From contig CABXRR010000003.1 of NCBI GenBank assembly GCA_902514695.1, forward strand, positions 1-64,000: DNA of 64,000 nucleotides, read 5' to 3'. Numbering within the stretch: the stretch's first letter is position 1; each line of letters starts with the position of its first letter. Both the position numbers and the translations under genes were made by a program. Source of the stretch: an uncultured Pelagibacteraceae bacterium (GTDB taxonomy: Bacteria > Pseudomonadota > Alphaproteobacteria > Pelagibacterales > Pelagibacteraceae). Positions 1 through 64,000 of this stretch are shown piece by piece. The notes beneath the pieces are model-generated. The model made no database searches and was not told where the DNA came from. It worked only from the letters and a program-made list of their open reading frames with translations.

Positions 1-1
1 A

Positions 2-847
2 AAAGATTATGATAATACCCTAAAAGTTTGTGATGGAGCAGATTACATATTTAATTTTGCTTGTAACATGGGTGGAATGGGTTTTATTGAAAATAATAAA
101 GCTGAATGTATGTTATCAGTACTCATTAATGCTAATTTATTAAGAGCCGCAAAGGAAAATAAAAGTAAAAAATACTTCTTCTCATCAAGTGCATGTGTTT
201 ATAATGGATCAAAACAAAATCAAACTTTTATAGAAGGTCTAAAAGAAACTGATGCATATCCAGCAGATCCAGAAGATGGATATGGTTGGGAAAAACTTTT
301 TAGCGAAAGAATGTGTAGACATTTTACAGAAGATTTTGGATTAGAAACTCGAGTAGTTAGATATCATAATATTTATGGACCCTTGGGAACTTTTGATGGT
401 GGTAGAGAAAAAGCTCCAGCTGCTCTTTGTAGAAAAATTATTAATGCCAAAAAAAATAATGTTAACAAGATCGATGTTTGGGGAGATGGAGAGCAAACTA
501 GGAGTTTTTTATATATAGATGATTGTATAAAAGGAACATTAGATGTTTTTAATAGCGACTCTTCGGAAGTATATAATATAGGAAGTGAAGAGCAGGTCTC
601 AATAAATCAAATGATAAAAATGATTGAGGAAATAGCTGAATTTGAAGTTAAAAAAAATTATCAATTAGATAAACCAAAAGGAGTAAGGGGTAGATCAAGT
701 GATAATAGTTATGTTACTGAGAAAATTGGATGGAAATCTGAAAATTCATTGAAAGAAGGTTTAACAAAAACTTATAAATGGATCGAACAACAAATTAATA
801 GTGGCACTAATATAGATAAGTTTTGTAGAGGAAGTATTGAAAAATAA
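2..847 (+). CDS. NAD-dependent epimerase, GDP-mannose 3,5-epimerase-like (5' truncated by window edge)
   Basis: Frame is open from base 2 upstream of the listed ATG (KDYDNTLKVCDGADYIFNFACNMGGMGF). Motifs MGGMGFI, SSACVY, YGWEK, HNIYGPLGTFDGGREKAPAALCRK, WGDGEQTRSFLYIDDC match the GDP-mannose 3,5-epimerase pattern of the SDR family. Confidence 0.85.
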   Translation, partial: KDYDNTLKVCDGADYIFNFACNMGGMGFIENNKAECMLSVLINANLLRAAKENKSKKYFFSSSACVYNGSKQNQTFIEGLKETDAYPADPEDGYGWEKLFSERMCRHFTEDFGLETRVVRYHNIYGPLGTFDGGREKAPAALCRKIINAKKNNVNKIDVWGDGEQTRSFLYIDDCIKGTLDVFNSDSSEVYNIGSEEQVSINQMIKMIEEIAEFEVKKNYQLDKPKGVRGRSSDNSYVTEKIGWKSENSLKEGLTKTYKWIEQQINSGTNIDKFCRGSIEK

Positions 848-861
848 CAAAAAATTTTAAA

Positions 862-1737
862 ATGAAAGCATTATGGCTTGTTTCTTTTAGACCAATAGGT
901 AAATCTAAAATAAATGATTTTTTTCAAAGTATTTTTGTAGATTCAATTAAAAGTTTAAAATTTAATATTACATTTAGTTTAACTCAATTTGATGAACCTA
1001 ATGTTCAAGAGTTTATCAGGGAAAAAAATATTAATAATAAATTTGTTAATATCCCAAAAAAAGAACTGCCAGAAGGAAAAAAATATTCTAATAAACTTAT
1101 GCTCGATAATGCATTAAATCAATTTATTGATGAAGGTGATTACCAATACCTAATATTTTCAACCGCTGACATTATTGTACCTAGTAATTTGTTCAAAGTT
1201 TTATCAAAGATTAAAGAAGATAAATTTTGTGCTTTTATTTATCCCAACACCCACGTAACAAATGGAAAAATTCAAAATAATTTTTGGCCTCATTATGGAA
1301 TAGATCTTATTGTGTTTAAAATCTCAAAGGATGATGCTGCAAAATTTAAAGAAATAATAAAAAGCTATAATCAATACGATTGGGGTATCATTGAAAATTT
1401 TTATATGGCAGCTGCTGAGGCGTTGAATTTAAAGCTGTTTAATTTGTTTAAATATTTAAATGTAATAAAATTTGATAATGATTTTGAGGCTTTTGTAGAA
1501 GATAGAAATTGGCAAATTAAAGCATGGAACGAAAATCAAAAATATTTCCTTGAATTTTTAAAATACAATAAACTTAGTAAACTTTATGCTTATGGCTCAT
1601 ACTATTACTTACTTTTAAAAATTTTAAGAATAAGAGACTTAAATTTAAATTTGTTATTGTCGTATTTAATTTTTTATCCATATAATTTAACGAAAAAAGT
1701 ATTATTTAAGATTAAAGAAATTTTTAAAAAAAGTTAA
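862..1737 (+). CDS. putative glycosyltransferase (GT-A-like), island gene
   Basis: 291 aa ORF with STADIIVPSN and HYGIDLIVFK segments resembling nucleotide-sugar transferases; located in polysaccharide cluster. Confidence 0.5.
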   Translation: MKALWLVSFRPIGKSKINDFFQSIFVDSIKSLKFNITFSLTQFDEPNVQEFIREKNINNKFVNIPKKELPEGKKYSNKLMLDNALNQFIDEGDYQYLIFSTADIIVPSNLFKVLSKIKEDKFCAFIYPNTHVTNGKIQNNFWPHYGIDLIVFKISKDDAAKFKEIIKSYNQYDWGIIENFYMAAAEALNLKLFNLFKYLNVIKFDNDFEAFVEDRNWQIKAWNENQKYFLEFLKYNKLSKLYAYGSYYYLLLKILRIRDLNLNLLLSYLIFYPYNLTKKVLFKIKEIFKKS

Positions 1738-1746
1738 TTAATTTTT

Positions 1747-3030
1747 ATGAATAAAATCTTTAGTGAAAAAAAAATTAATACATACATATTGTCAATAAGT
1801 ATAGTTTTTTTCATAATAATTAACTTTATATATTTTATTTTAAATCTTGATGTTAATCCAAATATATATGCTTTTAATGAATTGTTTATTAATTATCAGG
1901 CAGGTTTTATAAGAAGAGGATTATTAGGTGAATTTTTTTGGCAATTGAATGACAGATTTTCAATTAATCCAAAATTTTTTTTCAGTTCCTTTTTTTTCAT
2001 TATTTATTTAGCTCAAATATTTTTATTTTTTAAATTGTTTAAAAGATACATTGTATCTAAGTCGGTTTTTATCTTAATAGCATTGTCACCATCTTTTTTA
2101 CTTTTTCATATTTATAGCCCAGATTTATACTTTCTTAAAGATAGCATTATAAAATTTGCTTTCATATTACATGCTTATATTTTTTACAATTTTTTCGTAG
2201 TAAAAAAAAATAAAGAAATATATTTGGAATATTTAAAGTTTCTTATAATTCCAATTTTATTTGCAATTATTTTAACTCATGAATATCAGGTTTTTTCTTT
2301 GAGTTTACATTTTTTGATTTCCATTGGAGCTTCTAACAAAAAAGAAGATATAAAAAGAATTTTTATTTATTACTCTCCACTAATAATTTCAATACTCCTA
2401 GTAATAGTATTTCTTGGAAATCCAGTACAATTCGAAAATCTAAGTAATATTTTAAAAGTATTTAATGTAGAATTGAATGATTACCTTGGTGGAGGAATTT
2501 ATAAGTATATTGGTAGTTTCTATAAATGGCACTTTTTTTATTTCTCTTATGATGACTTTATAAGTCTTTTTTTAAGTTTTATATTTAGTGTATTAATTTT
2601 TTATATTTTATTTCAATATTTAATTGAAAAAAAAATTATTACTTTTCAATCAAAATATCAAAACAAATATTTATTATATTTTTTTCCTATTTTGATTCCT
2701 TTCCTATTAACATCAGATCATGGAAGAAATTTAGCGTTTTTATCTTTTTACTTAATATCTTTTTATTTAGTTTTAAACCTTAACCAACCTAAATTTATTA
2801 AACAAGTGAAAGTAATTTATAAAAATATTTTAACTAAAAATTTGATTTATATCTTTATATTTTTTTTTATTTTTATGTGGAAATTAGATCAATTTGCTGG
2901 TTTTGAATTACAAGGAAAACCAAATGGTATTTTTAAAAGTTCGTTATTTGCAGAATTCATAAAATTCATCAAATTTTTATACATTTACATAGATGTAAAC
3001 ATAATTAATTTACCAGAAATAAGACTATAA
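1747..3030 (+). CDS. multi-pass membrane protein of surface polysaccharide cluster
   Basis: 427 aa, many hydrophobic segments; N-terminal loop NYQAGFIRRGLLGEFFW. Confidence 0.6.
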   Translation: MNKIFSEKKINTYILSISIVFFIIINFIYFILNLDVNPNIYAFNELFINYQAGFIRRGLLGEFFWQLNDRFSINPKFFFSSFFFIIYLAQIFLFFKLFKRYIVSKSVFILIALSPSFLLFHIYSPDLYFLKDSIIKFAFILHAYIFYNFFVVKKNKEIYLEYLKFLIIPILFAIILTHEYQVFSLSLHFLISIGASNKKEDIKRIFIYYSPLIISILLVIVFLGNPVQFENLSNILKVFNVELNDYLGGGIYKYIGSFYKWHFFYFSYDDFISLFLSFIFSVLIFYILFQYLIEKKIITFQSKYQNKYLLYFFPILIPFLLTSDHGRNLAFLSFYLISFYLVLNLNQPKFIKQVKVIYKNILTKNLIYIFIFFFIFMWKLDQFAGFELQGKPNGIFKSSLFAEFIKFIKFLYIYIDVNIINLPEIRL

Positions 3031-3954
3031 TTTTTTTCCAATAAAAAAATAATGATTTTGCTTAAAAATAAAATTACCTTTATAAAATCTATTTTTTGTT
3101 ATTCTAATATTAAATTTATTTTTAAGTTTAATTTTTAAATTATTAAAGTATTTAAGGTTATCAATATTTTCGAATTTTTCTTGGAAACAAATAAAAATAT
3201 ATTTGCTATTAGCAATTTTAAAATAAAATTTATTTCTAAATTGAATGGGTGTTTCTGATAAAGACCAATTTGCAATAAATAAATCATTTTTTTCTTTTGT
3301 ATTCTCAAGTTTAGAATTTAAAAAAAAATTTTTATTTTTTTCAAATCCAACGTTTAAATTGTTGTGGCTCAGATAGTAATATTGCAACAAATTCACATAA
3401 AAAGTATCAAAACATGTATATTTAATATTTTTATTTATTTTTGAAAAAATTCTAGCCATGCAACCATATCCACCGCCAAATTCAAAAACTTTTTTAATCC
3501 TTTTTTTAAGTTTTATTTTCAATTCATTTTCCAAAACACTTAGATGATAAACATGATTTATTTTATTTCCTGAACTTTTTAAATATAAAAAGTATCTTAT
3601 TGGGTTTCCAATACTATCTTCAACTAAAAGATTTTTATAGAAATTCCATTTTTTTGATTTTTTTAGTTCCATTAGCTCTTGATATATAAAAAATCTATTC
3701 TGTAAAAAAAACATTTTTTGAATAAAGTTTTTTCTTAAAAAATTTTTTAAATTATTATCATGCAATAAATTAATAATCTTTTTATTAAATATTTTGTGTG
3801 TTTTTTGTAAATTATTACTATTTCGTCGAATTTTTTTTATTTTAGCTAATATATATTTTCTGAGTTTAATATCTTTATTTAAAGAAATTTTTTTATTAGG
3901 ATACCACGCACTTAGACTACCTGCAAAAAATCTTAACATATTACTTATTATCAT
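3025..3954 (-). CDS. putative sugar O-methyltransferase / SAM-dependent methyltransferase
   Basis: FEFGGGYGCMARIFSKI glycine-rich SAM motif; 309 aa; overall pattern of putative sugar O-methyltransferases. Confidence 0.6.
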   Translation of the reverse strand: MIISNMLRFFAGSLSAWYPNKKISLNKDIKLRKYILAKIKKIRRNSNNLQKTHKIFNKKIINLLHDNNLKNFLRKNFIQKMFFLQNRFFIYQELMELKKSKKWNFYKNLLVEDSIGNPIRYFLYLKSSGNKINHVYHLSVLENELKIKLKKRIKKVFEFGGGYGCMARIFSKINKNIKYTCFDTFYVNLLQYYYLSHNNLNVGFEKNKNFFLNSKLENTKEKNDLFIANWSLSETPIQFRNKFYFKIANSKYIFICFQEKFENIDNLKYFNNLKIKLKNKFNIRITKNRFYKGNFIFKQNHYFFIGKKL

Positions 3955-5306
3955 TTTCTAAAAAGATTTAGAATTAAAAGCAAAAGAAATATTAAATAGA
4001 GATTGATATTAAAAAAAGAGAGATAAAGCATGATTAAAAATAAAATTGAGTATAAGTAGTAGCCATTGACCTTTTGTATTTTGCGATTAAGGATATTTAA
4101 TCTTAAAAAAAATAAAATAACTTCTTTTGTTAAAATTAACAAACTTATTAATAGTAAAGAATAGTTTAAGCTTGTTAGATAATATAAAGAATATATAAAA
4201 AATGGCATCAAAAAAAACTCAATTTTAAGATTTTGATTTAAAGTTTTTGTAGCCTCAAATCTTGTAACTAATAAATGTGATGCACATGAAAAAATAACAC
4301 TAATGGAAAAAATTTTAGTTAAATTATTGATTGTTGTATTAAATGAATTTCCAAGCCAAAATTCTAAAATTAATGGGTAAAATGGAATAATCAAAAAAAT
4401 AATTACAGGAATAATCTTCATAAAAACCTGTAAAGAAAAATCTAGACTTTGATTATCAATTTTTCTTTTTGATAAATTTGGAAGAAGAAAAGCACTGAAG
4501 CTTTTAGAAATTATACTTAATTTTCCTGTCAGTTGCTGAGGTATTGAATATGTTGCAACAGCAACAGGTCCTATAAAAATTTTTATCAAATATTTATCAA
4601 ACAAATCATAAAATTGTATCAAAACACTATTTAAAGTTATCCATTTGCTGTTTTTCTTTAAATTATTAAACAAAATTTGGTTTTTTGATTTTTTTATAAG
4701 ATTATCTTTTTTTATAATTGAAAACATCATTAAGACAGATAAAAGTTTAATTATTATCGAAATTAAAATTAAATTTTCGAGTGTTAGATTGTAATTATAA
4801 GCTAGCAATATTGATGGTATAGAGATGCTTAAGCTATAAAAAAGTAAATTGAAAATACTTATGTATTTAAATTTTCGGTTACCCTGCAGTATCCCCTCTA
4901 AAGTCATAAAAAAAATTGTAATTATCGATCCAAAAAAGAAATACGAAATAATGTTAAAATATTTTGCATAATTGAAAAAAAAAGTTTCTCTAAAAAAAAA
5001 CATCAATATAAAAAATGTAAAAATAATTATTGAAATATTTGTTGTATAATTTAATGCGCAATAATTAATTTCTTCATTTTTTTTTGGGTAATTATTAATA
5101 CTGACAACTGTTGATTTTCCTATCCCAAAATTAAAATTTAATGAAATCATTAGTATAAAATGGAAAATCATATAATTACCATAACTTTCAGCTCCAGCAT
5201 AATTCAAATGAATTGGTATAGATAAGAGAGAAATGAAAATTGAAATAATACCAGGCAACGATAGAATAGCACTATTCTTTATTAACTTTTTAAATTTGAT
5301 TTTCAT
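3951..5306 (-). CDS. polysaccharide flippase (Wzx/MATE-like)
   Basis: 451 aa with about 12-14 hydrophobic segments; N-terminus NSAILSLPGIISIFISLLSIPIHLNYAGAESYGNYM typical of Wzx-type flippases. Confidence 0.8.
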   Translation of the reverse strand: MKIKFKKLIKNSAILSLPGIISIFISLLSIPIHLNYAGAESYGNYMIFHFILMISLNFNFGIGKSTVVSINNYPKKNEEINYCALNYTTNISIIIFTFFILMFFFRETFFFNYAKYFNIISYFFFGSIITIFFMTLEGILQGNRKFKYISIFNLLFYSLSISIPSILLAYNYNLTLENLILISIIIKLLSVLMMFSIIKKDNLIKKSKNQILFNNLKKNSKWITLNSVLIQFYDLFDKYLIKIFIGPVAVATYSIPQQLTGKLSIISKSFSAFLLPNLSKRKIDNQSLDFSLQVFMKIIPVIIFLIIPFYPLILEFWLGNSFNTTINNLTKIFSISVIFSCASHLLVTRFEATKTLNQNLKIEFFLMPFFIYSLYYLTSLNYSLLLISLLILTKEVILFFLRLNILNRKIQKVNGYYLYSILFLIMLYLSFFNINLYLIFLLLLILNLFRK

Positions 5307-6372
5307 TAATAAACTTTTCGATTATTCTTGTCATTGAGTATTTTTCTAAATAAAATTTTTTTGATTTATTTGCTCTTTTCTTAAACTCATTATTATTTTT
5401 AATTACATTGATAATTTCTTTAATTAATTTTGTTTTTTTATCAACAATGAAAGGAGGTTTTTTAGAGACAATATCTATTCCTTCGATACCTTTTTTTGAG
5501 GAAATTACTATTGCCCCCAAACAAAGTGCTTCTAAAATTTTTATTCGCGTGCCTGAACCAAATTTTAGTGGCACACATAAACATTTTGAAAAATAAATAT
5601 ATTTATATAAATCTGCTTTTGCCACAGTTCCTTTATTAATAATCCAAGTCAATTTTTTATTAAAACCACCTCCAGTAAGCATTAGTTTTAGATTAGGGAT
5701 TTTCTTTATCAAGATAGGCATTATATAATTATTCAAATAATCAATTGCATCTTTATTGGGTTTATAAAAATAGGAACCAGTATAGATTAAATAATCTCTT
5801 TTTTCTTTTCTTATCATTTTTTCTCTATCTAAGGAAATTCCATTAGGTAATAAAATTGTATTTACATTGTATAAAGATTTTATTTTCTTTCTCTCTCTTA
5901 AAGATACTGAGGTTGATAGATCTGAATATTTTAAAACTAATTTTTCTAAATATTTTGTTAAAAAGTATATAAGAAAATTTGAATATTTTTTCCTAATTTC
6001 AGATTCAATTGAATGAGAGATATATATTATTTTCACATTTGTTTTAAAAATCTTAAAAAAAAAGATAATTATGAAACTATAAAATATCCAACTTGCACCT
6101 TCTATAATTATTAATTTCTTTTTTGTATAATTAAAATATCTGTTAATTTTAAATATAACTTCTGGCAATTTGAATATTTTGTTTATTGGAGATTCTTTTT
6201 TGATAAAGATTGTTTCAATTTTTTTATTATTTATTTTATTTAAATGTGAAATTTGAAAAATCTTTTTCTCATATGGCCAACAATCAAATCTACTATTCAC
6301 AACAGTGGATGATCCCATTGTATTTGGTTTGATAGGGAAAAAAGTGACAAAAGCAGTTTTATTTTTTTTCAT
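5290..6372 (-). CDS. glycosyltransferase family 4-like
   Basis: 360 aa; YTGSYFYKPNKDAIDYL, FGSGTRIKILEALCLGAIVISSKKGIEGI are GT4 motifs. Confidence 0.8.
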   Translation of the reverse strand: MKKNKTAFVTFFPIKPNTMGSSTVVNSRFDCWPYEKKIFQISHLNKINNKKIETIFIKKESPINKIFKLPEVIFKINRYFNYTKKKLIIIEGASWIFYSFIIIFFFKIFKTNVKIIYISHSIESEIRKKYSNFLIYFLTKYLEKLVLKYSDLSTSVSLRERKKIKSLYNVNTILLPNGISLDREKMIRKEKRDYLIYTGSYFYKPNKDAIDYLNNYIMPILIKKIPNLKLMLTGGGFNKKLTWIINKGTVAKADLYKYIYFSKCLCVPLKFGSGTRIKILEALCLGAIVISSKKGIEGIDIVSKKPPFIVDKKTKLIKEIINVIKNNNEFKKRANKSKKFYLEKYSMTRIIEKFINENQI

Positions 6373-6472
6373 TTTGCTTATTAATAAAAAAATAAGTTAG
6401 ATTGCTAACTTTCTTATATAAATTATGGTACAAATTTATCACACTAATTGACTTATTTTTCAAAATATTTAA

Positions 6473-6500
6473 TTGCGTTTTTTATAAAAGTTATTATAAA
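6473..6500 (+). promoter_or_regulatory. candidate sigma70-type promoter for the 5S rRNA
   Basis: TTGCGT (6473-6478), 16 bp spacer, TATAAA (6495-6500), six nt before the mature 5S start. Confidence 0.4.
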
Positions 6501-6506
6501 GACTTC

Positions 6507-6622
6507 GCCTGGTAATTATTGCGAAAGGGTCATACCCGATCCCATTCCGAACTCGGAAGTCAAGCCTTTCTGCGCCGATGGTACTTTATCTTAAGATATG
6601 GAAGAGTAGGACTTTGCCAGGC
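6507..6622 (+). rRNA. rrf: 5S ribosomal RNA
   Basis: GCCTGG...CCAGGC terminal helix; core GGTCATACCCGATCCCATTCCGAACTCGGAAGTCAAGCC and GCGCCGATGGTACT are 5S signatures. Confidence 0.95.
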
Positions 6623-6633
6623 TAAATTCTAAA

Positions 6634-7512
6634 ATGAAAAATCTTATAATTGTAACTGGTGGATCAGGATTTGTAGGATCAAATTTAATCAAGCTTCTCT
6701 TAAAAAAAACAAATAAAAAAATAATTAGTATAGATAATTATTCATCTGGATCAAAAAAAAATCATGTAAAAAGTTCAAGAGTTAAATATATATCGAGTGA
6801 TACCTCAGAAATTGAAAAAAAATTAATAAAATTTAAAAACAAGATTCATTCATTATTTCATTTTGGTGAGTTTGCCAGGATCTTTAAAAGCTTTGAAAAA
6901 TTTGATGAATGTTTGAAATCTAATTTAATAGGTACAAATGCTGTTTTTAAATTTTGTTTAGAAAATAAGATTAAATTAATTTACTCTGCCACATCTGCAA
7001 CCTTAGGGAATAATGGTAAAGATGAAAATTTATCTCCATATGCTTTTACAAAATCAAAAAATTTAGAGTTATTAGAGAATTTAAAAAAGTGGTTTAATTT
7101 TAAATATGAGGTAATTTATTTTTATAATGTATATGGACCAGGACAAATCAAAAAGGGTTCAATGGCAACTGTAATAGGTATTTTTGAGGATCAATTTGTG
7201 AATAAGAAACCATTAACAGTTGTAAAACCTGGTAATCAATCTAGAAGATTTACTCATATTCATGACACAGTAAACATTTGTTATGAAGCATGGAAAAAAA
7301 ATAAATGTTCTCATTATTCTATAACTCACAGAAAATCTTACTCAATTATTGAAGTGGCAAAAATGTTTAAAAGAAAGATAGTTTTTTTGAAAAAAAGACG
7401 AGGAGAGCGGTATGCCTCAGCTTTAACAAAGATATCATTGAATAATAGGGTATTTCGAAGATATGGAAAAATAAATTTGAAAGATTACGTATCTTCGTTT
7501 ATTAAGAGTTAA
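6634..7512 (+). CDS. NAD-dependent epimerase/dehydratase (UDP-glucose 4-epimerase-like)
   Basis: IIVTGGSGFVGSNL Rossmann motif, SATSATLG, YAFTK catalytic motif, NVYGPGQ. Confidence 0.85.
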   Translation: MKNLIIVTGGSGFVGSNLIKLLLKKTNKKIISIDNYSSGSKKNHVKSSRVKYISSDTSEIEKKLIKFKNKIHSLFHFGEFARIFKSFEKFDECLKSNLIGTNAVFKFCLENKIKLIYSATSATLGNNGKDENLSPYAFTKSKNLELLENLKKWFNFKYEVIYFYNVYGPGQIKKGSMATVIGIFEDQFVNKKPLTVVKPGNQSRRFTHIHDTVNICYEAWKKNKCSHYSITHRKSYSIIEVAKMFKRKIVFLKKRRGERYASALTKISLNNRVFRRYGKINLKDYVSSFIKS

Positions 7513-7518
7513 AATTTT

Positions 7519-7644
7519 ATGAAAATTAAAAGTTCACTTAAATCTATAAAAAAAAGAGACTTAAACTCTAAATTGGTAAGAAGAAGAGGTAGAGTTTATA
7601 TTATTAATAAAACTAATCCAAAATTTAAAGCAAGACAGAAGTAA
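7519..7644 (+). CDS. rpmJ: 50S ribosomal protein L36
   Basis: Translated by eye: [41 protein letters not shown]. Not in the supplied ORF track (41 aa). Confidence 0.9.
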
Positions 7645-7648
7645 TTTT

Positions 7649-7759
7649 ATGGATAATGAAAACCATAAAAAGACTTGGAATAATTTTACAAAGTTTGTAC
7701 TGTGGGGAACTGTCGCTGTTGTATTGGTTTTAATTCTAATGGCAATATTCCTGTTGTAA
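7649..7759 (+). CDS. aa3-type cytochrome c oxidase subunit IV-like small membrane protein
   Basis: MDNENHKKTWNNFTKFVLWGTVAVVLVLILMAIFLL*, 36 aa, single TM; position immediately upstream of pntA matches the small CoxIV family of alphaproteobacteria. Not in ORF track. Confidence 0.7.
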   Translation: MDNENHKKTWNNFTKFVLWGTVAVVLVLILMAIFLL

Positions 7760-7768
7760 GGTTATTAG

Positions 7769-8857
7769 ATGAAAGTAGTTTCTATTTTAGAAGATCAAAA
7801 TATTGAAAAAAGAATTGCAGTAACACCCGAAACTGCAAAAAAATATATTTCATTAGGAATCGATGTTTCACTTCAAAAAAACTATGGAGCTCATCTTGGT
7901 TTTGAGGATAGTCTTTACAAAGATTTAGGTGTAAAGATTGTTGATGATGAAAAAGATATATTTGATAATGCAGATATAGTCTTACAATTAGGATTGCCAT
8001 CAGATAATAAATTATCTTATTTAAAAGAAAATCAATCTATAATTGGGGTTTTAAATCCTTATTTAAATAAAAAAAAAATAGATGATTTGATTAAAAAAAA
8101 AATAAATAATTTCTCACTAGAGTTATTACCAAGAATTACAAGAGCTCAATCTATGGATATATTATCTTCACAAGCTAATTTAGCAGGATATAAAGCTGTA
8201 ATAGAGTCATTTGCACACTTTGAGAAAGCTATACCAATGATGATGACAGCAGCTGGTACTGTACCAGCAGCAAAAGTTTTAATAGTAGGTGCTGGAGTTG
8301 CTGGCTTGCAAGCGATTGCTACCGCAAAAAGAATGGGTGCAATTGTTTTTGCCACTGATGTTAGAATGGCTTCTAAGGAACAGGTTGAAAGTTTAGGAGG
8401 CAAATTTTTAAGTGTTGATGGTACAGAAAATCTTGAAACAGAAGGTGGTTATGCAAAAGAAGCATCTGATGAATTTAAAAAAAAACAAGAGGAACTTCTA
8501 GCTGAAACACTAAAAAAAATTGATATTGTTATTTGCACGGCTCTTATCCCTGGAAAAAAAGCTCCTGTGATTATTAAAGAAGATATGATTAAAAATATGA
8601 ACACTGGATCAATAATTTATGATTTAGCAGCAATTCAGGGTGGCAACACTGCTTTCACTGAAGTAGATAAAATTATAGATAAAGGAGGAGTAAAAATAAT
8701 GGGTGAGACAAATATTCTAAATAAATTGCCAACTTCAGCTTCTAATCTTTATGCAAAAAATGTATTTAATTTCGTTTCGAATCTTTATGATAAAGAAAAT
8801 AAAAAAATTAATATTAATCTTGAAGATGAGATCATAGAAAAAACATTGTTGAAATGA
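7769..8857 (+). CDS. pntAA: Re/Si-specific NAD(P)+ transhydrogenase subunit alpha, part 1
   Basis: KRIAVTPETAKKYISLGIDVSLQKNYGAHLGF, VLIVGAGVAGLQAIATAKRMGAIVFATDVR. Confidence 0.95.
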   Translation: MKVVSILEDQNIEKRIAVTPETAKKYISLGIDVSLQKNYGAHLGFEDSLYKDLGVKIVDDEKDIFDNADIVLQLGLPSDNKLSYLKENQSIIGVLNPYLNKKKIDDLIKKKINNFSLELLPRITRAQSMDILSSQANLAGYKAVIESFAHFEKAIPMMMTAAGTVPAAKVLIVGAGVAGLQAIATAKRMGAIVFATDVRMASKEQVESLGGKFLSVDGTENLETEGGYAKEASDEFKKKQEELLAETLKKIDIVICTALIPGKKAPVIIKEDMIKNMNTGSIIYDLAAIQGGNTAFTEVDKIIDKGGVKIMGETNILNKLPTSASNLYAKNVFNFVSNLYDKENKKININLEDEIIEKTLLK

Positions 8858-9168
8858 TTATGGAAATAGACCCTTTTATATTTAGATTAAGTATTTTTAT
8901 ACTATCAATATTTGTTGGATATTATGTTGTTTGGAGTGTGACACCATCTTTGCATACCCCATTAATGTCCGTAACAAATGCAATTTCTTCAGTGATAATT
9001 GTAGGTGCTATAATTGCTGCTTTAGCAAAATATGGAGACAGTGTATTTTCTACATCAAGCTTATTTGGATACTTTGCTATTTCATTAGCTGCAATTAATA
9101 TTTTTGGTGGATTTTTAGTAACTCATAGAATGTTGGCTATGTATAAAAAGAAAAAGAAAGAAAAATAA
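8854..9168 (+). CDS. pntAB: NAD(P)+ transhydrogenase subunit alpha, part 2 (membrane)
   Basis: GYYVVWSVTPSLHTPLMSVTNAISSVIIVGA; overlaps pntAA stop by 4 nt. Confidence 0.93.
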   Translation: MIMEIDPFIFRLSIFILSIFVGYYVVWSVTPSLHTPLMSVTNAISSVIIVGAIIAALAKYGDSVFSTSSLFGYFAISLAAINIFGGFLVTHRMLAMYKKKKKEK

Positions 9169-9170
9169 TT

Positions 9171-10565
9171 ATGTCAGCAAACCTATCAGCAGTCTTTTAT
9201 TTAATTTCAGGTGTTTTATTTATCTTAGCATTGAGAGGTTTGTCCTCACCAGAAACCTCAAGACAAGGTAATCTTTTTGGAATAATTGGAATGGTAATAG
9301 CTATTAGTGTTACATTTCTGTCAGTTGGAAATTTTTCAACTGGTTTTTTATATGTTTTGATTTTTTTAATAATAGGTGGTGCGATAGGTTCGTTTATAGC
9401 TTTTAAAATTCCCATGACTGCTATGCCAGAACTTGTAGCGGGATTTCATAGTCTAGTTGGTTTAGCGGCTGTGTTAGTTGCTGTTTCTGCATTTATTAAT
9501 CCTGAGGCATTTAATCTTGGTACACCAGGTAATATTAAACTTGCTAGTTTAATAGAGATGTCGATAGGTGCAGCTGTAGGAGCAATTACTTTCTCTGGGT
9601 CTATTATAGCTTTTTTAAAACTACAGGGAATAATGTCAGGTGCACCGATAACTTTTAGAGGGCAGCATTTATTAAATGCTCTTATTCTAATTTCTATTGT
9701 CGTTTTAACTTATTTATTATGTGCGTCGCAATCTTCTAGTCTATTTTGGATTTTAATTGGTGTCTCATTTTTAATTGGGTTTTTATTAATTATTCCAATT
9801 GGTGGAGCCGATATGCCAGTAGTTATATCAATGCTAAATTCATACTCTGGTTGGGCTGCAGCTGGAATAGGTTTCACTTTGGAAAACACAGCATTAATTA
9901 TTACAGGTGCTTTAGTTGGTTCATCTGGGGCAATTCTCTCTTACATAATGTGTAAGGGTATGAACAGATCTTTTTTTAATGTCATCTTAGGAGGATTTGG
10001 TGCAACTGAACAATCTACTTCTAATAAAGATAAAGAGCAGAGACCTGTTAAAAGTGGTAATGCAGATGATGCAGCTTTTTTAATGAAAAATGCTTCATCA
10101 GTTATAATTGTACCTGGTTATGGAATGGCAGTTGCTCAAGCACAACATGCTTTAAGAGAAATGGTTGATACTTTGAAAAAAAATGACATAAAAGTTTCAT
10201 ATGCAATACACCCGGTTGCAGGAAGAATGCCAGGTCATATGAATGTATTGTTGGCAGAGGCAAATGTCCCCTATGATGAGGTTTTTGAATTAGAGGAAAT
10301 AAATAATGATTTTGCAAATGCAGATGTAGCATTTGTAATAGGAGCTAATGATGTAACAAACCCAGTTGCAAAAACTGATCCTCAAAGTCCAATTTATGGT
10401 ATGCCCGTATTGGATGTGGAAAAATGTAAATCAGTTTTATTTGTTAAAAGAAGTCTATCACCTGGATATGCAGGAATTGATAATGATCTTTTTTATAAAG
10501 AAAATACCTTAATGTTATTTGCTGATGCAAAAAAAATGACAGAGGATATTACAAAAAATCTTTAA
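9171..10565 (+). CDS. pntB: NAD(P)+ transhydrogenase subunit beta
   Basis: GADMPVVISMLNSYSGWAAAGIGF, VIIVPGYGMAVAQAQHALREM, HPVAGRMPGHMNVLLAEANVPYDEV. Confidence 0.97.
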   Translation: MSANLSAVFYLISGVLFILALRGLSSPETSRQGNLFGIIGMVIAISVTFLSVGNFSTGFLYVLIFLIIGGAIGSFIAFKIPMTAMPELVAGFHSLVGLAAVLVAVSAFINPEAFNLGTPGNIKLASLIEMSIGAAVGAITFSGSIIAFLKLQGIMSGAPITFRGQHLLNALILISIVVLTYLLCASQSSSLFWILIGVSFLIGFLLIIPIGGADMPVVISMLNSYSGWAAAGIGFTLENTALIITGALVGSSGAILSYIMCKGMNRSFFNVILGGFGATEQSTSNKDKEQRPVKSGNADDAAFLMKNASSVIIVPGYGMAVAQAQHALREMVDTLKKNDIKVSYAIHPVAGRMPGHMNVLLAEANVPYDEVFELEEINNDFANADVAFVIGANDVTNPVAKTDPQSPIYGMPVLDVEKCKSVLFVKRSLSPGYAGIDNDLFYKENTLMLFADAKKMTEDITKNL

Positions 10566-10574
10566 ATAATTAAT

Positions 10575-10651
<77 letters not shown>

Positions 10652-10657
10652 ATATTA

Positions 10658-10864
10658 TTAAATTCGGTTCTTAAGTTTGTTTAATTTTTTTACTCTTTTA
10701 ATATTTTCCTGGAGTATTCTTTTTTTCTTTTCAGACGGCTTTTCATAAGTATTTTTTAATTTAATAACCTTAAAAAATCCATCTCTCTGAAGTTTTCTTT
10801 TTAAAACTCTCAGTGCTTGTTCAACATTATTATCTTTTACTTCTATTTTAATAACTACCTCCAA
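10658..10864 (-). CDS. rpsU: 30S ribosomal protein S21
   Basis: VEQALRVLKRKLQRDGFFKVIKLKNTYEKPSEKKKR. Confidence 0.93.
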   Translation of the reverse strand: MEVVIKIEVKDNNVEQALRVLKRKLQRDGFFKVIKLKNTYEKPSEKKKRILQENIKRVKKLNKLKNRI

Positions 10865-10908
10865 AAAAATGCATAGTTAACATCTTTATAATTTTATGTC
10901 TATTTAAT

Positions 10909-11487
10909 TTATTCATTGATTCCAGTTTGTTTGAGTTTTTCCTTAAGTTTTTTTTCTCTCTTTATTCTTCTTTCAGCTTTTTCAATTGCTTCTATTAAAT
11001 CTTTTTGGGTAAATAAATTGAGTGCCACAGGATCTTTTGCTGATAAATTATTATAATTCCAATAACTCTTATTTCTTATAGAAGTAACAGAGTTCTTTGT
11101 AATTCCTACTAATCTAGCAATTTGTGAATCTTTCAATATATTATGCTGTTTAATAAGCCAGAGAGCTGAATCAGGTTTATCTTGACGTTTTGATAATGGA
11201 ACATATTTTTTTATTTTTTTTTCTTCATTAGAAATTTCAATGTCTGAACTTTTTATTTCTAATGGTCTATTTTCATCTTTTGATGATAGGTCAATCTCTT
11301 CCCTTGAAAGCTGTCCAGATATAATTGGATTATAAGCTTTAATACCCTTTGCCACTTCTCCATCTGCGATACCTTGGATTTCAACTTCATGCAGTTTACA
11401 AAAATCTGCTATTTGTTTAAATGTAAGAGTTGTATTTTCAACGAGCCATACAGCAGTTGCCATTGGCATTAAAGGTGCATTTGACAT
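10909..11487 (-). CDS. trcR: DUF1013 protein, cell cycle transcriptional regulator TrcR-like
   Basis: PLMPMATAVWLVENTTLTFKQIADFCKLHEVEIQGIADGEVA and SALWLIKQHNILKDSQIARLVGITKNSVTSIRNKSYWN. Confidence 0.85.
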   Translation of the reverse strand: MSNAPLMPMATAVWLVENTTLTFKQIADFCKLHEVEIQGIADGEVAKGIKAYNPIISGQLSREEIDLSSKDENRPLEIKSSDIEISNEEKKIKKYVPLSKRQDKPDSALWLIKQHNILKDSQIARLVGITKNSVTSIRNKSYWNYNNLSAKDPVALNLFTQKDLIEAIEKAERRIKREKKLKEKLKQTGINE

Positions 11488-11718
11488 TTAGCTTTTTTTT
11501 TCTGATTTAAAATTTTGAAATTTTTTATTAAATTTACTAATTCTTCCTTTATCCATCAATTTCTGTTTTCCGCCAGTCCAGGCAGAGTGAGACTTAGGGT
11601 CAATTTCTAGTTTAAGCAAATCACCTTCAGCCCCCCAAGTTGATTTTGTTTCAAATTGAGTGCCATCAGTCATCTCCACTTTTATAGTGTGGTAGTTAGG
11701 ATGAATTTTTTTTTTCAT
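11488..11718 (-). CDS. rpmE: 50S ribosomal protein L31
   Basis: [29 protein letters not shown]...[28 protein letters not shown]. Confidence 0.95.
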
Positions 11719-11753
11719 TTCGAGACTTATAGCAAATGATTTTTTTAAAACAA

Positions 11754-12494
11754 TTAAAAGTTATGTAATTTTTCTTGGAATTTTGTGTTTATATTTGGAT
11801 TAGACGCAATAACATTTATATTTTCAAGGTTATTAAGGTTTATGTCATTTATTATTCCACCTGCCTCTTTAACCAAAACAATACCAGCCGCAATATCCCA
11901 CAAATTTAAATCTTTTTGAAAATATCCATCATATCTTCCTGATGCAACATATGCTAAATCTAAAGCAGCACATCCAGTTTTTCTACTCGGAAAACCTAGT
12001 TCACTCCCAATGTTTCCACTTATTGCAAATAAACAATCTTGAATATTATTTTTATTAGAAACCCTTATCCTTTGATTGTTGAAAAAAGCACCATTATTTT
12101 TTTCGGCAAAAAAAATTTCATTTTTTATTGGATCAAAAATTAATCCTGAGATTATCTCATCATTTGATTTTAAGGCGATAGATATTGCAAAATGAGGAAT
12201 ACCATGTAAAAAATTTATAGTGCCATCAATCGGGTCAATTATCCATGTATTGTTATTATCCTTATTATTTTTAATCCCTCTTTCTTCAGATATTAAGGAG
12301 TAGGTTGGCCTTGCTTTTTCTAATTCTTCTATAATTATTTTTTCTACCTTAAAATCAGAATTAGTTACAAAATCTGTTGGTCCTTTTTTAGATACTTGTA
12401 ATTTTTCAATTTCTCCAAAATCTCTAATTAATGTCTTCGAAGCTTTTTCACTTGCTTTAATCATTACATTTAAGTTAGCCGAAATCGAATTCAT
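11754..12494 (-). CDS. suhB: inositol monophosphatase family protein
   Basis: [51 protein letters not shown]. Confidence 0.9.
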
Positions 12495-12498
12495 AAAA

Positions 12499-13059
12499 TC
12501 AAATTTTTTTTACATACTCAAGATTTCTAGTATCAATAATTACCTCATCTCCAGATTCAATAAAGGGAGGTACCTGAATGTTCAAACCATTATCAAGCAC
12601 AGCTGGTTTATATGACGAGGAAACTGTTTGACCTTTAAGAGCTGCATCAGTTGTTTCTATTTTGCATGTCACTTGATTTGGCAAATCAACGGAAATTGGA
12701 GCATCGTTATAAAAACTTACCGATACCTCTAGGTTTTCAGTAAGCAATTTACCTTTTTCACCAATAATATCTTTTTTAATTTCTATTTGTTCAAAAGTTT
12801 TTGGCTGTATAAAAAAATATCCGTTTTCATCTTCATATAAAAAATTGTAATTAATTTCCTCCAAAGAAGCTTTTTCTACAGTTTCATTTGATCTAAATCT
12901 TTCATTCAATTTTGTATTTTTATTAACGCTTTTCATTTCAACTTGTGCAAATGCTCCGCCCTTTCCTGGTTTTACGTGTTGGGTTTTAAGTACTTGCCAT
13001 AAATCATTCTTATACTCTATCAACATTCCTACTCTTATTTCACCAGCGTTAATTTTCAT
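12499..13059 (-). CDS. efp: elongation factor P
   Basis: GEIRVGMLIEYKNDLWQVLKTQHVKPGKGGAFAQVEMKSVNKNTKLNERFRS. Confidence 0.96.
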   Translation of the reverse strand: MKINAGEIRVGMLIEYKNDLWQVLKTQHVKPGKGGAFAQVEMKSVNKNTKLNERFRSNETVEKASLEEINYNFLYEDENGYFFIQPKTFEQIEIKKDIIGEKGKLLTENLEVSVSFYNDAPISVDLPNQVTCKIETTDAALKGQTVSSSYKPAVLDNGLNIQVPPFIESGDEVIIDTRNLEYVKKI

Positions 13060-13670
13060 TTTAGATATTTAATTGCCTCAGTTGGTTTGTATTTTTTATT
13101 CTTCCAAATGTAGCCTGAGATAGCTAAAAAGTTTGCTTTATTCAACAGTAGTTTTTGATAATTATGTGAATTAATACCACCAATAGCAACAATTGGAGTT
13201 TTTGTTATTTTTTTTATCCTTTTAAGTAAATTTATATTAGCTTTATATTTAGTTTTTTTTGTTTTTGATGTATTAAATGCTCCTAAAGCCAAATAATCAG
13301 CTTTATTCTTTATTGCAGCTTTAACTAGTTTAATTGAATTATGACAAGTAATTCCAATAATCTTATTTTTGAAGTACTTTTTAGCTTTAAGTATATGCAT
13401 ATCCTTTTGACCTAAATGACATCCATCAGAATTTAATTCTTTAGCAAGATGAACGTCATCATTAATTATTAATTTTGTATTATATTTTTTGCAAATTTTT
13501 TTTACTTTCTTTCCAATTAATAGTTTTTTTTTAAAAGATGTGTTTTTGAGCCTGAGTTGAAAGAAACTAACTTTTTTTAATTTTAATATTTCAATTAAGT
13601 CATTAAAAAATTTATTTTCTATTTTGTTGGGTGATATGAGATAAATAAATTTTTTTTTATTGATTTTCAA
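13056..13670 (-). CDS. thiE: thiamine phosphate synthase
   Basis: FQLRLKN, KLIINDDVHLAKELNSDGCHLGQKDM, TPIVAIGGIN. Confidence 0.87.
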   Translation of the reverse strand: MKINKKKFIYLISPNKIENKFFNDLIEILKLKKVSFFQLRLKNTSFKKKLLIGKKVKKICKKYNTKLIINDDVHLAKELNSDGCHLGQKDMHILKAKKYFKNKIIGITCHNSIKLVKAAIKNKADYLALGAFNTSKTKKTKYKANINLLKRIKKITKTPIVAIGGINSHNYQKLLLNKANFLAISGYIWKNKKYKPTEAIKYLK

Positions 13671-14667
13671 TTTCTTTTGACCATTTTCCCTGAGCTGCTA
13701 ATGTATTCATTTTTGCTCTATGATTGAAAATTCTCTGAGTGCCATCGATGTCTTGTATATTTTTTGACCAAAATTTTAAAGCACTTTGTTGAAGAGCTCT
13801 ACCATAAGAATAGCTCATTATAAAATTTGTATCATTTAATTTATTTATTAAATTAAGATTTTCTGTTGCCTCTAATTCTGATTGTCCACCAGATAAAAAT
13901 GCGATACCTGGCACTTCAGATGGGACTGAATTTTTTAAACATTCCAAAGTTAACTTTGCAATTTCCTCATTAGAAATTTTATTTTTAGATTTATTACCTG
14001 ATAAAATCATGTTGGGTTTTAATATAATTCCTGTTAAATCAACTTTGTGTAAAATAAGCTCTTCAAAACATTTTTTTATTACTTCAGAGGTTTTTTGATA
14101 ACAGTCTTTTGCCGAATGATCACCATCCATTAATACTTCAGGCTCAACAATAGGAACCATATTAGATTCTTGAACTAATGCAGAGTATCTAGCTAGCGCA
14201 TGAGCATTCGATTGTATGGATAGTTTGCTGGGATAATCTTTAGATATATTATAAACACCTCTCCATTTTGTAAATTTTGCCCCAAGATGAAAATATTCTC
14301 TCAATCTATCTCTTAACCCATCAAGACCTTCTGTAATTTTTTCATTCGGTGATCCTGCTAAAACTTTTGCTCCTGTATCCACTTTTATACCAGGATGAGA
14401 GCCCATAGATGAAATTAATTCTGGGATCTTGTTTTTTTTAGAAGATGTTTGTTTAATAGTTTCATCATATAAAATCACACCACCTATAAATTCTTTCATA
14501 CCCAAAGAACTAAAAAGAGTTTCTCTAAACAATAGTCTATTTTCTGGAGTTGATGGAACACTGACACCCTCTAATCTTTTTGTCATTGTGCCAGTGCTTT
14601 CATCAGCAGCCAGAATTCCTTTTCCATTGTTTAAAATTTCTAATGCTATTTTATTTAGTTCAGACAT
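13657..14667 (-). CDS. fbaB: class I fructose-bisphosphate aldolase
   Basis: GKGILAADESTGTMTKRLEGVSV, VPIVEPEVLMDG, ILKPNMILSG, GIAFLSGGQS, SYGRALQQSALKFW; class I motifs. Confidence 0.92.
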   Translation of the reverse strand: MSELNKIALEILNNGKGILAADESTGTMTKRLEGVSVPSTPENRLLFRETLFSSLGMKEFIGGVILYDETIKQTSSKKNKIPELISSMGSHPGIKVDTGAKVLAGSPNEKITEGLDGLRDRLREYFHLGAKFTKWRGVYNISKDYPSKLSIQSNAHALARYSALVQESNMVPIVEPEVLMDGDHSAKDCYQKTSEVIKKCFEELILHKVDLTGIILKPNMILSGNKSKNKISNEEIAKLTLECLKNSVPSEVPGIAFLSGGQSELEATENLNLINKLNDTNFIMSYSYGRALQQSALKFWSKNIQDIDGTQRIFNHRAKMNTLAAQGKWSKEIENQ

Positions 14668-14668
14668 A

Positions 14669-15847
14669 TTAATTTAAAGCTTTTATACCAGGAAGTTCTT
14701 TTCCTTCAAGATATTCTAAAAATGCTCCACCAGCAGTTGAAACAAAATTAAAATTATTAATTACATTGATTTGATTCAAAACTGCAATTGTATCTCCACC
14801 ACCTGCTATAGAATAAATCAAATTATTTTTACTTTTCTCAACAATTTTTTTTGCAATCTCATAACTACCTAATGCAAAACTAGGGTTTTCAAAGTAACCT
14901 GCTGGACCATTCCACAAAATAGTTTCACTTTTTTCAATTATATTTTGAATTTTATTTACAGTTCTTGGTCCAATGTCTAAGATTAAATCATCATTATTTA
15001 CTTCATTTAATTCTTTGATTTGAGCCTTATCTTCTTTATTTTTTCCTACAACAACATCTTCAGGATAGATAATTTTACATGAATGGTTTTTTGCAGTTTT
15101 AAAAATGTCCTCAATAATCGACTCACAATTATCCTCTTTAATTGATTTTCCTATTGGTTTTCCTAAATAATTGAGAATATTATTAGCCATACCACCCACA
15201 ATAATAATATTATCAAATTTCGGTATTAAATTTTTTATTATACTGATTTTTGTTGAGATTTTTGATCCTCCAACAATGCATGCAATAGGTTTTTTTATTT
15301 CAGTTGTTACTTTTTTTAATGCATTAATCTCTGTTTCTAATTGTAAACCAGCATAAGAAGGTAAAAATTCAGTAATTTTACTAACTGAAGCGTGAGCTCT
15401 GTGTGAACAAGAAAAAGCATCATTCACAAATATGTCTGCTAGTTTTGATAAATGTTTTGAAAAAATTGTGTCATTTTTTTCTTCTTGCTCATAAAATCTA
15501 ATATTTTCCAAAAAAATAATTTGTTCTTTTGGATCATTAAATAAATTATCTCTTTTAAGCTCTAAAATATTATCTTTAATGAGGCTAACTTTTTGATTTA
15601 ATTTTTTTTCTAAACTTTCACAAATTGGCTTAAGCGAAAGAGCTTTATCAACCTTACCTTTCGGTCGACCAACATGAGAAATGACTAAAATCTTAGATTT
15701 CTTTTTTATTAAAAAATTAATTACAGGTAATATTTTATCTATTCTTGTTTGGTCTGTAATCATTCCATTTTTGAGAGGAACATTTAAATCTAGTCTCAAT
15801 AAAACTATTTTTTCACTCAAATTTTCTTGATCTTTAATATATTTCAT
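14669..15847 (-). CDS. pgk: phosphoglycerate kinase
   Basis: VLLRLDLNVPLKNG, ISHVGRPKG, FVNDAFSCSHRAHAS, WNGPAGYFE, AGGGDT. Confidence 0.97.
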   Translation of the reverse strand: MKYIKDQENLSEKIVLLRLDLNVPLKNGMITDQTRIDKILPVINFLIKKKSKILVISHVGRPKGKVDKALSLKPICESLEKKLNQKVSLIKDNILELKRDNLFNDPKEQIIFLENIRFYEQEEKNDTIFSKHLSKLADIFVNDAFSCSHRAHASVSKITEFLPSYAGLQLETEINALKKVTTEIKKPIACIVGGSKISTKISIIKNLIPKFDNIIIVGGMANNILNYLGKPIGKSIKEDNCESIIEDIFKTAKNHSCKIIYPEDVVVGKNKEDKAQIKELNEVNNDDLILDIGPRTVNKIQNIIEKSETILWNGPAGYFENPSFALGSYEIAKKIVEKSKNNLIYSIAGGGDTIAVLNQINVINNFNFVSTAGGAFLEYLEGKELPGIKALN

Positions 15848-16848
15848 TAAGAAATTTTATGAAGGTATTCTGCTATGTCACACATTCTATTTGAAAAACC
15901 CCACTCATTATCGTACCAAGCCGAAATTTTACCCATATTTCCTCCGACAACATTTGTCAAACTTGCATCAACGATAGATGAGGCGGGATTATGGTTGAAG
16001 TCTATAGATACAAGTTTTTCTTGAGTAATTTCAAGAACCTTGCTTTTTTTGCTAAAGTTTAGAAATGCTGAATTAATTTTTTCTACACTTAAGTCTTTTT
16101 TTGTACAAAAGACAAGTTCAACTAAAGAAACATTAGGCGTAGGTACCCTCATTGCTATACCTTCTAATTTTCCTTTAAGAGAGGGTATAATTTCACCTAT
16201 AGCTTTTGATGCACCAGTCGAGGTGGGAACAATAGATTGGCCTGCCGAACGAGCTCTTCTCGGATCTTTATGAGAATTATCCAAAATTCTTTGATCACTT
16301 GTATAAGCATGAATTGTTGTCATAAAGCCTTTTTCGATTTCAAAATTTTCATTTAAAACATGAACCACTGGTGCGAGACAATTCGTTGTACAAGAAGCAG
16401 CAGAAATAACTTTGTCATCTTTTTTCAGTTCTAATTCATTCACTCCAAATACAATGGTTTTATCAGCATTTTTACATGGCGCAGAAACAAGAACTTTTTT
16501 TGCTCCATTATCAAGATGAGTTTTTAATTTATCTTTAGAATTAAATTTCCCAGTGCATTCAAAAACATAATCCACACCATGTTTCCCCCAGTTAATATTT
16601 TTTAAGTCTGTTTCTTGACTAAAGGTAATTTTATTTTTGTTAATAATCAGATGTTTATCATCAAAATCTATATCAGCTTTAAATTTTCCATGGATGGAAT
16701 CATATTTTAAGAGAGTTGAACAAGCTTCAGAATTTGTTCTATTGTTGATATGTTTAATTTCTATATTCTTATCATTGGTCTCAATTATAGATCGAATAAT
16801 CATTCTTCCAATTCTACCCATTCCGTTTATGCCAACTTTTATTTTCAT
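15847..16848 (-). CDS. gap: glyceraldehyde-3-phosphate dehydrogenase
   Basis: [58 protein letters not shown]. Confidence 0.97.
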
Positions 16849-18788
16849 AGTTTTTTTTTAATCTCTTTAATTATACTTTCCGAACTTAATTTAAAATGTT
16901 CATAAATTTCTTTATAAGGTGCACTTTTTCCGAAATCATTAATTCCAAAGTTTAATCCATTCGTACCTGTATATTTTTTCCAATAATTTGTTTCAGAAGC
17001 TTCAATAGAAACAACCATTTCAGTTTCAGTTAGAATTTTATTTTTATAATCTTTACTTTGTTGATCAAATAATTCCTGACAAGGCATGGATATTACTTTC
17101 GAATAAATACTTTCTGTGGCTAATTTATGACTAATGTCACAAGCTAAACTTGTTTCTGAACCTGAGGAAATTAATGTCAATTTTATTTCTTCTCCAGTTC
17201 TTAAAACTTCATAAGCACCACAAGATGATTCATTTTTTGTGTTATATTGATTTCTTATTGGTTTAACACCCTGTCGTGTTAGAGCGATTACACTTGGTGT
17301 ATTTTTACTTTCAATAGCTAATTGCCAACTCTCAAATGTTTCAATTAAGTCAGCTGGTCTAAATACATTCAGATTTGGAATTGATCTTAAACCAGTTAGT
17401 TGTTCAATTGGCTGATGAGTTGGTCCATCTTCTCCAAGTCCAATAGAATCATGTGTAAAAATATAAATAACTCTTTGTTTCATCATAGCCGCCAATCTAA
17501 TAGATGGCTTGCAGTAATCACTAAAAATTAAAAAAGTTCCACCATATGGGATCAAATTACTATGCAAAGCTATTCCGTTCATTATTCCACACATTGCATG
17601 TTCTCTAACTCCATAGTGAATATAATTTCCTGAAAAATTTGTTGGCTTAATTATTTTATGGTCTTTAGTTTTAGTATTATTTGAACCAGCAAGATCAGCT
17701 GAACCTCCAATAAGATTTGGCAATTTAGAAACTATATCTAAAAACATTTCAGAAGCTTTTCTGGTTGCTAGAGATTTAGAGTTTTTTAAGTAATTTTTTT
17801 TAAGTTTTTCAATTGAATTATTGAATGAACTTAGTTTTTCATTTTTTAATAAAATATTTTTAAATTTATTTTCATGTTTCTTAGCTTTTTTGCTAGCTTC
17901 ATTCCCAATTTTTTTCCACTCATTTAATAAATTTTTTGAAATTTGAAAAGGTTCATATTTCCATCCTAATTTTTTTCTTACTAAATTTATTTCATCTTCT
18001 CCTAAAGGACTTCCATGAGATGATGCTTTTCCACTTTTATTTGGTGAGCCATAACCAATTGTCGTTTTACAAGAAATGGCAATAGGCCTTTTTGATTTTT
18101 GTGCTTTTTTTAAAGCTTTGGTTATCTCTTTGTAATTATGACCATTAATTTTTAAATAATTCCAACCATAACTCTTAAACCTTTTTTCGTGGTCATCAGA
18201 AACAGCTAAGCTAGTTGGTCCATCAATAGAAATTGAATTATTGTCAAAAAGTAAAATCAGATTTTTTAATTTTAAATGTCCAGCTAGACTTAATGCTTCA
18301 TGGCTTATTCCTTCCATTAAGCATCCATCTCCAGCTAGGACATAAGTTTTGTGATTAATTTTTTTTTTACCAAGTTTTTTTTTTAAAATTTCTTCTGATA
18401 TAGCAAAACCAACTGCATTCGAAATTCCTTGCCCTAAGGGACCAGTAGTAGTCTCTATTCCAGAATTTGGATGGTATTCAGGATGACCGGCACAAATGCA
18501 ATCTATTTGTCTAAAATTTTTTATATCAGATATTGAAACACTTTTATAACCAGTCAAATATAAAAGTGAATAAAGCAACATAGAACCATGTCCCGCAGAA
18601 AGCACAAACCTGTCCCTGTTTATCCAGCTTGGGTTCTTTGGGTTAAAATTTAAAAAATCTTTAAAAAGGACAGTTGCCACATCAGCCATTCCCATTGGCA
18701 TTCCTGGATGCCCAGAATTAGCTTTTTGAACTGCATCCATAGACAAAAATCTAATACAATTAGCTAGTTCTTTATATTGTTTGCTCAA
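16845..18788 (-). CDS. tkt: transketolase
   Basis: [69 protein letters not shown]. Confidence 0.97.
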
Positions 18789-18843
18789 AAAATTATCCTG
18801 CCTAGACTAAGAAGATTCTATTTAATAATATAATTATATATAT

Positions 18844-19167
18844 ATGAAATCTGTGACTGAAAAAGAAAAAAGATTGAATTTGGCGTTAACAAAATTAAAA
18901 AATTTAAATCTCGGAAACCCAGAAATAAAAAAAAACATTGAAAATTTAAAAAGTCAGAAAAATCAATTAGAAATTGAAAAACAAGATTTAGAGGAAAAAT
19001 TTAAAAGTTTAACAGATGATTTTAATAATTTAAGTAAAAAATTAGATGAATTTCAAAATCAAGAAAAAATTGAGCAAAAAAAACAAATGGAGTTTTCTGA
19101 AAAAATTGATGAATTAAATCAAGAAACAGATACTTTACTAGAAGAAATAGATAAATGGCAAACGTAA
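18844..19167 (+). CDS. coiled-coil protein (DUF4164-like) upstream of zapA
   Basis: 107 aa charged coiled coil; gene order immediately before zapA. Confidence 0.55.
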   Translation: MKSVTEKEKRLNLALTKLKNLNLGNPEIKKNIENLKSQKNQLEIEKQDLEEKFKSLTDDFNNLSKKLDEFQNQEKIEQKKQMEFSEKIDELNQETDTLLEEIDKWQT

Positions 19168-19598
19168 GTATTAAATTTAACGGAAAAGAATTTTTGTTAT
19201 CATGTGAGGATGGACAAGAAGAACATTTAGAAGAATTATTAATTCAAATTAATCAAAAATTCAATAATCTTAAAAACGATTTAGGAAATTTAGGTGAAAA
19301 TAAACTTTTATTAATTACAGCTGTTAAAGTAATGGATGAATATTATGAAACTAAGAAAAAAGTAGATCAAAAAAAGGATGAATTAAAAAATTTGACTAAT
19401 AAATTTAAAGAACTTAAATCTTTAATCTATGAATATAGAGATAAAAAAGAATTAGAAATTGATCAATTAAATGAAAACCATTTTAAGTTAAAAGAAGAAA
19501 TTGAAAAAAATAAAGAAAATTACGAAAAACTAATTGATGAAGCAACTGATGAAATTTCAAGTTTTGTTGAAAAGGCAAATTTAGAAAATTTATCTTAA
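19155..19598 (+). CDS. zapA: cell division protein ZapA
   Basis: VSIKFNGKEFLLSCEDGQEEHLEELLIQINQKF...ENKLLLITAVKVMDE. Confidence 0.85.
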   Translation: MANVSIKFNGKEFLLSCEDGQEEHLEELLIQINQKFNNLKNDLGNLGENKLLLITAVKVMDEYYETKKKVDQKKDELKNLTNKFKELKSLIYEYRDKKELEIDQLNENHFKLKEEIEKNKENYEKLIDEATDEISSFVEKANLENLS

Positions 19599-19605
19599 AA
19601 TCATT

Positions 19606-20145
19606 GTGTCAAAATCTCAACTCAGAAAAAAAATTTTAAAAATTAGGAAAAGAAAATACCCCAAGTATGAAGAGATAAATTTTAACAATATTATAAAAAT
19701 AGTAAAAAAAGAAAAAATTAACAATAAAATTATTGGTGGATATTATCCATATAATTATGAAGTAAATGTAATTAAAATTTTAGAGAAATTTGAAAAACTA
19801 AATTTCTTAGTTACATTGCCTAAAATAAATAAAAACTATCAAATGGATTTTTTTCATTGGTCGGCTAAAGATCCCTTATTAATTAACAAATATGGAATTC
19901 CTGAGCCAACTTCAAACAAAATAAATTATCCTAATATTTTGTTAGTACCTCTTGTGGCTTTTGACAAACATCTTAATAGAGTTGGCTATGGTGGAGGATT
20001 TTACGATAGATATATAAAAAAACTTAAGAAAAAAAAAAAGATTATAACAATCGGTTTAGCTTATTCTTTTCAAAAAGCTAAAAAGATACCAATTAATAAA
20101 TATGACATTAAATTAGATTTTATAGTCACAGAAAAACAAAACTAA
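19606..20145 (+). CDS. 5-formyltetrahydrofolate cyclo-ligase (GTG start)
   Basis: SKSQLRKKILKIRKRK, LLVPLVAFDKHLNRVGYGGGFYDRYI. Confidence 0.92.
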   Translation: MSKSQLRKKILKIRKRKYPKYEEINFNNIIKIVKKEKINNKIIGGYYPYNYEVNVIKILEKFEKLNFLVTLPKINKNYQMDFFHWSAKDPLLINKYGIPEPTSNKINYPNILLVPLVAFDKHLNRVGYGGGFYDRYIKKLKKKKKIITIGLAYSFQKAKKIPINKYDIKLDFIVTEKQN

Positions 20146-20949
20146 ATGAAAATATTATTTTTAGGGGACGTGGTTGGAATTTCAGGTTGTTCGAAAATAA
20201 TGAATAATCTTCTTAATCAAATAAAGATAAATAATATTGATTTTGTAATTGTAAATGCTGAAAATGCGGATGACACAGGTGTTGGATTAACAAAAGAAAT
20301 TTGTGAGGATTTTTTTAGATGTGGTGTTAATGTGATCACAACTGGAAATCATGTTTGGGATCAAAAAAATATAATGAATTTTATAGATAAAGAAAATCGA
20401 TTACTACGTCCAAAAAATTTATTTGAACCAGCACCAGGTAAAGGATTTGAAATTTATACTACTTCTAAAGATATTAAAATTGGTGTCCTAAATTTAATGG
20501 GAAATGTTTTTATGAAAAAATGTGAGGATGTTTTTGAAACGTCAAAAAACTTTATGGAAAAATATAAATTAAAAGAAGATTATGATTTTCTAGTAGTTGA
20601 TTTTCATGGAGAAATTACTAGTGAGAAAAATGCTGTAGGACATTATTTTGATGGAAAAGCAACTTTGGTTATTGGAACTCATACACATATACCAACTAAT
20701 GATGCTAGAGTTTTAGAAAATGGAACTGCGTATCAAACAGATGCAGGAATGTGTGGTGATTATAATTCAGTAATAGGAATGAATAAAAATAATTCATTAA
20801 ATAGATTTTTAAAAAAAGACTCTATTAAACACTTCCCGGCAGAGGGTGAGGCCACTTTATGTGGTGTTATTGTTGATTGTGATATAAAAACAGGTTTAGC
20901 TAAAAAAATAAAAAGTTTTATTTTTGGAGGTCAGTTGAGTAATACTTAA
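20146..20949 (+). CDS. YmdB-family metallophosphoesterase
   Basis: MKILFLGDVVGISG, NAENADDTGVGLT, TGNHVWDQK, DFHGEITSEKNAVGHYFDG, GTHTHIPTNDARVLENGTAYQTDAGMCGDYNSVIGM. Confidence 0.93.
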   Translation: MKILFLGDVVGISGCSKIMNNLLNQIKINNIDFVIVNAENADDTGVGLTKEICEDFFRCGVNVITTGNHVWDQKNIMNFIDKENRLLRPKNLFEPAPGKGFEIYTTSKDIKIGVLNLMGNVFMKKCEDVFETSKNFMEKYKLKEDYDFLVVDFHGEITSEKNAVGHYFDGKATLVIGTHTHIPTNDARVLENGTAYQTDAGMCGDYNSVIGMNKNNSLNRFLKKDSIKHFPAEGEATLCGVIVDCDIKTGLAKKIKSFIFGGQLSNT

Positions 20950-20956
20950 ATAATTT

Positions 20957-21679
20957 ATGGCAGGACATTCACATTGGGCGGGTATTAAACATAAAAAAGG
21001 TAAAGCTGATAAGCAGAGATCAAAAATTTTTTCGAAATTATCAAAAGAAATAACTGTAGCAGCAAAGCTAGGAGATAAAGATCCTGCAATGAATCCCAGA
21101 CTGAGATCTGCTATTCAAGCTGCAAGGTCAGCAAATATGCCAAAAGATAATATTGAAAGAGCAATCGATAAATCATCTGTTAACACTGAATTAAATTTTG
21201 AAAATTTAAGGTATGAAGGCTTTGGCCCAGATAAGGTTGCTGTTATTGTAGAAACTCTCACGGATAATAAAAACAGAACTGCATCTAATATCAGAACTAT
21301 TTTTCAAAAAGCTGGAGGCAGTCTTGGTACCCAGGGCTCTGCTTCACATAATTTTAATCAATTAGGTATAATTAAAATTGAAAAAAAAGAGGTTTCAGAT
21401 GAACGTATCTTAGAATTAGCTATAAATGCCGGTGCTGACGAATGTAAATCAAATAGTTATTTTCATGAAATTCAATGTCCAATTAACGAAATATACAATG
21501 TGAAGAAAGAATTAGAAAAAGAAATTAATAATTTCATATCAACTGAAATTGAATGGCGACCACTTAACAGTATTGAAATTTCTAAAAATAAACATGAAAA
21601 TTTGATTAATTTTTTTGAAACATTAGAAGAGGATGATGATGTACAAAATATTTATTCAAATGTTGAATTTATAAAATAG
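20957..21679 (+). CDS. yebC: YebC/PmpR family regulatory protein
   Basis: MAGHSHWAGIKHKKGKADKQRSKIFSKLSKEITVAAKLG. Confidence 0.96.
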   Translation: MAGHSHWAGIKHKKGKADKQRSKIFSKLSKEITVAAKLGDKDPAMNPRLRSAIQAARSANMPKDNIERAIDKSSVNTELNFENLRYEGFGPDKVAVIVETLTDNKNRTASNIRTIFQKAGGSLGTQGSASHNFNQLGIIKIEKKEVSDERILELAINAGADECKSNSYFHEIQCPINEIYNVKKELEKEINNFISTEIEWRPLNSIEISKNKHENLINFFETLEEDDDVQNIYSNVEFIK

Positions 21680-21682
21680 ATT

Positions 21683-22177
21683 ATGTTAATTATCGGCATA
21701 GACCCTGGAATATCTGGATCAATTTGTTTTTTTGAAGACGGAAAAATTATTGATGTAATTGAAATGCCAACGATGACAGATGGGAAAAAAAATAAAAGGC
21801 AAGTGAATGGTTCTCAAATTTACAACGAAATTTTAAAAAGGATAAATAAAATTGAAAAACAAAATATTAGGGTAATTATAGAACAAGTTTCAGCAATGCC
21901 AGGTCAAGGAGTTACAAGTATGTTTAATTTTGGACAATCTTTTGGAATTTTAAAAGGAATTTGTTCTGCAATGCAATTACCAATGTATTTTATAAGACCA
22001 GCTAAATGGAAAAAATATTTTAGTTTAATTAATTCAGAAAAGGACGCTAGTAGAACCAAAGCAATAGAGATGTTTCCATCTTTTTCATGGCAACTTTCAA
22101 AAAAAAAAGACTCAAATAAAGCAGACGCAATATTAATTGCTAGTTTTTACTACGAAACATATAAATTTGAGGAATAA
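21683..22177 (+). CDS. RuvC-like (phage-type) Holliday junction endonuclease
   Basis: MLIIGIDPGISGSICFF, VIIEQVSAMPGQGVTSMFNFGQSFGILKGI, IRPAKWKKYF, NKADAILIASFYYE; RNase H-fold RuvC signature but phage-like middle segment. Confidence 0.75.
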   Translation: MLIIGIDPGISGSICFFEDGKIIDVIEMPTMTDGKKNKRQVNGSQIYNEILKRINKIEKQNIRVIIEQVSAMPGQGVTSMFNFGQSFGILKGICSAMQLPMYFIRPAKWKKYFSLINSEKDASRTKAIEMFPSFSWQLSKKKDSNKADAILIASFYYETYKFEE

Positions 22178-22228
22178 TTTGATAAATCAAAGACAAATTC
22201 ATGACACATTTAAGTGTGAGAAGGCTTT

Positions 22229-22903
22229 ATGGAAGCTGATATTTCAACTCAAGCAGTAGGATTAGCATCAAGTGCTGATTTTTCTCTTTTAAATTTATTC
22301 ATTCGTGCAGACATTATAGTCAAAACTGTAATTATTTTGTTAATAGCTTGTTCAATTTATTCATGGGCAGTAATTATAGAAAAAATTAGATTATTTAAAA
22401 AAATAAATCAATCTACTGAAGAGTTTGAGACAAAGTTTTGGAATTCTAAGTCTGCAGAGTCATTTTATAATAATCTTCCATCAAACACAGAAGACCCAAT
22501 GGCATTAGTTTTTAAAGATGCAATGCAGAGTTTATTAAAAAGAAAATCAAAAACTGACTTACATGACAGGATGACCACTATGTTGGAGACTGGAATAGAA
22601 AAACAGATGTCTAAAATAAGTAAAGGTTATACTTTCTTAGCAACAGTAGGATCCACTGCTCCTTTTATTGGTTTATTTGGAACAGTCTGGGGAATCATGA
22701 ATTCCTTTCAATCTATTGCAATTTCAAGAAATACTAGTTTAGCTATAGTTGCACCTGGAATAGCAGAAGCGTTATTTGCAACAGCGTTAGGATTGTTGGC
22801 GGCAATCCCTGCAGTTATTGCATATAATAAATTTAATAACGACTCAATTTTGTATTCAAAAAAATTAGAAAATTTTTCAAAAAGATTTTTAACTATAATC
22901 TAA
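22229..22903 (+). CDS. tolQ: Tol-Pal system protein TolQ
   Basis: FLATVGSTAPFIGLFGTVWGIMNSFQSIA, APGIAEALFATALGLLAAIPAVIAYN. Confidence 0.95.
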   Translation: MEADISTQAVGLASSADFSLLNLFIRADIIVKTVIILLIACSIYSWAVIIEKIRLFKKINQSTEEFETKFWNSKSAESFYNNLPSNTEDPMALVFKDAMQSLLKRKSKTDLHDRMTTMLETGIEKQMSKISKGYTFLATVGSTAPFIGLFGTVWGIMNSFQSIAISRNTSLAIVAPGIAEALFATALGLLAAIPAVIAYNKFNNDSILYSKKLENFSKRFLTII

Positions 22904-22904
22904 A

Positions 22905-23321
22905 ATGGCTTTTAAATTAAACCGTTCATCAAAGGAACCAATGAGCGAAATAAATGTTACACCATTTGTTGATGTAATGTTGGTACTTTTAATTATATTT
23001 ATGGTTACGGCTCCTCTTTTGACTGTAGGAGTGCAGGTAGATTTGCCAGAAAGTTCAGCAGACTCTCTTCCCGAAGAAGCTGAACCTTTAACATTATCTA
23101 TTAATTCAAAAGGAGAGATTTTTATACAAGAGTCAAAAGTAGAATATGATAAAATTATAGCTAAAGTATTGGCTGTTTCAAAAAATAGAACTGACACAAG
23201 AATTTATGTAAGAGGTGATAAAACTATAAACTATGGAAGAGTTTTGGAAATTATGGGCCTCTTGTCAGGGTCAGGTTTTACAAAAGTAGCACTTATTTCT
23301 GAGCCATATAAAGAAAGGTAA
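22905..23321 (+). CDS. tolR: Tol-Pal system protein TolR (ExbD family)
   Basis: MSEINVTPFVDVMLVLLIIFMVTAPLLTVGVQVDLP. Confidence 0.95.
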   Translation: MAFKLNRSSKEPMSEINVTPFVDVMLVLLIIFMVTAPLLTVGVQVDLPESSADSLPEEAEPLTLSINSKGEIFIQESKVEYDKIIAKVLAVSKNRTDTRIYVRGDKTINYGRVLEIMGLLSGSGFTKVALISEPYKER

Positions 23322-23327
23322 GCAAAA

Positions 23328-24137
23328 GTGAATAAAAGCTTATTAATCTCCTCTGTTTTACATTTGATATTAATTATTATTACAGCGATGAGCTTGCCAT
23401 TTTTGGCAAAAAAACCAATTGATCTTCCACCAATTGTATCAGTTGAATTAATACAAATTACAGACAAGACCAACATCCCATTTGCTCCAAAAGCAAAAAA
23501 AACAATTGAAAAAATAAAAGAAAAGGAAAAAAAGTTAGTTTCTGAGCAAGCACCGCCAAAAAAAGTTAAAAAAATTAAACCTGACTCGGTACCAATGCCA
23601 GAGGACAAAGTAAAAAAGGTTGAAAAAATTAAAGAGGATAAACAAAACCCTGAAAAAATTGATAATGAAGTAAAGCAAGTATCTGAATTTGAGAAAAAAG
23701 AGTTATTTGATCCTAACAATATAGCAGCATTAATTGATAAATCTAAAATTGAAACATCTGAAACCAATAAAAAGACAGATAAAGTTACACAAGATCAACA
23801 GAAAAATTTAGAAAATACTGGTTTATCTTTAAGTGAAGAAGATGCTTTAAAAGCACAAATATTTGGTTGTTGGAGTATACCTTTGGGTTTACCATATAAT
23901 GAAAATTTATTGGTAAGAATAAAACTTCAACTAAATCCTGATGGCACTGTGTCTCAATCAGAAATATTGGATCATGCTAGAATGAATAAACCAGGTCAAG
24001 GATTTTATAAAGTTTTAGCCGAAAGTGCATTGAGAGCTGTGAAATTATGTCAACCACTTAGAGTACCAACTACTGGGTATGAAAGATGGAAAGAATTACA
24101 ATTAAATTTTGATGCAAGAGAGATGCTAGAAGGGTAA
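23328..24137 (+). CDS. tolA: TolA-like cell envelope protein (GTG start)
   Basis: N-terminal TM, Lys/Glu-rich central segment, C-terminal [36 protein letters not shown]; between tolR and tolB. Confidence 0.85.
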
Positions 24138-24145
24138 TATATCTT

Positions 24146-25486
24146 ATGAAAAGAATTTTTATAATAATTTTATTTCTTATTTTACCTGCCAAAGCCTTTG
24201 CTTTGATCGAGGTCGATATTACTAGAGGTAATTTAAATCCTCTTCCTATAGCAGTATCTCCTTTATCGATTGATGAAAATTCAAGACAGAATTTTCAAAA
24301 AATCCTGAAAAAAAAAAATATAGGTATAGAAATTTCAGCAGTTGTTGAAAAAAATTTGAAGACTTCGGGATTATTTAATCCATTAAATAAAGATGCTTTT
24401 CTTCAAGAGCCAGATATTGCAAATCTTAAACCAAGATTTGAAGATTGGAATTTAATTAAAGCTCAAGCATTAATTACAGGGAAAGTAAATTTTGTAGATG
24501 ATAAGTTAAGGGTTGAGTTTAGATTGTGGGATGTTCTTGCCGGAAAAGAAATGATGGCTCTTGCTTTTACAACAGTTCCAAATAATTGGAGAAGAGTAGG
24601 CCACATTATAACAGATAAAGTTTACGAACGTTTAACAGGTGAAAAAGGTTATTTTGATACGAGAATAATTTATGTAGCTGAAGAAGGTCCAAAAACTAGA
24701 AGAGTAAAAAAACTTGCAATTATGGATCAGGATGGAGAAAATAATAAATTTTTAACTTTAGGAAATGAGCTTGTATTAACACCTAGGTTTAATCCTACAA
24801 GTCAGATGGTTACTTATCTATCCTATTTTAGAAATTTACCTAGAGTTTACCTTTTAGATATCGAAACAGGAATGCAAGAGGTGGTTGGTGATTTTCCTGG
24901 AATGACTTTTGCACCAAGGTTTTCCCCTGATGGAAAAAAAATTATAATGAGTTTTGCTAAAGATGGCAATTCAGATATATATACCATGGATTTAGAGAAT
25001 AGAATTGTTGAAAAAATTACCAATCATCCTTCAATAGATACTTCACCCTCATATTCTCCAGACGGAAAATATATTTGTTTTAACTCTGATAGAAGTGGTT
25101 ATCAGCAAATTTATATTATGAAAAAAGATGGTAGTAATGTAAAAAGGATTTCTTTTGGAAGAGGATTATATGGAACACCAGTTTGGTCTCCAAGGGGAGA
25201 TTTAATTGCATTTACCAAATTACATAAAGGAAAATTTTATATTGGAGTTATGAGAACAGATGGAAGTGGAGAAAGATTGTTGACAGAAAATTTTTATCAA
25301 GAAGCACCTTCATGGTCACCCAATGGTAGGGTTTTAATTTTTTATAGGGAGACCAAAACTAATGATAAGGGAGAGGGTTTTTCCGCCAAATTATGGTCTA
25401 TTGATTTGACAGGATATAATGAGAGGCTTGTAACCACCCCAACGGATGCATCAGACCCATCATGGTCATCTTTATTAAGTAATTAA
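24146..25486 (+). CDS. tolB: Tol-Pal system beta-propeller protein TolB
   Basis: Signal peptide; repeated [36 protein letters not shown] blades. Confidence 0.95.
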
Positions 25487-25570
25487 ACACTATTATCTTG
25501 ATTTTTTAACTTGAAACATCTAATTAGTTGTGAAAAAGTAAGAATAAGAAATATTGATCAAGGAGCAATA

Positions 25571-26050
25571 ATGAAACTAAACAAAATTCTAAAAAACGCT
25601 TTTTTAATAACAGTTGCGTGTTTAGCACTATCTGCATGTGCAACATCAAAGAAATCAACAGGACAAATGCAAGGTGACGTATACACAGGCACAGACACTG
25701 TTGAATACTTAGCTTCAGGAGTTCCTGACAGAGTTTTCTTTGCAACAAACGAGTCAGTTTTAACCACGGCTTCAAGAGAGACATTAAGAAAACAAGCAGC
25801 TTGGTTAAGAAAAAATTCTGATATCACTATTGTTCTAGAAGGACATGCTGATGAGAGAGGTACAAGAGAGTACAACTTAGCTTTAGGTGAAAGAAGAGCA
25901 AATGCTGCAAAAGACTATTTAATGACTTATGGAATTTCTTCAGACAGAATATCTGTTTTAAGTTATGGTAAAGAAAGACCTGTTGACTCAGGATCAAATC
26001 CTTTAGCATGGTCAAAAAATAGAAGATCAGTATCTGTTAAAGCAAATTAA
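25571..26050 (+). CDS. pal: peptidoglycan-associated lipoprotein Pal (start reset from 25511 to ATG 25571)
   Basis: Lipobox LSAC after signal peptide from ATG 25571; RVFFATNESVL, LEGHADERGTREYNLALGERRANAAKDYL, YGKERP OmpA-like domain. Confidence 0.94.
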   Translation: MKLNKILKNAFLITVACLALSACATSKKSTGQMQGDVYTGTDTVEYLASGVPDRVFFATNESVLTTASRETLRKQAAWLRKNSDITIVLEGHADERGTREYNLALGERRANAAKDYLMTYGISSDRISVLSYGKERPVDSGSNPLAWSKNRRSVSVKAN

Positions 26051-26062
26051 ATATTATATCTC

Positions 26063-26104
26063 AAAGACCCTTGTTCGTTAAATGAATGAGGGTCTTTTTT
26101 TTGC
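26063..26104 (+). terminator. rho-independent terminator after pal
   Basis: AAAGACCCT (26063-26071) ... AGGGTCTTT (26089-26097) stem followed by T run. Confidence 0.85.
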
Positions 26105-26129
26105 CATTATTTTAATAATAACCTGAGAT

Positions 26130-27131
26130 ATGAAATCTCATCTAAAGAAATTAATTTTAAAATTTTCTTTTATAGTAAACTTTTTCATATTGATTTGTTC
26201 AATTTCGTTCGCAGAAAATCATAACATTTATGAAACATTAGAACAAATTCAGAAAGATATTAAAACTTTAGAAAAAGCAGTTTATTCAAGCTCAGTTCAA
26301 TTAAATAACACTAATAACAATAGCTCATCTGATGATTCAAGTATTAATTCTGAAGATGTTTTAACTAGACACTTATTAAAACTTTCTGAGATAGAAAATC
26401 AGTTTCAGCAATTAACAAATAAATTTGAAGAAATAAATTTTAAGTTAGATAAATTGTCCAACAGAATGTCAAAAGTTCAGTCAGATAATCAGTTGAGATT
26501 TCAAGATTTAGAGAGCACTTTATTATCTGGTGGAAGTAATAAAATAGTTGCGAAAAAAAATAATGAAAATAATGATGAAGATTTACCTGGGAGTTCTAAA
26601 CCACAAGATCTTGGATCGATATCTTATAAAGATACCACCACAAATGAAACATCACAAAAAACACAATCAATTGATACCACTGCCACTATTGTTACAGAAA
26701 ATTTTCAATCAGAGGAAAAGATACTTCCAAATGAAAATCCAGATAAACAATATGAGTTTGCAACAAGTTTTTTAAAAGTTGGCGATTACGCAACTGCAGA
26801 AAGAGCATTTAGAGAATTTGTAATAACTAATCCAGAACATAGCCTAGCTGGTAATGCTCAATACTGGTATGCAGAAACTTTTAGAATTAGACAACTTTAT
26901 ACTGACGCAGCATCAGCGTATTTAGAAGGTTACCAAAAATATCCAAAAGGAGAAAAAGCTCCTATAAATTTATTAAAGCTTGGTGTATCCATGATACAGA
27001 TTGGAGAAAAAGATCAAGGTTGTAAAATGATAAATGGTGTTGAAAAACAATACCCTAAAGCAAATCAATCTGTAATACAAAAAGCAAAATATGAGTCTCA
27101 AAAGTTTGAGTGTAAAAATCAAAATTCCTAA
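26130..27131 (+). CDS. cpoB: CpoB/YbgF tol-pal system protein
   Basis: Signal peptide, coiled coil, TPR region YEFATSFLKVGDYATAERAFREFVITNPEHSLAGNAQYWYAETF. Confidence 0.9.
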   Translation: MKSHLKKLILKFSFIVNFFILICSISFAENHNIYETLEQIQKDIKTLEKAVYSSSVQLNNTNNNSSSDDSSINSEDVLTRHLLKLSEIENQFQQLTNKFEEINFKLDKLSNRMSKVQSDNQLRFQDLESTLLSGGSNKIVAKKNNENNDEDLPGSSKPQDLGSISYKDTTTNETSQKTQSIDTTATIVTENFQSEEKILPNENPDKQYEFATSFLKVGDYATAERAFREFVITNPEHSLAGNAQYWYAETFRIRQLYTDAASAYLEGYQKYPKGEKAPINLLKLGVSMIQIGEKDQGCKMINGVEKQYPKANQSVIQKAKYESQKFECKNQNS

Positions 27132-28113
27132 ACTCCTTAAGGAAAAGTTAAACAATAAAAAAATTCAACAAATTTATAAAAATTTTGAGAACTTTTTAAA
27201 TATTAATCAAAATTTTGTAGTGGCAGTCTCTGGTGGAGCAGACAGTCTAGCATTAGCTTTTTTAGCGAAGATATACTCGATTAAAAAGGGACTAAATCCT
27301 AAATTCTTAATAATCGATCATAAATTAAGACCTGAGTCTTCTAAAGAGTCAAAATTAGTAAAAAGTGTTCTAAAAAGATTCTTTATTCATGCTGATATTT
27401 TAAGCTGGAAGGGAAAAAAACCAACAAAAAATATACAGTCATTAGCAAGAAAAAAAAGGTACGAATTACTTTTCGCATATAGTGATAAATTCAAGATAAA
27501 CAATATTCTAATCGGACATCATAGAGATGATTTATTTGAAAATTTTTTTATTAGAATGTTGAGAGGAAGTGGATTAAATGGACTTGTATCTTTAAACATA
27601 AAAAGTAAAATTAGTAATAAACATTTATTAAGACCTTTATTAAATCAAAATAAAGATGATTTAGAATATATCTCAAAAAAAGTTTTTAATTTCTACGTAA
27701 ATGATCCAACGAATAAAGATGAAAAATATCTTAGAATAAGGATTAGAAAATTAATTTTTGACCTTCAGAAAAATGGTTTAGATAAAAACAAATTTCTTAA
27801 AACAATTAAAAACTTAAAAGACTCTAATTTTGTTGTAGATTTTTATGTAAAGCAAAATTTGCTTAATAACTCTTTTTATCATAAAAATAATCAATTAATG
27901 TTAAATAAAAATTTTTTTCAACAACCCCACGAAATCATATTTAGAGGCTTTTCAGAATCGATTAAACTTATTGGCAGAAAATATTACTCGGTCAGGGGAA
28001 AAAAGCTAGATAGGATTATTGATGCTATTAAAAATGACAAATTTTTAAAAGTAACTCTAGGGGGCTGCATCATTAAAAAGGTTAATCAGACAGTAATTAT
28101 TTCAAAAGAATAA
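27091..28113 (+). CDS. tilS: tRNA(Ile)-lysidine synthetase
   Basis: [18 protein letters not shown]-loop; [37 protein letters not shown]. Confidence 0.94.
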
Positions 28114-28178
28114 CAATTATAGCGACAATAATCAAAATTGCCTCTTGTTTAATTTATGATAATTCTTATTTTAAAGGT

Positions 28179-30080
28179 ATGAATATGAAAAATATAGCTA
28201 TGTGGGCAATAATAGTTTTTTTAACTATAGGCCTTTACAATATGTTTAAAAACCCTCAATCAAATACTCGAGGAAGTAATCAAGTTATATTTTCAGAATT
28301 TTTAACTTCGGTAGATAATGGAGAAGTCTTAAAAGTCGAAATTCAAGGAAACAATATAAAAGGTGTCTATTCTAATGGAAATAGTTTTACAACCTACTCA
28401 CCTAATGATCCAAATCTAATTGAAAAACTTTCTGACAAGGGCGTAAGTATATCTGCTGCACCAATTGATGAAAAAATGCCATCACTATTTGGAGTTCTAC
28501 TTTCATGGTTTCCGATGTTATTGTTAATTGCGGTTTGGATTTTCTTTATGAGACAAATGCAAGGTGGCAAAGGTGGTGCAATGGGATTTGGAAGATCAAA
28601 AGCAAAAATGATGAATGAGCTTAAAGGAAAAGTTACGTTTAATGATGTTGCTGGCGTCGAAGAAGCTAAAGAAGAAGTTGAGGAAATAGTTGAATTTTTA
28701 AAAGACCCAAAAAAATTTAGTAGGCTTGGTGGAAAAATTCCAAGAGGTGCCTTATTGGTTGGACCTCCAGGAACAGGTAAAACATTATTAGCCCGAGCTA
28801 TTGCTGGAGAAGCAGGAGTTCCTTTTTTTACAATTTCTGGATCAGACTTCGTTGAAATGTTTGTAGGAGTAGGAGCTTCACGAGTAAGAGACATGTTTGA
28901 GCAAGGTAAAAAAAATTCTCCATGTATAATTTTTATTGATGAAATTGATGCAGTTGGAAGAAGTAGAGGTGCAGGTTTAGGTGGAGGAAATGATGAAAGG
29001 GAACAAACTCTCAATCAGCTTCTTGTTGAAATGGATGGTTTTGATACTAATGAAGGTGTTATAATTATTGCTGCAACAAATAGACCAGATGTTTTAGATC
29101 CAGCTTTATTGAGACCAGGACGATTTGATAGGCAGGTAGTTGTTTCGAATCCAGATATTATAGGAAGAGAAAAAATTTTAAAAGTTCATGTTAAAAAAAT
29201 CAAGATGGGACCAGACGTAAATTTAAGAACAATTGCTAGAGGAACCCCAGGATTTTCAGGAGCAGATCTTGCAAACTTAGTAAACGAGTCAGCTTTATTA
29301 GCTGCAAGAAAAAATAAGAGAATTGTAACTGTCAGTGAATTTGAGGAAGCCAAAGATAAAGTGATGATGGGTGCTGAAAGACGATCAATGGTTATGACAG
29401 AGGATGAAAAAAAATTAACAGCATATCATGAAGGAGGACATGCTTTAGTATCATTTAATATGCCTGTTTATGACCCTATACATAAAGCTACAATTATACC
29501 AAGAGGTAGAGCATTAGGTATGGTAATGAATCTACCAGAGAGAGATAAACATGGTCATTCAATTAAATACCTTAAGGCAAGATTAGCAGTTTGTTTCGGA
29601 GGAAGAGTTGCAGAAGAAGTTATATTTGGAAAAGACAATATTTCGACTGGTGCAGGTGGTGGAAGTGGATCAGATATCAACCAGGCCACACAATTAGCTA
29701 GAGCCATGGTTACAAAATATGGAATGAGCGAAGAGATGGGGCCAGTTGAATATGGTGAAAATCAAGAGGAGGTCTTTTTGGGAAGATCAGTAACTCAAAC
29801 TCAGTCAGTTTCTGAGGAAGTTGCTCAAAAGATTGATAAAGAAATTAGAAAATTAGTTGATGAAGGCTACAACAAAGCTAAAGAAATTTTGACTGAAAAA
29901 ATTGATGATTTACATAAAATTGCAAAGGCTCTTATAACTTATGAAACTTTAACTGGGGAAGAAATCGAAAATATTATTAATAAAAATATATATCCTGCAG
30001 ACAAACAAGATTTAAAGGTTGAAGATGATAAAGGTTCTGCGATGGGCGCTCTAGGACTAAAACCTAAAATTATTCACTAG
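28179..30080 (+). CDS. ftsH: ATP-dependent zinc metalloprotease FtsH
   Basis: [44 protein letters not shown] zinc site. Confidence 0.98.
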
Positions 30081-30085
30081 TATTA

Positions 30086-31138
30086 ATGACTAGATATTAC
30101 ACAAGAGCGTGTAATTTCTATTATGGAAAAATATCAAAAAACTTAGTAAAAGATAAAAAATCACTGCCATTAAATGGTAATAAAGAGATTTCTTTTGATC
30201 AGATTGAGTTAATTTCAAGAAATTCAAAAAAAAAAATTAAAATTAATAAATTACTAAACTTACCTAAAATATTAAAAAAAAAAGTTACTCAAGATTTAAA
30301 ATATATAACTTCCAAAAAAAAAAATTTTGCAAATTTAAATTTTAATAAGTCTCCAAACATCATGGGTATATTGAATCTAACACCAGACAGTTTTTCTGAT
30401 GGTGGAAAATTTAATACTAAAACAAAAGGAATTAAACAAGCTTTTAAAATGTTTGAATCTGGAGCTAGCATTATAGATGTTGGTGGAGAGTCGACAAAGC
30501 CAGGTTCAAAAGGGATAAATTCTAAACTAGAATGGAATAGAATAAATAAAATATTAAGAGTAATCTGTAAAAAAATTCCTATTTCTTTGGATACTAGAAA
30601 GTCGGACATAATGCAAAAGGGCATCAAGCTTGGAGTTAAGATTATAAATGATGTATCAGGATTAAATTATGATCCAAAGACTATAAATATTTTGAATAAA
30701 TACAAAATTCCATTTGTTTTACAACATTCACAAGGAACACCTGAAAACATGCAAAATAATCCAGTTTATAAAAATGTATTATTAGATATTTATGATTTTT
30801 TTGATAAAAAAATTCATTTTTTGAGATCTATTGGCATTAAACATAACAATATAATTATTGATCCAGGAATAGGCTTTGGAAAAAATTTGAAACATAATAT
30901 GAATTTAATTTGCAACATTTCTATTTTCCATTCATTAGGCTTTCCTATACTTGTTGGGATATCAAGAAAAAAATTTATCAAAGATCTTTCAGGCGACAAT
31001 GATACAAAAAATAGAACTGGTGGAACTGTTTCGTCTGTAATTTACTTGATGATGCAAGGAGTACAAATTTTAAGAGTTCATGAAGTTAATGAAATATTAC
31101 AAGGCATAAAAGTTTTTAAAAATTTGATAAAGAATTAA
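30086..31138 (+). CDS. folP: dihydropteroate synthase with N-terminal extension
   Basis: IMGILNLTPDSFSDGGKF, GGESTKPGS, SLDTRKSD, HSQGTPENMQ, DPGIGFGK. Confidence 0.94.
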   Translation: MTRYYTRACNFYYGKISKNLVKDKKSLPLNGNKEISFDQIELISRNSKKKIKINKLLNLPKILKKKVTQDLKYITSKKKNFANLNFNKSPNIMGILNLTPDSFSDGGKFNTKTKGIKQAFKMFESGASIIDVGGESTKPGSKGINSKLEWNRINKILRVICKKIPISLDTRKSDIMQKGIKLGVKIINDVSGLNYDPKTINILNKYKIPFVLQHSQGTPENMQNNPVYKNVLLDIYDFFDKKIHFLRSIGIKHNNIIIDPGIGFGKNLKHNMNLICNISIFHSLGFPILVGISRKKFIKDLSGDNDTKNRTGGTVSSVIYLMMQGVQILRVHEVNEILQGIKVFKNLIKN

Positions 31139-32469
31139 TGGCAAAAAAATATTTTGGAACAGATGGAATAAGAGGAGCAATTAATAGTAAAAATATAAAT
31201 GGTGACATGTTCTTTAAATTTGGTTTAGCTTCAGGAACTTATTTTAAATCTCAAAAAAAAAAGAAACAAACTGCAATTATCGCCAAGGATACCAGGCTCT
31301 CAGGTTACTCTTTAGAACCAGCTTTAGTGTCAGGATTAACATCTGCTGGGATGCATGTTTTTACATTAGGGCCTTTACCAACTAATGGCTTAGCTATGCT
31401 TACCAAATCTATGAAAGCAAATATGGGTATTATGATTACTGCTTCTCATAATCCTCACTATGATAATGGACTGAAATTATTTGGCCCAGATGGAATGAAA
31501 TTATCAGATAATATAGAGAGGAAAATTGAAAATTTAATTGATAAAAAGATATACAAAAATTTATCTAATCCCGAAAATTTAGGAAGAGTGAAACGATTAG
31601 AAAGTGGGACAAATGATTATATAAAAATTTTAAAAAAAAATTTTTCAAAAGATTTCAATTTGAGAGGATTAAGAATTGTAATTGATTGTGCAAATGGTGC
31701 AGGATATAAAGCAGGACCAGAGCTATTAAGATCATTAGGGGCAAAAGTTTTTGCAATAGGTGTAAATCCAAATGGATTAAATATTAACAAAAATTGTGGC
31801 TCTACTTTCCCAAGCAATATAAGAAATGCAGTAAAGAAACATAAAGCTCATTTGGGTATTTCTTTAGATGGTGACGCAGATAGAATTATCATGTGTGATG
31901 AGAAGAGCAATATCATTGATGGTGACCAAATAATTGCTGCTTTAGCAACAAGATGGAAAAATAAAAAAATGCTCAAAGGAGGAGTAGTAGGTACTTTAAT
32001 GTCTAATTATGGTTTAGAAAATTTTTTTAAATATAAAAAAATAAAATTTATTAGGTCAAATGTAGGTGATAGATATGTGAAGGAAAAAATGCAAAAAAAT
32101 AATTTTAATTTAGGTGGTGAACAATCAGGACATATTATACTAGGTAAATTTGCAACTACCGGAGATGGATTATTAGTTTCTTTAGAGGTTTTGTTTGGAA
32201 TAAGAAAAGGGAAAAAAGCTAGTGAATTTTTTAATACATTTAAAAGGACACCTCAAATTCTAAAAAATATTCATGTTAAAGATAAATCCATTATAAATAA
32301 ATTAGAAGTTAAAAAATATATAAAAATTGCAGAAAAACTAATGAAAGGAAATGGAAGAATATTAGTTAGAAAATCTGGAACAGAGTCAAAGATCAGAGTT
32401 ATGGGTGAAAGTGAGAATAAAAAACTTCTGAATAAGTGTATAAATATTATCACAAAAAGAATTAAATAA
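31138..32469 (+). CDS. glmM: phosphoglucosamine mutase
   Basis: KYFGTDGIRGAIN, GIMITASHNPHYDNGLKLFGPDG, SLDGDADRIIM, GGEQSGHII. Confidence 0.97.
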   Translation: MAKKYFGTDGIRGAINSKNINGDMFFKFGLASGTYFKSQKKKKQTAIIAKDTRLSGYSLEPALVSGLTSAGMHVFTLGPLPTNGLAMLTKSMKANMGIMITASHNPHYDNGLKLFGPDGMKLSDNIERKIENLIDKKIYKNLSNPENLGRVKRLESGTNDYIKILKKNFSKDFNLRGLRIVIDCANGAGYKAGPELLRSLGAKVFAIGVNPNGLNINKNCGSTFPSNIRNAVKKHKAHLGISLDGDADRIIMCDEKSNIIDGDQIIAALATRWKNKKMLKGGVVGTLMSNYGLENFFKYKKIKFIRSNVGDRYVKEKMQKNNFNLGGEQSGHIILGKFATTGDGLLVSLEVLFGIRKGKKASEFFNTFKRTPQILKNIHVKDKSIINKLEVKKYIKIAEKLMKGNGRILVRKSGTESKIRVMGESENKKLLNKCINIITKRIK

Positions 32470-32470
32470 A

Positions 32471-33283
32471 TTGAAACTAAAATCAAAAATTCTAATTATT
32501 GCTGGATCTGACTCCTCTGGTGGAGCGGGCATTCAGGCAGATATTAAAACTGTTACTGCATTGGGATCTTATGCTATGACTGCAATAACAGCTGTAACTT
32601 CACAAAATACAAATGGAGTAAAATCTATAGTTTCTATTAATCCTAAGGAAATTTATAATCAAATTATATTTACATCAAAAGATATAAAGCCAAACGCAAT
32701 TAAAATTGGGATGCTGCATTCGACTAAAGTCATTGAGTCAGTAATTAAATCTTTAAATTTTATTAAAGAAAAAAAAATTATACTAGATCCAGTTATGGTT
32801 GCAAAAGGTGGAACTAAATTAATCAATAATAGTGCGATTAAACTTTTGAAATCAAAATTAATAAAAAAAGCTATGTTGATTACTCCAAATATTCCTGAGG
32901 CTGAAATATTGACTAAAACTAAAATAAAAACCAAGGAAGATATGATTTTTGCAGCCAATAAACTTATAGAATCAGGTGCAAAAAATGTTTTAATTAAAGG
33001 AGGCCATTTAAAATTTGAAACTGTTCAAGATATATTTGTTAGCAAATCTGATATAAAAGTATTTAAAAGCAAGAGATACAAAACAAAAAATACTCATGGT
33101 ACTGGTTGCACTTTGTCTAGCGCTATAACTACTTTTTTATCATGTGGAAAACCTATTAAGAAAGCTTGTGAGCTTGGTATTAAGTATGTTAATTCTGCAA
33201 TTAGCACAAACCCAAAATATGGAAAAGGACACGGTCCAATTAATCACCTGTACTCTATGAATTTAGATAAAAGATTTAAGTAA
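32471..33283 (+). CDS. thiD: bifunctional hydroxymethylpyrimidine kinase/phosphomethylpyrimidine kinase (TTG start)
   Basis: [63 protein letters not shown]. Confidence 0.95.
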
Positions 33284-34575
33284 TGAAAAATATTGTTGTT
33301 GTTGGCTCTCAATGGGGAGATGAAGGAAAAGGCAAGATTGTAGATTGGCTATCAGAACAAGCTGATGTTGTAATTAGATTTCAAGGCGGTCATAACGCAG
33401 GTCACACTTTAGTAATAGATGGAGTTACGTACAAGTTGAGATTACTTCCATCCGGAATAGTAAGAAAAAATAAGATTTCTATAATTGGAAATGGAGTTGT
33501 TGTTGATCCTTGGGCATTAATTGATGAAATTGAGGAAATAAAGTCAAAAGGTATAAAAATAGATATTGAAAATTTTATAATTTCTGAGTCTGCAAATTTA
33601 ATATTACCATTTCATAGAGAGATGGATGAAATTAGAGAAGATGCTGCTGGAAAAGGAAAAATTGGAACAACAAGAAGAGGTATAGGTCCTGCATATGAAG
33701 ATAAAGTTGGAAGAAGATCGATAAGGGTGATGGATTTAAGATCAGAAAAAAACCTAGATCAAAGATTAGAGTCAGTTTTATTACATCATAATGCTATTCG
33801 AAAAGGTCTAGGAAAAAAAATTTTTGAAAAAGATAAATTAAAGAAAGATCTATTAAAAATTGCACCTGAAATTTTAAAATTTTCTCAACCTGTTTGGCTT
33901 AAGATTGATCAATTTAAAAGGCAGAAAAAAAAGATTTTATTTGAGGGTGCGCAAGGTATTTTATTAGATGTTGATCATGGAACATACCCATTTGTAACTT
34001 CTTCAAATACTGTAGCCTCAAGTGCTGCTACAGGAACAGGATGTGGTCCAAATTCTATAAACTATGTTTTAGGAATAACAAAGGCATATACTACACGAGT
34101 AGGTGAAGGTCCTTTCCCAACAGAATTAAATAATGAAATTGGTGAATTACTAGGTACAAGAGGAAAAGAATTTGGAACAGTTACAAGTCGTAAAAGAAGA
34201 TGTGGTTGGTTTGATGGAGTTTTAGTAAGACAAACAATTAAAATTTCAGGGATTGATGGAATTGCACTTACAAAATTAGATGTTTTAGATGAATTAGAAG
34301 AAATTAATATGTGTATACAATACGAGTTAGACGGAAAAAAAATTGATTATTTTCCAGCTGCAGTTGAAGATCAATTAAAAATAAAACCAATTTATAAAAC
34401 ATTTCCAGGATGGAAGACATCAACAAATGGAATTAAAAATATTGAGGAATTACCTGAAAACGCTAAGAACTATATTTATGCTATTGAAGATTTTATTGGA
34501 ACTAAAATTTCTAGTATTTCCACTAGTCCAGAACGTGACGATACAATATTAGTTGAAAATCCCTTTGAGATTTAA
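33283..34575 (+). CDS. purA: adenylosuccinate synthase
   Basis: [55 protein letters not shown]. Confidence 0.98.
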
Positions 34576-35469
34576 TTAATTAACAGACAATAAATTTTTA
34601 GACTTTGCAAGAAGCAACATATGTTTTTGAAGTTTTTCAAAAGCTTTATTTTCAATTTGTCTTACTCTTTCTCTACTAATCTTGTACTTTTTACTTAAAT
34701 CTTCAAGTGTTGTTGGATTATCATTGAGTCTTCGTGAATATAAAATTTCTCTTTCTCTTTCATTTAAAACTTTGATAGAATTTTTTAGCAAATCTTTTCT
34801 TTGCTCCATTTCCTCTTGGTGTGCAAATTTAAGATCATGATCTAATTCTTTATCTACTAACCAATCTTGCCATTCATCACCGTCTTCACCTACTTGAGCA
34901 TTTAAAGAAAATTCTTTCCCTGATAATCTTCGGTTCATAGAAACAACCTCTTCTTTGCTTACATCTAATTTATCTGCTATCTGGCTCACATGCTCACTTC
35001 TTAGATCACCTTCGGCTTGAGGGGCAATTTGATTTTTTAATTTTTTAAGATTAAAAAATAATTTCTTTTGGGCTGCAGTTGTACCAATTTTCACCAAACT
35101 CCATGACCTTAAAATATATTCTTGAATAGATGCTTTAATCCACCACATTGCATATGTAGCGAGTCTAAAACCTTTTTCTGGTTCAAATTTTTTTACAGCT
35201 TGCATTAATCCAACATTCCCTTCTGAAATCATCTCATTTACTGGCAAACCATACCCCTTGTACCCCATTGCAATTTTTGCAACTAATCTTAAATGACTGG
35301 TTACTAATTTCTCTGCTGCTTTTACGTTACCTGTTGTTCTCCAGTTTTTTGCGAGCATATACTCTTCTTCTGCATCTAGCATAGGGAACTTTTTTATCTG
35401 ATCTAAATACGCAGATAACCCACCTTCATTACTTAGGGTTGGAAGATTATTGTTTGTAATACTATTCAT
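34576..35469 (-). CDS. rpoH: RNA polymerase sigma-32 factor
   Basis: NVGLMQAVKKFEPEKGFRLATYAMWWIKASIQEYILRSWSLVKIGTTAAQKKLFFNL; region 4 RERVRQIENKAFEKL. Confidence 0.95.
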   Translation of the reverse strand: MNSITNNNLPTLSNEGGLSAYLDQIKKFPMLDAEEEYMLAKNWRTTGNVKAAEKLVTSHLRLVAKIAMGYKGYGLPVNEMISEGNVGLMQAVKKFEPEKGFRLATYAMWWIKASIQEYILRSWSLVKIGTTAAQKKLFFNLKKLKNQIAPQAEGDLRSEHVSQIADKLDVSKEEVVSMNRRLSGKEFSLNAQVGEDGDEWQDWLVDKELDHDLKFAHQEEMEQRKDLLKNSIKVLNEREREILYSRRLNDNPTTLEDLSKKYKISRERVRQIENKAFEKLQKHMLLLAKSKNLLSVN

Positions 35470-35509
35470 AAGAGGTTTATCTAATTAATATTTAATTTTT
35501 TTCAATATT

Positions 35510-36484
35510 TTATTTCTTTGTATTTCTTAGCATTTTAAGAATTATTTCAAGATCTTGTGGCAAAATTGAGTTAAATGACATTTCCTTATTTTTTTTTGGG
35601 TGAATAAAACCGATAGTTTTGGCATGAAGAAATTGTCTTTTGAGGTTAGAAAGATTATCTGCAAGAGATTTTTCAATATTTTGAATTTTTTTAAATTTTT
35701 TTTTATATTTATCATCTCCAACAATGCTGTTACCTAAATAATTCATATGAACTCTTATTTGATGAGTTCTTCCAGTTTCTAACTTACATTCTAATAAACT
35801 TAGGGTTGGAGTATTTTCATTTTCAAAAATTTCTAAGGTTTTGTAATTTGTTATGGCTTTTTTACCTTTTTGATTGCTTACTTCCATTAGCTGTCTATTC
35901 TTGGAGCTCCTAGTTATTAAAGTTTCAATTTTTCCTTTTGAAGGTCTTATTTTCCCCCAAACGAGCAATTGATAAACTCGAGTAATTGTATGCTTACTAA
36001 ATTGATTTGACAAATGTTCATGCGCTTGATTATTTTTTGCTATCACAACTAAACCTGAAGTATTTTTATCTATTCTATGCACTATTCCTGGCCTTAAATT
36101 TTGCTCAGGGGATGAAAGTTTTTTTTTATAACTTATAAGCGCATTTACAATTGTATTGTCAAAGTTTCCAGCCCCAGGATGCATTGAAATACCCGAGGAT
36201 TTATTTATGACTATAATATCATCATCTTCAAAAACAATATCTAGTTTATATTTATAAGGTTTTAATGATTGTATTTTTTCAGGCTGAATACAAAAATCAA
36301 TATCGTCACCCGACTTTAAAATATAAGAAGGATCATTAATTATAACTTTATTAATCTTAAGATTATTTGATAAGATCAATTTTTTAACTTTAGATCTACT
36401 TAAAGATTTTTCTTTAAAACTTATATATGAGTCTACCCTATATTTTTTTACGTCACTATTAAATTTAAACAAAACCTTTCTCAT
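35510..36484 (-). CDS. rluD: RluA/RluD-family 23S rRNA pseudouridine synthase
   Basis: S4-like N-terminus, GISMHPGAGNFDNTIVNAL, RPGIVHRIDKNTSGLVVIAKN, CKLETGRTHQIRVHM. Confidence 0.93.
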   Translation of the reverse strand: MRKVLFKFNSDVKKYRVDSYISFKEKSLSRSKVKKLILSNNLKINKVIINDPSYILKSGDDIDFCIQPEKIQSLKPYKYKLDIVFEDDDIIVINKSSGISMHPGAGNFDNTIVNALISYKKKLSSPEQNLRPGIVHRIDKNTSGLVVIAKNNQAHEHLSNQFSKHTITRVYQLLVWGKIRPSKGKIETLITRSSKNRQLMEVSNQKGKKAITNYKTLEIFENENTPTLSLLECKLETGRTHQIRVHMNYLGNSIVGDDKYKKKFKKIQNIEKSLADNLSNLKRQFLHAKTIGFIHPKKNKEMSFNSILPQDLEIILKMLRNTKK

Positions 36485-36515
36485 ATCTTTTTTTTAATAT
36501 ATTAATTGACATTAT

Positions 36516-37445
36516 ATGAAAAATGAAAAAAAAAGTATTTCAATAATTTCCTCATTTTATAATGAAAAAGAAAATTTAGAAAAATTTGTTGATAGTTTTG
36601 AAATCACAAAATTGAAATTAGAAAAATTAGGATTTAATGTAAGTCTGATTTTAGTGAATGATGGAAGCACAGATGGATCTTACGAGGTAGCAAAAAAAAT
36701 TATTTCACTAAAAAAATTTGTTCAACTTATAAGTTTTGAAAAAAATTATGGTCAACAATTTGCTATTTATGAAGCTTTAAAAAAAAATGAATCTGACTTT
36801 TATGGAGCACTAGATTCTGACGGCCAACAAGATGCAGAACTTTTTATTCAAATGATCAGTAAATTAGAATCTAAGAATCTTGATTTCGTACAAATGAAAA
36901 AAAAGTATGTTAATTATGAGAGTAAAATAAAAATATTTTTATCAAAATTTTTTTACTATTTTTTTTCTAAAATTACTCAAATTAATATCAAACCAGGGTC
37001 ATCAGATTTTTACATTTTTAGACACAAAGTGAGAAATAATGTGATTTCTTCTAATATCTCCAGATTTTTTCTTAGAGGCTTTTTGCATGAATACTTTTTG
37101 AACAAAGATTATTTAGAATATGTTCCTTTTAAAAGACTTAGGGGTAAGTCCAAGTATAATATTTTTAAACAATTAGATTTTGCTTTGACAGGAATATATT
37201 TTTATAGAAGAAAACTATTTATCATTATTTCTACTCTTTTAATCATACCTATTTTATTTTTGACACTATCTATTTTTTTTCAAGATTTATTTATTCTTAA
37301 TTTGATATTTGATCAATCGATGTATAAGTTTTTTACTATCTTATTAGCAGTTATATTTTCAATTTTATATTGTTTAATTATCTTATTCATAATAAAAACT
37401 GAAAATAATAAATTTATAAAACCCAAAGTCAAAATTGAAAATTAA
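36516..37445 (+). CDS. glycosyltransferase family 2 (polyprenyl-phosphate sugar transferase-like)
   Basis: SIISSFYNEKENLEKFVDSFE, LVNDGSTDGSYEVA, ALDSDGQQDAELF, C-terminal TM pair. Confidence 0.85.
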   Translation: MKNEKKSISIISSFYNEKENLEKFVDSFEITKLKLEKLGFNVSLILVNDGSTDGSYEVAKKIISLKKFVQLISFEKNYGQQFAIYEALKKNESDFYGALDSDGQQDAELFIQMISKLESKNLDFVQMKKKYVNYESKIKIFLSKFFYYFFSKITQINIKPGSSDFYIFRHKVRNNVISSNISRFFLRGFLHEYFLNKDYLEYVPFKRLRGKSKYNIFKQLDFALTGIYFYRRKLFIIISTLLIIPILFLTLSIFFQDLFILNLIFDQSMYKFFTILLAVIFSILYCLIILFIIKTENNKFIKPKVKIEN

Positions 37446-38934
37446 TCATAAATTTCTAGATAAAATAGATCATAAAATTGTAATATTATTTTTTTTTATT
37501 CTATTTTCATCTTTAAGTTATTTATATCTTAATTCATTTGATGATTATTATGATGATTGGAATTTTTTTTTTACAGTAGATGCAACTGTATCTGATGAAG
37601 AAAATTGGCAACGTCATTATTATGGAGACAGAGGTGATGGTGCTATATTGAAAGAGGCTTATCCTTGGGTATTTACATATATAACCAAATATTTACTTAA
37701 AATCATAGGTTATAGCGTAGAAAATACACATTATTTTTTATTAGTTTTTTCAATTTTATCAATCATAATTTTTTATAAATTATCAAGCCTTATTAAAGAT
37801 AATATAAAATTTAAAATAATTGTATTAACTTTATTTTCATTAAATCTTTTTTTAATAAGAGAACTAAATTCCTTTAGACCCCATTCACTAACATTATTTT
37901 TGAGTTTAGTTAGTAGTTTTTATTATATAAAACTTTTTGTTTTAAAATCAAAAGAAAAAAAAAATCTAATAATATATTTCTTATCGACACTTTTAATGCT
38001 AACACTATGGCCACAGAGTGTAGCAATTTTTATAGGGCAAATTATTTTTGCAATGATTTTTTTAAATTTGAAAAAAATTTTTTTGATTTCATTTATTTTT
38101 TTTTGTTATATTTTTTTAAATTTGGATTACTTAATCTATCTTTCTGGCGGTGTAGGAACAGGAGAATTTGGTTATACGCCCTTAGAACTTAAATTTTTTA
38201 CTAATTATTTTTTTAGAACTTTTTTTGGTTCAATAATCTTTGGTGCTTTTATGCTCATTTTATTTTCCTTTTTTTTAATCAAAAAAATCATGTCATTAAA
38301 TGTAAGATTAAATTTTAAATTTATTAAAGAAATTCGGAAAAAAGAATTAACACCAGTAAATTATCTTTTAGTGGTTATTTTATCAATATATTTAGTAGGT
38401 ATCACTTACTCTCTTTTAAGAACCTCTATAATGGCACCAAAATATTTTATTCCATTATTGCCACTAATTATTCTTTGGATTGGTTATTATTTACATTTGA
38501 CTAAAAATAATAATTTATTTTTTTGTACAATTTTTTTAGCATTTATAAATTGTATAATTTTTTGGAAAGATATTCCTATAGATCGCCCGCCAATGAGAGA
38601 AGCATTAAAAACTATTTATGATGAGGATAAAAATATAAAACAAGTATTTACTACCGAAAGACCCGCATTTAATAATTTTTTATCTAATTATAGATTTGCT
38701 CAAAAAAATGGTTTTGTTATTAACAATTTAAACAAATTTTCAGAAAAAAATATCCAAAAAAATTTTGCAATATTATGTTTAAATAATCCAAGGTTTGCAG
38801 TGGGAAATTTAAATTTGGAAGATGATGAAAAATGTATAGAATCTTACAAAAAAAATAATTTCATCTTAATTAAAACAACAAAAATTGATGACTTTATGAT
38901 TCATTTTATTAAATACAATAAACAACTAAAATAG
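37435..38934 (+). CDS. multi-TM GT-C-like glycosyltransferase/membrane protein
   Basis: 499 aa, many hydrophobic helices; first loop DDYYDDWNFFFTVD, typical acidic motif of GT-C proteins; overlaps the GT2 stop. Confidence 0.55.
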   Translation: MKINHKFLDKIDHKIVILFFFILFSSLSYLYLNSFDDYYDDWNFFFTVDATVSDEENWQRHYYGDRGDGAILKEAYPWVFTYITKYLLKIIGYSVENTHYFLLVFSILSIIIFYKLSSLIKDNIKFKIIVLTLFSLNLFLIRELNSFRPHSLTLFLSLVSSFYYIKLFVLKSKEKKNLIIYFLSTLLMLTLWPQSVAIFIGQIIFAMIFLNLKKIFLISFIFFCYIFLNLDYLIYLSGGVGTGEFGYTPLELKFFTNYFFRTFFGSIIFGAFMLILFSFFLIKKIMSLNVRLNFKFIKEIRKKELTPVNYLLVVILSIYLVGITYSLLRTSIMAPKYFIPLLPLIILWIGYYLHLTKNNNLFFCTIFLAFINCIIFWKDIPIDRPPMREALKTIYDEDKNIKQVFTTERPAFNNFLSNYRFAQKNGFVINNLNKFSEKNIQKNFAILCLNNPRFAVGNLNLEDDEKCIESYKKNNFILIKTTKIDDFMIHFIKYNKQLK

Positions 38935-38952
38935 CTTATAATAGACCAATGT

Positions 38953-39029
38953 GCGCTTGTAGCTCAACTGGATAGAGCGCCTGACTTCGGATCAGGAGGT
39001 TCTGGGTTCGACTCCTAGCAGGCGCACCA
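38953..39029 (+). tRNA. tRNA-Arg (anticodon UCG)
   Basis: Cloverleaf GCGCTTG/CAGGCGC acceptor, anticodon loop CTTCGGA within CCTGA/TCAGG stem, T-loop TTCGACT, encoded CCA. Confidence 0.95.
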
Positions 39030-39055
39030 TTACTTTAATGGAATATCTATTAGGG

Positions 39056-40042
39056 TCAGTATACAAATTTTCTAAATATTTTTTTATTAATACAATATTT
39101 TTGCCAATCTAATTCATCCTTAAATATTTTTTCAAGTTCACTTTTGTGAGGTTTCCACTCAAGAAATTTTTTAACTTTTATGTTTGAGCACTCACTTTTT
39201 TTGATTTCACCTTTGCGAGATTTAGTGAACTTAAATTTTAATTTGTTTTTTGCAAATTTTTCATTGAAAAAACTTATTAAATCAAAGGACGAAATTGATT
39301 TATTAGAGCCAATATTAAAAATATTTGATTTTTTTTTTGTTAATAAATAATTAATTGCTTTTGATAAAGCATTACATAAATCAAATATGTGTATATAATC
39401 TCTTGTAGGAGAGTCTTTAATACCTTTTGAATAAAGTTTGATTGTTTTATTTTTTAAAAACTTATTAACAATAATTGGTATAAAACTTGATTCTGGCAAA
39501 TGTAAAGATCCACAATATGGTCTTTTTAAAGCAGAACAAACATTAAAAAAACGAAAAATTATATAATTAAATTTAAACAATTTAGATTTATTGATAATAT
39601 TTTTTTCACAAGATAGTTTTGTTTGTGAATAAATATTTTTTGGATCAACATTTGATTTCTCTGTAACCTTTTTTTTTGTATCCGAATAAATATTTGCTGA
39701 GCTAGAAAAAATAATATTGTTGATATTGTATAATTTCATCGCTTGAAGAACATTATTTGTAGCAATTATATTATTCTGAATATATTTGTTCTTTTTTTTT
39801 ATTTCTTCCAAGTTTGATTGTGCCGCCAAATGTATAATAATATCGGGTCTTATAATATTTATTATTCTTAATACTTTTTTACTATTAGTTAGATTTAGCA
39901 AAATGAAATTTTTTTCATTTTTCTTTAATTTTTTTTTATCGATTAAATATAATTCATATTTTTTATCTAAAAAATTTTTTAAGCAATTGCCTATAAAACC
40001 CGAAGATCCTGTTATTAAAATCTTTCTTTTTTTATTTTTCAT
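39056..40042 (-). CDS. NAD-dependent epimerase/dehydratase
   Basis: KILITGSSGFIGNCLKNFL, HLAAQSN, SSSANIYSDT, YSQTK catalytic motif, RFFNVCSALKRPY. Confidence 0.88.
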   Translation of the reverse strand: MKNKKRKILITGSSGFIGNCLKNFLDKKYELYLIDKKKLKKNEKNFILLNLTNSKKVLRIINIIRPDIIIHLAAQSNLEEIKKKNKYIQNNIIATNNVLQAMKLYNINNIIFSSSANIYSDTKKKVTEKSNVDPKNIYSQTKLSCEKNIINKSKLFKFNYIIFRFFNVCSALKRPYCGSLHLPESSFIPIIVNKFLKNKTIKLYSKGIKDSPTRDYIHIFDLCNALSKAINYLLTKKKSNIFNIGSNKSISSFDLISFFNEKFAKNKLKFKFTKSRKGEIKKSECSNIKVKKFLEWKPHKSELEKIFKDELDWQKYCINKKIFRKFVY

Positions 40043-40069
40043 TTAATTTTTTATTATCAAAATTATCTA

Positions 40070-40861
40070 TTATTCGCCCATATTAATTAATGTTCCTTTC
40101 ACACGAGCCCTTAAAAAGGAGAAATAAAATAATCCTATACCAAAAATTAAATAAATACTGGTTAACAAATAAGCAATTATTAAATTTTCATAATTAATAA
40201 AGCCGTTTAATAGAATATTTCTAGCTTCATCAAAAAGATAAAGTAATGGCAATCCTTTAGCAATTATTTGTAAAAAAGATGGAAGAATTTCTATTGGATA
40301 ATATATACACCCTAAAGGTGCTAACAAAAATAATGATGACCAAGCAATATTTTCAAAAGATGGACCAAATCTCATAAGGCCTGCACTTACAAATAAACCT
40401 AAAGTTATTCCAAAAATATACAAGCTTACAAATAACAAAAGTAATGGAAAACCTAATTTAAAAATCGATACTCCGAATAAAGGAGCTGTCAAAATTACTG
40501 CTGGTACTAGTCCAATTAAAGTTCTTATTAAAGCTGTTAATATTAATGCCACAATTATCTCTTTAACTTTTAAAGGAGCTATGAATAAATTTGTAAAATT
40601 TCTACTCCAAATTTCTTCCAAAAAAAGCATATTAAAACTGATGCTTGACCTAAAGAGGATATCATAAAGTATCGCACAAGTAAGAATTACGCCAAGAGTA
40701 TTATTGTAATAATCACTGTAAATTGAAAAAAATTTTGAAATAAAACCCCAAAGAATTATTTGAATTGTAGGCCAATAAATAAGATCTAAAATTCTTGGTA
40801 AGGAGCTCTTTATAAGATAAAAATGTCTTAAAAAAAGTCCATATATTTTATTAAAATTCAT
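40070..40861 (-). CDS. ABC-2 type transporter permease
   Basis: 263 aa six-TM; FLRHFYLIKSSLPRILDLIYWPTIQIILWGF, LLAPLGCIYYPIEILPSFLQIIAKGLPLLYLFDEAR. Confidence 0.85.
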   Translation of the reverse strand: MNFNKIYGLFLRHFYLIKSSLPRILDLIYWPTIQIILWGFISKFFSIYSDYYNNTLGVILTCAILYDILFRSSISFNMLFLEEIWSRNFTNLFIAPLKVKEIIVALILTALIRTLIGLVPAVILTAPLFGVSIFKLGFPLLLLFVSLYIFGITLGLFVSAGLMRFGPSFENIAWSSLFLLAPLGCIYYPIEILPSFLQIIAKGLPLLYLFDEARNILLNGFINYENLIIAYLLTSIYLIFGIGLFYFSFLRARVKGTLINMGE

Positions 40862-41585
40862 TTTTTTCTCTCGTTAGTTTTAAAAAAACTTCTTCTAAAT
40901 TTTTTCTACCATGTTTTTTTATCAATTCTTTAGGACTATCCTGGTCAATTATAATTCCATTTTTCATCATAAGAACAGATGAACACAATCTTTCAACTTC
41001 AGTCATATTATGTGAAGCAAGCAAAATTGAGACCCCTTTTTCTTTTTGATAATCCTCTAAAAAACTTCTTATGTATTCTCCAGTTTCAGGATCAAGAGAT
41101 GCTGTTGGTTCATCAAGGAGCAATACTGTTGGTTCATTAATTATTGATTTAGCAATACAAACCCTATTTTTTTGGCCAGAGGAAAGCTCACCAGTAATTT
41201 TATAGATGATTTCATTAAGTCTAAGTTTCTCAGTAAGATAATTAATCTTAGAGCTAAGATTTTTTACATCATAAAGTCTACCGTATACTTCTAAATTTTG
41301 TTTTACAGTAAGCTTTTTGGGTAATTCCACATATGGAGAGATAAAATTTAAATAATTTAATAAATCCACTCTGTTATTTTCAATTTCTAATCCATTTATT
41401 AAAACCCTTCCTCTTGAAGGTTTTAATAACCCTAAGATCATTCCAATAGTAGTAGTCTTTCCACAACCGTTTGGACCAAGAATTCCTATTATTTCATTTT
41501 TTTTTATTTTAAATGAAATATTTTTTACAACTTCTTTATTGTTATAAATTTTTGATAATTCAATTACTTCTAGGGGTGTATACAT
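40851..41585 (-). CDS. ABC transporter ATP-binding protein
   Basis: GILGPNGCGKTTTIGMILGLL Walker A; LSSGQKNRVCIAKSI signature; VLLLDEPTASLDPETG Walker B. Confidence 0.95.
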   Translation of the reverse strand: MYTPLEVIELSKIYNNKEVVKNISFKIKKNEIIGILGPNGCGKTTTIGMILGLLKPSRGRVLINGLEIENNRVDLLNYLNFISPYVELPKKLTVKQNLEVYGRLYDVKNLSSKINYLTEKLRLNEIIYKITGELSSGQKNRVCIAKSIINEPTVLLLDEPTASLDPETGEYIRSFLEDYQKEKGVSILLASHNMTEVERLCSSVLMMKNGIIIDQDSPKELIKKHGRKNLEEVFLKLTREKNEF

Positions 41586-42517
41586 TAAAATTTTGAAGCT
41601 CTTTTTAATCTATCATTAATTGTTTTTCCTAGTCCTATATTAGGGACTTTATTGACAGCAATAGATTTATGTTTATTTTTTTTTATTTTTCTAAGAGTAC
41701 TATATAAATTTTTTGCGGCTTCTTTTAAACTTCCGTTTTTAGATAAAAAATAAAAATTTGATTTATTTTTTTTCAATTTTTTAATTGATAAATATGCTTC
41801 ATCTTTTTTTATTTTCTTTGCATTAAGCCTTATAGGAATTCCAGGAGAATAGTGAATTTTGAATTGTCCGGGTGCAGAAATTTTCGATGGATTATTTTTG
41901 AAAATAATTTTTTTATTCAAAGTTTTTTCGATGACTGAAATTTCAAGTCCTCCTAATCTTAATACTTTAGGTTTATTTCTTATATCAATTATAGTTGATT
42001 CAAGACCAATTGATGACTTTCCACCTTCGAGAATGTATTTTACTCTTTTACCAAAATCATCTCGAACATCTGCAGAGCTTACAGCGCTCACTTTTGATGA
42101 TAGATTTGCGCTAGGTGCTGCTAAAGGAAAACTAATATTTTTTAACAATTTTCTTGTAACAGGGTGTCTAGGAAATCTAACAGCTAAAGTATTTTTTTTG
42201 TTAGTAATTATTTTGGAAATTTTTGATTTTTTTTTCAGATTTAAAATAAATGTAATTGGGCCAGGGCAAAACTTTTTATAAAGCTTAAGAAAATCATTAT
42301 TAAAGTTGCAATCTTTCTTTAGAATTTGATTGTTTAAATAGTGGACTATTAGAGGATTATTTCTAGGTCTTTTTTTAAGTTTATAAATTTTTTTACATGC
42401 TATATCGGAGTAGGCATTAGCCGCCAATCCATAAACAGTTTCTGTTGGTATTGCTACACACTCTCTTTTAATTAAGAGTTTTTGAGCTTTTTTAATATTT
42501 GCAAGATTAATTTTCAT
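41585..42517 (-). CDS. L-threonylcarbamoyladenylate synthase (Sua5/YwlC/YrdC family)
   Basis: IPTETVYGLAANAYSD, IYKLKKRPRNNPLIVHY, APSANLSSKVSAVSSADV, ESTIIDIRNKPKVLRLGGLE plus Sua5 C-terminal region. Confidence 0.93.
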   Translation of the reverse strand: MKINLANIKKAQKLLIKRECVAIPTETVYGLAANAYSDIACKKIYKLKKRPRNNPLIVHYLNNQILKKDCNFNNDFLKLYKKFCPGPITFILNLKKKSKISKIITNKKNTLAVRFPRHPVTRKLLKNISFPLAAPSANLSSKVSAVSSADVRDDFGKRVKYILEGGKSSIGLESTIIDIRNKPKVLRLGGLEISVIEKTLNKKIIFKNNPSKISAPGQFKIHYSPGIPIRLNAKKIKKDEAYLSIKKLKKNKSNFYFLSKNGSLKEAAKNLYSTLRKIKKNKHKSIAVNKVPNIGLGKTINDRLKRASKF

Positions 42518-42537
42518 GTATTATCTGAGAGTATTAT

Positions 42538-42792
42538 ATGAAAGATAAAAATTTACCAAATGATTATAATTCCCTGTCTCTAGAGGAATTAACCCAAGAG
42601 GCTAATAAGATGATCGAAGATTTAGAAAGTCAAAAAAATTTAGAAAATTCTATTGAAAATTATCAAAATTTACTAAAGCTTAATAATATTATTGAAAAAA
42701 AATTTCAAAAAGATGTTAAGAATATAAATGAAAAAACAATAGAAAATATCTCAAAAATTACATCTAAAAAAAATGCAAAAAAGCTTAAATAA
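42538..42792 (+). CDS. xseB: exodeoxyribonuclease VII small subunit
   Basis: LSLEELTQEANKMIEDLESQKNLENSIENYQNLLKL; upstream of ispA-dxs. Confidence 0.75.
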   Translation: MKDKNLPNDYNSLSLEELTQEANKMIEDLESQKNLENSIENYQNLLKLNNIIEKKFQKDVKNINEKTIENISKITSKKNAKKLK

Positions 42793-43645
42793 AATTGCGA
42801 AAGATACAAATTTATTTTTAAAAAGATTTATCAAAAATCAAAAGAAATCCGAATTAATAATTCCAATGAAGTATGGTTTGTTTTCAGGAGGAAAAAAAAT
42901 TAGATCAAAAATTTTAATTGATATTGGGTCTATATTTAAAATTAATTATAAATCGTTAATTATTCTAGGTGCTGCGGTAGAATGTATACACGCTTATTCC
43001 TTAATACATGATGATTTACCCTGTATGGATAACGATTCAATTCGGAGAGGTAAGCCTTCAACACATATTAAATTTGGAGAGTCTACAGCAGTATTAGCTG
43101 GCAACTCACTCTTAACTATGGCTTTTGAAATTTTAAGCCATAAAAATTTGAAACTCTCTGAAAAAATAAAGATTAATTTGATCAATAAGATTTCTGAAAG
43201 TTCAGGACACCTCGGGATAGCTGGAGGACAATTTTTGGATCTAAGTTTTGAACATAAAAAAGTTTCAAAAAATAAAATTGTTGAAATGGAAATTAAAAAA
43301 ACAGGAAAACTTTTTAGTTTTTGCTGTGCAGCGCCTTTAATTGTAAAAAGAAAGTCTAAAAAAGAAATTAACAAATTTGAAAATATAGGTGCTGATATAG
43401 GATTGTTATTTCAAGTAGCTGATGATTTAATTGATCATAGAGGAAGTTTATTAGCTGCAGGAAAAAAAACAGGAAAGGATAAGATAAAAGGAAAGGCAAC
43501 TCTAATTAGTTTACTAGGACACAAAAATACTATTAAATATGCTAATAATTTAATTTTAAAAATAAATAATAAACTTAAAGAATATGGTTCGAGATCAAAT
43601 AATTTATCTAAAACATTAAAATATATTTTGAATAGAAACAAATGA
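42773..43645 (+). CDS. ispA: farnesyl/geranyl diphosphate synthase family protein
   Basis: [47 protein letters not shown]. Confidence 0.93.
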
Positions 43646-45555
43646 AAAAAAAATATGAATATTTAGATGGAATAAATTTTCCATCAGATTTAAAGAAAAT
43701 TCCAGAGACAAAACTTCAAAAAATAGCCGATGAGCTTAGAGATGAAATGATTAATGCAGTATCAGTAACTGGAGGTCATTTAGGAGCCAGCCTTGGTGTA
43801 GTTGAACTCACAGTAGCTTTACATTATATATTTAATACACCAAATGATAAGTTAATTTGGGATGTAGGTCATCAATGTTATCCCCATAAAATTTTAACAG
43901 GAAGGAAAGATAAAATTAGAACACTAAGACAAGGTGGAGGTCTTTCTGGTTTTACAAAAAGACAGGAAAGTGAATATGATCCTTTCGGTGCAGCTCATAG
44001 TTCAACCTCAATTTCATCTGCATTAGGAATAGCTGAAGCTAATAAGTTATCAAATAAATCAGATAACGTCGTGGCTGTTATAGGAGATGGAGCAATCAGT
44101 GCAGGTATGGCTTATGAAGCAATGAATAATGCTGGTGCTTCAAAAACTAAAATGATTGTAATTTTAAATGATAATGATATGTCGATCGCAAGACCTGTAG
44201 GTGCGATGGGAACTTATTTAGCTAAAATTTTTTCAGGTAAAATTTATTTTAGCTTAAGAGAAACTATCAAGCTTATTACATCCGCATTTTCAAAAAGATT
44301 TAGTGCAAAAGCAGGCAAAGCTGAAGATTTACTGAGGTCTGCTGTAACCGGAGGTACTTTGTTTAGTTCTCTTGGTTTTTATTATATCGGGCCTATAGAT
44401 GGACATGATTTAAATTCTTTAGTGCCAATTTTAAAAAATGCGAGAGACTCAAAACATGAGGGACCAATTTTAATTCATATTAAGACTAAAAAAGGGAAAG
44501 GCTATTCATTTGCAGAAAAAGCGAAAGACAATTACCATGGGGTCACAAAATTTAATGTTAAGACAGGCGAACAATCTAAAAACCCAAGTAAACTACCATC
44601 ATATACTAAAGTATTTGCTAATACTTTAGTTCAACATGCTAAAAAAGATAGCAAGATAGTTGCTATAACTGCAGCAATGCCAGACGGAACAGGTCTTGAT
44701 GTTTTCCGTAAAGAATTTCCAGACAGAACTTTTGATGTAGGAATTGCAGAACAACATGCTGTTACATTTGCTGCCGGCCTAGCTACCGAAAATTTCAAAC
44801 CTTACGCAGCAATTTATTCAACATTTTTGCAAAGAGCTTATGATCAAGTAGTTCACGATGTAGCAATTCAGAGTTTACCTGTGAGATTTGCTATTGATAG
44901 AGCAGGATTAGTTGGTGCTGATGGACCAACACATGCCGGTAGTTTTGATATAACATATTTATCAACATTGCCAAATTTTGTAGTAATGGCACCTAGTGAT
45001 GAAGCTGAACTAGTCAAGATGATTAATACTTCAACAGAAATTAATGATCGTCCTTGTGCGTTTAGGTACCCAAGAGGAACTGGGCTAGGATCAGTTCTAC
45101 CAAATATAAATCAAAAAGTTGAAATAGGTAAATCTAAAATAATTCAAGAAGGAAATAAATTAGCTATTTTAAATTTTGGTGCAAGACTACATGAAACATT
45201 AAAAGCGGCTGAAAACTTAAAAAAAAAAGGAGTTAATATAACAGTTGTAGATGCACGATTTGCAAAACCTCTAGATGAAAATCTAATTTGGCAGTTAGCC
45301 ACAACACATGAAGCCATTGTGACTATTGAAGAGGGCTCTATCGGAGGTTTTGGTTCTCATGTTGTTAATTTTTTATCAAAAAAAGGTTTACTTGATTCTA
45401 ATTTAAAATTTAGATCAATGATACTTCCAGATATTTTCATAGATCAAGACACACCAGAAAATATGTATAAAATTGCAAATTTAGACTCTAACTCAATTGA
45501 AGAAAAAGTTTTGGATGTTTTAAATTCCAATATTGTATTACAAAAACAAAAATAG
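43642..45555 (+). CDS. dxs: 1-deoxy-D-xylulose-5-phosphate synthase
   Basis: [74 protein letters not shown]. Confidence 0.97.
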
Positions 45556-45561
45556 GTTTAA

Positions 45562-46644
45562 TTAATCACACTGAGCTTTATTCATTAGATAATGATCTAA
45601 CAAAACACATGAAAGCATTGCTTCACCAACTGGAACTGCTCTAATACCTACACAAGGATCATGTCTACCGGTTACAGATATAGTAGTATTTTTACCAAAT
45701 TTGTTTATTGTTTTTCTACTTTTTAAAATTGAAGATGTAGGTTTTACAGCAAATGAAACAATTATTTCTTGTCCAGATGAGATGCCACCAAGTATACCAC
45801 CTGCATTGTTTGAACTAAATTTCATCTTTTTTTTATTTTGTGAAATTTCATCAGAATTTTCTTCACCAGATAATTGAGCAGAATTGAAACCTGATCCTAT
45901 GTTTACTCCTTTGACTGCATTAATACTCATCATTGCAGACGCAATATCAGAGTCTAATTTTGAATAAATAGGTGCCCCTAAGCCTGCAGGAATTCCATTA
46001 GCTCTTACTTCAATTACTGCTCCACAGGAAGATCCCGCTTTTCTAATACTTAATAAATACTTTTCCCAAATCTTTAACATTGATTTATCAGGACAAAAAA
46101 ATGGATTTTTGTAAATTATTTTATCATTCCACTTTGTTGTGTCACAACCAAGAATACCAAGTTGAGTAACTGCAGCTGAAATGGAAAACCTTTTACCTAA
46201 TTTTTTTTCTAAAACTTTTTTAGCAATAGCTCCTGCCGCAACTCTTGCAGCTGTTTCTCTTGCAGAAGATCTTCCTCCCCCTCTGTAATCTCTAATTCCA
46301 TACTTTTTAAAATAGGTAAAATCAGCATGGCCGGGTCTGAATTTATCTTTGATATTTTTATAATCCTTTGACCGCATATCCTCATTATAAATTATCAAGG
46401 ATATTGGAGTACCAGTCGTTTTACCCTCAAATACACCAGATAGAATTTGAACTTTATCACTTTCTTTCCTTTGAGTTGTGAATTTCGATTGACCAGGTTT
46501 TCTTTTGTCTAATTCTCTCTGAATATCTTGCTCTTTTAATTGAATTAATGGAGGGCAACCATCAATTATACAACCAATAGCTGGACCATGTGACTCTCCC
46601 CATGTAGTGAAACGAAAAAACTTTCCAAAAGTATTAAATGACAT
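45562..46644 (-). CDS. aroC: chorismate synthase
   Basis: [64 protein letters not shown]. Confidence 0.97.
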
Positions 46645-46678
46645 TATTTTATAGTGTATAGATTATTTTGTTTAAATT

Positions 46679-47305
46679 ATGAATCAAAAAAACTCATTAG
46701 GGCTTAATAAATGCTTTTTAGATCTTGATGATCCATTTAAATTATTTGAAAAATGGTTTGATGAGGCTAAAAAGAAAGAAATAAACGATCCTAACGCTTT
46801 AGCCTTAGGAACAGCCAGTAAGGCTGGCATCCCATCAGTGAGAATGGTTCTTCTCAAAGGCTTTAATAAAAATGGATTTGTTTTTTATACAAATTTAAAT
46901 AGCCAAAAAGGAAATGAATTAAAAAACAATCCAAATGCAACAATGTGTTTTCATTGGAAAAGTTTATTAAGACAAATAAGAATTGTTGGTACTTTAAAAT
47001 TAGTAGATAATAAAACAGCAGATGAATATTACAATACTAGAGCCTATGAAAGTAGAATAGGAGCCTGGGCATCTAAACAAAGCAGTATTTTAAAAAGTAG
47101 AGATGAACTTTTAAATTCTTTGGAGAACTTTAAAAAAAAATATAATGATAAAGACAAAGTCCCTAGGCCTGAACATTGGTCTGGTTGGAATTTAAAACCA
47201 TCAAGTATTGAATTTTGGTTAGATGGGGACAATAGAATACACGAAAGATTAAAATATATCTTAGATGAAAATAATAATTGGGTTAAAAATCTTTTAAGTC
47301 CTTAA
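46679..47305 (+). CDS. pdxH: pyridoxamine 5'-phosphate oxidase
   Basis: ALGTASKAGIPSVRMVLLKGFNKNGFVFYTNLNSQKGNEL, RPEHWSGWNLKPSSIEFWLDGDNRIHERLKY. Confidence 0.95.
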   Translation: MNQKNSLGLNKCFLDLDDPFKLFEKWFDEAKKKEINDPNALALGTASKAGIPSVRMVLLKGFNKNGFVFYTNLNSQKGNELKNNPNATMCFHWKSLLRQIRIVGTLKLVDNKTADEYYNTRAYESRIGAWASKQSSILKSRDELLNSLENFKKKYNDKDKVPRPEHWSGWNLKPSSIEFWLDGDNRIHERLKYILDENNNWVKNLLSP

Positions 47306-48315
47306 AAATTTCTTGAAATACTGAAAGAGGTCAAATTTTCAAGGATATTTTTTTCATCACAATCATTAAACACCGATAGAGAATTAGATGCTAGATTTAT
47401 ATAGTGTTGTGCTTTTTGATAGCATGATTTAATTATTTCATATTTTTTTATTAAAGACAAAGAATAATTTAGATCATTTTCATCTCTAGTATTTTTTGAA
47501 AAAATTTCTTTAAGCTTTTCTTTTTCCTGATTATTTGCTGTTTGAAATAATAAAATTATAGGAAGTGTTACTTTACCTTCATAAAAATCTTTACCTATTT
47601 TTTTTCCAAATAACTTTAGTTCTGAATTATAATCCAAGGTATCATCTGCAATTTGGAAAGTTAATCCAAGGTTTTTACCATAAAACTCTAAAGCCTCTTT
47701 TTCTTTACTTTTCATATTAGATAAAATTGCCCCAACCTTTGTTGAAGCAGCAAATAATTCAGCAGTTTTTGCAGATATAATTTTAAGATATGTTTCTTCC
47801 AACATATCAACCTCGCCTTGATGTTGAAGTTGTAATACTTCCCCTTGAGCAATTTTTGAGGATGTTGAAGATAACAATTTTAAAACTTCTAAGTTTCCAT
47901 CTTCAACCATCATCTCAAAACATCTACTCAACAAATAATCTCCAACTAATACAGATGAGTGATTGTCCCAAATTTTGTTTAAAGTTTTTTTTCCTCTTCT
48001 TAAAGAACCATTATCTATAACATCATCATGCATTAAAGTTGCTGAATGTATTAATTCGACACAGGCTGCTAAATTTATATCTCTTGTTCCTTTTGAATAA
48101 CCACACATTTTAGCAGAACCTAAAGTGAGTAAAGCCCTTAACCTTTTGCCTCCTGTATCAAGATGATAGTTTGTCATTTTTTGAACTAACTCAACATCAC
48201 TCGATAATTTTAATTTAATTTTTTCTTCAACTAATAATAATTTATTCTCTAGGGAATCCTTAAGTTGAAAATAAGAATTATTAACTTGGTTTTTAAGCTG
48301 TATTACAGTTCCCAT
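47302..48315 (-). CDS. ispB: polyprenyl synthetase (octaprenyl diphosphate synthase-like)
   Basis: TGGKRLRALLTLGSAKMCG, ELIHSATLMHDDVIDNGSLRRGKKTLN, FQIADDTLDY. Confidence 0.93.
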   Translation of the reverse strand: MGTVIQLKNQVNNSYFQLKDSLENKLLLVEEKIKLKLSSDVELVQKMTNYHLDTGGKRLRALLTLGSAKMCGYSKGTRDINLAACVELIHSATLMHDDVIDNGSLRRGKKTLNKIWDNHSSVLVGDYLLSRCFEMMVEDGNLEVLKLLSSTSSKIAQGEVLQLQHQGEVDMLEETYLKIISAKTAELFAASTKVGAILSNMKSKEKEALEFYGKNLGLTFQIADDTLDYNSELKLFGKKIGKDFYEGKVTLPIILLFQTANNQEKEKLKEIFSKNTRDENDLNYSLSLIKKYEIIKSCYQKAQHYINLASNSLSVFNDCDEKNILENLTSFSISRNF

Positions 48316-48428
48316 AAGCTAACAAACTAGTATAATAACTTTATATTTATTACTTATCAATTGACGCACCTGAATCTTCAATTATAAGGTGTCTTTATAT
48401 TCAATTAAAAATTCTATAAAGATTAAAA

Positions 48429-49235
48429 ATGTTCTCTTTTTTTAAAAAGAAAAAAATTATTCCGCATATTAAGCTGAGTGGAGTTATTGGAAATGTCGGA
48501 AAATTTAAACAAGGAATAGATTTTTCAGGTCAAGAAGAGATTATTTTAAAAGCATTTTCTTTAAAAAAAGCTCCATGTGTTGCTATTACTATAAATTCAC
48601 CAGGTGGATCACCTGTTCAGTCTCATCTAATTTACAATTTTATAAGACAACAAGCTAAAAAAAATAAAAAAAAAGTTATTGTGTTTGCAGAGGATGTTGC
48701 TGCATCTGGAGGATACTTAATTGCATGTGCTGGTGATGAAATTTATGCAAACTCTAGTTCAATAATCGGATCAATAGGAGTCATCTATTCTTCTTTTGGT
48801 TTCACTGAACTAATTAAAAAGATTGGGGTTGAAAGAAGAGTGCATACCGCAGGTAAAAACAAAAGTACTCTTGATCCTTTTCTTGATGAAAAAAAAGAAG
48901 ATATAGAAAGATTAAAAAGTATTCAATTAGATTTACACAAAAATTTTATAGACGTTGTTGAAGAAAGTAGGGGCTCTAAAATAAAAAAAACGGATACAGA
49001 ACTTTTCTCTGGTGAATTCTGGTCTGGAAGCAAAGCAAAGGGGCTTGGTTTGATAGATGATATTGGAGATGCTAATCAAATATTGAAAGAAAAATTCGGA
49101 GAAGAAGTTGTAATTAAAAAATTTGAAAAATCAAAAAGCTGGTTAAGTAAAAAATTGTCTTCATCAAACGATCATTTAGATCAATTGACAAATATATTAG
49201 ATGAAAAATCTATCTGGCAAAAATATGGTCTCTAA
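48429..49235 (+). CDS. S49 family serine peptidase (SppA/SohB-like)
   Basis: [55 protein letters not shown]. Confidence 0.93.
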
Positions 49236-50106
49236 GAATAATAAAAAAAAACAAAAGTTTCAAACCTTTCAAGACACGATTCAAAATTTGCAAAAATTTT
49301 GGAGCAAACATGGTTGTATAATTTTACAACCATATGATATGGAGGTTGGAGCTGGAACATTCCATCCAGCAACTACTTTAAGATCTCTTGGGCCTAAATC
49401 ATGGAAAGCTGCGTATGTGCAACCTTCAAGGAGACCAACTGATGGCAGATATGGAGACAATCCAAATAGACTTCAACACTATTATCAATTTCAGGTAATT
49501 GTAAAACCTTCACCTTCAAATATAAAAAAACTATATTTAAATAGTTTATCAGTAATTGGTATCGATCATAAAAATCATGATATCAGATTTGTAGAAGACG
49601 ATTGGGAAAGTCCAACTTTAGGAGCTGCTGGATTGGGATGGGAGGTATGGTGTGATGGAATGGAAATAACACAATTTACATATTTCCAACAAATGGCTGG
49701 TTTTGAATGTAAACCAGTTTCAGTTGAGATAACTTATGGTCTTGAAAGAATTTGTATGTTCACTCAACAAAAAAAAAATGTTTATGATTTAATTTGGAAT
49801 AATGAGAATATAGAATACCGTGAAGTGTTTCATCAATCAGAAAAAGAATTTTCAGCATATAATTTTGAATACGCGAATACAGAAAATCTTTTTAAAATGT
49901 TTGAGATGTTTGAGAATGAAGCTAAGTCATTAGTTGAAAAAAAAATTTCTTTACCAGCTTATGATCAATGTTTAAAAGCAAGTCATGTATTTAACGTGTT
50001 AGATGCTAGAGGAGCAATTAGTGTTGCTCAACGAGCAGAGTACATCGGCAGAATAAGAGATATTACAAAATCAGTTGCTGCAGTCTGGATTGATACCCAA
50101 ATATAA
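49228..50106 (+). CDS. glyQ: glycyl-tRNA synthetase alpha chain (probable start ATG 49228; track start 49201)
   Basis: [78 protein letters not shown]. Confidence 0.96.
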
Positions 50107-50107
50107 A

Positions 50108-52180
50108 ATGGCAGAATTTTTTTTAGAATTATTTAGTGAAGAAATTCCGGCAGGACTCCAAAAGAATTTACGTGAAAAACTTTTAGAGGAATTTCGAAAA
50201 TTTTTTTTAGAAAAATCAATTAAATCAAAAAAAAGCTTTTCATTATCTACACCCAATAGATTAATAATAGTTTTTGAAGGTTTAGAAAAACAAGTTAAAA
50301 TATTATCTGAAGAAATAAAAGGACCAAAGACCAATGCCCCTGAACAAGCGTTGGAAGGTTTTATAAGGAAAAATGAAATAGAAAAAAAAGATTTATTTAA
50401 AAATAAAACTGAAAAAGGGGAGTTTTATTTTTACAAAACAAAATCTGAATTACTCAAAACTAATGATTTGTTGATAGAGTTTGTTCCAAAATTACTTAAA
50501 AACTATCAATGGAAAAAATCAATGAAATGGGGAGAGCACGATCTTAATTGGGGCAGACCTTTAAAATCAATTTTGTCAGTATTTGATAAGAAAGTAGTTA
50601 ATTTTGAATTCCATCATATATCTTCGTCCAATTTGACATTTATTGATAAAGATTTTGAGGAAAAAAAAAGGATTTTTACAGATTTTAGGACATATGAGAA
50701 ATATTTAAAAAAACAGGGAACACTAGTTAATCAAAACATAAGGAAAGAATTAATAAACAAAGAATTTTCAAAAATACTTAATAAAAGAAACTTGAAAATT
50801 CAAGATAATCCAAGATTGATCGATGAAGTAATAAATTTGGTAGATAATCCTAACGTTTTAATATGCAGTTTCGATAAAAAATTTTTATCTATTCCAAAAG
50901 AAATTTTAACCCTAACGATGCAATCTCATCAAAAATATTTTCCAACTTTTGATAATAAAGGTGAAATTACAAATGAATTTCTCATTGTTGCAAATAAAAA
51001 AGATCAAAAGGGATTGATAAAAATTGGAAATGAGAGAGTTGTAGAAGCAAGACTCAGTGATGCAGAATTTTTTTGGAATAAAGATAAAACTCAAAATCTA
51101 GTAAAGAAAGTATCTGAATTAAAATCAATTAATTTTTTTAAAGGATTGGGAACATATTTTGACAAAGTTCAACGAATGAGGAAATTAGGTGGAATAATTT
51201 CTGATGAATTATTAATAAGTAAAGAAAAAGTTGAGCTTTCAGCATCAATTTGTAAAACTGATTTAACCTCTGATTTAGTTGGAGAATTTCCTGAGCTACA
51301 AGGTATCATGGGTGGATACTTTTCAATGCATCAGGGATTTGATAAAGATATTTCACTAGCAATAACCGAACAATACTTACCAATTGGTTTAGATTCAAAA
51401 ACTCCTAAAAAACCTTTTAGTGTTGCATTATCTGTTACAGATAAAATTGATACTTTAGTTGGCTTTTTTGGAATAAACGAAAAACCTACAAGTTCGAAAG
51501 ATCCATTTGCACTTAGAAGAATTTCTCTTGGTATTATTAGAACAATAATAGAAAATAAAAAAAATTTAAAATTAAATGATCTATTAATTTATTCCTCAAG
51601 CCTGTATCAAGATCAAGGACATAATTTCACTAACGACAATTTACAAAAAGAACTACATAGTTTTTTAAAAGATAGATTTAAATATTATATGAAAGAAAAA
51701 CAAATTCGTAATGACATTATTGATGCTTCAATTTCATCATTTTCTCTTAACAAATTGTTTTCATCTTTTGAAAAAGCTAATAAATTAAATAAAATTATTA
51801 ATCATCAAGTAGGGCTTGATGTCATCTCAGGTTATAAAAGAGCATCAAATATATTAGATAGTGAAATAAAAAAAAGTGAAATTGAAATAACTAATACGAC
51901 TGACCCTGGTATTTTTAAAACCGAATTTGAGAATAATTTGTATAAAAAGATTAATGAGATCAAAAAGTATTATTCAAATATTAATAATGACGAAAATTAT
52001 GAAAAATCATTATCAATTCTAGCAAGTACTAAAAAAGAGATTTTTGAGTTTTTTGATAATGTTAAAGTGAATGAAGAAAACGAAACTTTAAGAAAAAACA
52101 GATTGGAACTTATTAATATGTTGTGTAAAACCTTTCAAAATTTTATAAATTTTCAGTTATTAAAAGCAAACAATGAATAA
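50108..52180 (+). CDS. glyS: glycyl-tRNA synthetase beta chain (start reset from 50075 to ATG 50108)
   Basis: MAEFFLELFSEEIPAGLQKNLREKL, KYFPTFDNKGEITNEFLIVAN, DPFALRR. Confidence 0.95.
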   Translation: MAEFFLELFSEEIPAGLQKNLREKLLEEFRKFFLEKSIKSKKSFSLSTPNRLIIVFEGLEKQVKILSEEIKGPKTNAPEQALEGFIRKNEIEKKDLFKNKTEKGEFYFYKTKSELLKTNDLLIEFVPKLLKNYQWKKSMKWGEHDLNWGRPLKSILSVFDKKVVNFEFHHISSSNLTFIDKDFEEKKRIFTDFRTYEKYLKKQGTLVNQNIRKELINKEFSKILNKRNLKIQDNPRLIDEVINLVDNPNVLICSFDKKFLSIPKEILTLTMQSHQKYFPTFDNKGEITNEFLIVANKKDQKGLIKIGNERVVEARLSDAEFFWNKDKTQNLVKKVSELKSINFFKGLGTYFDKVQRMRKLGGIISDELLISKEKVELSASICKTDLTSDLVGEFPELQGIMGGYFSMHQGFDKDISLAITEQYLPIGLDSKTPKKPFSVALSVTDKIDTLVGFFGINEKPTSSKDPFALRRISLGIIRTIIENKKNLKLNDLLIYSSSLYQDQGHNFTNDNLQKELHSFLKDRFKYYMKEKQIRNDIIDASISSFSLNKLFSSFEKANKLNKIINHQVGLDVISGYKRASNILDSEIKKSEIEITNTTDPGIFKTEFENNLYKKINEIKKYYSNINNDENYEKSLSILASTKKEIFEFFDNVKVNEENETLRKNRLELINMLCKTFQNFINFQLLKANNE

Positions 52181-54833
52181 ACTAATTTTAAATTTTAAGT
52201 CAAAAGATACAAAAAAAATTAAGAATCCAAAAAATTTTTTGGGAGGAAAGGGAGCTAATTTATCAGAGATGGGAAGAATGGGGCTTCCTGTGCCACCAGG
52301 CTTTACTATTTCAACAAAGGTTTGTGAAATTTTTTATAAAGATAAAAAAAAATTAAATTCAAAATTAATAAGTCAGATCAAAAAAGAATTAAAAGTTATT
52401 GAAAAGGATGTATCAAAAAAATTTGGAGATTTGAAAAACCCTCTTTTATTGTCTGTTAGATCTGGAGCTAGAGTTTCAATGCCTGGAATGATGGACACAA
52501 TCCTTAATCTCGGGCTAAATGACAAAACTGTAACTGCCTTAGCAATTAAGACTTCTAATGGTAGATTTGCTAAAGACAGTTATAGGAGATTTATTCAAAT
52601 GTATGGAAATGTTGTCTTAGGTGTAGAAAGCCATTATTTTGAGGAATTAATAGAAAATTACAAGTTAACCAAGGGAGTCTTATTGGATACAGATCTAGAT
52701 GAAGATGATTGGGATGGTTTAATAAGAGATTTTAAAAATGTTGTTAAAGAAAAAACAAAAAAAGAATTTCCCCAAGATGTTAATCAACAATTACTTGGCG
52801 CAATAAGTGCTGTATTTCTTTCCTGGGAAAGTAATAGGGCAAAAGTTTATAGAAAATTAAATCAAATACCTTCCGAGTGGGGAACTGCAGTAAATGTACA
52901 ATCAATGGTATTTGGAAACATGGGAAATGATTGTGCTACCGGCGTAGTTTTTACAAGAAATCCTTCTGATGGTTCAAATGATATTTATGGAGAGTATCTA
53001 ATTAATGCACAAGGAGAAGATGTTGTAGCTGGAACTAGAACGCCACAATACATAACTAAAAAAGCTAAAAAAGAAGCTAAGGTTATAGAGCAGTCTATGG
53101 AAGAATCTATGCCTAAAGTTTATAGAGAATTGAATAAAATTTTAAAGAAATTAGAAAATCATTATAAAGATATGCAAGATGTAGAATTTACAGTTGAAAA
53201 TAATAAGCTTTGGATTTTACAAACCCGCTCTGGAAAAAGAACATCAAAATCAGCTGTAAAGATTGCAGTTGATATGGTCAAAGAAAAATTAATTTCTAAA
53301 AATGATGCTATTTTACGTGTTGACCCTAATTCACTAGATACATTGTTGCATCCAACACTAGATGAAAAAAGTTCAATACAAGTTATTGCCAATGGCTTGC
53401 CAGCATCACCTGGGGCCGCGAGTGGTAAAGTAGTTTTTACGTCAGAAGAAGCTGAGAGATTAAATGATATGATGCAAGACACCATCTTAGTAAGAGTAGA
53501 GACATCCCCAGAAGATATACAAGGTATGCATGCTGCAAAGGGAATTTTGACTGCAAGAGGTGGCATGACTAGTCATGCCGCAGTAGTTGCAAGAGGAATG
53601 GGGAGACCTTGTGTCTCCGGTTCAAGTGAAATTGACATAAATTATGAACAAAGATTATTTAAAACACCCTCTGTTGAAGTCAAAGAGGGAGAAATAATCA
53701 CGATTGATGGATCAACAGGTAGAATAATTTTAGGAAATGTTCCAACAGTCAAACCAGAAATTTCAGGTGATTTTTCTAAATTAATGAGTTGGGCAGATAA
53801 TGTAAGAAAATTAAAAGTAAGAACAAATTCTGAAACTCCAATGGACACAAAAATAGCAAGAGATTTTGGGGCAGAAGGAATTGGCCTTTGTAGAACAGAA
53901 CATATGTTTTTTGACGAGGAAAGAATTTTATCAGTAAGGGAAATGATCTTATCTAAAACTCTTGAAGATCGAGCAAAAGCCTTAAAAAAACTTTTACCTC
54001 ATCAAAAAGACGATTTTATGAAAATTTTCAAGATTATGCATGGTCTTCCGGTTACTGTAAGATTGTTAGATCCTCCATTACATGAATTTTTACCTAAATC
54101 AGATAAAGAGATTTCAGAGGTTGCAAACATTGTTGGAGCAGATAGAAAAGAAGTGGAGTCTAGAATTGATGAACTTCATGAGCAAAATCCAATGCTTGGA
54201 CACAGAGGTTGTAGATTAGGCATTTCTTTTCCAGAAATTTACGAGATGCAATGTAGAGCAATTTTCGAAGCATTAGCAGATCTTAAAAAAAATAAACAAA
54301 AATCAGCCTTTCCTGAAATCATGATACCACTTGTCTCAACAGAGGCTGAGATAAAGATCATGAAAGATTTGGTTATAAATACTGCAAAAAAGGTTCAAGA
54401 TGAAAATAAAACTAAAATAGAATTTTTAGTTGGTACAATGATTGAATTGCCTCGAGCAGCAATTAAAGCAAAAGATATAGCTAAACATGCTGAATTTTTT
54501 AGTTTTGGTACAAATGATTTAACTCAAACAACTTTTGGTATTAGTCGAGATGATAGTGGCAAATTTTTGAATGATTATATTGATAATAAAATTTTTACAG
54601 TAGATCCGTTTGTGTCCATAGACGATGGTGTAAAAGATTTAATCAAAATTGCAGTCGAAAAAGGAAAAAAACAAAATAAAAAAATTAAATTAGGAATTTG
54701 TGGAGAGCACGGGGGTGACCCTAAAAGTATTCATTTCTGCACCAATGTAGGTTTAAATTACGTTTCCTGCTCTCCTTATAGAGTTCCAATAGCTAGACTA
54801 GCTGCCGCTCAAGCTGAATTATTAAAAAAATGA
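52173..54833 (+). CDS. ppdK: pyruvate, phosphate dikinase
   Basis: GGKGANLSEMGRMGLPVPPGFTIST, GMTSHAAVVARGMGRPCVSG, EGIGLCRTEHMFF, FGTNDLTQTTFGISRDD, GICGEHGGDP. Confidence 0.97.
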   Translation: MNKLILNFKSKDTKKIKNPKNFLGGKGANLSEMGRMGLPVPPGFTISTKVCEIFYKDKKKLNSKLISQIKKELKVIEKDVSKKFGDLKNPLLLSVRSGARVSMPGMMDTILNLGLNDKTVTALAIKTSNGRFAKDSYRRFIQMYGNVVLGVESHYFEELIENYKLTKGVLLDTDLDEDDWDGLIRDFKNVVKEKTKKEFPQDVNQQLLGAISAVFLSWESNRAKVYRKLNQIPSEWGTAVNVQSMVFGNMGNDCATGVVFTRNPSDGSNDIYGEYLINAQGEDVVAGTRTPQYITKKAKKEAKVIEQSMEESMPKVYRELNKILKKLENHYKDMQDVEFTVENNKLWILQTRSGKRTSKSAVKIAVDMVKEKLISKNDAILRVDPNSLDTLLHPTLDEKSSIQVIANGLPASPGAASGKVVFTSEEAERLNDMMQDTILVRVETSPEDIQGMHAAKGILTARGGMTSHAAVVARGMGRPCVSGSSEIDINYEQRLFKTPSVEVKEGEIITIDGSTGRIILGNVPTVKPEISGDFSKLMSWADNVRKLKVRTNSETPMDTKIARDFGAEGIGLCRTEHMFFDEERILSVREMILSKTLEDRAKALKKLLPHQKDDFMKIFKIMHGLPVTVRLLDPPLHEFLPKSDKEISEVANIVGADRKEVESRIDELHEQNPMLGHRGCRLGISFPEIYEMQCRAIFEALADLKKNKQKSAFPEIMIPLVSTEAEIKIMKDLVINTAKKVQDENKTKIEFLVGTMIELPRAAIKAKDIAKHAEFFSFGTNDLTQTTFGISRDDSGKFLNDYIDNKIFTVDPFVSIDDGVKDLIKIAVEKGKKQNKKIKLGICGEHGGDPKSIHFCTNVGLNYVSCSPYRVPIARLAAAQAELLKK

Positions 54834-54888
54834 TCTTTATTATCTCTTATAAAAACAGTAGATTAGGATTTCTTGTTTCTTTAATCTT

Positions 54889-55611
54889 ATGAAAAAATTT
54901 TTAGCATCGTCATTAATTAAAATATCTAGAGTAATTTACCTTATTACAAGGGTTATAAGTTTAATAACACCTCCAGAACTTCGATTAAAATTGAAAAAAA
55001 AAATGGAGGATAATTTGGTAGAGGAAACATTTCAAAATTTTAAAGAACATCTTAAAAAAAGCTTAATATTTGATAATGTTGAAAAAATAAGAGAATATGC
55101 AATAGAAGCCTCTTTAATTAATGACAAAAATAAAGAATACTATTATTTAGAGTTTGGAACATTTGAAGGTACAAGTGCCAACTTTTTTTCTAAATATATT
55201 AACAAATTATATGTTTTTGATAGTTTTGAAGGTTTAAAAGAAGATTGGGCTGGCACAGCAGGTTCAAAAGGAACATTTAGCTTAGCTAAAAAAATCCCAA
55301 AACTTAATTCAAATGTAGAGCCAATAGTTGGTTGGGTAGAAGATAATTTGGATGATTTTTTGAAAAAACATAATCCAAAAGTGAATTTTGTACATTTAGA
55401 TATGGATACTTATAGTTCGACAAAATTTACTTTAGAAAAACTAAAACCTTATTTAGTTAAAAACGCTATTATAATTTTTGATGAATTATACAATTACATA
55501 GGTTGGGAACATGGAGAATATAAAGCATTAAAAGAAGTTTTTAAAGATGAAGAATTTGAATATAAGGCTTTTATGATTAACTCTGAACAAACTGTTATTA
55601 AAGTTAAGTAA
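54889..55611 (+). CDS. class I SAM-dependent methyltransferase (TylF/macrocin O-methyltransferase-like)
   Basis: YYLEFGTFEGTSANFFSKYI, YVFDSFEGLKEDWAG, VHLDMDTYSSTKFTLEKLKPYL, IIFDELYNYIGWEHGEYKAL. Confidence 0.75.
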   Translation: MKKFLASSLIKISRVIYLITRVISLITPPELRLKLKKKMEDNLVEETFQNFKEHLKKSLIFDNVEKIREYAIEASLINDKNKEYYYLEFGTFEGTSANFFSKYINKLYVFDSFEGLKEDWAGTAGSKGTFSLAKKIPKLNSNVEPIVGWVEDNLDDFLKKHNPKVNFVHLDMDTYSSTKFTLEKLKPYLVKNAIIIFDELYNYIGWEHGEYKALKEVFKDEEFEYKAFMINSEQTVIKVK

Positions 55612-55627
55612 ATTTATTTATTGTCTT

Positions 55628-55882
55628 AAATAAAAGGGGCGTTCTGTTGCCAGGTGCCCCAGACCCCGTTTACCTAATTAACAATGTTAATTAAGCAGCA
55701 AGTGCGTAACTTTCGTTAGCAATTATAAATTAGCCCTTTACGGAGGAACAATTCCGAACGAAAAAATAGCCTTTAGTCACCCGTCGAATCTAGTTCACCC
55801 CCATAAGTTGTAAATGGTGGAGGTGGTGGGTACTGCCCCCACGTCCGCAATGGTTATTACGAAATTCGTTTATCGTCATAGT
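55628..55882 (-). ncRNA. ssrA: tmRNA, circularly permuted two-piece type (acceptor RNA ~55815-55882, coding RNA ~55634-55802)
   Basis: Minus strand: T-arm GTGGG-GGCAGTA-CCCAC, acceptor strand CACCTCC then ACCA (3' end 55815), 12-nt spacer TTTACAACTTAT (55803-55814), then GGGGGTGAACTAGATTCGACGGG (5' end 55802) pairing with CACCTCC. Tag ORF at 55691-55720 reads ANESYALAA*. 3' GC hairpin followed by TTTTATTT. Outer ends approximate. Confidence 0.9.
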
Positions 55883-55936
55883 TGGAAAACCAACCTTATT
55901 AATATAAAAGGAATTACAAGAGATTCAATACTAATC

Positions 55937-56884
55937 ATGAAATTAACTAAAGAACAATCAGAAGAGATAAAGAATCAGCAGTCTCAAATTACTCAAACTA
56001 AAAGAGTTACAGCTCATGAATTGGAAAAAATTCTCTATGAGGCACTTCCAGTGCTAGATCATGGATTTGTAAGAGTTGTTGATTATATGGGAGATGATAC
56101 TTCTATAGTTCAATCAGCCAGGGTCTCTTACGGAAAAGGTACAAAACAAGTTTCTACAGATTCAGGATTAATAAAATACTTGATGCGTCATTGGCATAGC
56201 ACCCCATTTGAGATGTGTGAAATTAAATATCATATTAAATTACCAATATTTATTGCTCGTCAGTGGATTAGACATAGAACAGCTAATGTAAATGAATATT
56301 CTGCAAGATATTCAATCTTAGATAAAGAATTTTATCTACCTAATTCAAAAAATCTAGCAGCCCAATCTACAAGCAATAGACAAGGTAGGGGAGACGTTCT
56401 TGAGGGAAAACAGGCAGAAGAAGTTTTAGAACTATTAAAAAGTGATGCTGAAAGAACATATGCTAACTATGAAACTATGCTTAATGAAAAATATGATGGA
56501 TCAACTATAGATGAAAATAAAAAAGGTTTAGCTCGAGAATTAGCAAGAATGAATTTAACTTTAAATACTTACACCCAATGGTACTGGAAAACAGATTTAC
56601 TAAATCTTATGAATTTTTTAAGATTAAGGGCAGACCACCATGCGCAGTATGAAATAAGAGTCTATGCAGATATAATGCTCGATACTTTAAAAAAATGGGT
56701 TCCAATAACATATGAAGCTTTTATGGATTATAGAGTAGGTGGTACTGAAGTTTCTTCAAAAGGAAAATCAGTTATTAAAAAATTAATTAAGGGTGAAAAT
56801 ATTTCAATAGATAGCTCTGGTTTATCTAAAAGGGAATGGAATGAATTAATGGAAGCATTTGAATTAAAGGATAAAATTATTTAA
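55937..56884 (+). CDS. thyX: FAD-dependent thymidylate synthase (start reset from 55814 to ATG 55937)
   Basis: [43 protein letters not shown] (ThyX RHR motif), [18 protein letters not shown]. Confidence 0.95.
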
Positions 56885-56949
56885 TTTATTTAATCTCTAA
56901 TATAATTTTACTACTTTAATAAATTAAAAAGTTTTGACTTCATTTAATT

Positions 56950-58470
56950 ATGATTAATAAAAAGATTATTAATAGTATCTATATCTTACTTTTTTTAACT
57001 TTTTTTATCTTTCATTTCTATCAGTTATCTACCCAACACTGGTCAGGTGTTTTAGATCAAGATTTAATAATAATTTATAATTCAATTTTATTAAATTCAG
57101 GCATAGAGCAAGAATATAGAGATCATCCTGCATTTACTACTTTTTTATTGAATAGTTTTTTTTATAAAATTTTACTTATATTTTTGAATATCCCGAGTCA
57201 AATCGATATTATTTTTGATTCAAAAAATATTAATGAAATTTTTCAGTATTATTTTTATATATCAAGAACAATAAATTTTTTTTTTAATATATTATTGATT
57301 TATATTTTTAATAAGATTTTAAAAAAACTAAATCTAAAAAGAGATTTTCGTTTTCTTATTTGTTTGATATTCGTTTTGTCAATAGGATATATCAGTTCAT
57401 TTTTTTTTCTCAGATCTGAAAATTTAAGCTTACTTTTTCTATGCTTATCAATAAATGCTTTATTGACTAGTAGAAGAGGACCAACAATAAATTTTTTTAT
57501 TGCTGGAATTTTTTTTGCTTTTGCAATGTTAGCAAAGATACAAATAATTTTTTTAGCCTTATACTTAATTTACTTAATTCCATATGTTAATGAAAGAGTA
57601 AAATATGAAATGAATAATATATACTTAAGAAATTATCTTTTTCTTTCTTTTGTATTAGGACTGATATTTTTTTTTATTTTTCAATTATATATTCAGGAAT
57701 TTCCCAGATTTCAAAATAACAAATATTTAGATTTAATATTTTTTACCTTGAGTTTTTTATTAATTATAATTTATTTCATTTATAATAAAGATTTTAAAAA
57801 AAATATAATTCTTTTTTCATCAATACTTAATGGTTTTATTTTTTTGATAATATTAATATTTTTATTAGGCAAAATTAACCTTCTCCAGGTAAATGACTTT
57901 ATTTTTTTAAGAATTACCAATCCAATACATTACATGACAGAGTTTACAGGAGAAAAAGTAAATGGGATTGTAAATATTGATTATATTTTAGGAAATATTT
58001 ATCAAATATTCTCACAATATAGATTTAACTTAATTGAGTTATTTATAATCTCCTCATTAGTTTTATATAATTTAAAAATAAAAAATAATTTATCAATACT
58101 ATTTTTTATTTTTATATTAAATACATTGGTGATGAACTTTAGATACTATGATGTTTATCATTTGTATTATATATTCATTTATTTACTTTTATTTGTGGAA
58201 AACATAAAAAAATTAGAAATCAAATTATCTAGAAAATTAATTTATACTGTTTTGCTAGTAATTTTTATTAACAGTCTAAATTTTTTTGTTATTAAGGACA
58301 ATAATTTTTTGAATGCTACTTTTAATCGGGAGAATGGTATGGTGAAAGTTTGTAAAGAATTTATTTATAAAATTCCCTCAGATACATATGAAAATGTTAA
58401 CTATATTAAATATTGGCATAAAAAGTTTGATGATAAAAATCTTAGAAAGATTTGTGATGAATTAATCTAA
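56950..58470 (+). CDS. multi-TM GT-C-like membrane protein
   Basis: 506 aa, many hydrophobic helices; first loop HWSGVLDQDLIIIYNSILLNSGIEQEYRDHPAFTTFL with acidic motif. Confidence 0.55.
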   Translation: MINKKIINSIYILLFLTFFIFHFYQLSTQHWSGVLDQDLIIIYNSILLNSGIEQEYRDHPAFTTFLLNSFFYKILLIFLNIPSQIDIIFDSKNINEIFQYYFYISRTINFFFNILLIYIFNKILKKLNLKRDFRFLICLIFVLSIGYISSFFFLRSENLSLLFLCLSINALLTSRRGPTINFFIAGIFFAFAMLAKIQIIFLALYLIYLIPYVNERVKYEMNNIYLRNYLFLSFVLGLIFFFIFQLYIQEFPRFQNNKYLDLIFFTLSFLLIIIYFIYNKDFKKNIILFSSILNGFIFLIILIFLLGKINLLQVNDFIFLRITNPIHYMTEFTGEKVNGIVNIDYILGNIYQIFSQYRFNLIELFIISSLVLYNLKIKNNLSILFFIFILNTLVMNFRYYDVYHLYYIFIYLLLFVENIKKLEIKLSRKLIYTVLLVIFINSLNFFVIKDNNFLNATFNRENGMVKVCKEFIYKIPSDTYENVNYIKYWHKKFDDKNLRKICDELI

Positions 58471-59138
58471 ATAATTCTAAAAAAACTTTTAATCATATAA
58501 AAAAGTATTTTTAATCCATCTTTAAATTCGCTTACTTTTTTTATACCAGCAATTCTTTTTCTTTCATAACTTGGACTATCTGTAAAATTCATACCCAATC
58601 TTTTTGCCTTGATTGGCATTTCAACACAAAGACAAAAGTCATTTGATTTTAAATTTAGTTTTTTGAAAGACTCAGTTTTTCCAAGTAGAAAAGTGTAGAG
58701 TATGTCTGAAATTTTAATTGAAAAAAAAATATTGCCAATTTTTGTAAAAATAAAATTTCCCAATTTTGTAATGATTGTATCATCATCACTTCCACCATCA
58801 GTCATATATCTTGATGCAAAAACAAAATCTAAATTATTTTTACAAGTGTCCATCATTTGTTGTAAATATTTAGGATCAAATGAACCGTCAGCATTAAAAA
58901 CGCAAAGATAGTCAGTTTTAACATTATTGATGCCCTCAATTATTGCATTCCCATAACCTTTACCTGATTGATAAACTATTTTTAAATTATAATTTTCAGT
59001 TGCTTTTATGGTATCTTTATCAGAAGACTCTAAAACTACTATTACACTGCAATCAAAGTTTTTAATTTCTTCTAATACATTAGGTAATGAGTCAGCTTCT
59101 GCTTTAGCGGGAATAATCAAAGTTAAGTTTTTCATCAA
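58467..59138 (-). CDS. glycosyltransferase family 2
   Basis: LTLIIPAKAEADSLPNVLEEIKN, YQSGKGYGNAIIEGINNVKTDYLCVFNADGSFDPKYL. Confidence 0.87.
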   Translation of the reverse strand: MMKNLTLIIPAKAEADSLPNVLEEIKNFDCSVIVVLESSDKDTIKATENYNLKIVYQSGKGYGNAIIEGINNVKTDYLCVFNADGSFDPKYLQQMMDTCKNNLDFVFASRYMTDGGSDDDTIITKLGNFIFTKIGNIFFSIKISDILYTFLLGKTESFKKLNLKSNDFCLCVEMPIKAKRLGMNFTDSPSYERKRIAGIKKVSEFKDGLKILFYMIKSFFRII

Positions 59139-59173
59139 ATTCTAATTTAAAAATATTAAATTTATATTAATTG

Positions 59174-60001
59174 TTATGATAAATAAGTAGACCTTATTTT
59201 ATTTGCAAATTCAAAATATATTTTAGAAATTTCATGTTCTGGATTAACCTCTACAATTGGTTTTCCTCCATCAGCTGATAACCCAACTTGAGGATTAATA
59301 GGAATTTCTCCTAAAAAATCTTTACCAAATTCTTCTGCTGTTTTTTTTACCCCACCTTCTCCAAAAATTTTATATTTTTTTCCATCATCTCCAATAAAAA
59401 AACTCATGTTATCAATTAAGCCTAATATTTTAACTCCTAATTTATCAAACATTTTAATTCCTCTTTTGACATCTAAAAGAGCAACTTCTTGGGGAGTAGA
59501 TACAATTATTGCTCCATCCATTTTAATGTTTTGAGAAAAAGTTAATTGCGTATCACCTGTTCCTGGAGGCATATCTACAATTATGAAATCTAAATCTTTC
59601 CAATTTACTTGTTGTGTGAAAGTTTTAATAGCACTGGTTACCATAGGACCACGCCAAATCATTGGTGTTTGCTGATCAGTTAAAAAACCGATAGACATAC
59701 ATTGAATACCATATTTAATAATTGGCTCTAATTTTTGGCCATCACTTTTTGGTTTTTCATTTATCCCAAACATTTTTGGAATTGAAGGTCCATATATATC
59801 AGCATCTAATAATCCAACGCGACAATCAATTTTCTTTAAAGCTAAAGCAAGGTTGGTTGCAAAAGTTGATTTTCCAACTCCTCCTTTAGCACTTGAAATG
59901 GCTATGGTAAATTTTGTTCCTTTAATTGGCTTTTTTTCAGGTGGTTTTGCACTCAATTTTTTCCGCATTGCGTCACTTAATTCTGGTTTTTCCTTAGGCA
60001 T
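59174..60001 (-). CDS. Mrp/NBP35 family ATP-binding protein (Fe-S carrier)
   Basis: AISSAKGGVGKSTFATNLALAL, DADIYGPSIPKMFG, IVDMPPGTGDTQLT. Confidence 0.95.
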   Translation of the reverse strand: MPKEKPELSDAMRKKLSAKPPEKKPIKGTKFTIAISSAKGGVGKSTFATNLALALKKIDCRVGLLDADIYGPSIPKMFGINEKPKSDGQKLEPIIKYGIQCMSIGFLTDQQTPMIWRGPMVTSAIKTFTQQVNWKDLDFIIVDMPPGTGDTQLTFSQNIKMDGAIIVSTPQEVALLDVKRGIKMFDKLGVKILGLIDNMSFFIGDDGKKYKIFGEGGVKKTAEEFGKDFLGEIPINPQVGLSADGGKPIVEVNPEHEISKIYFEFANKIRSTYLS

Positions 60002-60053
60002 ATTAGGATCTTACCTTGTTTTTCTTCATAAAGACATTATATAGATTTGCACT

Positions 60054-61163
60054 ATGTCAGATGATTTTAGACAAAGCGGTGGAAGTCCTTGGGGAACACC
60101 TCCCGGAGGAGGAAGTGGAGGTAATGGTTCAGGAAGAGGACCAACCCCACCAGATATTGATAAAATAATAAAAGAATTTCAAGAGAAAATTAAAAAATTT
60201 TTACCAGGTGGTAGCTCGTCTGGAGGAAAACAAGCGATATTAGTCTTAATCATTTTAGGTTTTGTTTGGTTAGCAAGTGGTCTTTATAGAGTTTTACCAG
60301 ATGAACAGGGTGTTGTTTTAAGATTTGGAAAATTTGTAAAAACTACTCAACCAGGATTAAATTATCATATACCATTTCCAGTAGAGTCTGTACTTACACC
60401 TAAAGTTACCAAAGTAAATAGAATTGATATTGGATTTAGATCTGAGAGAGACAGTGGTTTTTCTTCATCGGGTGGTGTAGCAGATGTTCCCCAAGAGAGT
60501 TTAATGTTAACTGGAGATGAGAATATTGTAAATATAGACTTTTCAGTATTTTGGGTAATTAAGGATGCTGGAAATTTTTTATTTAAAATTCAAGACCCAG
60601 AAGGAACTGTAAAAGCAGCAGCTGAGACTGCAATGAGAGAAGTAATCGCAAGATCAGATATCCAACCAATTCTAACCGAGGGAAGATCACTTATAGAGAC
60701 TGATACTCAAGAAATTATTCAAAAAATATTAGACGAATACACAAGTGGTATTCAAATCACTCAAGTACAAACCCAAAAAGCAGACCCACCAGATCAAGTC
60801 ATAGATGCTTTTAGGGATGTTCAAGCAGCAAGAGCTGATATGGAAAGATCAAAAAATGAAGCAGAGGCTTATGCTAATGATGTAATTCCAAGAGCAAGAG
60901 GTGAAGCACAAAAAATTTTACAAGCAGCAGAAGCTTATAAAAAAGAGGTAGTTGCTAAAGCAGAGGGTGAAGCTAGTAGATTTTTAGCGATTTATAATGA
61001 ATACAAAAATGCAAAATCAGTTACTCAAGAAAGAATGTATTTAGAGACAATGGAAAAAGTTTTAGCAGATATTGATAAAGTAATAATTGAAAAAAATGCA
61101 GGCTCTGGCGTAGTGCCTTACCTGCCATTACCAGAATTAAGCAAAAAGAAAGCGGTAAATTAA
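60054..61163 (+). CDS. hflK: FtsH protease activity modulator HflK
   Basis: Gly-rich N-terminus, TM, YRVLPDEQGVVLRFGKFVKTTQPGLNYHIPFPVE, ARGEAQKILQAAEAYKKEVVAKAEGEASRFL. Confidence 0.95.
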   Translation: MSDDFRQSGGSPWGTPPGGGSGGNGSGRGPTPPDIDKIIKEFQEKIKKFLPGGSSSGGKQAILVLIILGFVWLASGLYRVLPDEQGVVLRFGKFVKTTQPGLNYHIPFPVESVLTPKVTKVNRIDIGFRSERDSGFSSSGGVADVPQESLMLTGDENIVNIDFSVFWVIKDAGNFLFKIQDPEGTVKAAAETAMREVIARSDIQPILTEGRSLIETDTQEIIQKILDEYTSGIQITQVQTQKADPPDQVIDAFRDVQAARADMERSKNEAEAYANDVIPRARGEAQKILQAAEAYKKEVVAKAEGEASRFLAIYNEYKNAKSVTQERMYLETMEKVLADIDKVIIEKNAGSGVVPYLPLPELSKKKAVN

Positions 61164-61164
61164 A

Positions 61165-62034
61165 ATGAATATGGGTAAAGTTATAGCTGGATTAGTGGTT
61201 GCACTTAGTATTGTAGCATTTTTTTCAATTTTTATTGTAAAAGAGGTAAACCAAGCAATTGTTCTTCAATTTGGTGATCCCAAAAGAATAATTTCAAAAC
61301 CAGGGTTGAATTTTAAAATTCCATTTATTCAAAACGTAGTATTTTTAGATAAAAGAATTTTAAATTTAGATACTCCACCAGAGGAAGTAATTGCATCAGA
61401 CCAAAAAAGATTAATTGTAGATGCATTCGCAAGATTTCAAATCGTAGACCCTCTTAAATTTTATATTTCTGTTGGAAATGAGAGAGTTGCAAGATCAAGG
61501 TTAGCCACAATTATTAATTCAAGAATAAGAAACGTTTTAGGTCAACAAGAACTTCAAACCCTTTTATCAGAAGATAGAACTAAGCAAATGGCTTTAATTC
61601 AAGAAGGTGTGAATAATGAAGCTGAAAACTTTGGTATTAAAATTAATGATGTTAGGATTAAAAGAGCAGATCTTCCTCAAGCTAACAGTGATGCAATTTT
61701 TAGAAGAATGCAAACTGAGAGGGAAAGAGAAGCAAAAGAGTTTAGAGCAAGAGGTGCAGAAATGGCTGTAACTATTACCTCGACAGCAGATAAAGAAGTT
61801 ACAGTAATATTAGCAGATGCTCAAAAGAAATCTGAGATAATGAAAGGTGAGGGAGATGGTAAAAGAAACAACATCTTTGCTAGTGCCTTTGGACAAGATC
61901 CTGAGTTTTTTGCTTTTTATAGAGCTATGCAAGCTTACGAAAAAGCTTTAATTGGTGGAGAAACGTCTTTAATTTTATCTCCAGATAGTGAGTTTTTTAA
62001 ATTTTTTGGAAACATAAAGCCTAAATCCCAATAA
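61165..62034 (+). CDS. hflC: protease modulator HflC
   Basis: EVNQAIVLQFGDPKRIISKPGLNFKIPFIQNVVFLDKRIL; follows hflK. Confidence 0.95.
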   Translation: MNMGKVIAGLVVALSIVAFFSIFIVKEVNQAIVLQFGDPKRIISKPGLNFKIPFIQNVVFLDKRILNLDTPPEEVIASDQKRLIVDAFARFQIVDPLKFYISVGNERVARSRLATIINSRIRNVLGQQELQTLLSEDRTKQMALIQEGVNNEAENFGIKINDVRIKRADLPQANSDAIFRRMQTEREREAKEFRARGAEMAVTITSTADKEVTVILADAQKKSEIMKGEGDGKRNNIFASAFGQDPEFFAFYRAMQAYEKALIGGETSLILSPDSEFFKFFGNIKPKSQ

Positions 62035-62040
62035 TCCATT

Positions 62041-62226
62041 ATGAAAGAACTGATCATTGCGTTTGGTCTTTTCTTGTTTATTGAAGGTATACTCTATGCC
62101 ATATTTCCATTAAAAATGAAAAATATGCTTAAAAAATTAGAATTGGTAAAAGAAAATCAGCTCCGAGTAGGTGGGTTAGCTTTTGCAATAATTGGATTTG
62201 TAATAATTTATTATACTAAAAATTAA
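62041..62226 (+). CDS. DUF2065 family membrane protein
   Basis: 61 aa, two TM: MKELIIAFGLFLFIEGILYAIFPLKMKNMLKKL...VGGLAFAIIGFVIIYY; between hflC and a Deg protease. Confidence 0.8.
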   Translation: MKELIIAFGLFLFIEGILYAIFPLKMKNMLKKLELVKENQLRVGGLAFAIIGFVIIYYTKN

Positions 62227-62227
62227 A

Positions 62228-63637
62228 ATGAAGAAATTTAACATATTTTTAATTGCAATTTTATTCACTTTTTCTTTTCCAGTAAATTCAATATCACAAA
62301 ATATTCCAGGATCATTCGCTGACTTAGCAGAAAAACTTATGCCATCAGTAGTTAATATTTCAACCACACAAACAGTTGTTACAAGAAGCAATCCATTTCC
62401 AAACTTTCAATTTCCACCAGGCTCACCATTTGAAGATATGTTTAAAGAATTTGGGACACCACAAGAAAGACAATCATCTGCTCTAGGTTCAGGATTTATA
62501 ATCGATGAAAAGGGAATTATAGTAACAAACAATCATGTAATTGAAGGTGCAGAAGATATTGTTGTTCAAGTAAATGGAGAAAAAAAATTTAAAGCAAAAG
62601 TTATAGGAGCAGATCCATTATCTGATATTGCTGTTTTACAAATAGAGACTGAAGAAAAATTTACCCCAGTAAAATTTGGGAATTCGGATAAAGCAAGAAT
62701 TGGTGATTGGGTTATTGCAATAGGTAACCCATTTGGTTTGGGTGGGACTGTTACTTCAGGAATAATTTCTGCAAGAAACCGATCAATAGGTTTAACTAGG
62801 TATGAAGATTATATTCAAACAGATGCATCGATTAATTCTGGAAATTCAGGTGGACCATTATTTGATATGAATGGTGATGTTATTGGAATTAATACTGCAA
62901 TTTTAGGTAGGAGTGGAAATGTTGGAATTGGTTTTTCAATACCATCTAATAGTGCAAAAATTGTAATTGATCAACTCATTGAATTTGGTGAAACAAAAAG
63001 AGGATGGCTTGGTGTTAGAATTCAAGATGTAACAAAAGAAATAGCTGATATAGAAAAATTAGATAAACCTAGAGGAGCATTGGTTGCGAGTGTAGCTCAA
63101 AATAGTCCATCAGAAAAAGCAGGAGTCAAAGCAGGTGATATCATTTTAGAATTTAACGGAGAAGTTATTAGAGAGATGAAGGAACTTCCAATAATTGTTG
63201 CAAGAACTGAAGTTGGAAAAAAAGTTAAAGTTAAAATTTGGAGAAATAAAAAAGAAATTATTAAAACTATTACCCTAGGAAGATTAGAAACATCAGAAGA
63301 TTTTAAAGTTGCCGAGAAAGAAAAGCCACAAACAGAATTAGTAATTGAAGGTTTGAAAATATCAGTAAGAGAATTAAGTAAAGAAGATATCAAAACAAGA
63401 AATCTACCAAATCAAACAACTGGACTTGTAATAACAAAGATTAAAAAAGACAGTCCTTTAATTAATTCAATTGATGTAAATAGTATTATTTTAGAAGCCC
63501 AAAAGAAAAAGATAAGAACTGCTGAAGATTTAAATTCAGCTGTAAAAAAAGTTTTAAGTAGTAATCAAAAAACTATATTACTTGTCATCTTTAATAGTCA
63601 AAATCAAAGAAGGTATATTGGTATTAAGTTAGATTAA
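62228..63637 (+). CDS. Do/DegP-family serine endoprotease with PDZ domains
   Basis: GSGFIIDEKGIIVTNNHVIEGAEDI, DPLSDIAVLQI, INSGNSGGPLFDMNGDVIGINTAI. Confidence 0.96.
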   Translation: MKKFNIFLIAILFTFSFPVNSISQNIPGSFADLAEKLMPSVVNISTTQTVVTRSNPFPNFQFPPGSPFEDMFKEFGTPQERQSSALGSGFIIDEKGIIVTNNHVIEGAEDIVVQVNGEKKFKAKVIGADPLSDIAVLQIETEEKFTPVKFGNSDKARIGDWVIAIGNPFGLGGTVTSGIISARNRSIGLTRYEDYIQTDASINSGNSGGPLFDMNGDVIGINTAILGRSGNVGIGFSIPSNSAKIVIDQLIEFGETKRGWLGVRIQDVTKEIADIEKLDKPRGALVASVAQNSPSEKAGVKAGDIILEFNGEVIREMKELPIIVARTEVGKKVKVKIWRNKKEIIKTITLGRLETSEDFKVAEKEKPQTELVIEGLKISVRELSKEDIKTRNLPNQTTGLVITKIKKDSPLINSIDVNSIILEAQKKKIRTAEDLNSAVKKVLSSNQKTILLVIFNSQNQRRYIGIKLD

Positions 63638-63638
63638 T

Positions 63639-64000
63639 ATGGATTTTAAATCCAAAATTATTTTAATTTATGGACCTACAGCCTCAGGTAAGTCTCATTT
63701 CGCAGTCCAATTAGCAAAAAAAATAAATGGTGAAATTATAAATGCCGATAGTATGCAAATTTATAAAGAGTTAAAAATTTTGTCTGCTAGACCCTCTAAA
63801 AAAGACTATCAAAAAATTAAACATCATTTATATGGTTTTCGAAGTGTAAAAAAAAATTTTTCTACTGGTGAATGGTTAAAATTAGTAAATAAAAAAATTT
63901 TAGATATAAAAAAAAGAAAAAAAATTCCTATTTTAGTGGGTGGAACAGGACTTTATTTTAAAGCTTTAACTGAAGGTTTAGTAAGAATTCCAAATATTCC
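63639..64000 (+). CDS. miaA: tRNA dimethylallyltransferase (3' truncated by window edge)
   Basis: Translated by eye: MDFKSKIILIYGPTASGKSHFAVQLAKKINGEIINADSMQIYKELKILSARPSKKDYQKIKHHLYGF...PILVGGTGLYFKALTEGL. Not in ORF track. Confidence 0.95.
   Translation, partial: MDFKSKIILIYGPTASGKSHFAVQLAKKINGEIINADSMQIYKELKILSARPSKKDYQKIKHHLYGFRSVKKNFSTGEWLKLVNKKILDIKKRKKIPILVGGTGLYFKALTEGLVRIPNI

What the first reader, a model, noticed from the sequence alone, without database searches (positions are those of the whole stretch)
6373..6634. Orphan 5S rRNA at the edge of a surface-polysaccharide island
A clear 5S rRNA (6507-6622) has no 23S, 16S or tRNA upstream. Instead, 6.4 kb of polysaccharide genes abut it. 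I recall that in SAR11 genomes a hypervariable region lies between 16S-23S and the 5S, so the rRNA operon is split by an island. This window looks like the 5S-side boundary and could serve as a fixed anchor for comparing island contents.
Basis: partly seen in the sequence, partly recalled or inferred. Interest (0 to 1): 0.62.

Follow-up and report, generated by a model that had tools for sequence, protein, structure and literature searches.

The report
Split ribosomal operon flanks SAR11 island
This is the right-hand edge of the known variable surface-sugar island that separates the 5S ribosomal RNA gene from its partners in SAR11 ocean bacteria; comparing relatives suggests that the 5S moved to the far side of an older island and is exchanged together with it, so it is less of a fixed landmark than assumed.

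Summary
A good 5S rRNA gene lies at 6507-6622, the only 5S found in this 68%-complete SAR11 genome. The only 23S is on another contig, as 16S-tRNAIle-tRNAAla-23S, and it runs into island genes 34 bp later with no 5S. Both contigs end inside the island.

In 23 relatives with both genes on one contig, 23S and 5S are on the same strand, 13-88 kb apart.

The "fixed anchor" idea is only partly right. Across 141 loci an epimerase sits just after the 5S (as here), just before it, or is absent. This state follows the epimerase tree (4 changes) far better than the pntA tree (17). The 5S is exchanged with the island; rpmJ-pntA is the steadier edge.

I found no published account of these points. The 5S has its own conserved promoter, and a coding sequence starts 6-38 nt after it, so it probably heads a ribosomal-protein mRNA. 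In a sister family 23S-5S is intact, yet the variable island occupies the same place; so the island probably came first and the 5S moved.

The parts
1..6372 (.). Right-hand end of the hypervariable surface-polysaccharide island (HVR2), cut by the contig start at position 1
   Evidence: Contig start; Pfam epimerase 68-847, Polysacc_synt 3951-5306, glycosyltransferase 5290-6372; not conserved among 150 congeners while the core is; GC 22.0%
6473..6500 (+). Predicted sigma70-type promoter of the 5S: TTGCGT (6473-6478), 16-nt spacer, TATAAA (6495-6500), 6 nt before the 5S
   Evidence: 8 of 12 consensus matches here, weak on its own; in 141 loci the mean at this exact place is 9.48 against 6.53-6.54 in controls
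6507..6622 (+). 5S ribosomal RNA gene, the only copy found in the genome
   Evidence: RF00001 86.9 bits at 6508-6622; helix I extends to G6507-C6622; single copy
6634..7512 (+). NAD-dependent sugar epimerase/dehydratase, 11 nt after the 5S. In relatives it lies after the 5S, before it, or is absent
   Evidence: Pfam PF01370, 107 bits; position in 141 loci
7519..7644 (+). rpmJ, ribosomal protein bL36; first gene of the stable right flank
   Evidence: PF00444 E 7.6e-17; present in all three main configurations
7649..7759 (+). 36-codon gene for an aa3-type cytochrome c oxidase subunit IV-like membrane peptide; overlaps Rfam RF01810 'pntA sRNA' (7645-7706)
   Evidence: PF07835 E 2.3e-12, 47.4 bits, cut-off 22; 83% of codon differences synonymous against 20% expected; RF01810
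7769..8857 (+). pntA, transhydrogenase alpha subunit; conserved core marker used as the stable reference
   Evidence: Found in the right flank of relatives and in the sister-family genomes searched

Best explanation
This is the right edge of the SAR11 HVR2 O-chain island, with the genome's single 5S rRNA gene displaced from 16S-tRNAIle-tRNAAla-23S by the width of the island. Shown here: the 5S is single-copy in the assembly and unlinked from 23S; relatives have the same layout; the left edge of the island is a short conserved tail after 23S; the next coding sequence begins 6-38 nt after the 5S. Inferred: the 5S is transcribed from its own promoter ending about 6 nt upstream, starts almost exactly at its mature 5' end, and reads on into the next gene (epimerase then rpmJ here, rpmJ directly in many relatives). 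Processing of the 5S 3' end would then release a short-leader mRNA for bL36. Inferred from comparison: the island was already next to the rRNA operon in the ancestor shared with the sister family, and the 5S later moved from the left edge to the right edge. Today the right-end exchange of the island usually carries the 5S and the epimerase along, with crossovers between this block and rpmJ-pntA, and some inside the block.
For: Single 5S and single 23S on different contigs, with 23S followed by LuxC/LuxE-like genes on the opposite strand. 23 relatives with both genes on one contig: same strand, 13.0-88.2 kb apart. After 23S, 18 nt (tgcactgaaaaaaatttt) are nearly invariant in 30 genomes and then similarity ends. 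CDS start 6-38 nt after the 5S in 132 of 132 loci of the three main configurations, and no terminator-like site in window 6373-8000. Promoter: mean 9.48/12 at the 5S, 61% of loci score 10 or more, against 6.5 and 0.5% in Markov and position-slid controls; three intact sister operons score only 4-5 there. Exchange: the A/B state changes 4 times on the epimerase tree against 17 on the pntA tree of the same 76 genomes; the 5S helix I allele changes 3 against 12 times (shuffled 13.8); segment trees step from 3-8 changes (5S, epimerase) to 16-18 (rpmJ, gap, pntA); one clade of B rows is rejected on pntA (p 2e-6), not on epimerase (p 0.059). Sister family: intact 23S-5S, non-conserved island after the 5S, same left flank (ubiG-lysC-ispG-prfA-prmC-peptidase-16S), and rpmJ-pntA 34-80 kb downstream on the same strand.
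Against: The two contigs of this genome are not joined, and the genome is 68% complete. The window's own promoter matches only 8 of 12 positions, which chance gives often; the case rests on relatives. No transcript data were available, so co-transcription and processing are inferred. Label changes on trees were counted against shuffles that ignore relatedness, with quick trees. Within configuration A the epimerase does correlate with pntA and rpmJ (0.21, 0.26) and not with the 5S (0.07), so breakpoints also fall between 5S and epimerase: the block is not rigid. Haro-Moreno 2025 (PMC11898729) finds whole-island swaps rare within shared O-chain types, so the exchanges seen here may be old.
Confidence: 0.85

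Rival explanations
1. Classical reading: an island inserted into an intact 16S-23S-5S operon in the ancestor of Pelagibacteraceae, pushing the 5S away in one step.
For: Most Alphaproteobacteria sampled have 23S-5S adjacent (26 of 29 loci). The published wording treats the operon as split by the island (PMC7318151).
Against: The sister family has a non-conserved sugar island in the same chromosomal place, directly after an intact 23S-5S, with the same left flank and rpmJ-pntA to the right. Under this reading two islands must have arisen independently at one spot.
Confidence: 0.25
2. Vertical inheritance only: the ancestor carried epimerases on both sides of the 5S, and lineages lost one or the other; no exchange of the 5S is needed.
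For: Positions A and B follow different epimerase lineages. Within A the epimerase correlates weakly with pntA.
Against: No genome among 141 has the epimerase on both sides. Under loss, 5S alleles should follow pntA, but the 5S helix I allele is as random on the pntA tree and clustered on the epimerase tree, and 5S distance does not correlate positively with pntA distance over the whole set (-0.17).
Confidence: 0.15
3. Assembly artefact: the 5S is next to 23S in the real genome and the contig starting at window position 1 is a misjoin.
For: Incomplete genome; window starts at a contig end.
Against: The order 5S-(epimerase)-rpmJ-pntA is found in more than 130 independent genomes, several on single contigs with 23S 46-62 kb away. 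The 23S contig continues 2.7 kb past 23S without a 5S.
Confidence: 0.02

Closest known systems
HVR2 of 'Candidatus Pelagibacter ubique' HTCC1062 (Wilhelm et al. 2007, PMC2217521)
   Same: Surface-polysaccharide island of about 48 kb between the sole 23S and the sole 5S; high AT; cell-surface genes
   Different: That paper proposes 23S and 5S as the recombination sites. Here the 5S appears to be inside the exchanged unit and the edge to be rpmJ-pntA
O-chain biosynthetic clusters (OBC) of Pelagibacterales (Haro-Moreno et al. 2025, PMC11898729)
   Different: They treat the 5S as the end marker and leave out clades IV and V. The movable epimerase would be counted in or out of the island depending only on which side of the 5S it lies
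Replacement flexible island of HTCC1002/1062 (Lopez-Perez et al. 2014, PMC4033161)
   Same: SNP peaks just before 16S and after the 5S (highest in pntB) indicated that the rRNA genes travel with the O-chain cluster; agrees with the present result
   Different: One strain pair; here 76-141 genomes, with the position switch of the epimerase as marker
Intact operon of SAR11 subclades IV and V (PMC7318151, PMC3815206)
   Same: 16S-23S-5S in one operon, as in the sister family studied here (records titled Pelagibacteraceae bacterium AG-422-B15 and similar)
   Different: The passages I read do not say that the variable island lies directly after that intact operon. Whether the sister family equals subclade IV was not tested

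Membership tests
SAR11 HVR2 / O-chain island | 5S separated from 16S-23S, no second copies | tested here: met
   One 5S, one 23S on another contig without an adjacent 5S; genome 68% complete
SAR11 HVR2 / O-chain island | 23S and 5S flank one contiguous island, same strand | tested here: inconclusive
   Met in 23 relatives on one contig; in this genome both contigs end inside island sequence and are not joined
SAR11 HVR2 / O-chain island | Surface-polysaccharide gene content | tested here: met
   Epimerase, flippase, glycosyltransferase by Pfam in 1-6372
SAR11 HVR2 / O-chain island | Not conserved between close relatives while flanks are | tested here: met
SAR11 HVR2 / O-chain island | Conserved flanks (core genes before 16S; rpmJ-pntA after the 5S) | tested here: met
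   Left-flank proteins of this genome match those of the sister-family genomes and G017/G022 in order; right flank in more than 130 loci
5S rRNA (RF00001) | Covariance model above gathering score, closing helix intact | tested here: met
   86.9 bits against 38

The most novel reading that the evidence does not exclude
In Pelagibacteraceae the 5S gene was moved from the near to the far side of an already existing surface-antigen island. It then became an autonomously promoted, terminator-less head of the bL36 (rpmJ) message, so that 5S rRNA and a ribosomal protein are made from one transcript, and it now travels between lineages with the island.
Probability: 0.5. Interest if true: 0.62.

Novelty: new member of a known kind. 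Interest (0 to 1): 0.45.

Why it matters
HVR2 is the main seat of strain diversity in one of the most abundant groups of marine bacteria, and the 5S has served as its right-hand landmark. If the 5S moves with the island, island comparisons should be anchored on rpmJ-pntA, and 5S sequences should not be read as marking the strain's ancestry. A 5S that heads a ribosomal-protein mRNA would be an unusual way to link rRNA and ribosomal-protein output in a streamlined cell. The sister family gives a before-state in which the order of events can be tested.

Tried and rejected
Full 23S covariance search over about 200 genomes failed on the server; replaced by an 800-nt blast query. Some genomes showed no 23S or only part of one, ending at round coordinates; I took this as masking, so absence of 23S there was not used. 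Search for 5S remnants behind 23S in 30 relatives found none; apart from one weak 24-nt match in L080, no second 5S-like copy appeared in the right-edge loci. The generic promoter scan did not single out the 5S promoter in this window, so the claim was moved to aligned relatives with two controls. An early impression that the 5S block is rigid was dropped after the distance correlations within A and B. Papers were searched for a 5S-rpmJ link: one paper held the terms, and the passages read do not describe it.

Full report
Observation. No other rRNA and no tRNA lies upstream in the window. The genome (753,695 bases, 39 contigs, 68% complete) has one 5S and one 23S, on contig C17 at 9278-12030. 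C17 reads ubiG, lysC, ispG, prfA, prmC, a peptidase gene, 16S, tRNA-Ile, tRNA-Ala, 23S, and then, 34 bp later and on the opposite strand, LuxC- and LuxE-like genes up to near its end at 14,772 (the first gene names are my reading of the proteins). Window position 1 is the start of contig C3. The assembly therefore breaks inside the island on both sides.

Identity. This is HVR2. Wilhelm et al. [quoted passage not shown] Later papers found it in other SAR11 groups, freshwater ones included (PMC3815206, PMC4053759, PMC6018831). Haro-Moreno et al. 2025 used 23S and 5S as hallmarks to collect 806 islands (PMC11898729). In 23 genomes of the same family that carry both genes on one contig, they lie on one strand 13.0-88.2 kb apart and never adjacent (coordinates). 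The stretch 1-6372 is not conserved in 150 congeners, while 7513-13884 is.

Edges. After 23S, 18 nucleotides are nearly invariant in 30 genomes and then nothing aligns. On the right I compared 141 loci. Three main layouts occur: A, 5S-epimerase-rpmJ-pntA, as here (52); B, epimerase-5S-rpmJ-pntA (25, plus 4 with another gene after the 5S); C, 5S-rpmJ-pntA without the epimerase (55). Three have other genes between 5S and rpmJ, and two could not be typed. None has the epimerase on both sides.

Exchange. On the same 76 genomes the A/B state changes 4 times on the epimerase tree and 17 times on the pntA tree (shuffled about 23). The 5S helix I allele (CCTGG or GCCGG) changes 3 times on the epimerase tree and 12 on the pntA tree, the latter as in shuffles. 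Trees of short segments show the step: 5S 8, epimerase thirds 3, 6 and 3, rpmJ 16, gap 16, pntA quarters 18, 18, 18 and 17. The AU test rejects a single clade of B genomes on pntA (p 2e-6) but not on the epimerase (p 0.059); for the GCCGG allele the values are 4e-4 and 0.197. Distances agree overall (5S-epimerase 0.22, 5S-pntA -0.17, rpmJ-pntA 0.29), but within A the epimerase leans to the core side, so breakpoints occur inside the block too. This fits Lopez-Perez et al. 2014 (PMC4033161), who saw SNP peaks outside 16S and 5S in one strain pair.

Expression (inferred). A promoter of the TTTACA/TTGACA, 16-17 nt, TATAAN type ends 4-8 nt before the 5S in nearly all loci: mean 9.48 of 12 matches, 61% with 10 or more, against 6.53 and 6.54 and 0.5% in two controls. 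The window's copy (6473-6500) scores 8. In three sister-family genomes, where the 5S follows 23S, the same place scores 4-5. The next coding sequence starts 6-38 nt after the 5S in all 132 loci of types A, B and C, and the window has no terminator-like site in 6373-8000. The simplest reading is a 5S-headed mRNA for the epimerase and bL36, or bL36 alone, with 5S 3' processing releasing the message. No RNA data were available.

Origin. In the sister family of the same order (record titles: Pelagibacteraceae bacterium AG-422-B15 and other single-cell genomes) the 5S lies about 90-100 bp after 23S. Three regions read in full share the left flank with the window's genome. Variable genes begin within about 50 bp of the 5S in two of them and after 1.2 kb in the third. 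The variable part is not conserved even between two genomes (G493, G496) whose left-flank proteins are mostly 87-97% identical. rpmJ lies 34-78 kb downstream and pntA about 2-3 kb beyond it, on the same strand. In the wider class 26 of 29 loci have 23S beside the 5S, and none has rpmJ after it. The parsimonious order is island first, 5S displacement later; independent islands at one site cannot be excluded. In other genera of the family a tRNA-Val stands just upstream of the 5S in most loci. How the 5S moved is not known.

Verdict. Observation confirmed, interpretation correct but already published, and the anchor claim in need of correction. The additions are the exchange of the 5S with the island, the probable 5S-headed mRNA and the island-first order.

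Noticed in passing
window 7645-7759: Rfam RF01810 'pntA sRNA' coincides with the start of a conserved 36-codon gene, a COX4_pro_2 (PF07835) peptide, E 2.3e-12. 101 of 139 loci keep it, 90 distinct peptides; 83% of codon differences are synonymous against 20% expected. The Rfam pairs are hardly better than shuffled (86.2% against 85.0% canonical). The family may be mostly coding sequence.
   Followed up: yes
L106, L109, L112, L114-L119, L121-L124: In other genera of the family a tRNA-Val(GAC) lies about 65-90 bp upstream of the orphan 5S on the same strand in most loci, somewhat further in a few; it is absent there in the window's genus.
   Followed up: partly
L063:12064-14458: LuxC- and LuxE-like genes (acyl-CoA reductase, acyl-protein synthetase) are the first island genes after 23S in the window's own genome.
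   Followed up: no
window 68-847 and congeners: The first ORF (another epimerase) has 69-77% relatives that lie just upstream of the 5S in several congeners (for example G255, G271), so more than one sugar-enzyme gene changes place around the 5S.
   Followed up: partly
L091, L193, L198, L199, L071, L176, L112: Seven loci have an extra gene or genes between the 5S and rpmJ, so the 5S-rpmJ junction itself accepts insertions.
   Followed up: no
sister-family loci L301, L305, and G496 in L308-L311: The intact 5S is enclosed by an inverted repeat (ttcacgttttgttga ... tctactaaacgtgaa), probably a processing stem, that is not seen at the displaced 5S of this window.
   Followed up: partly
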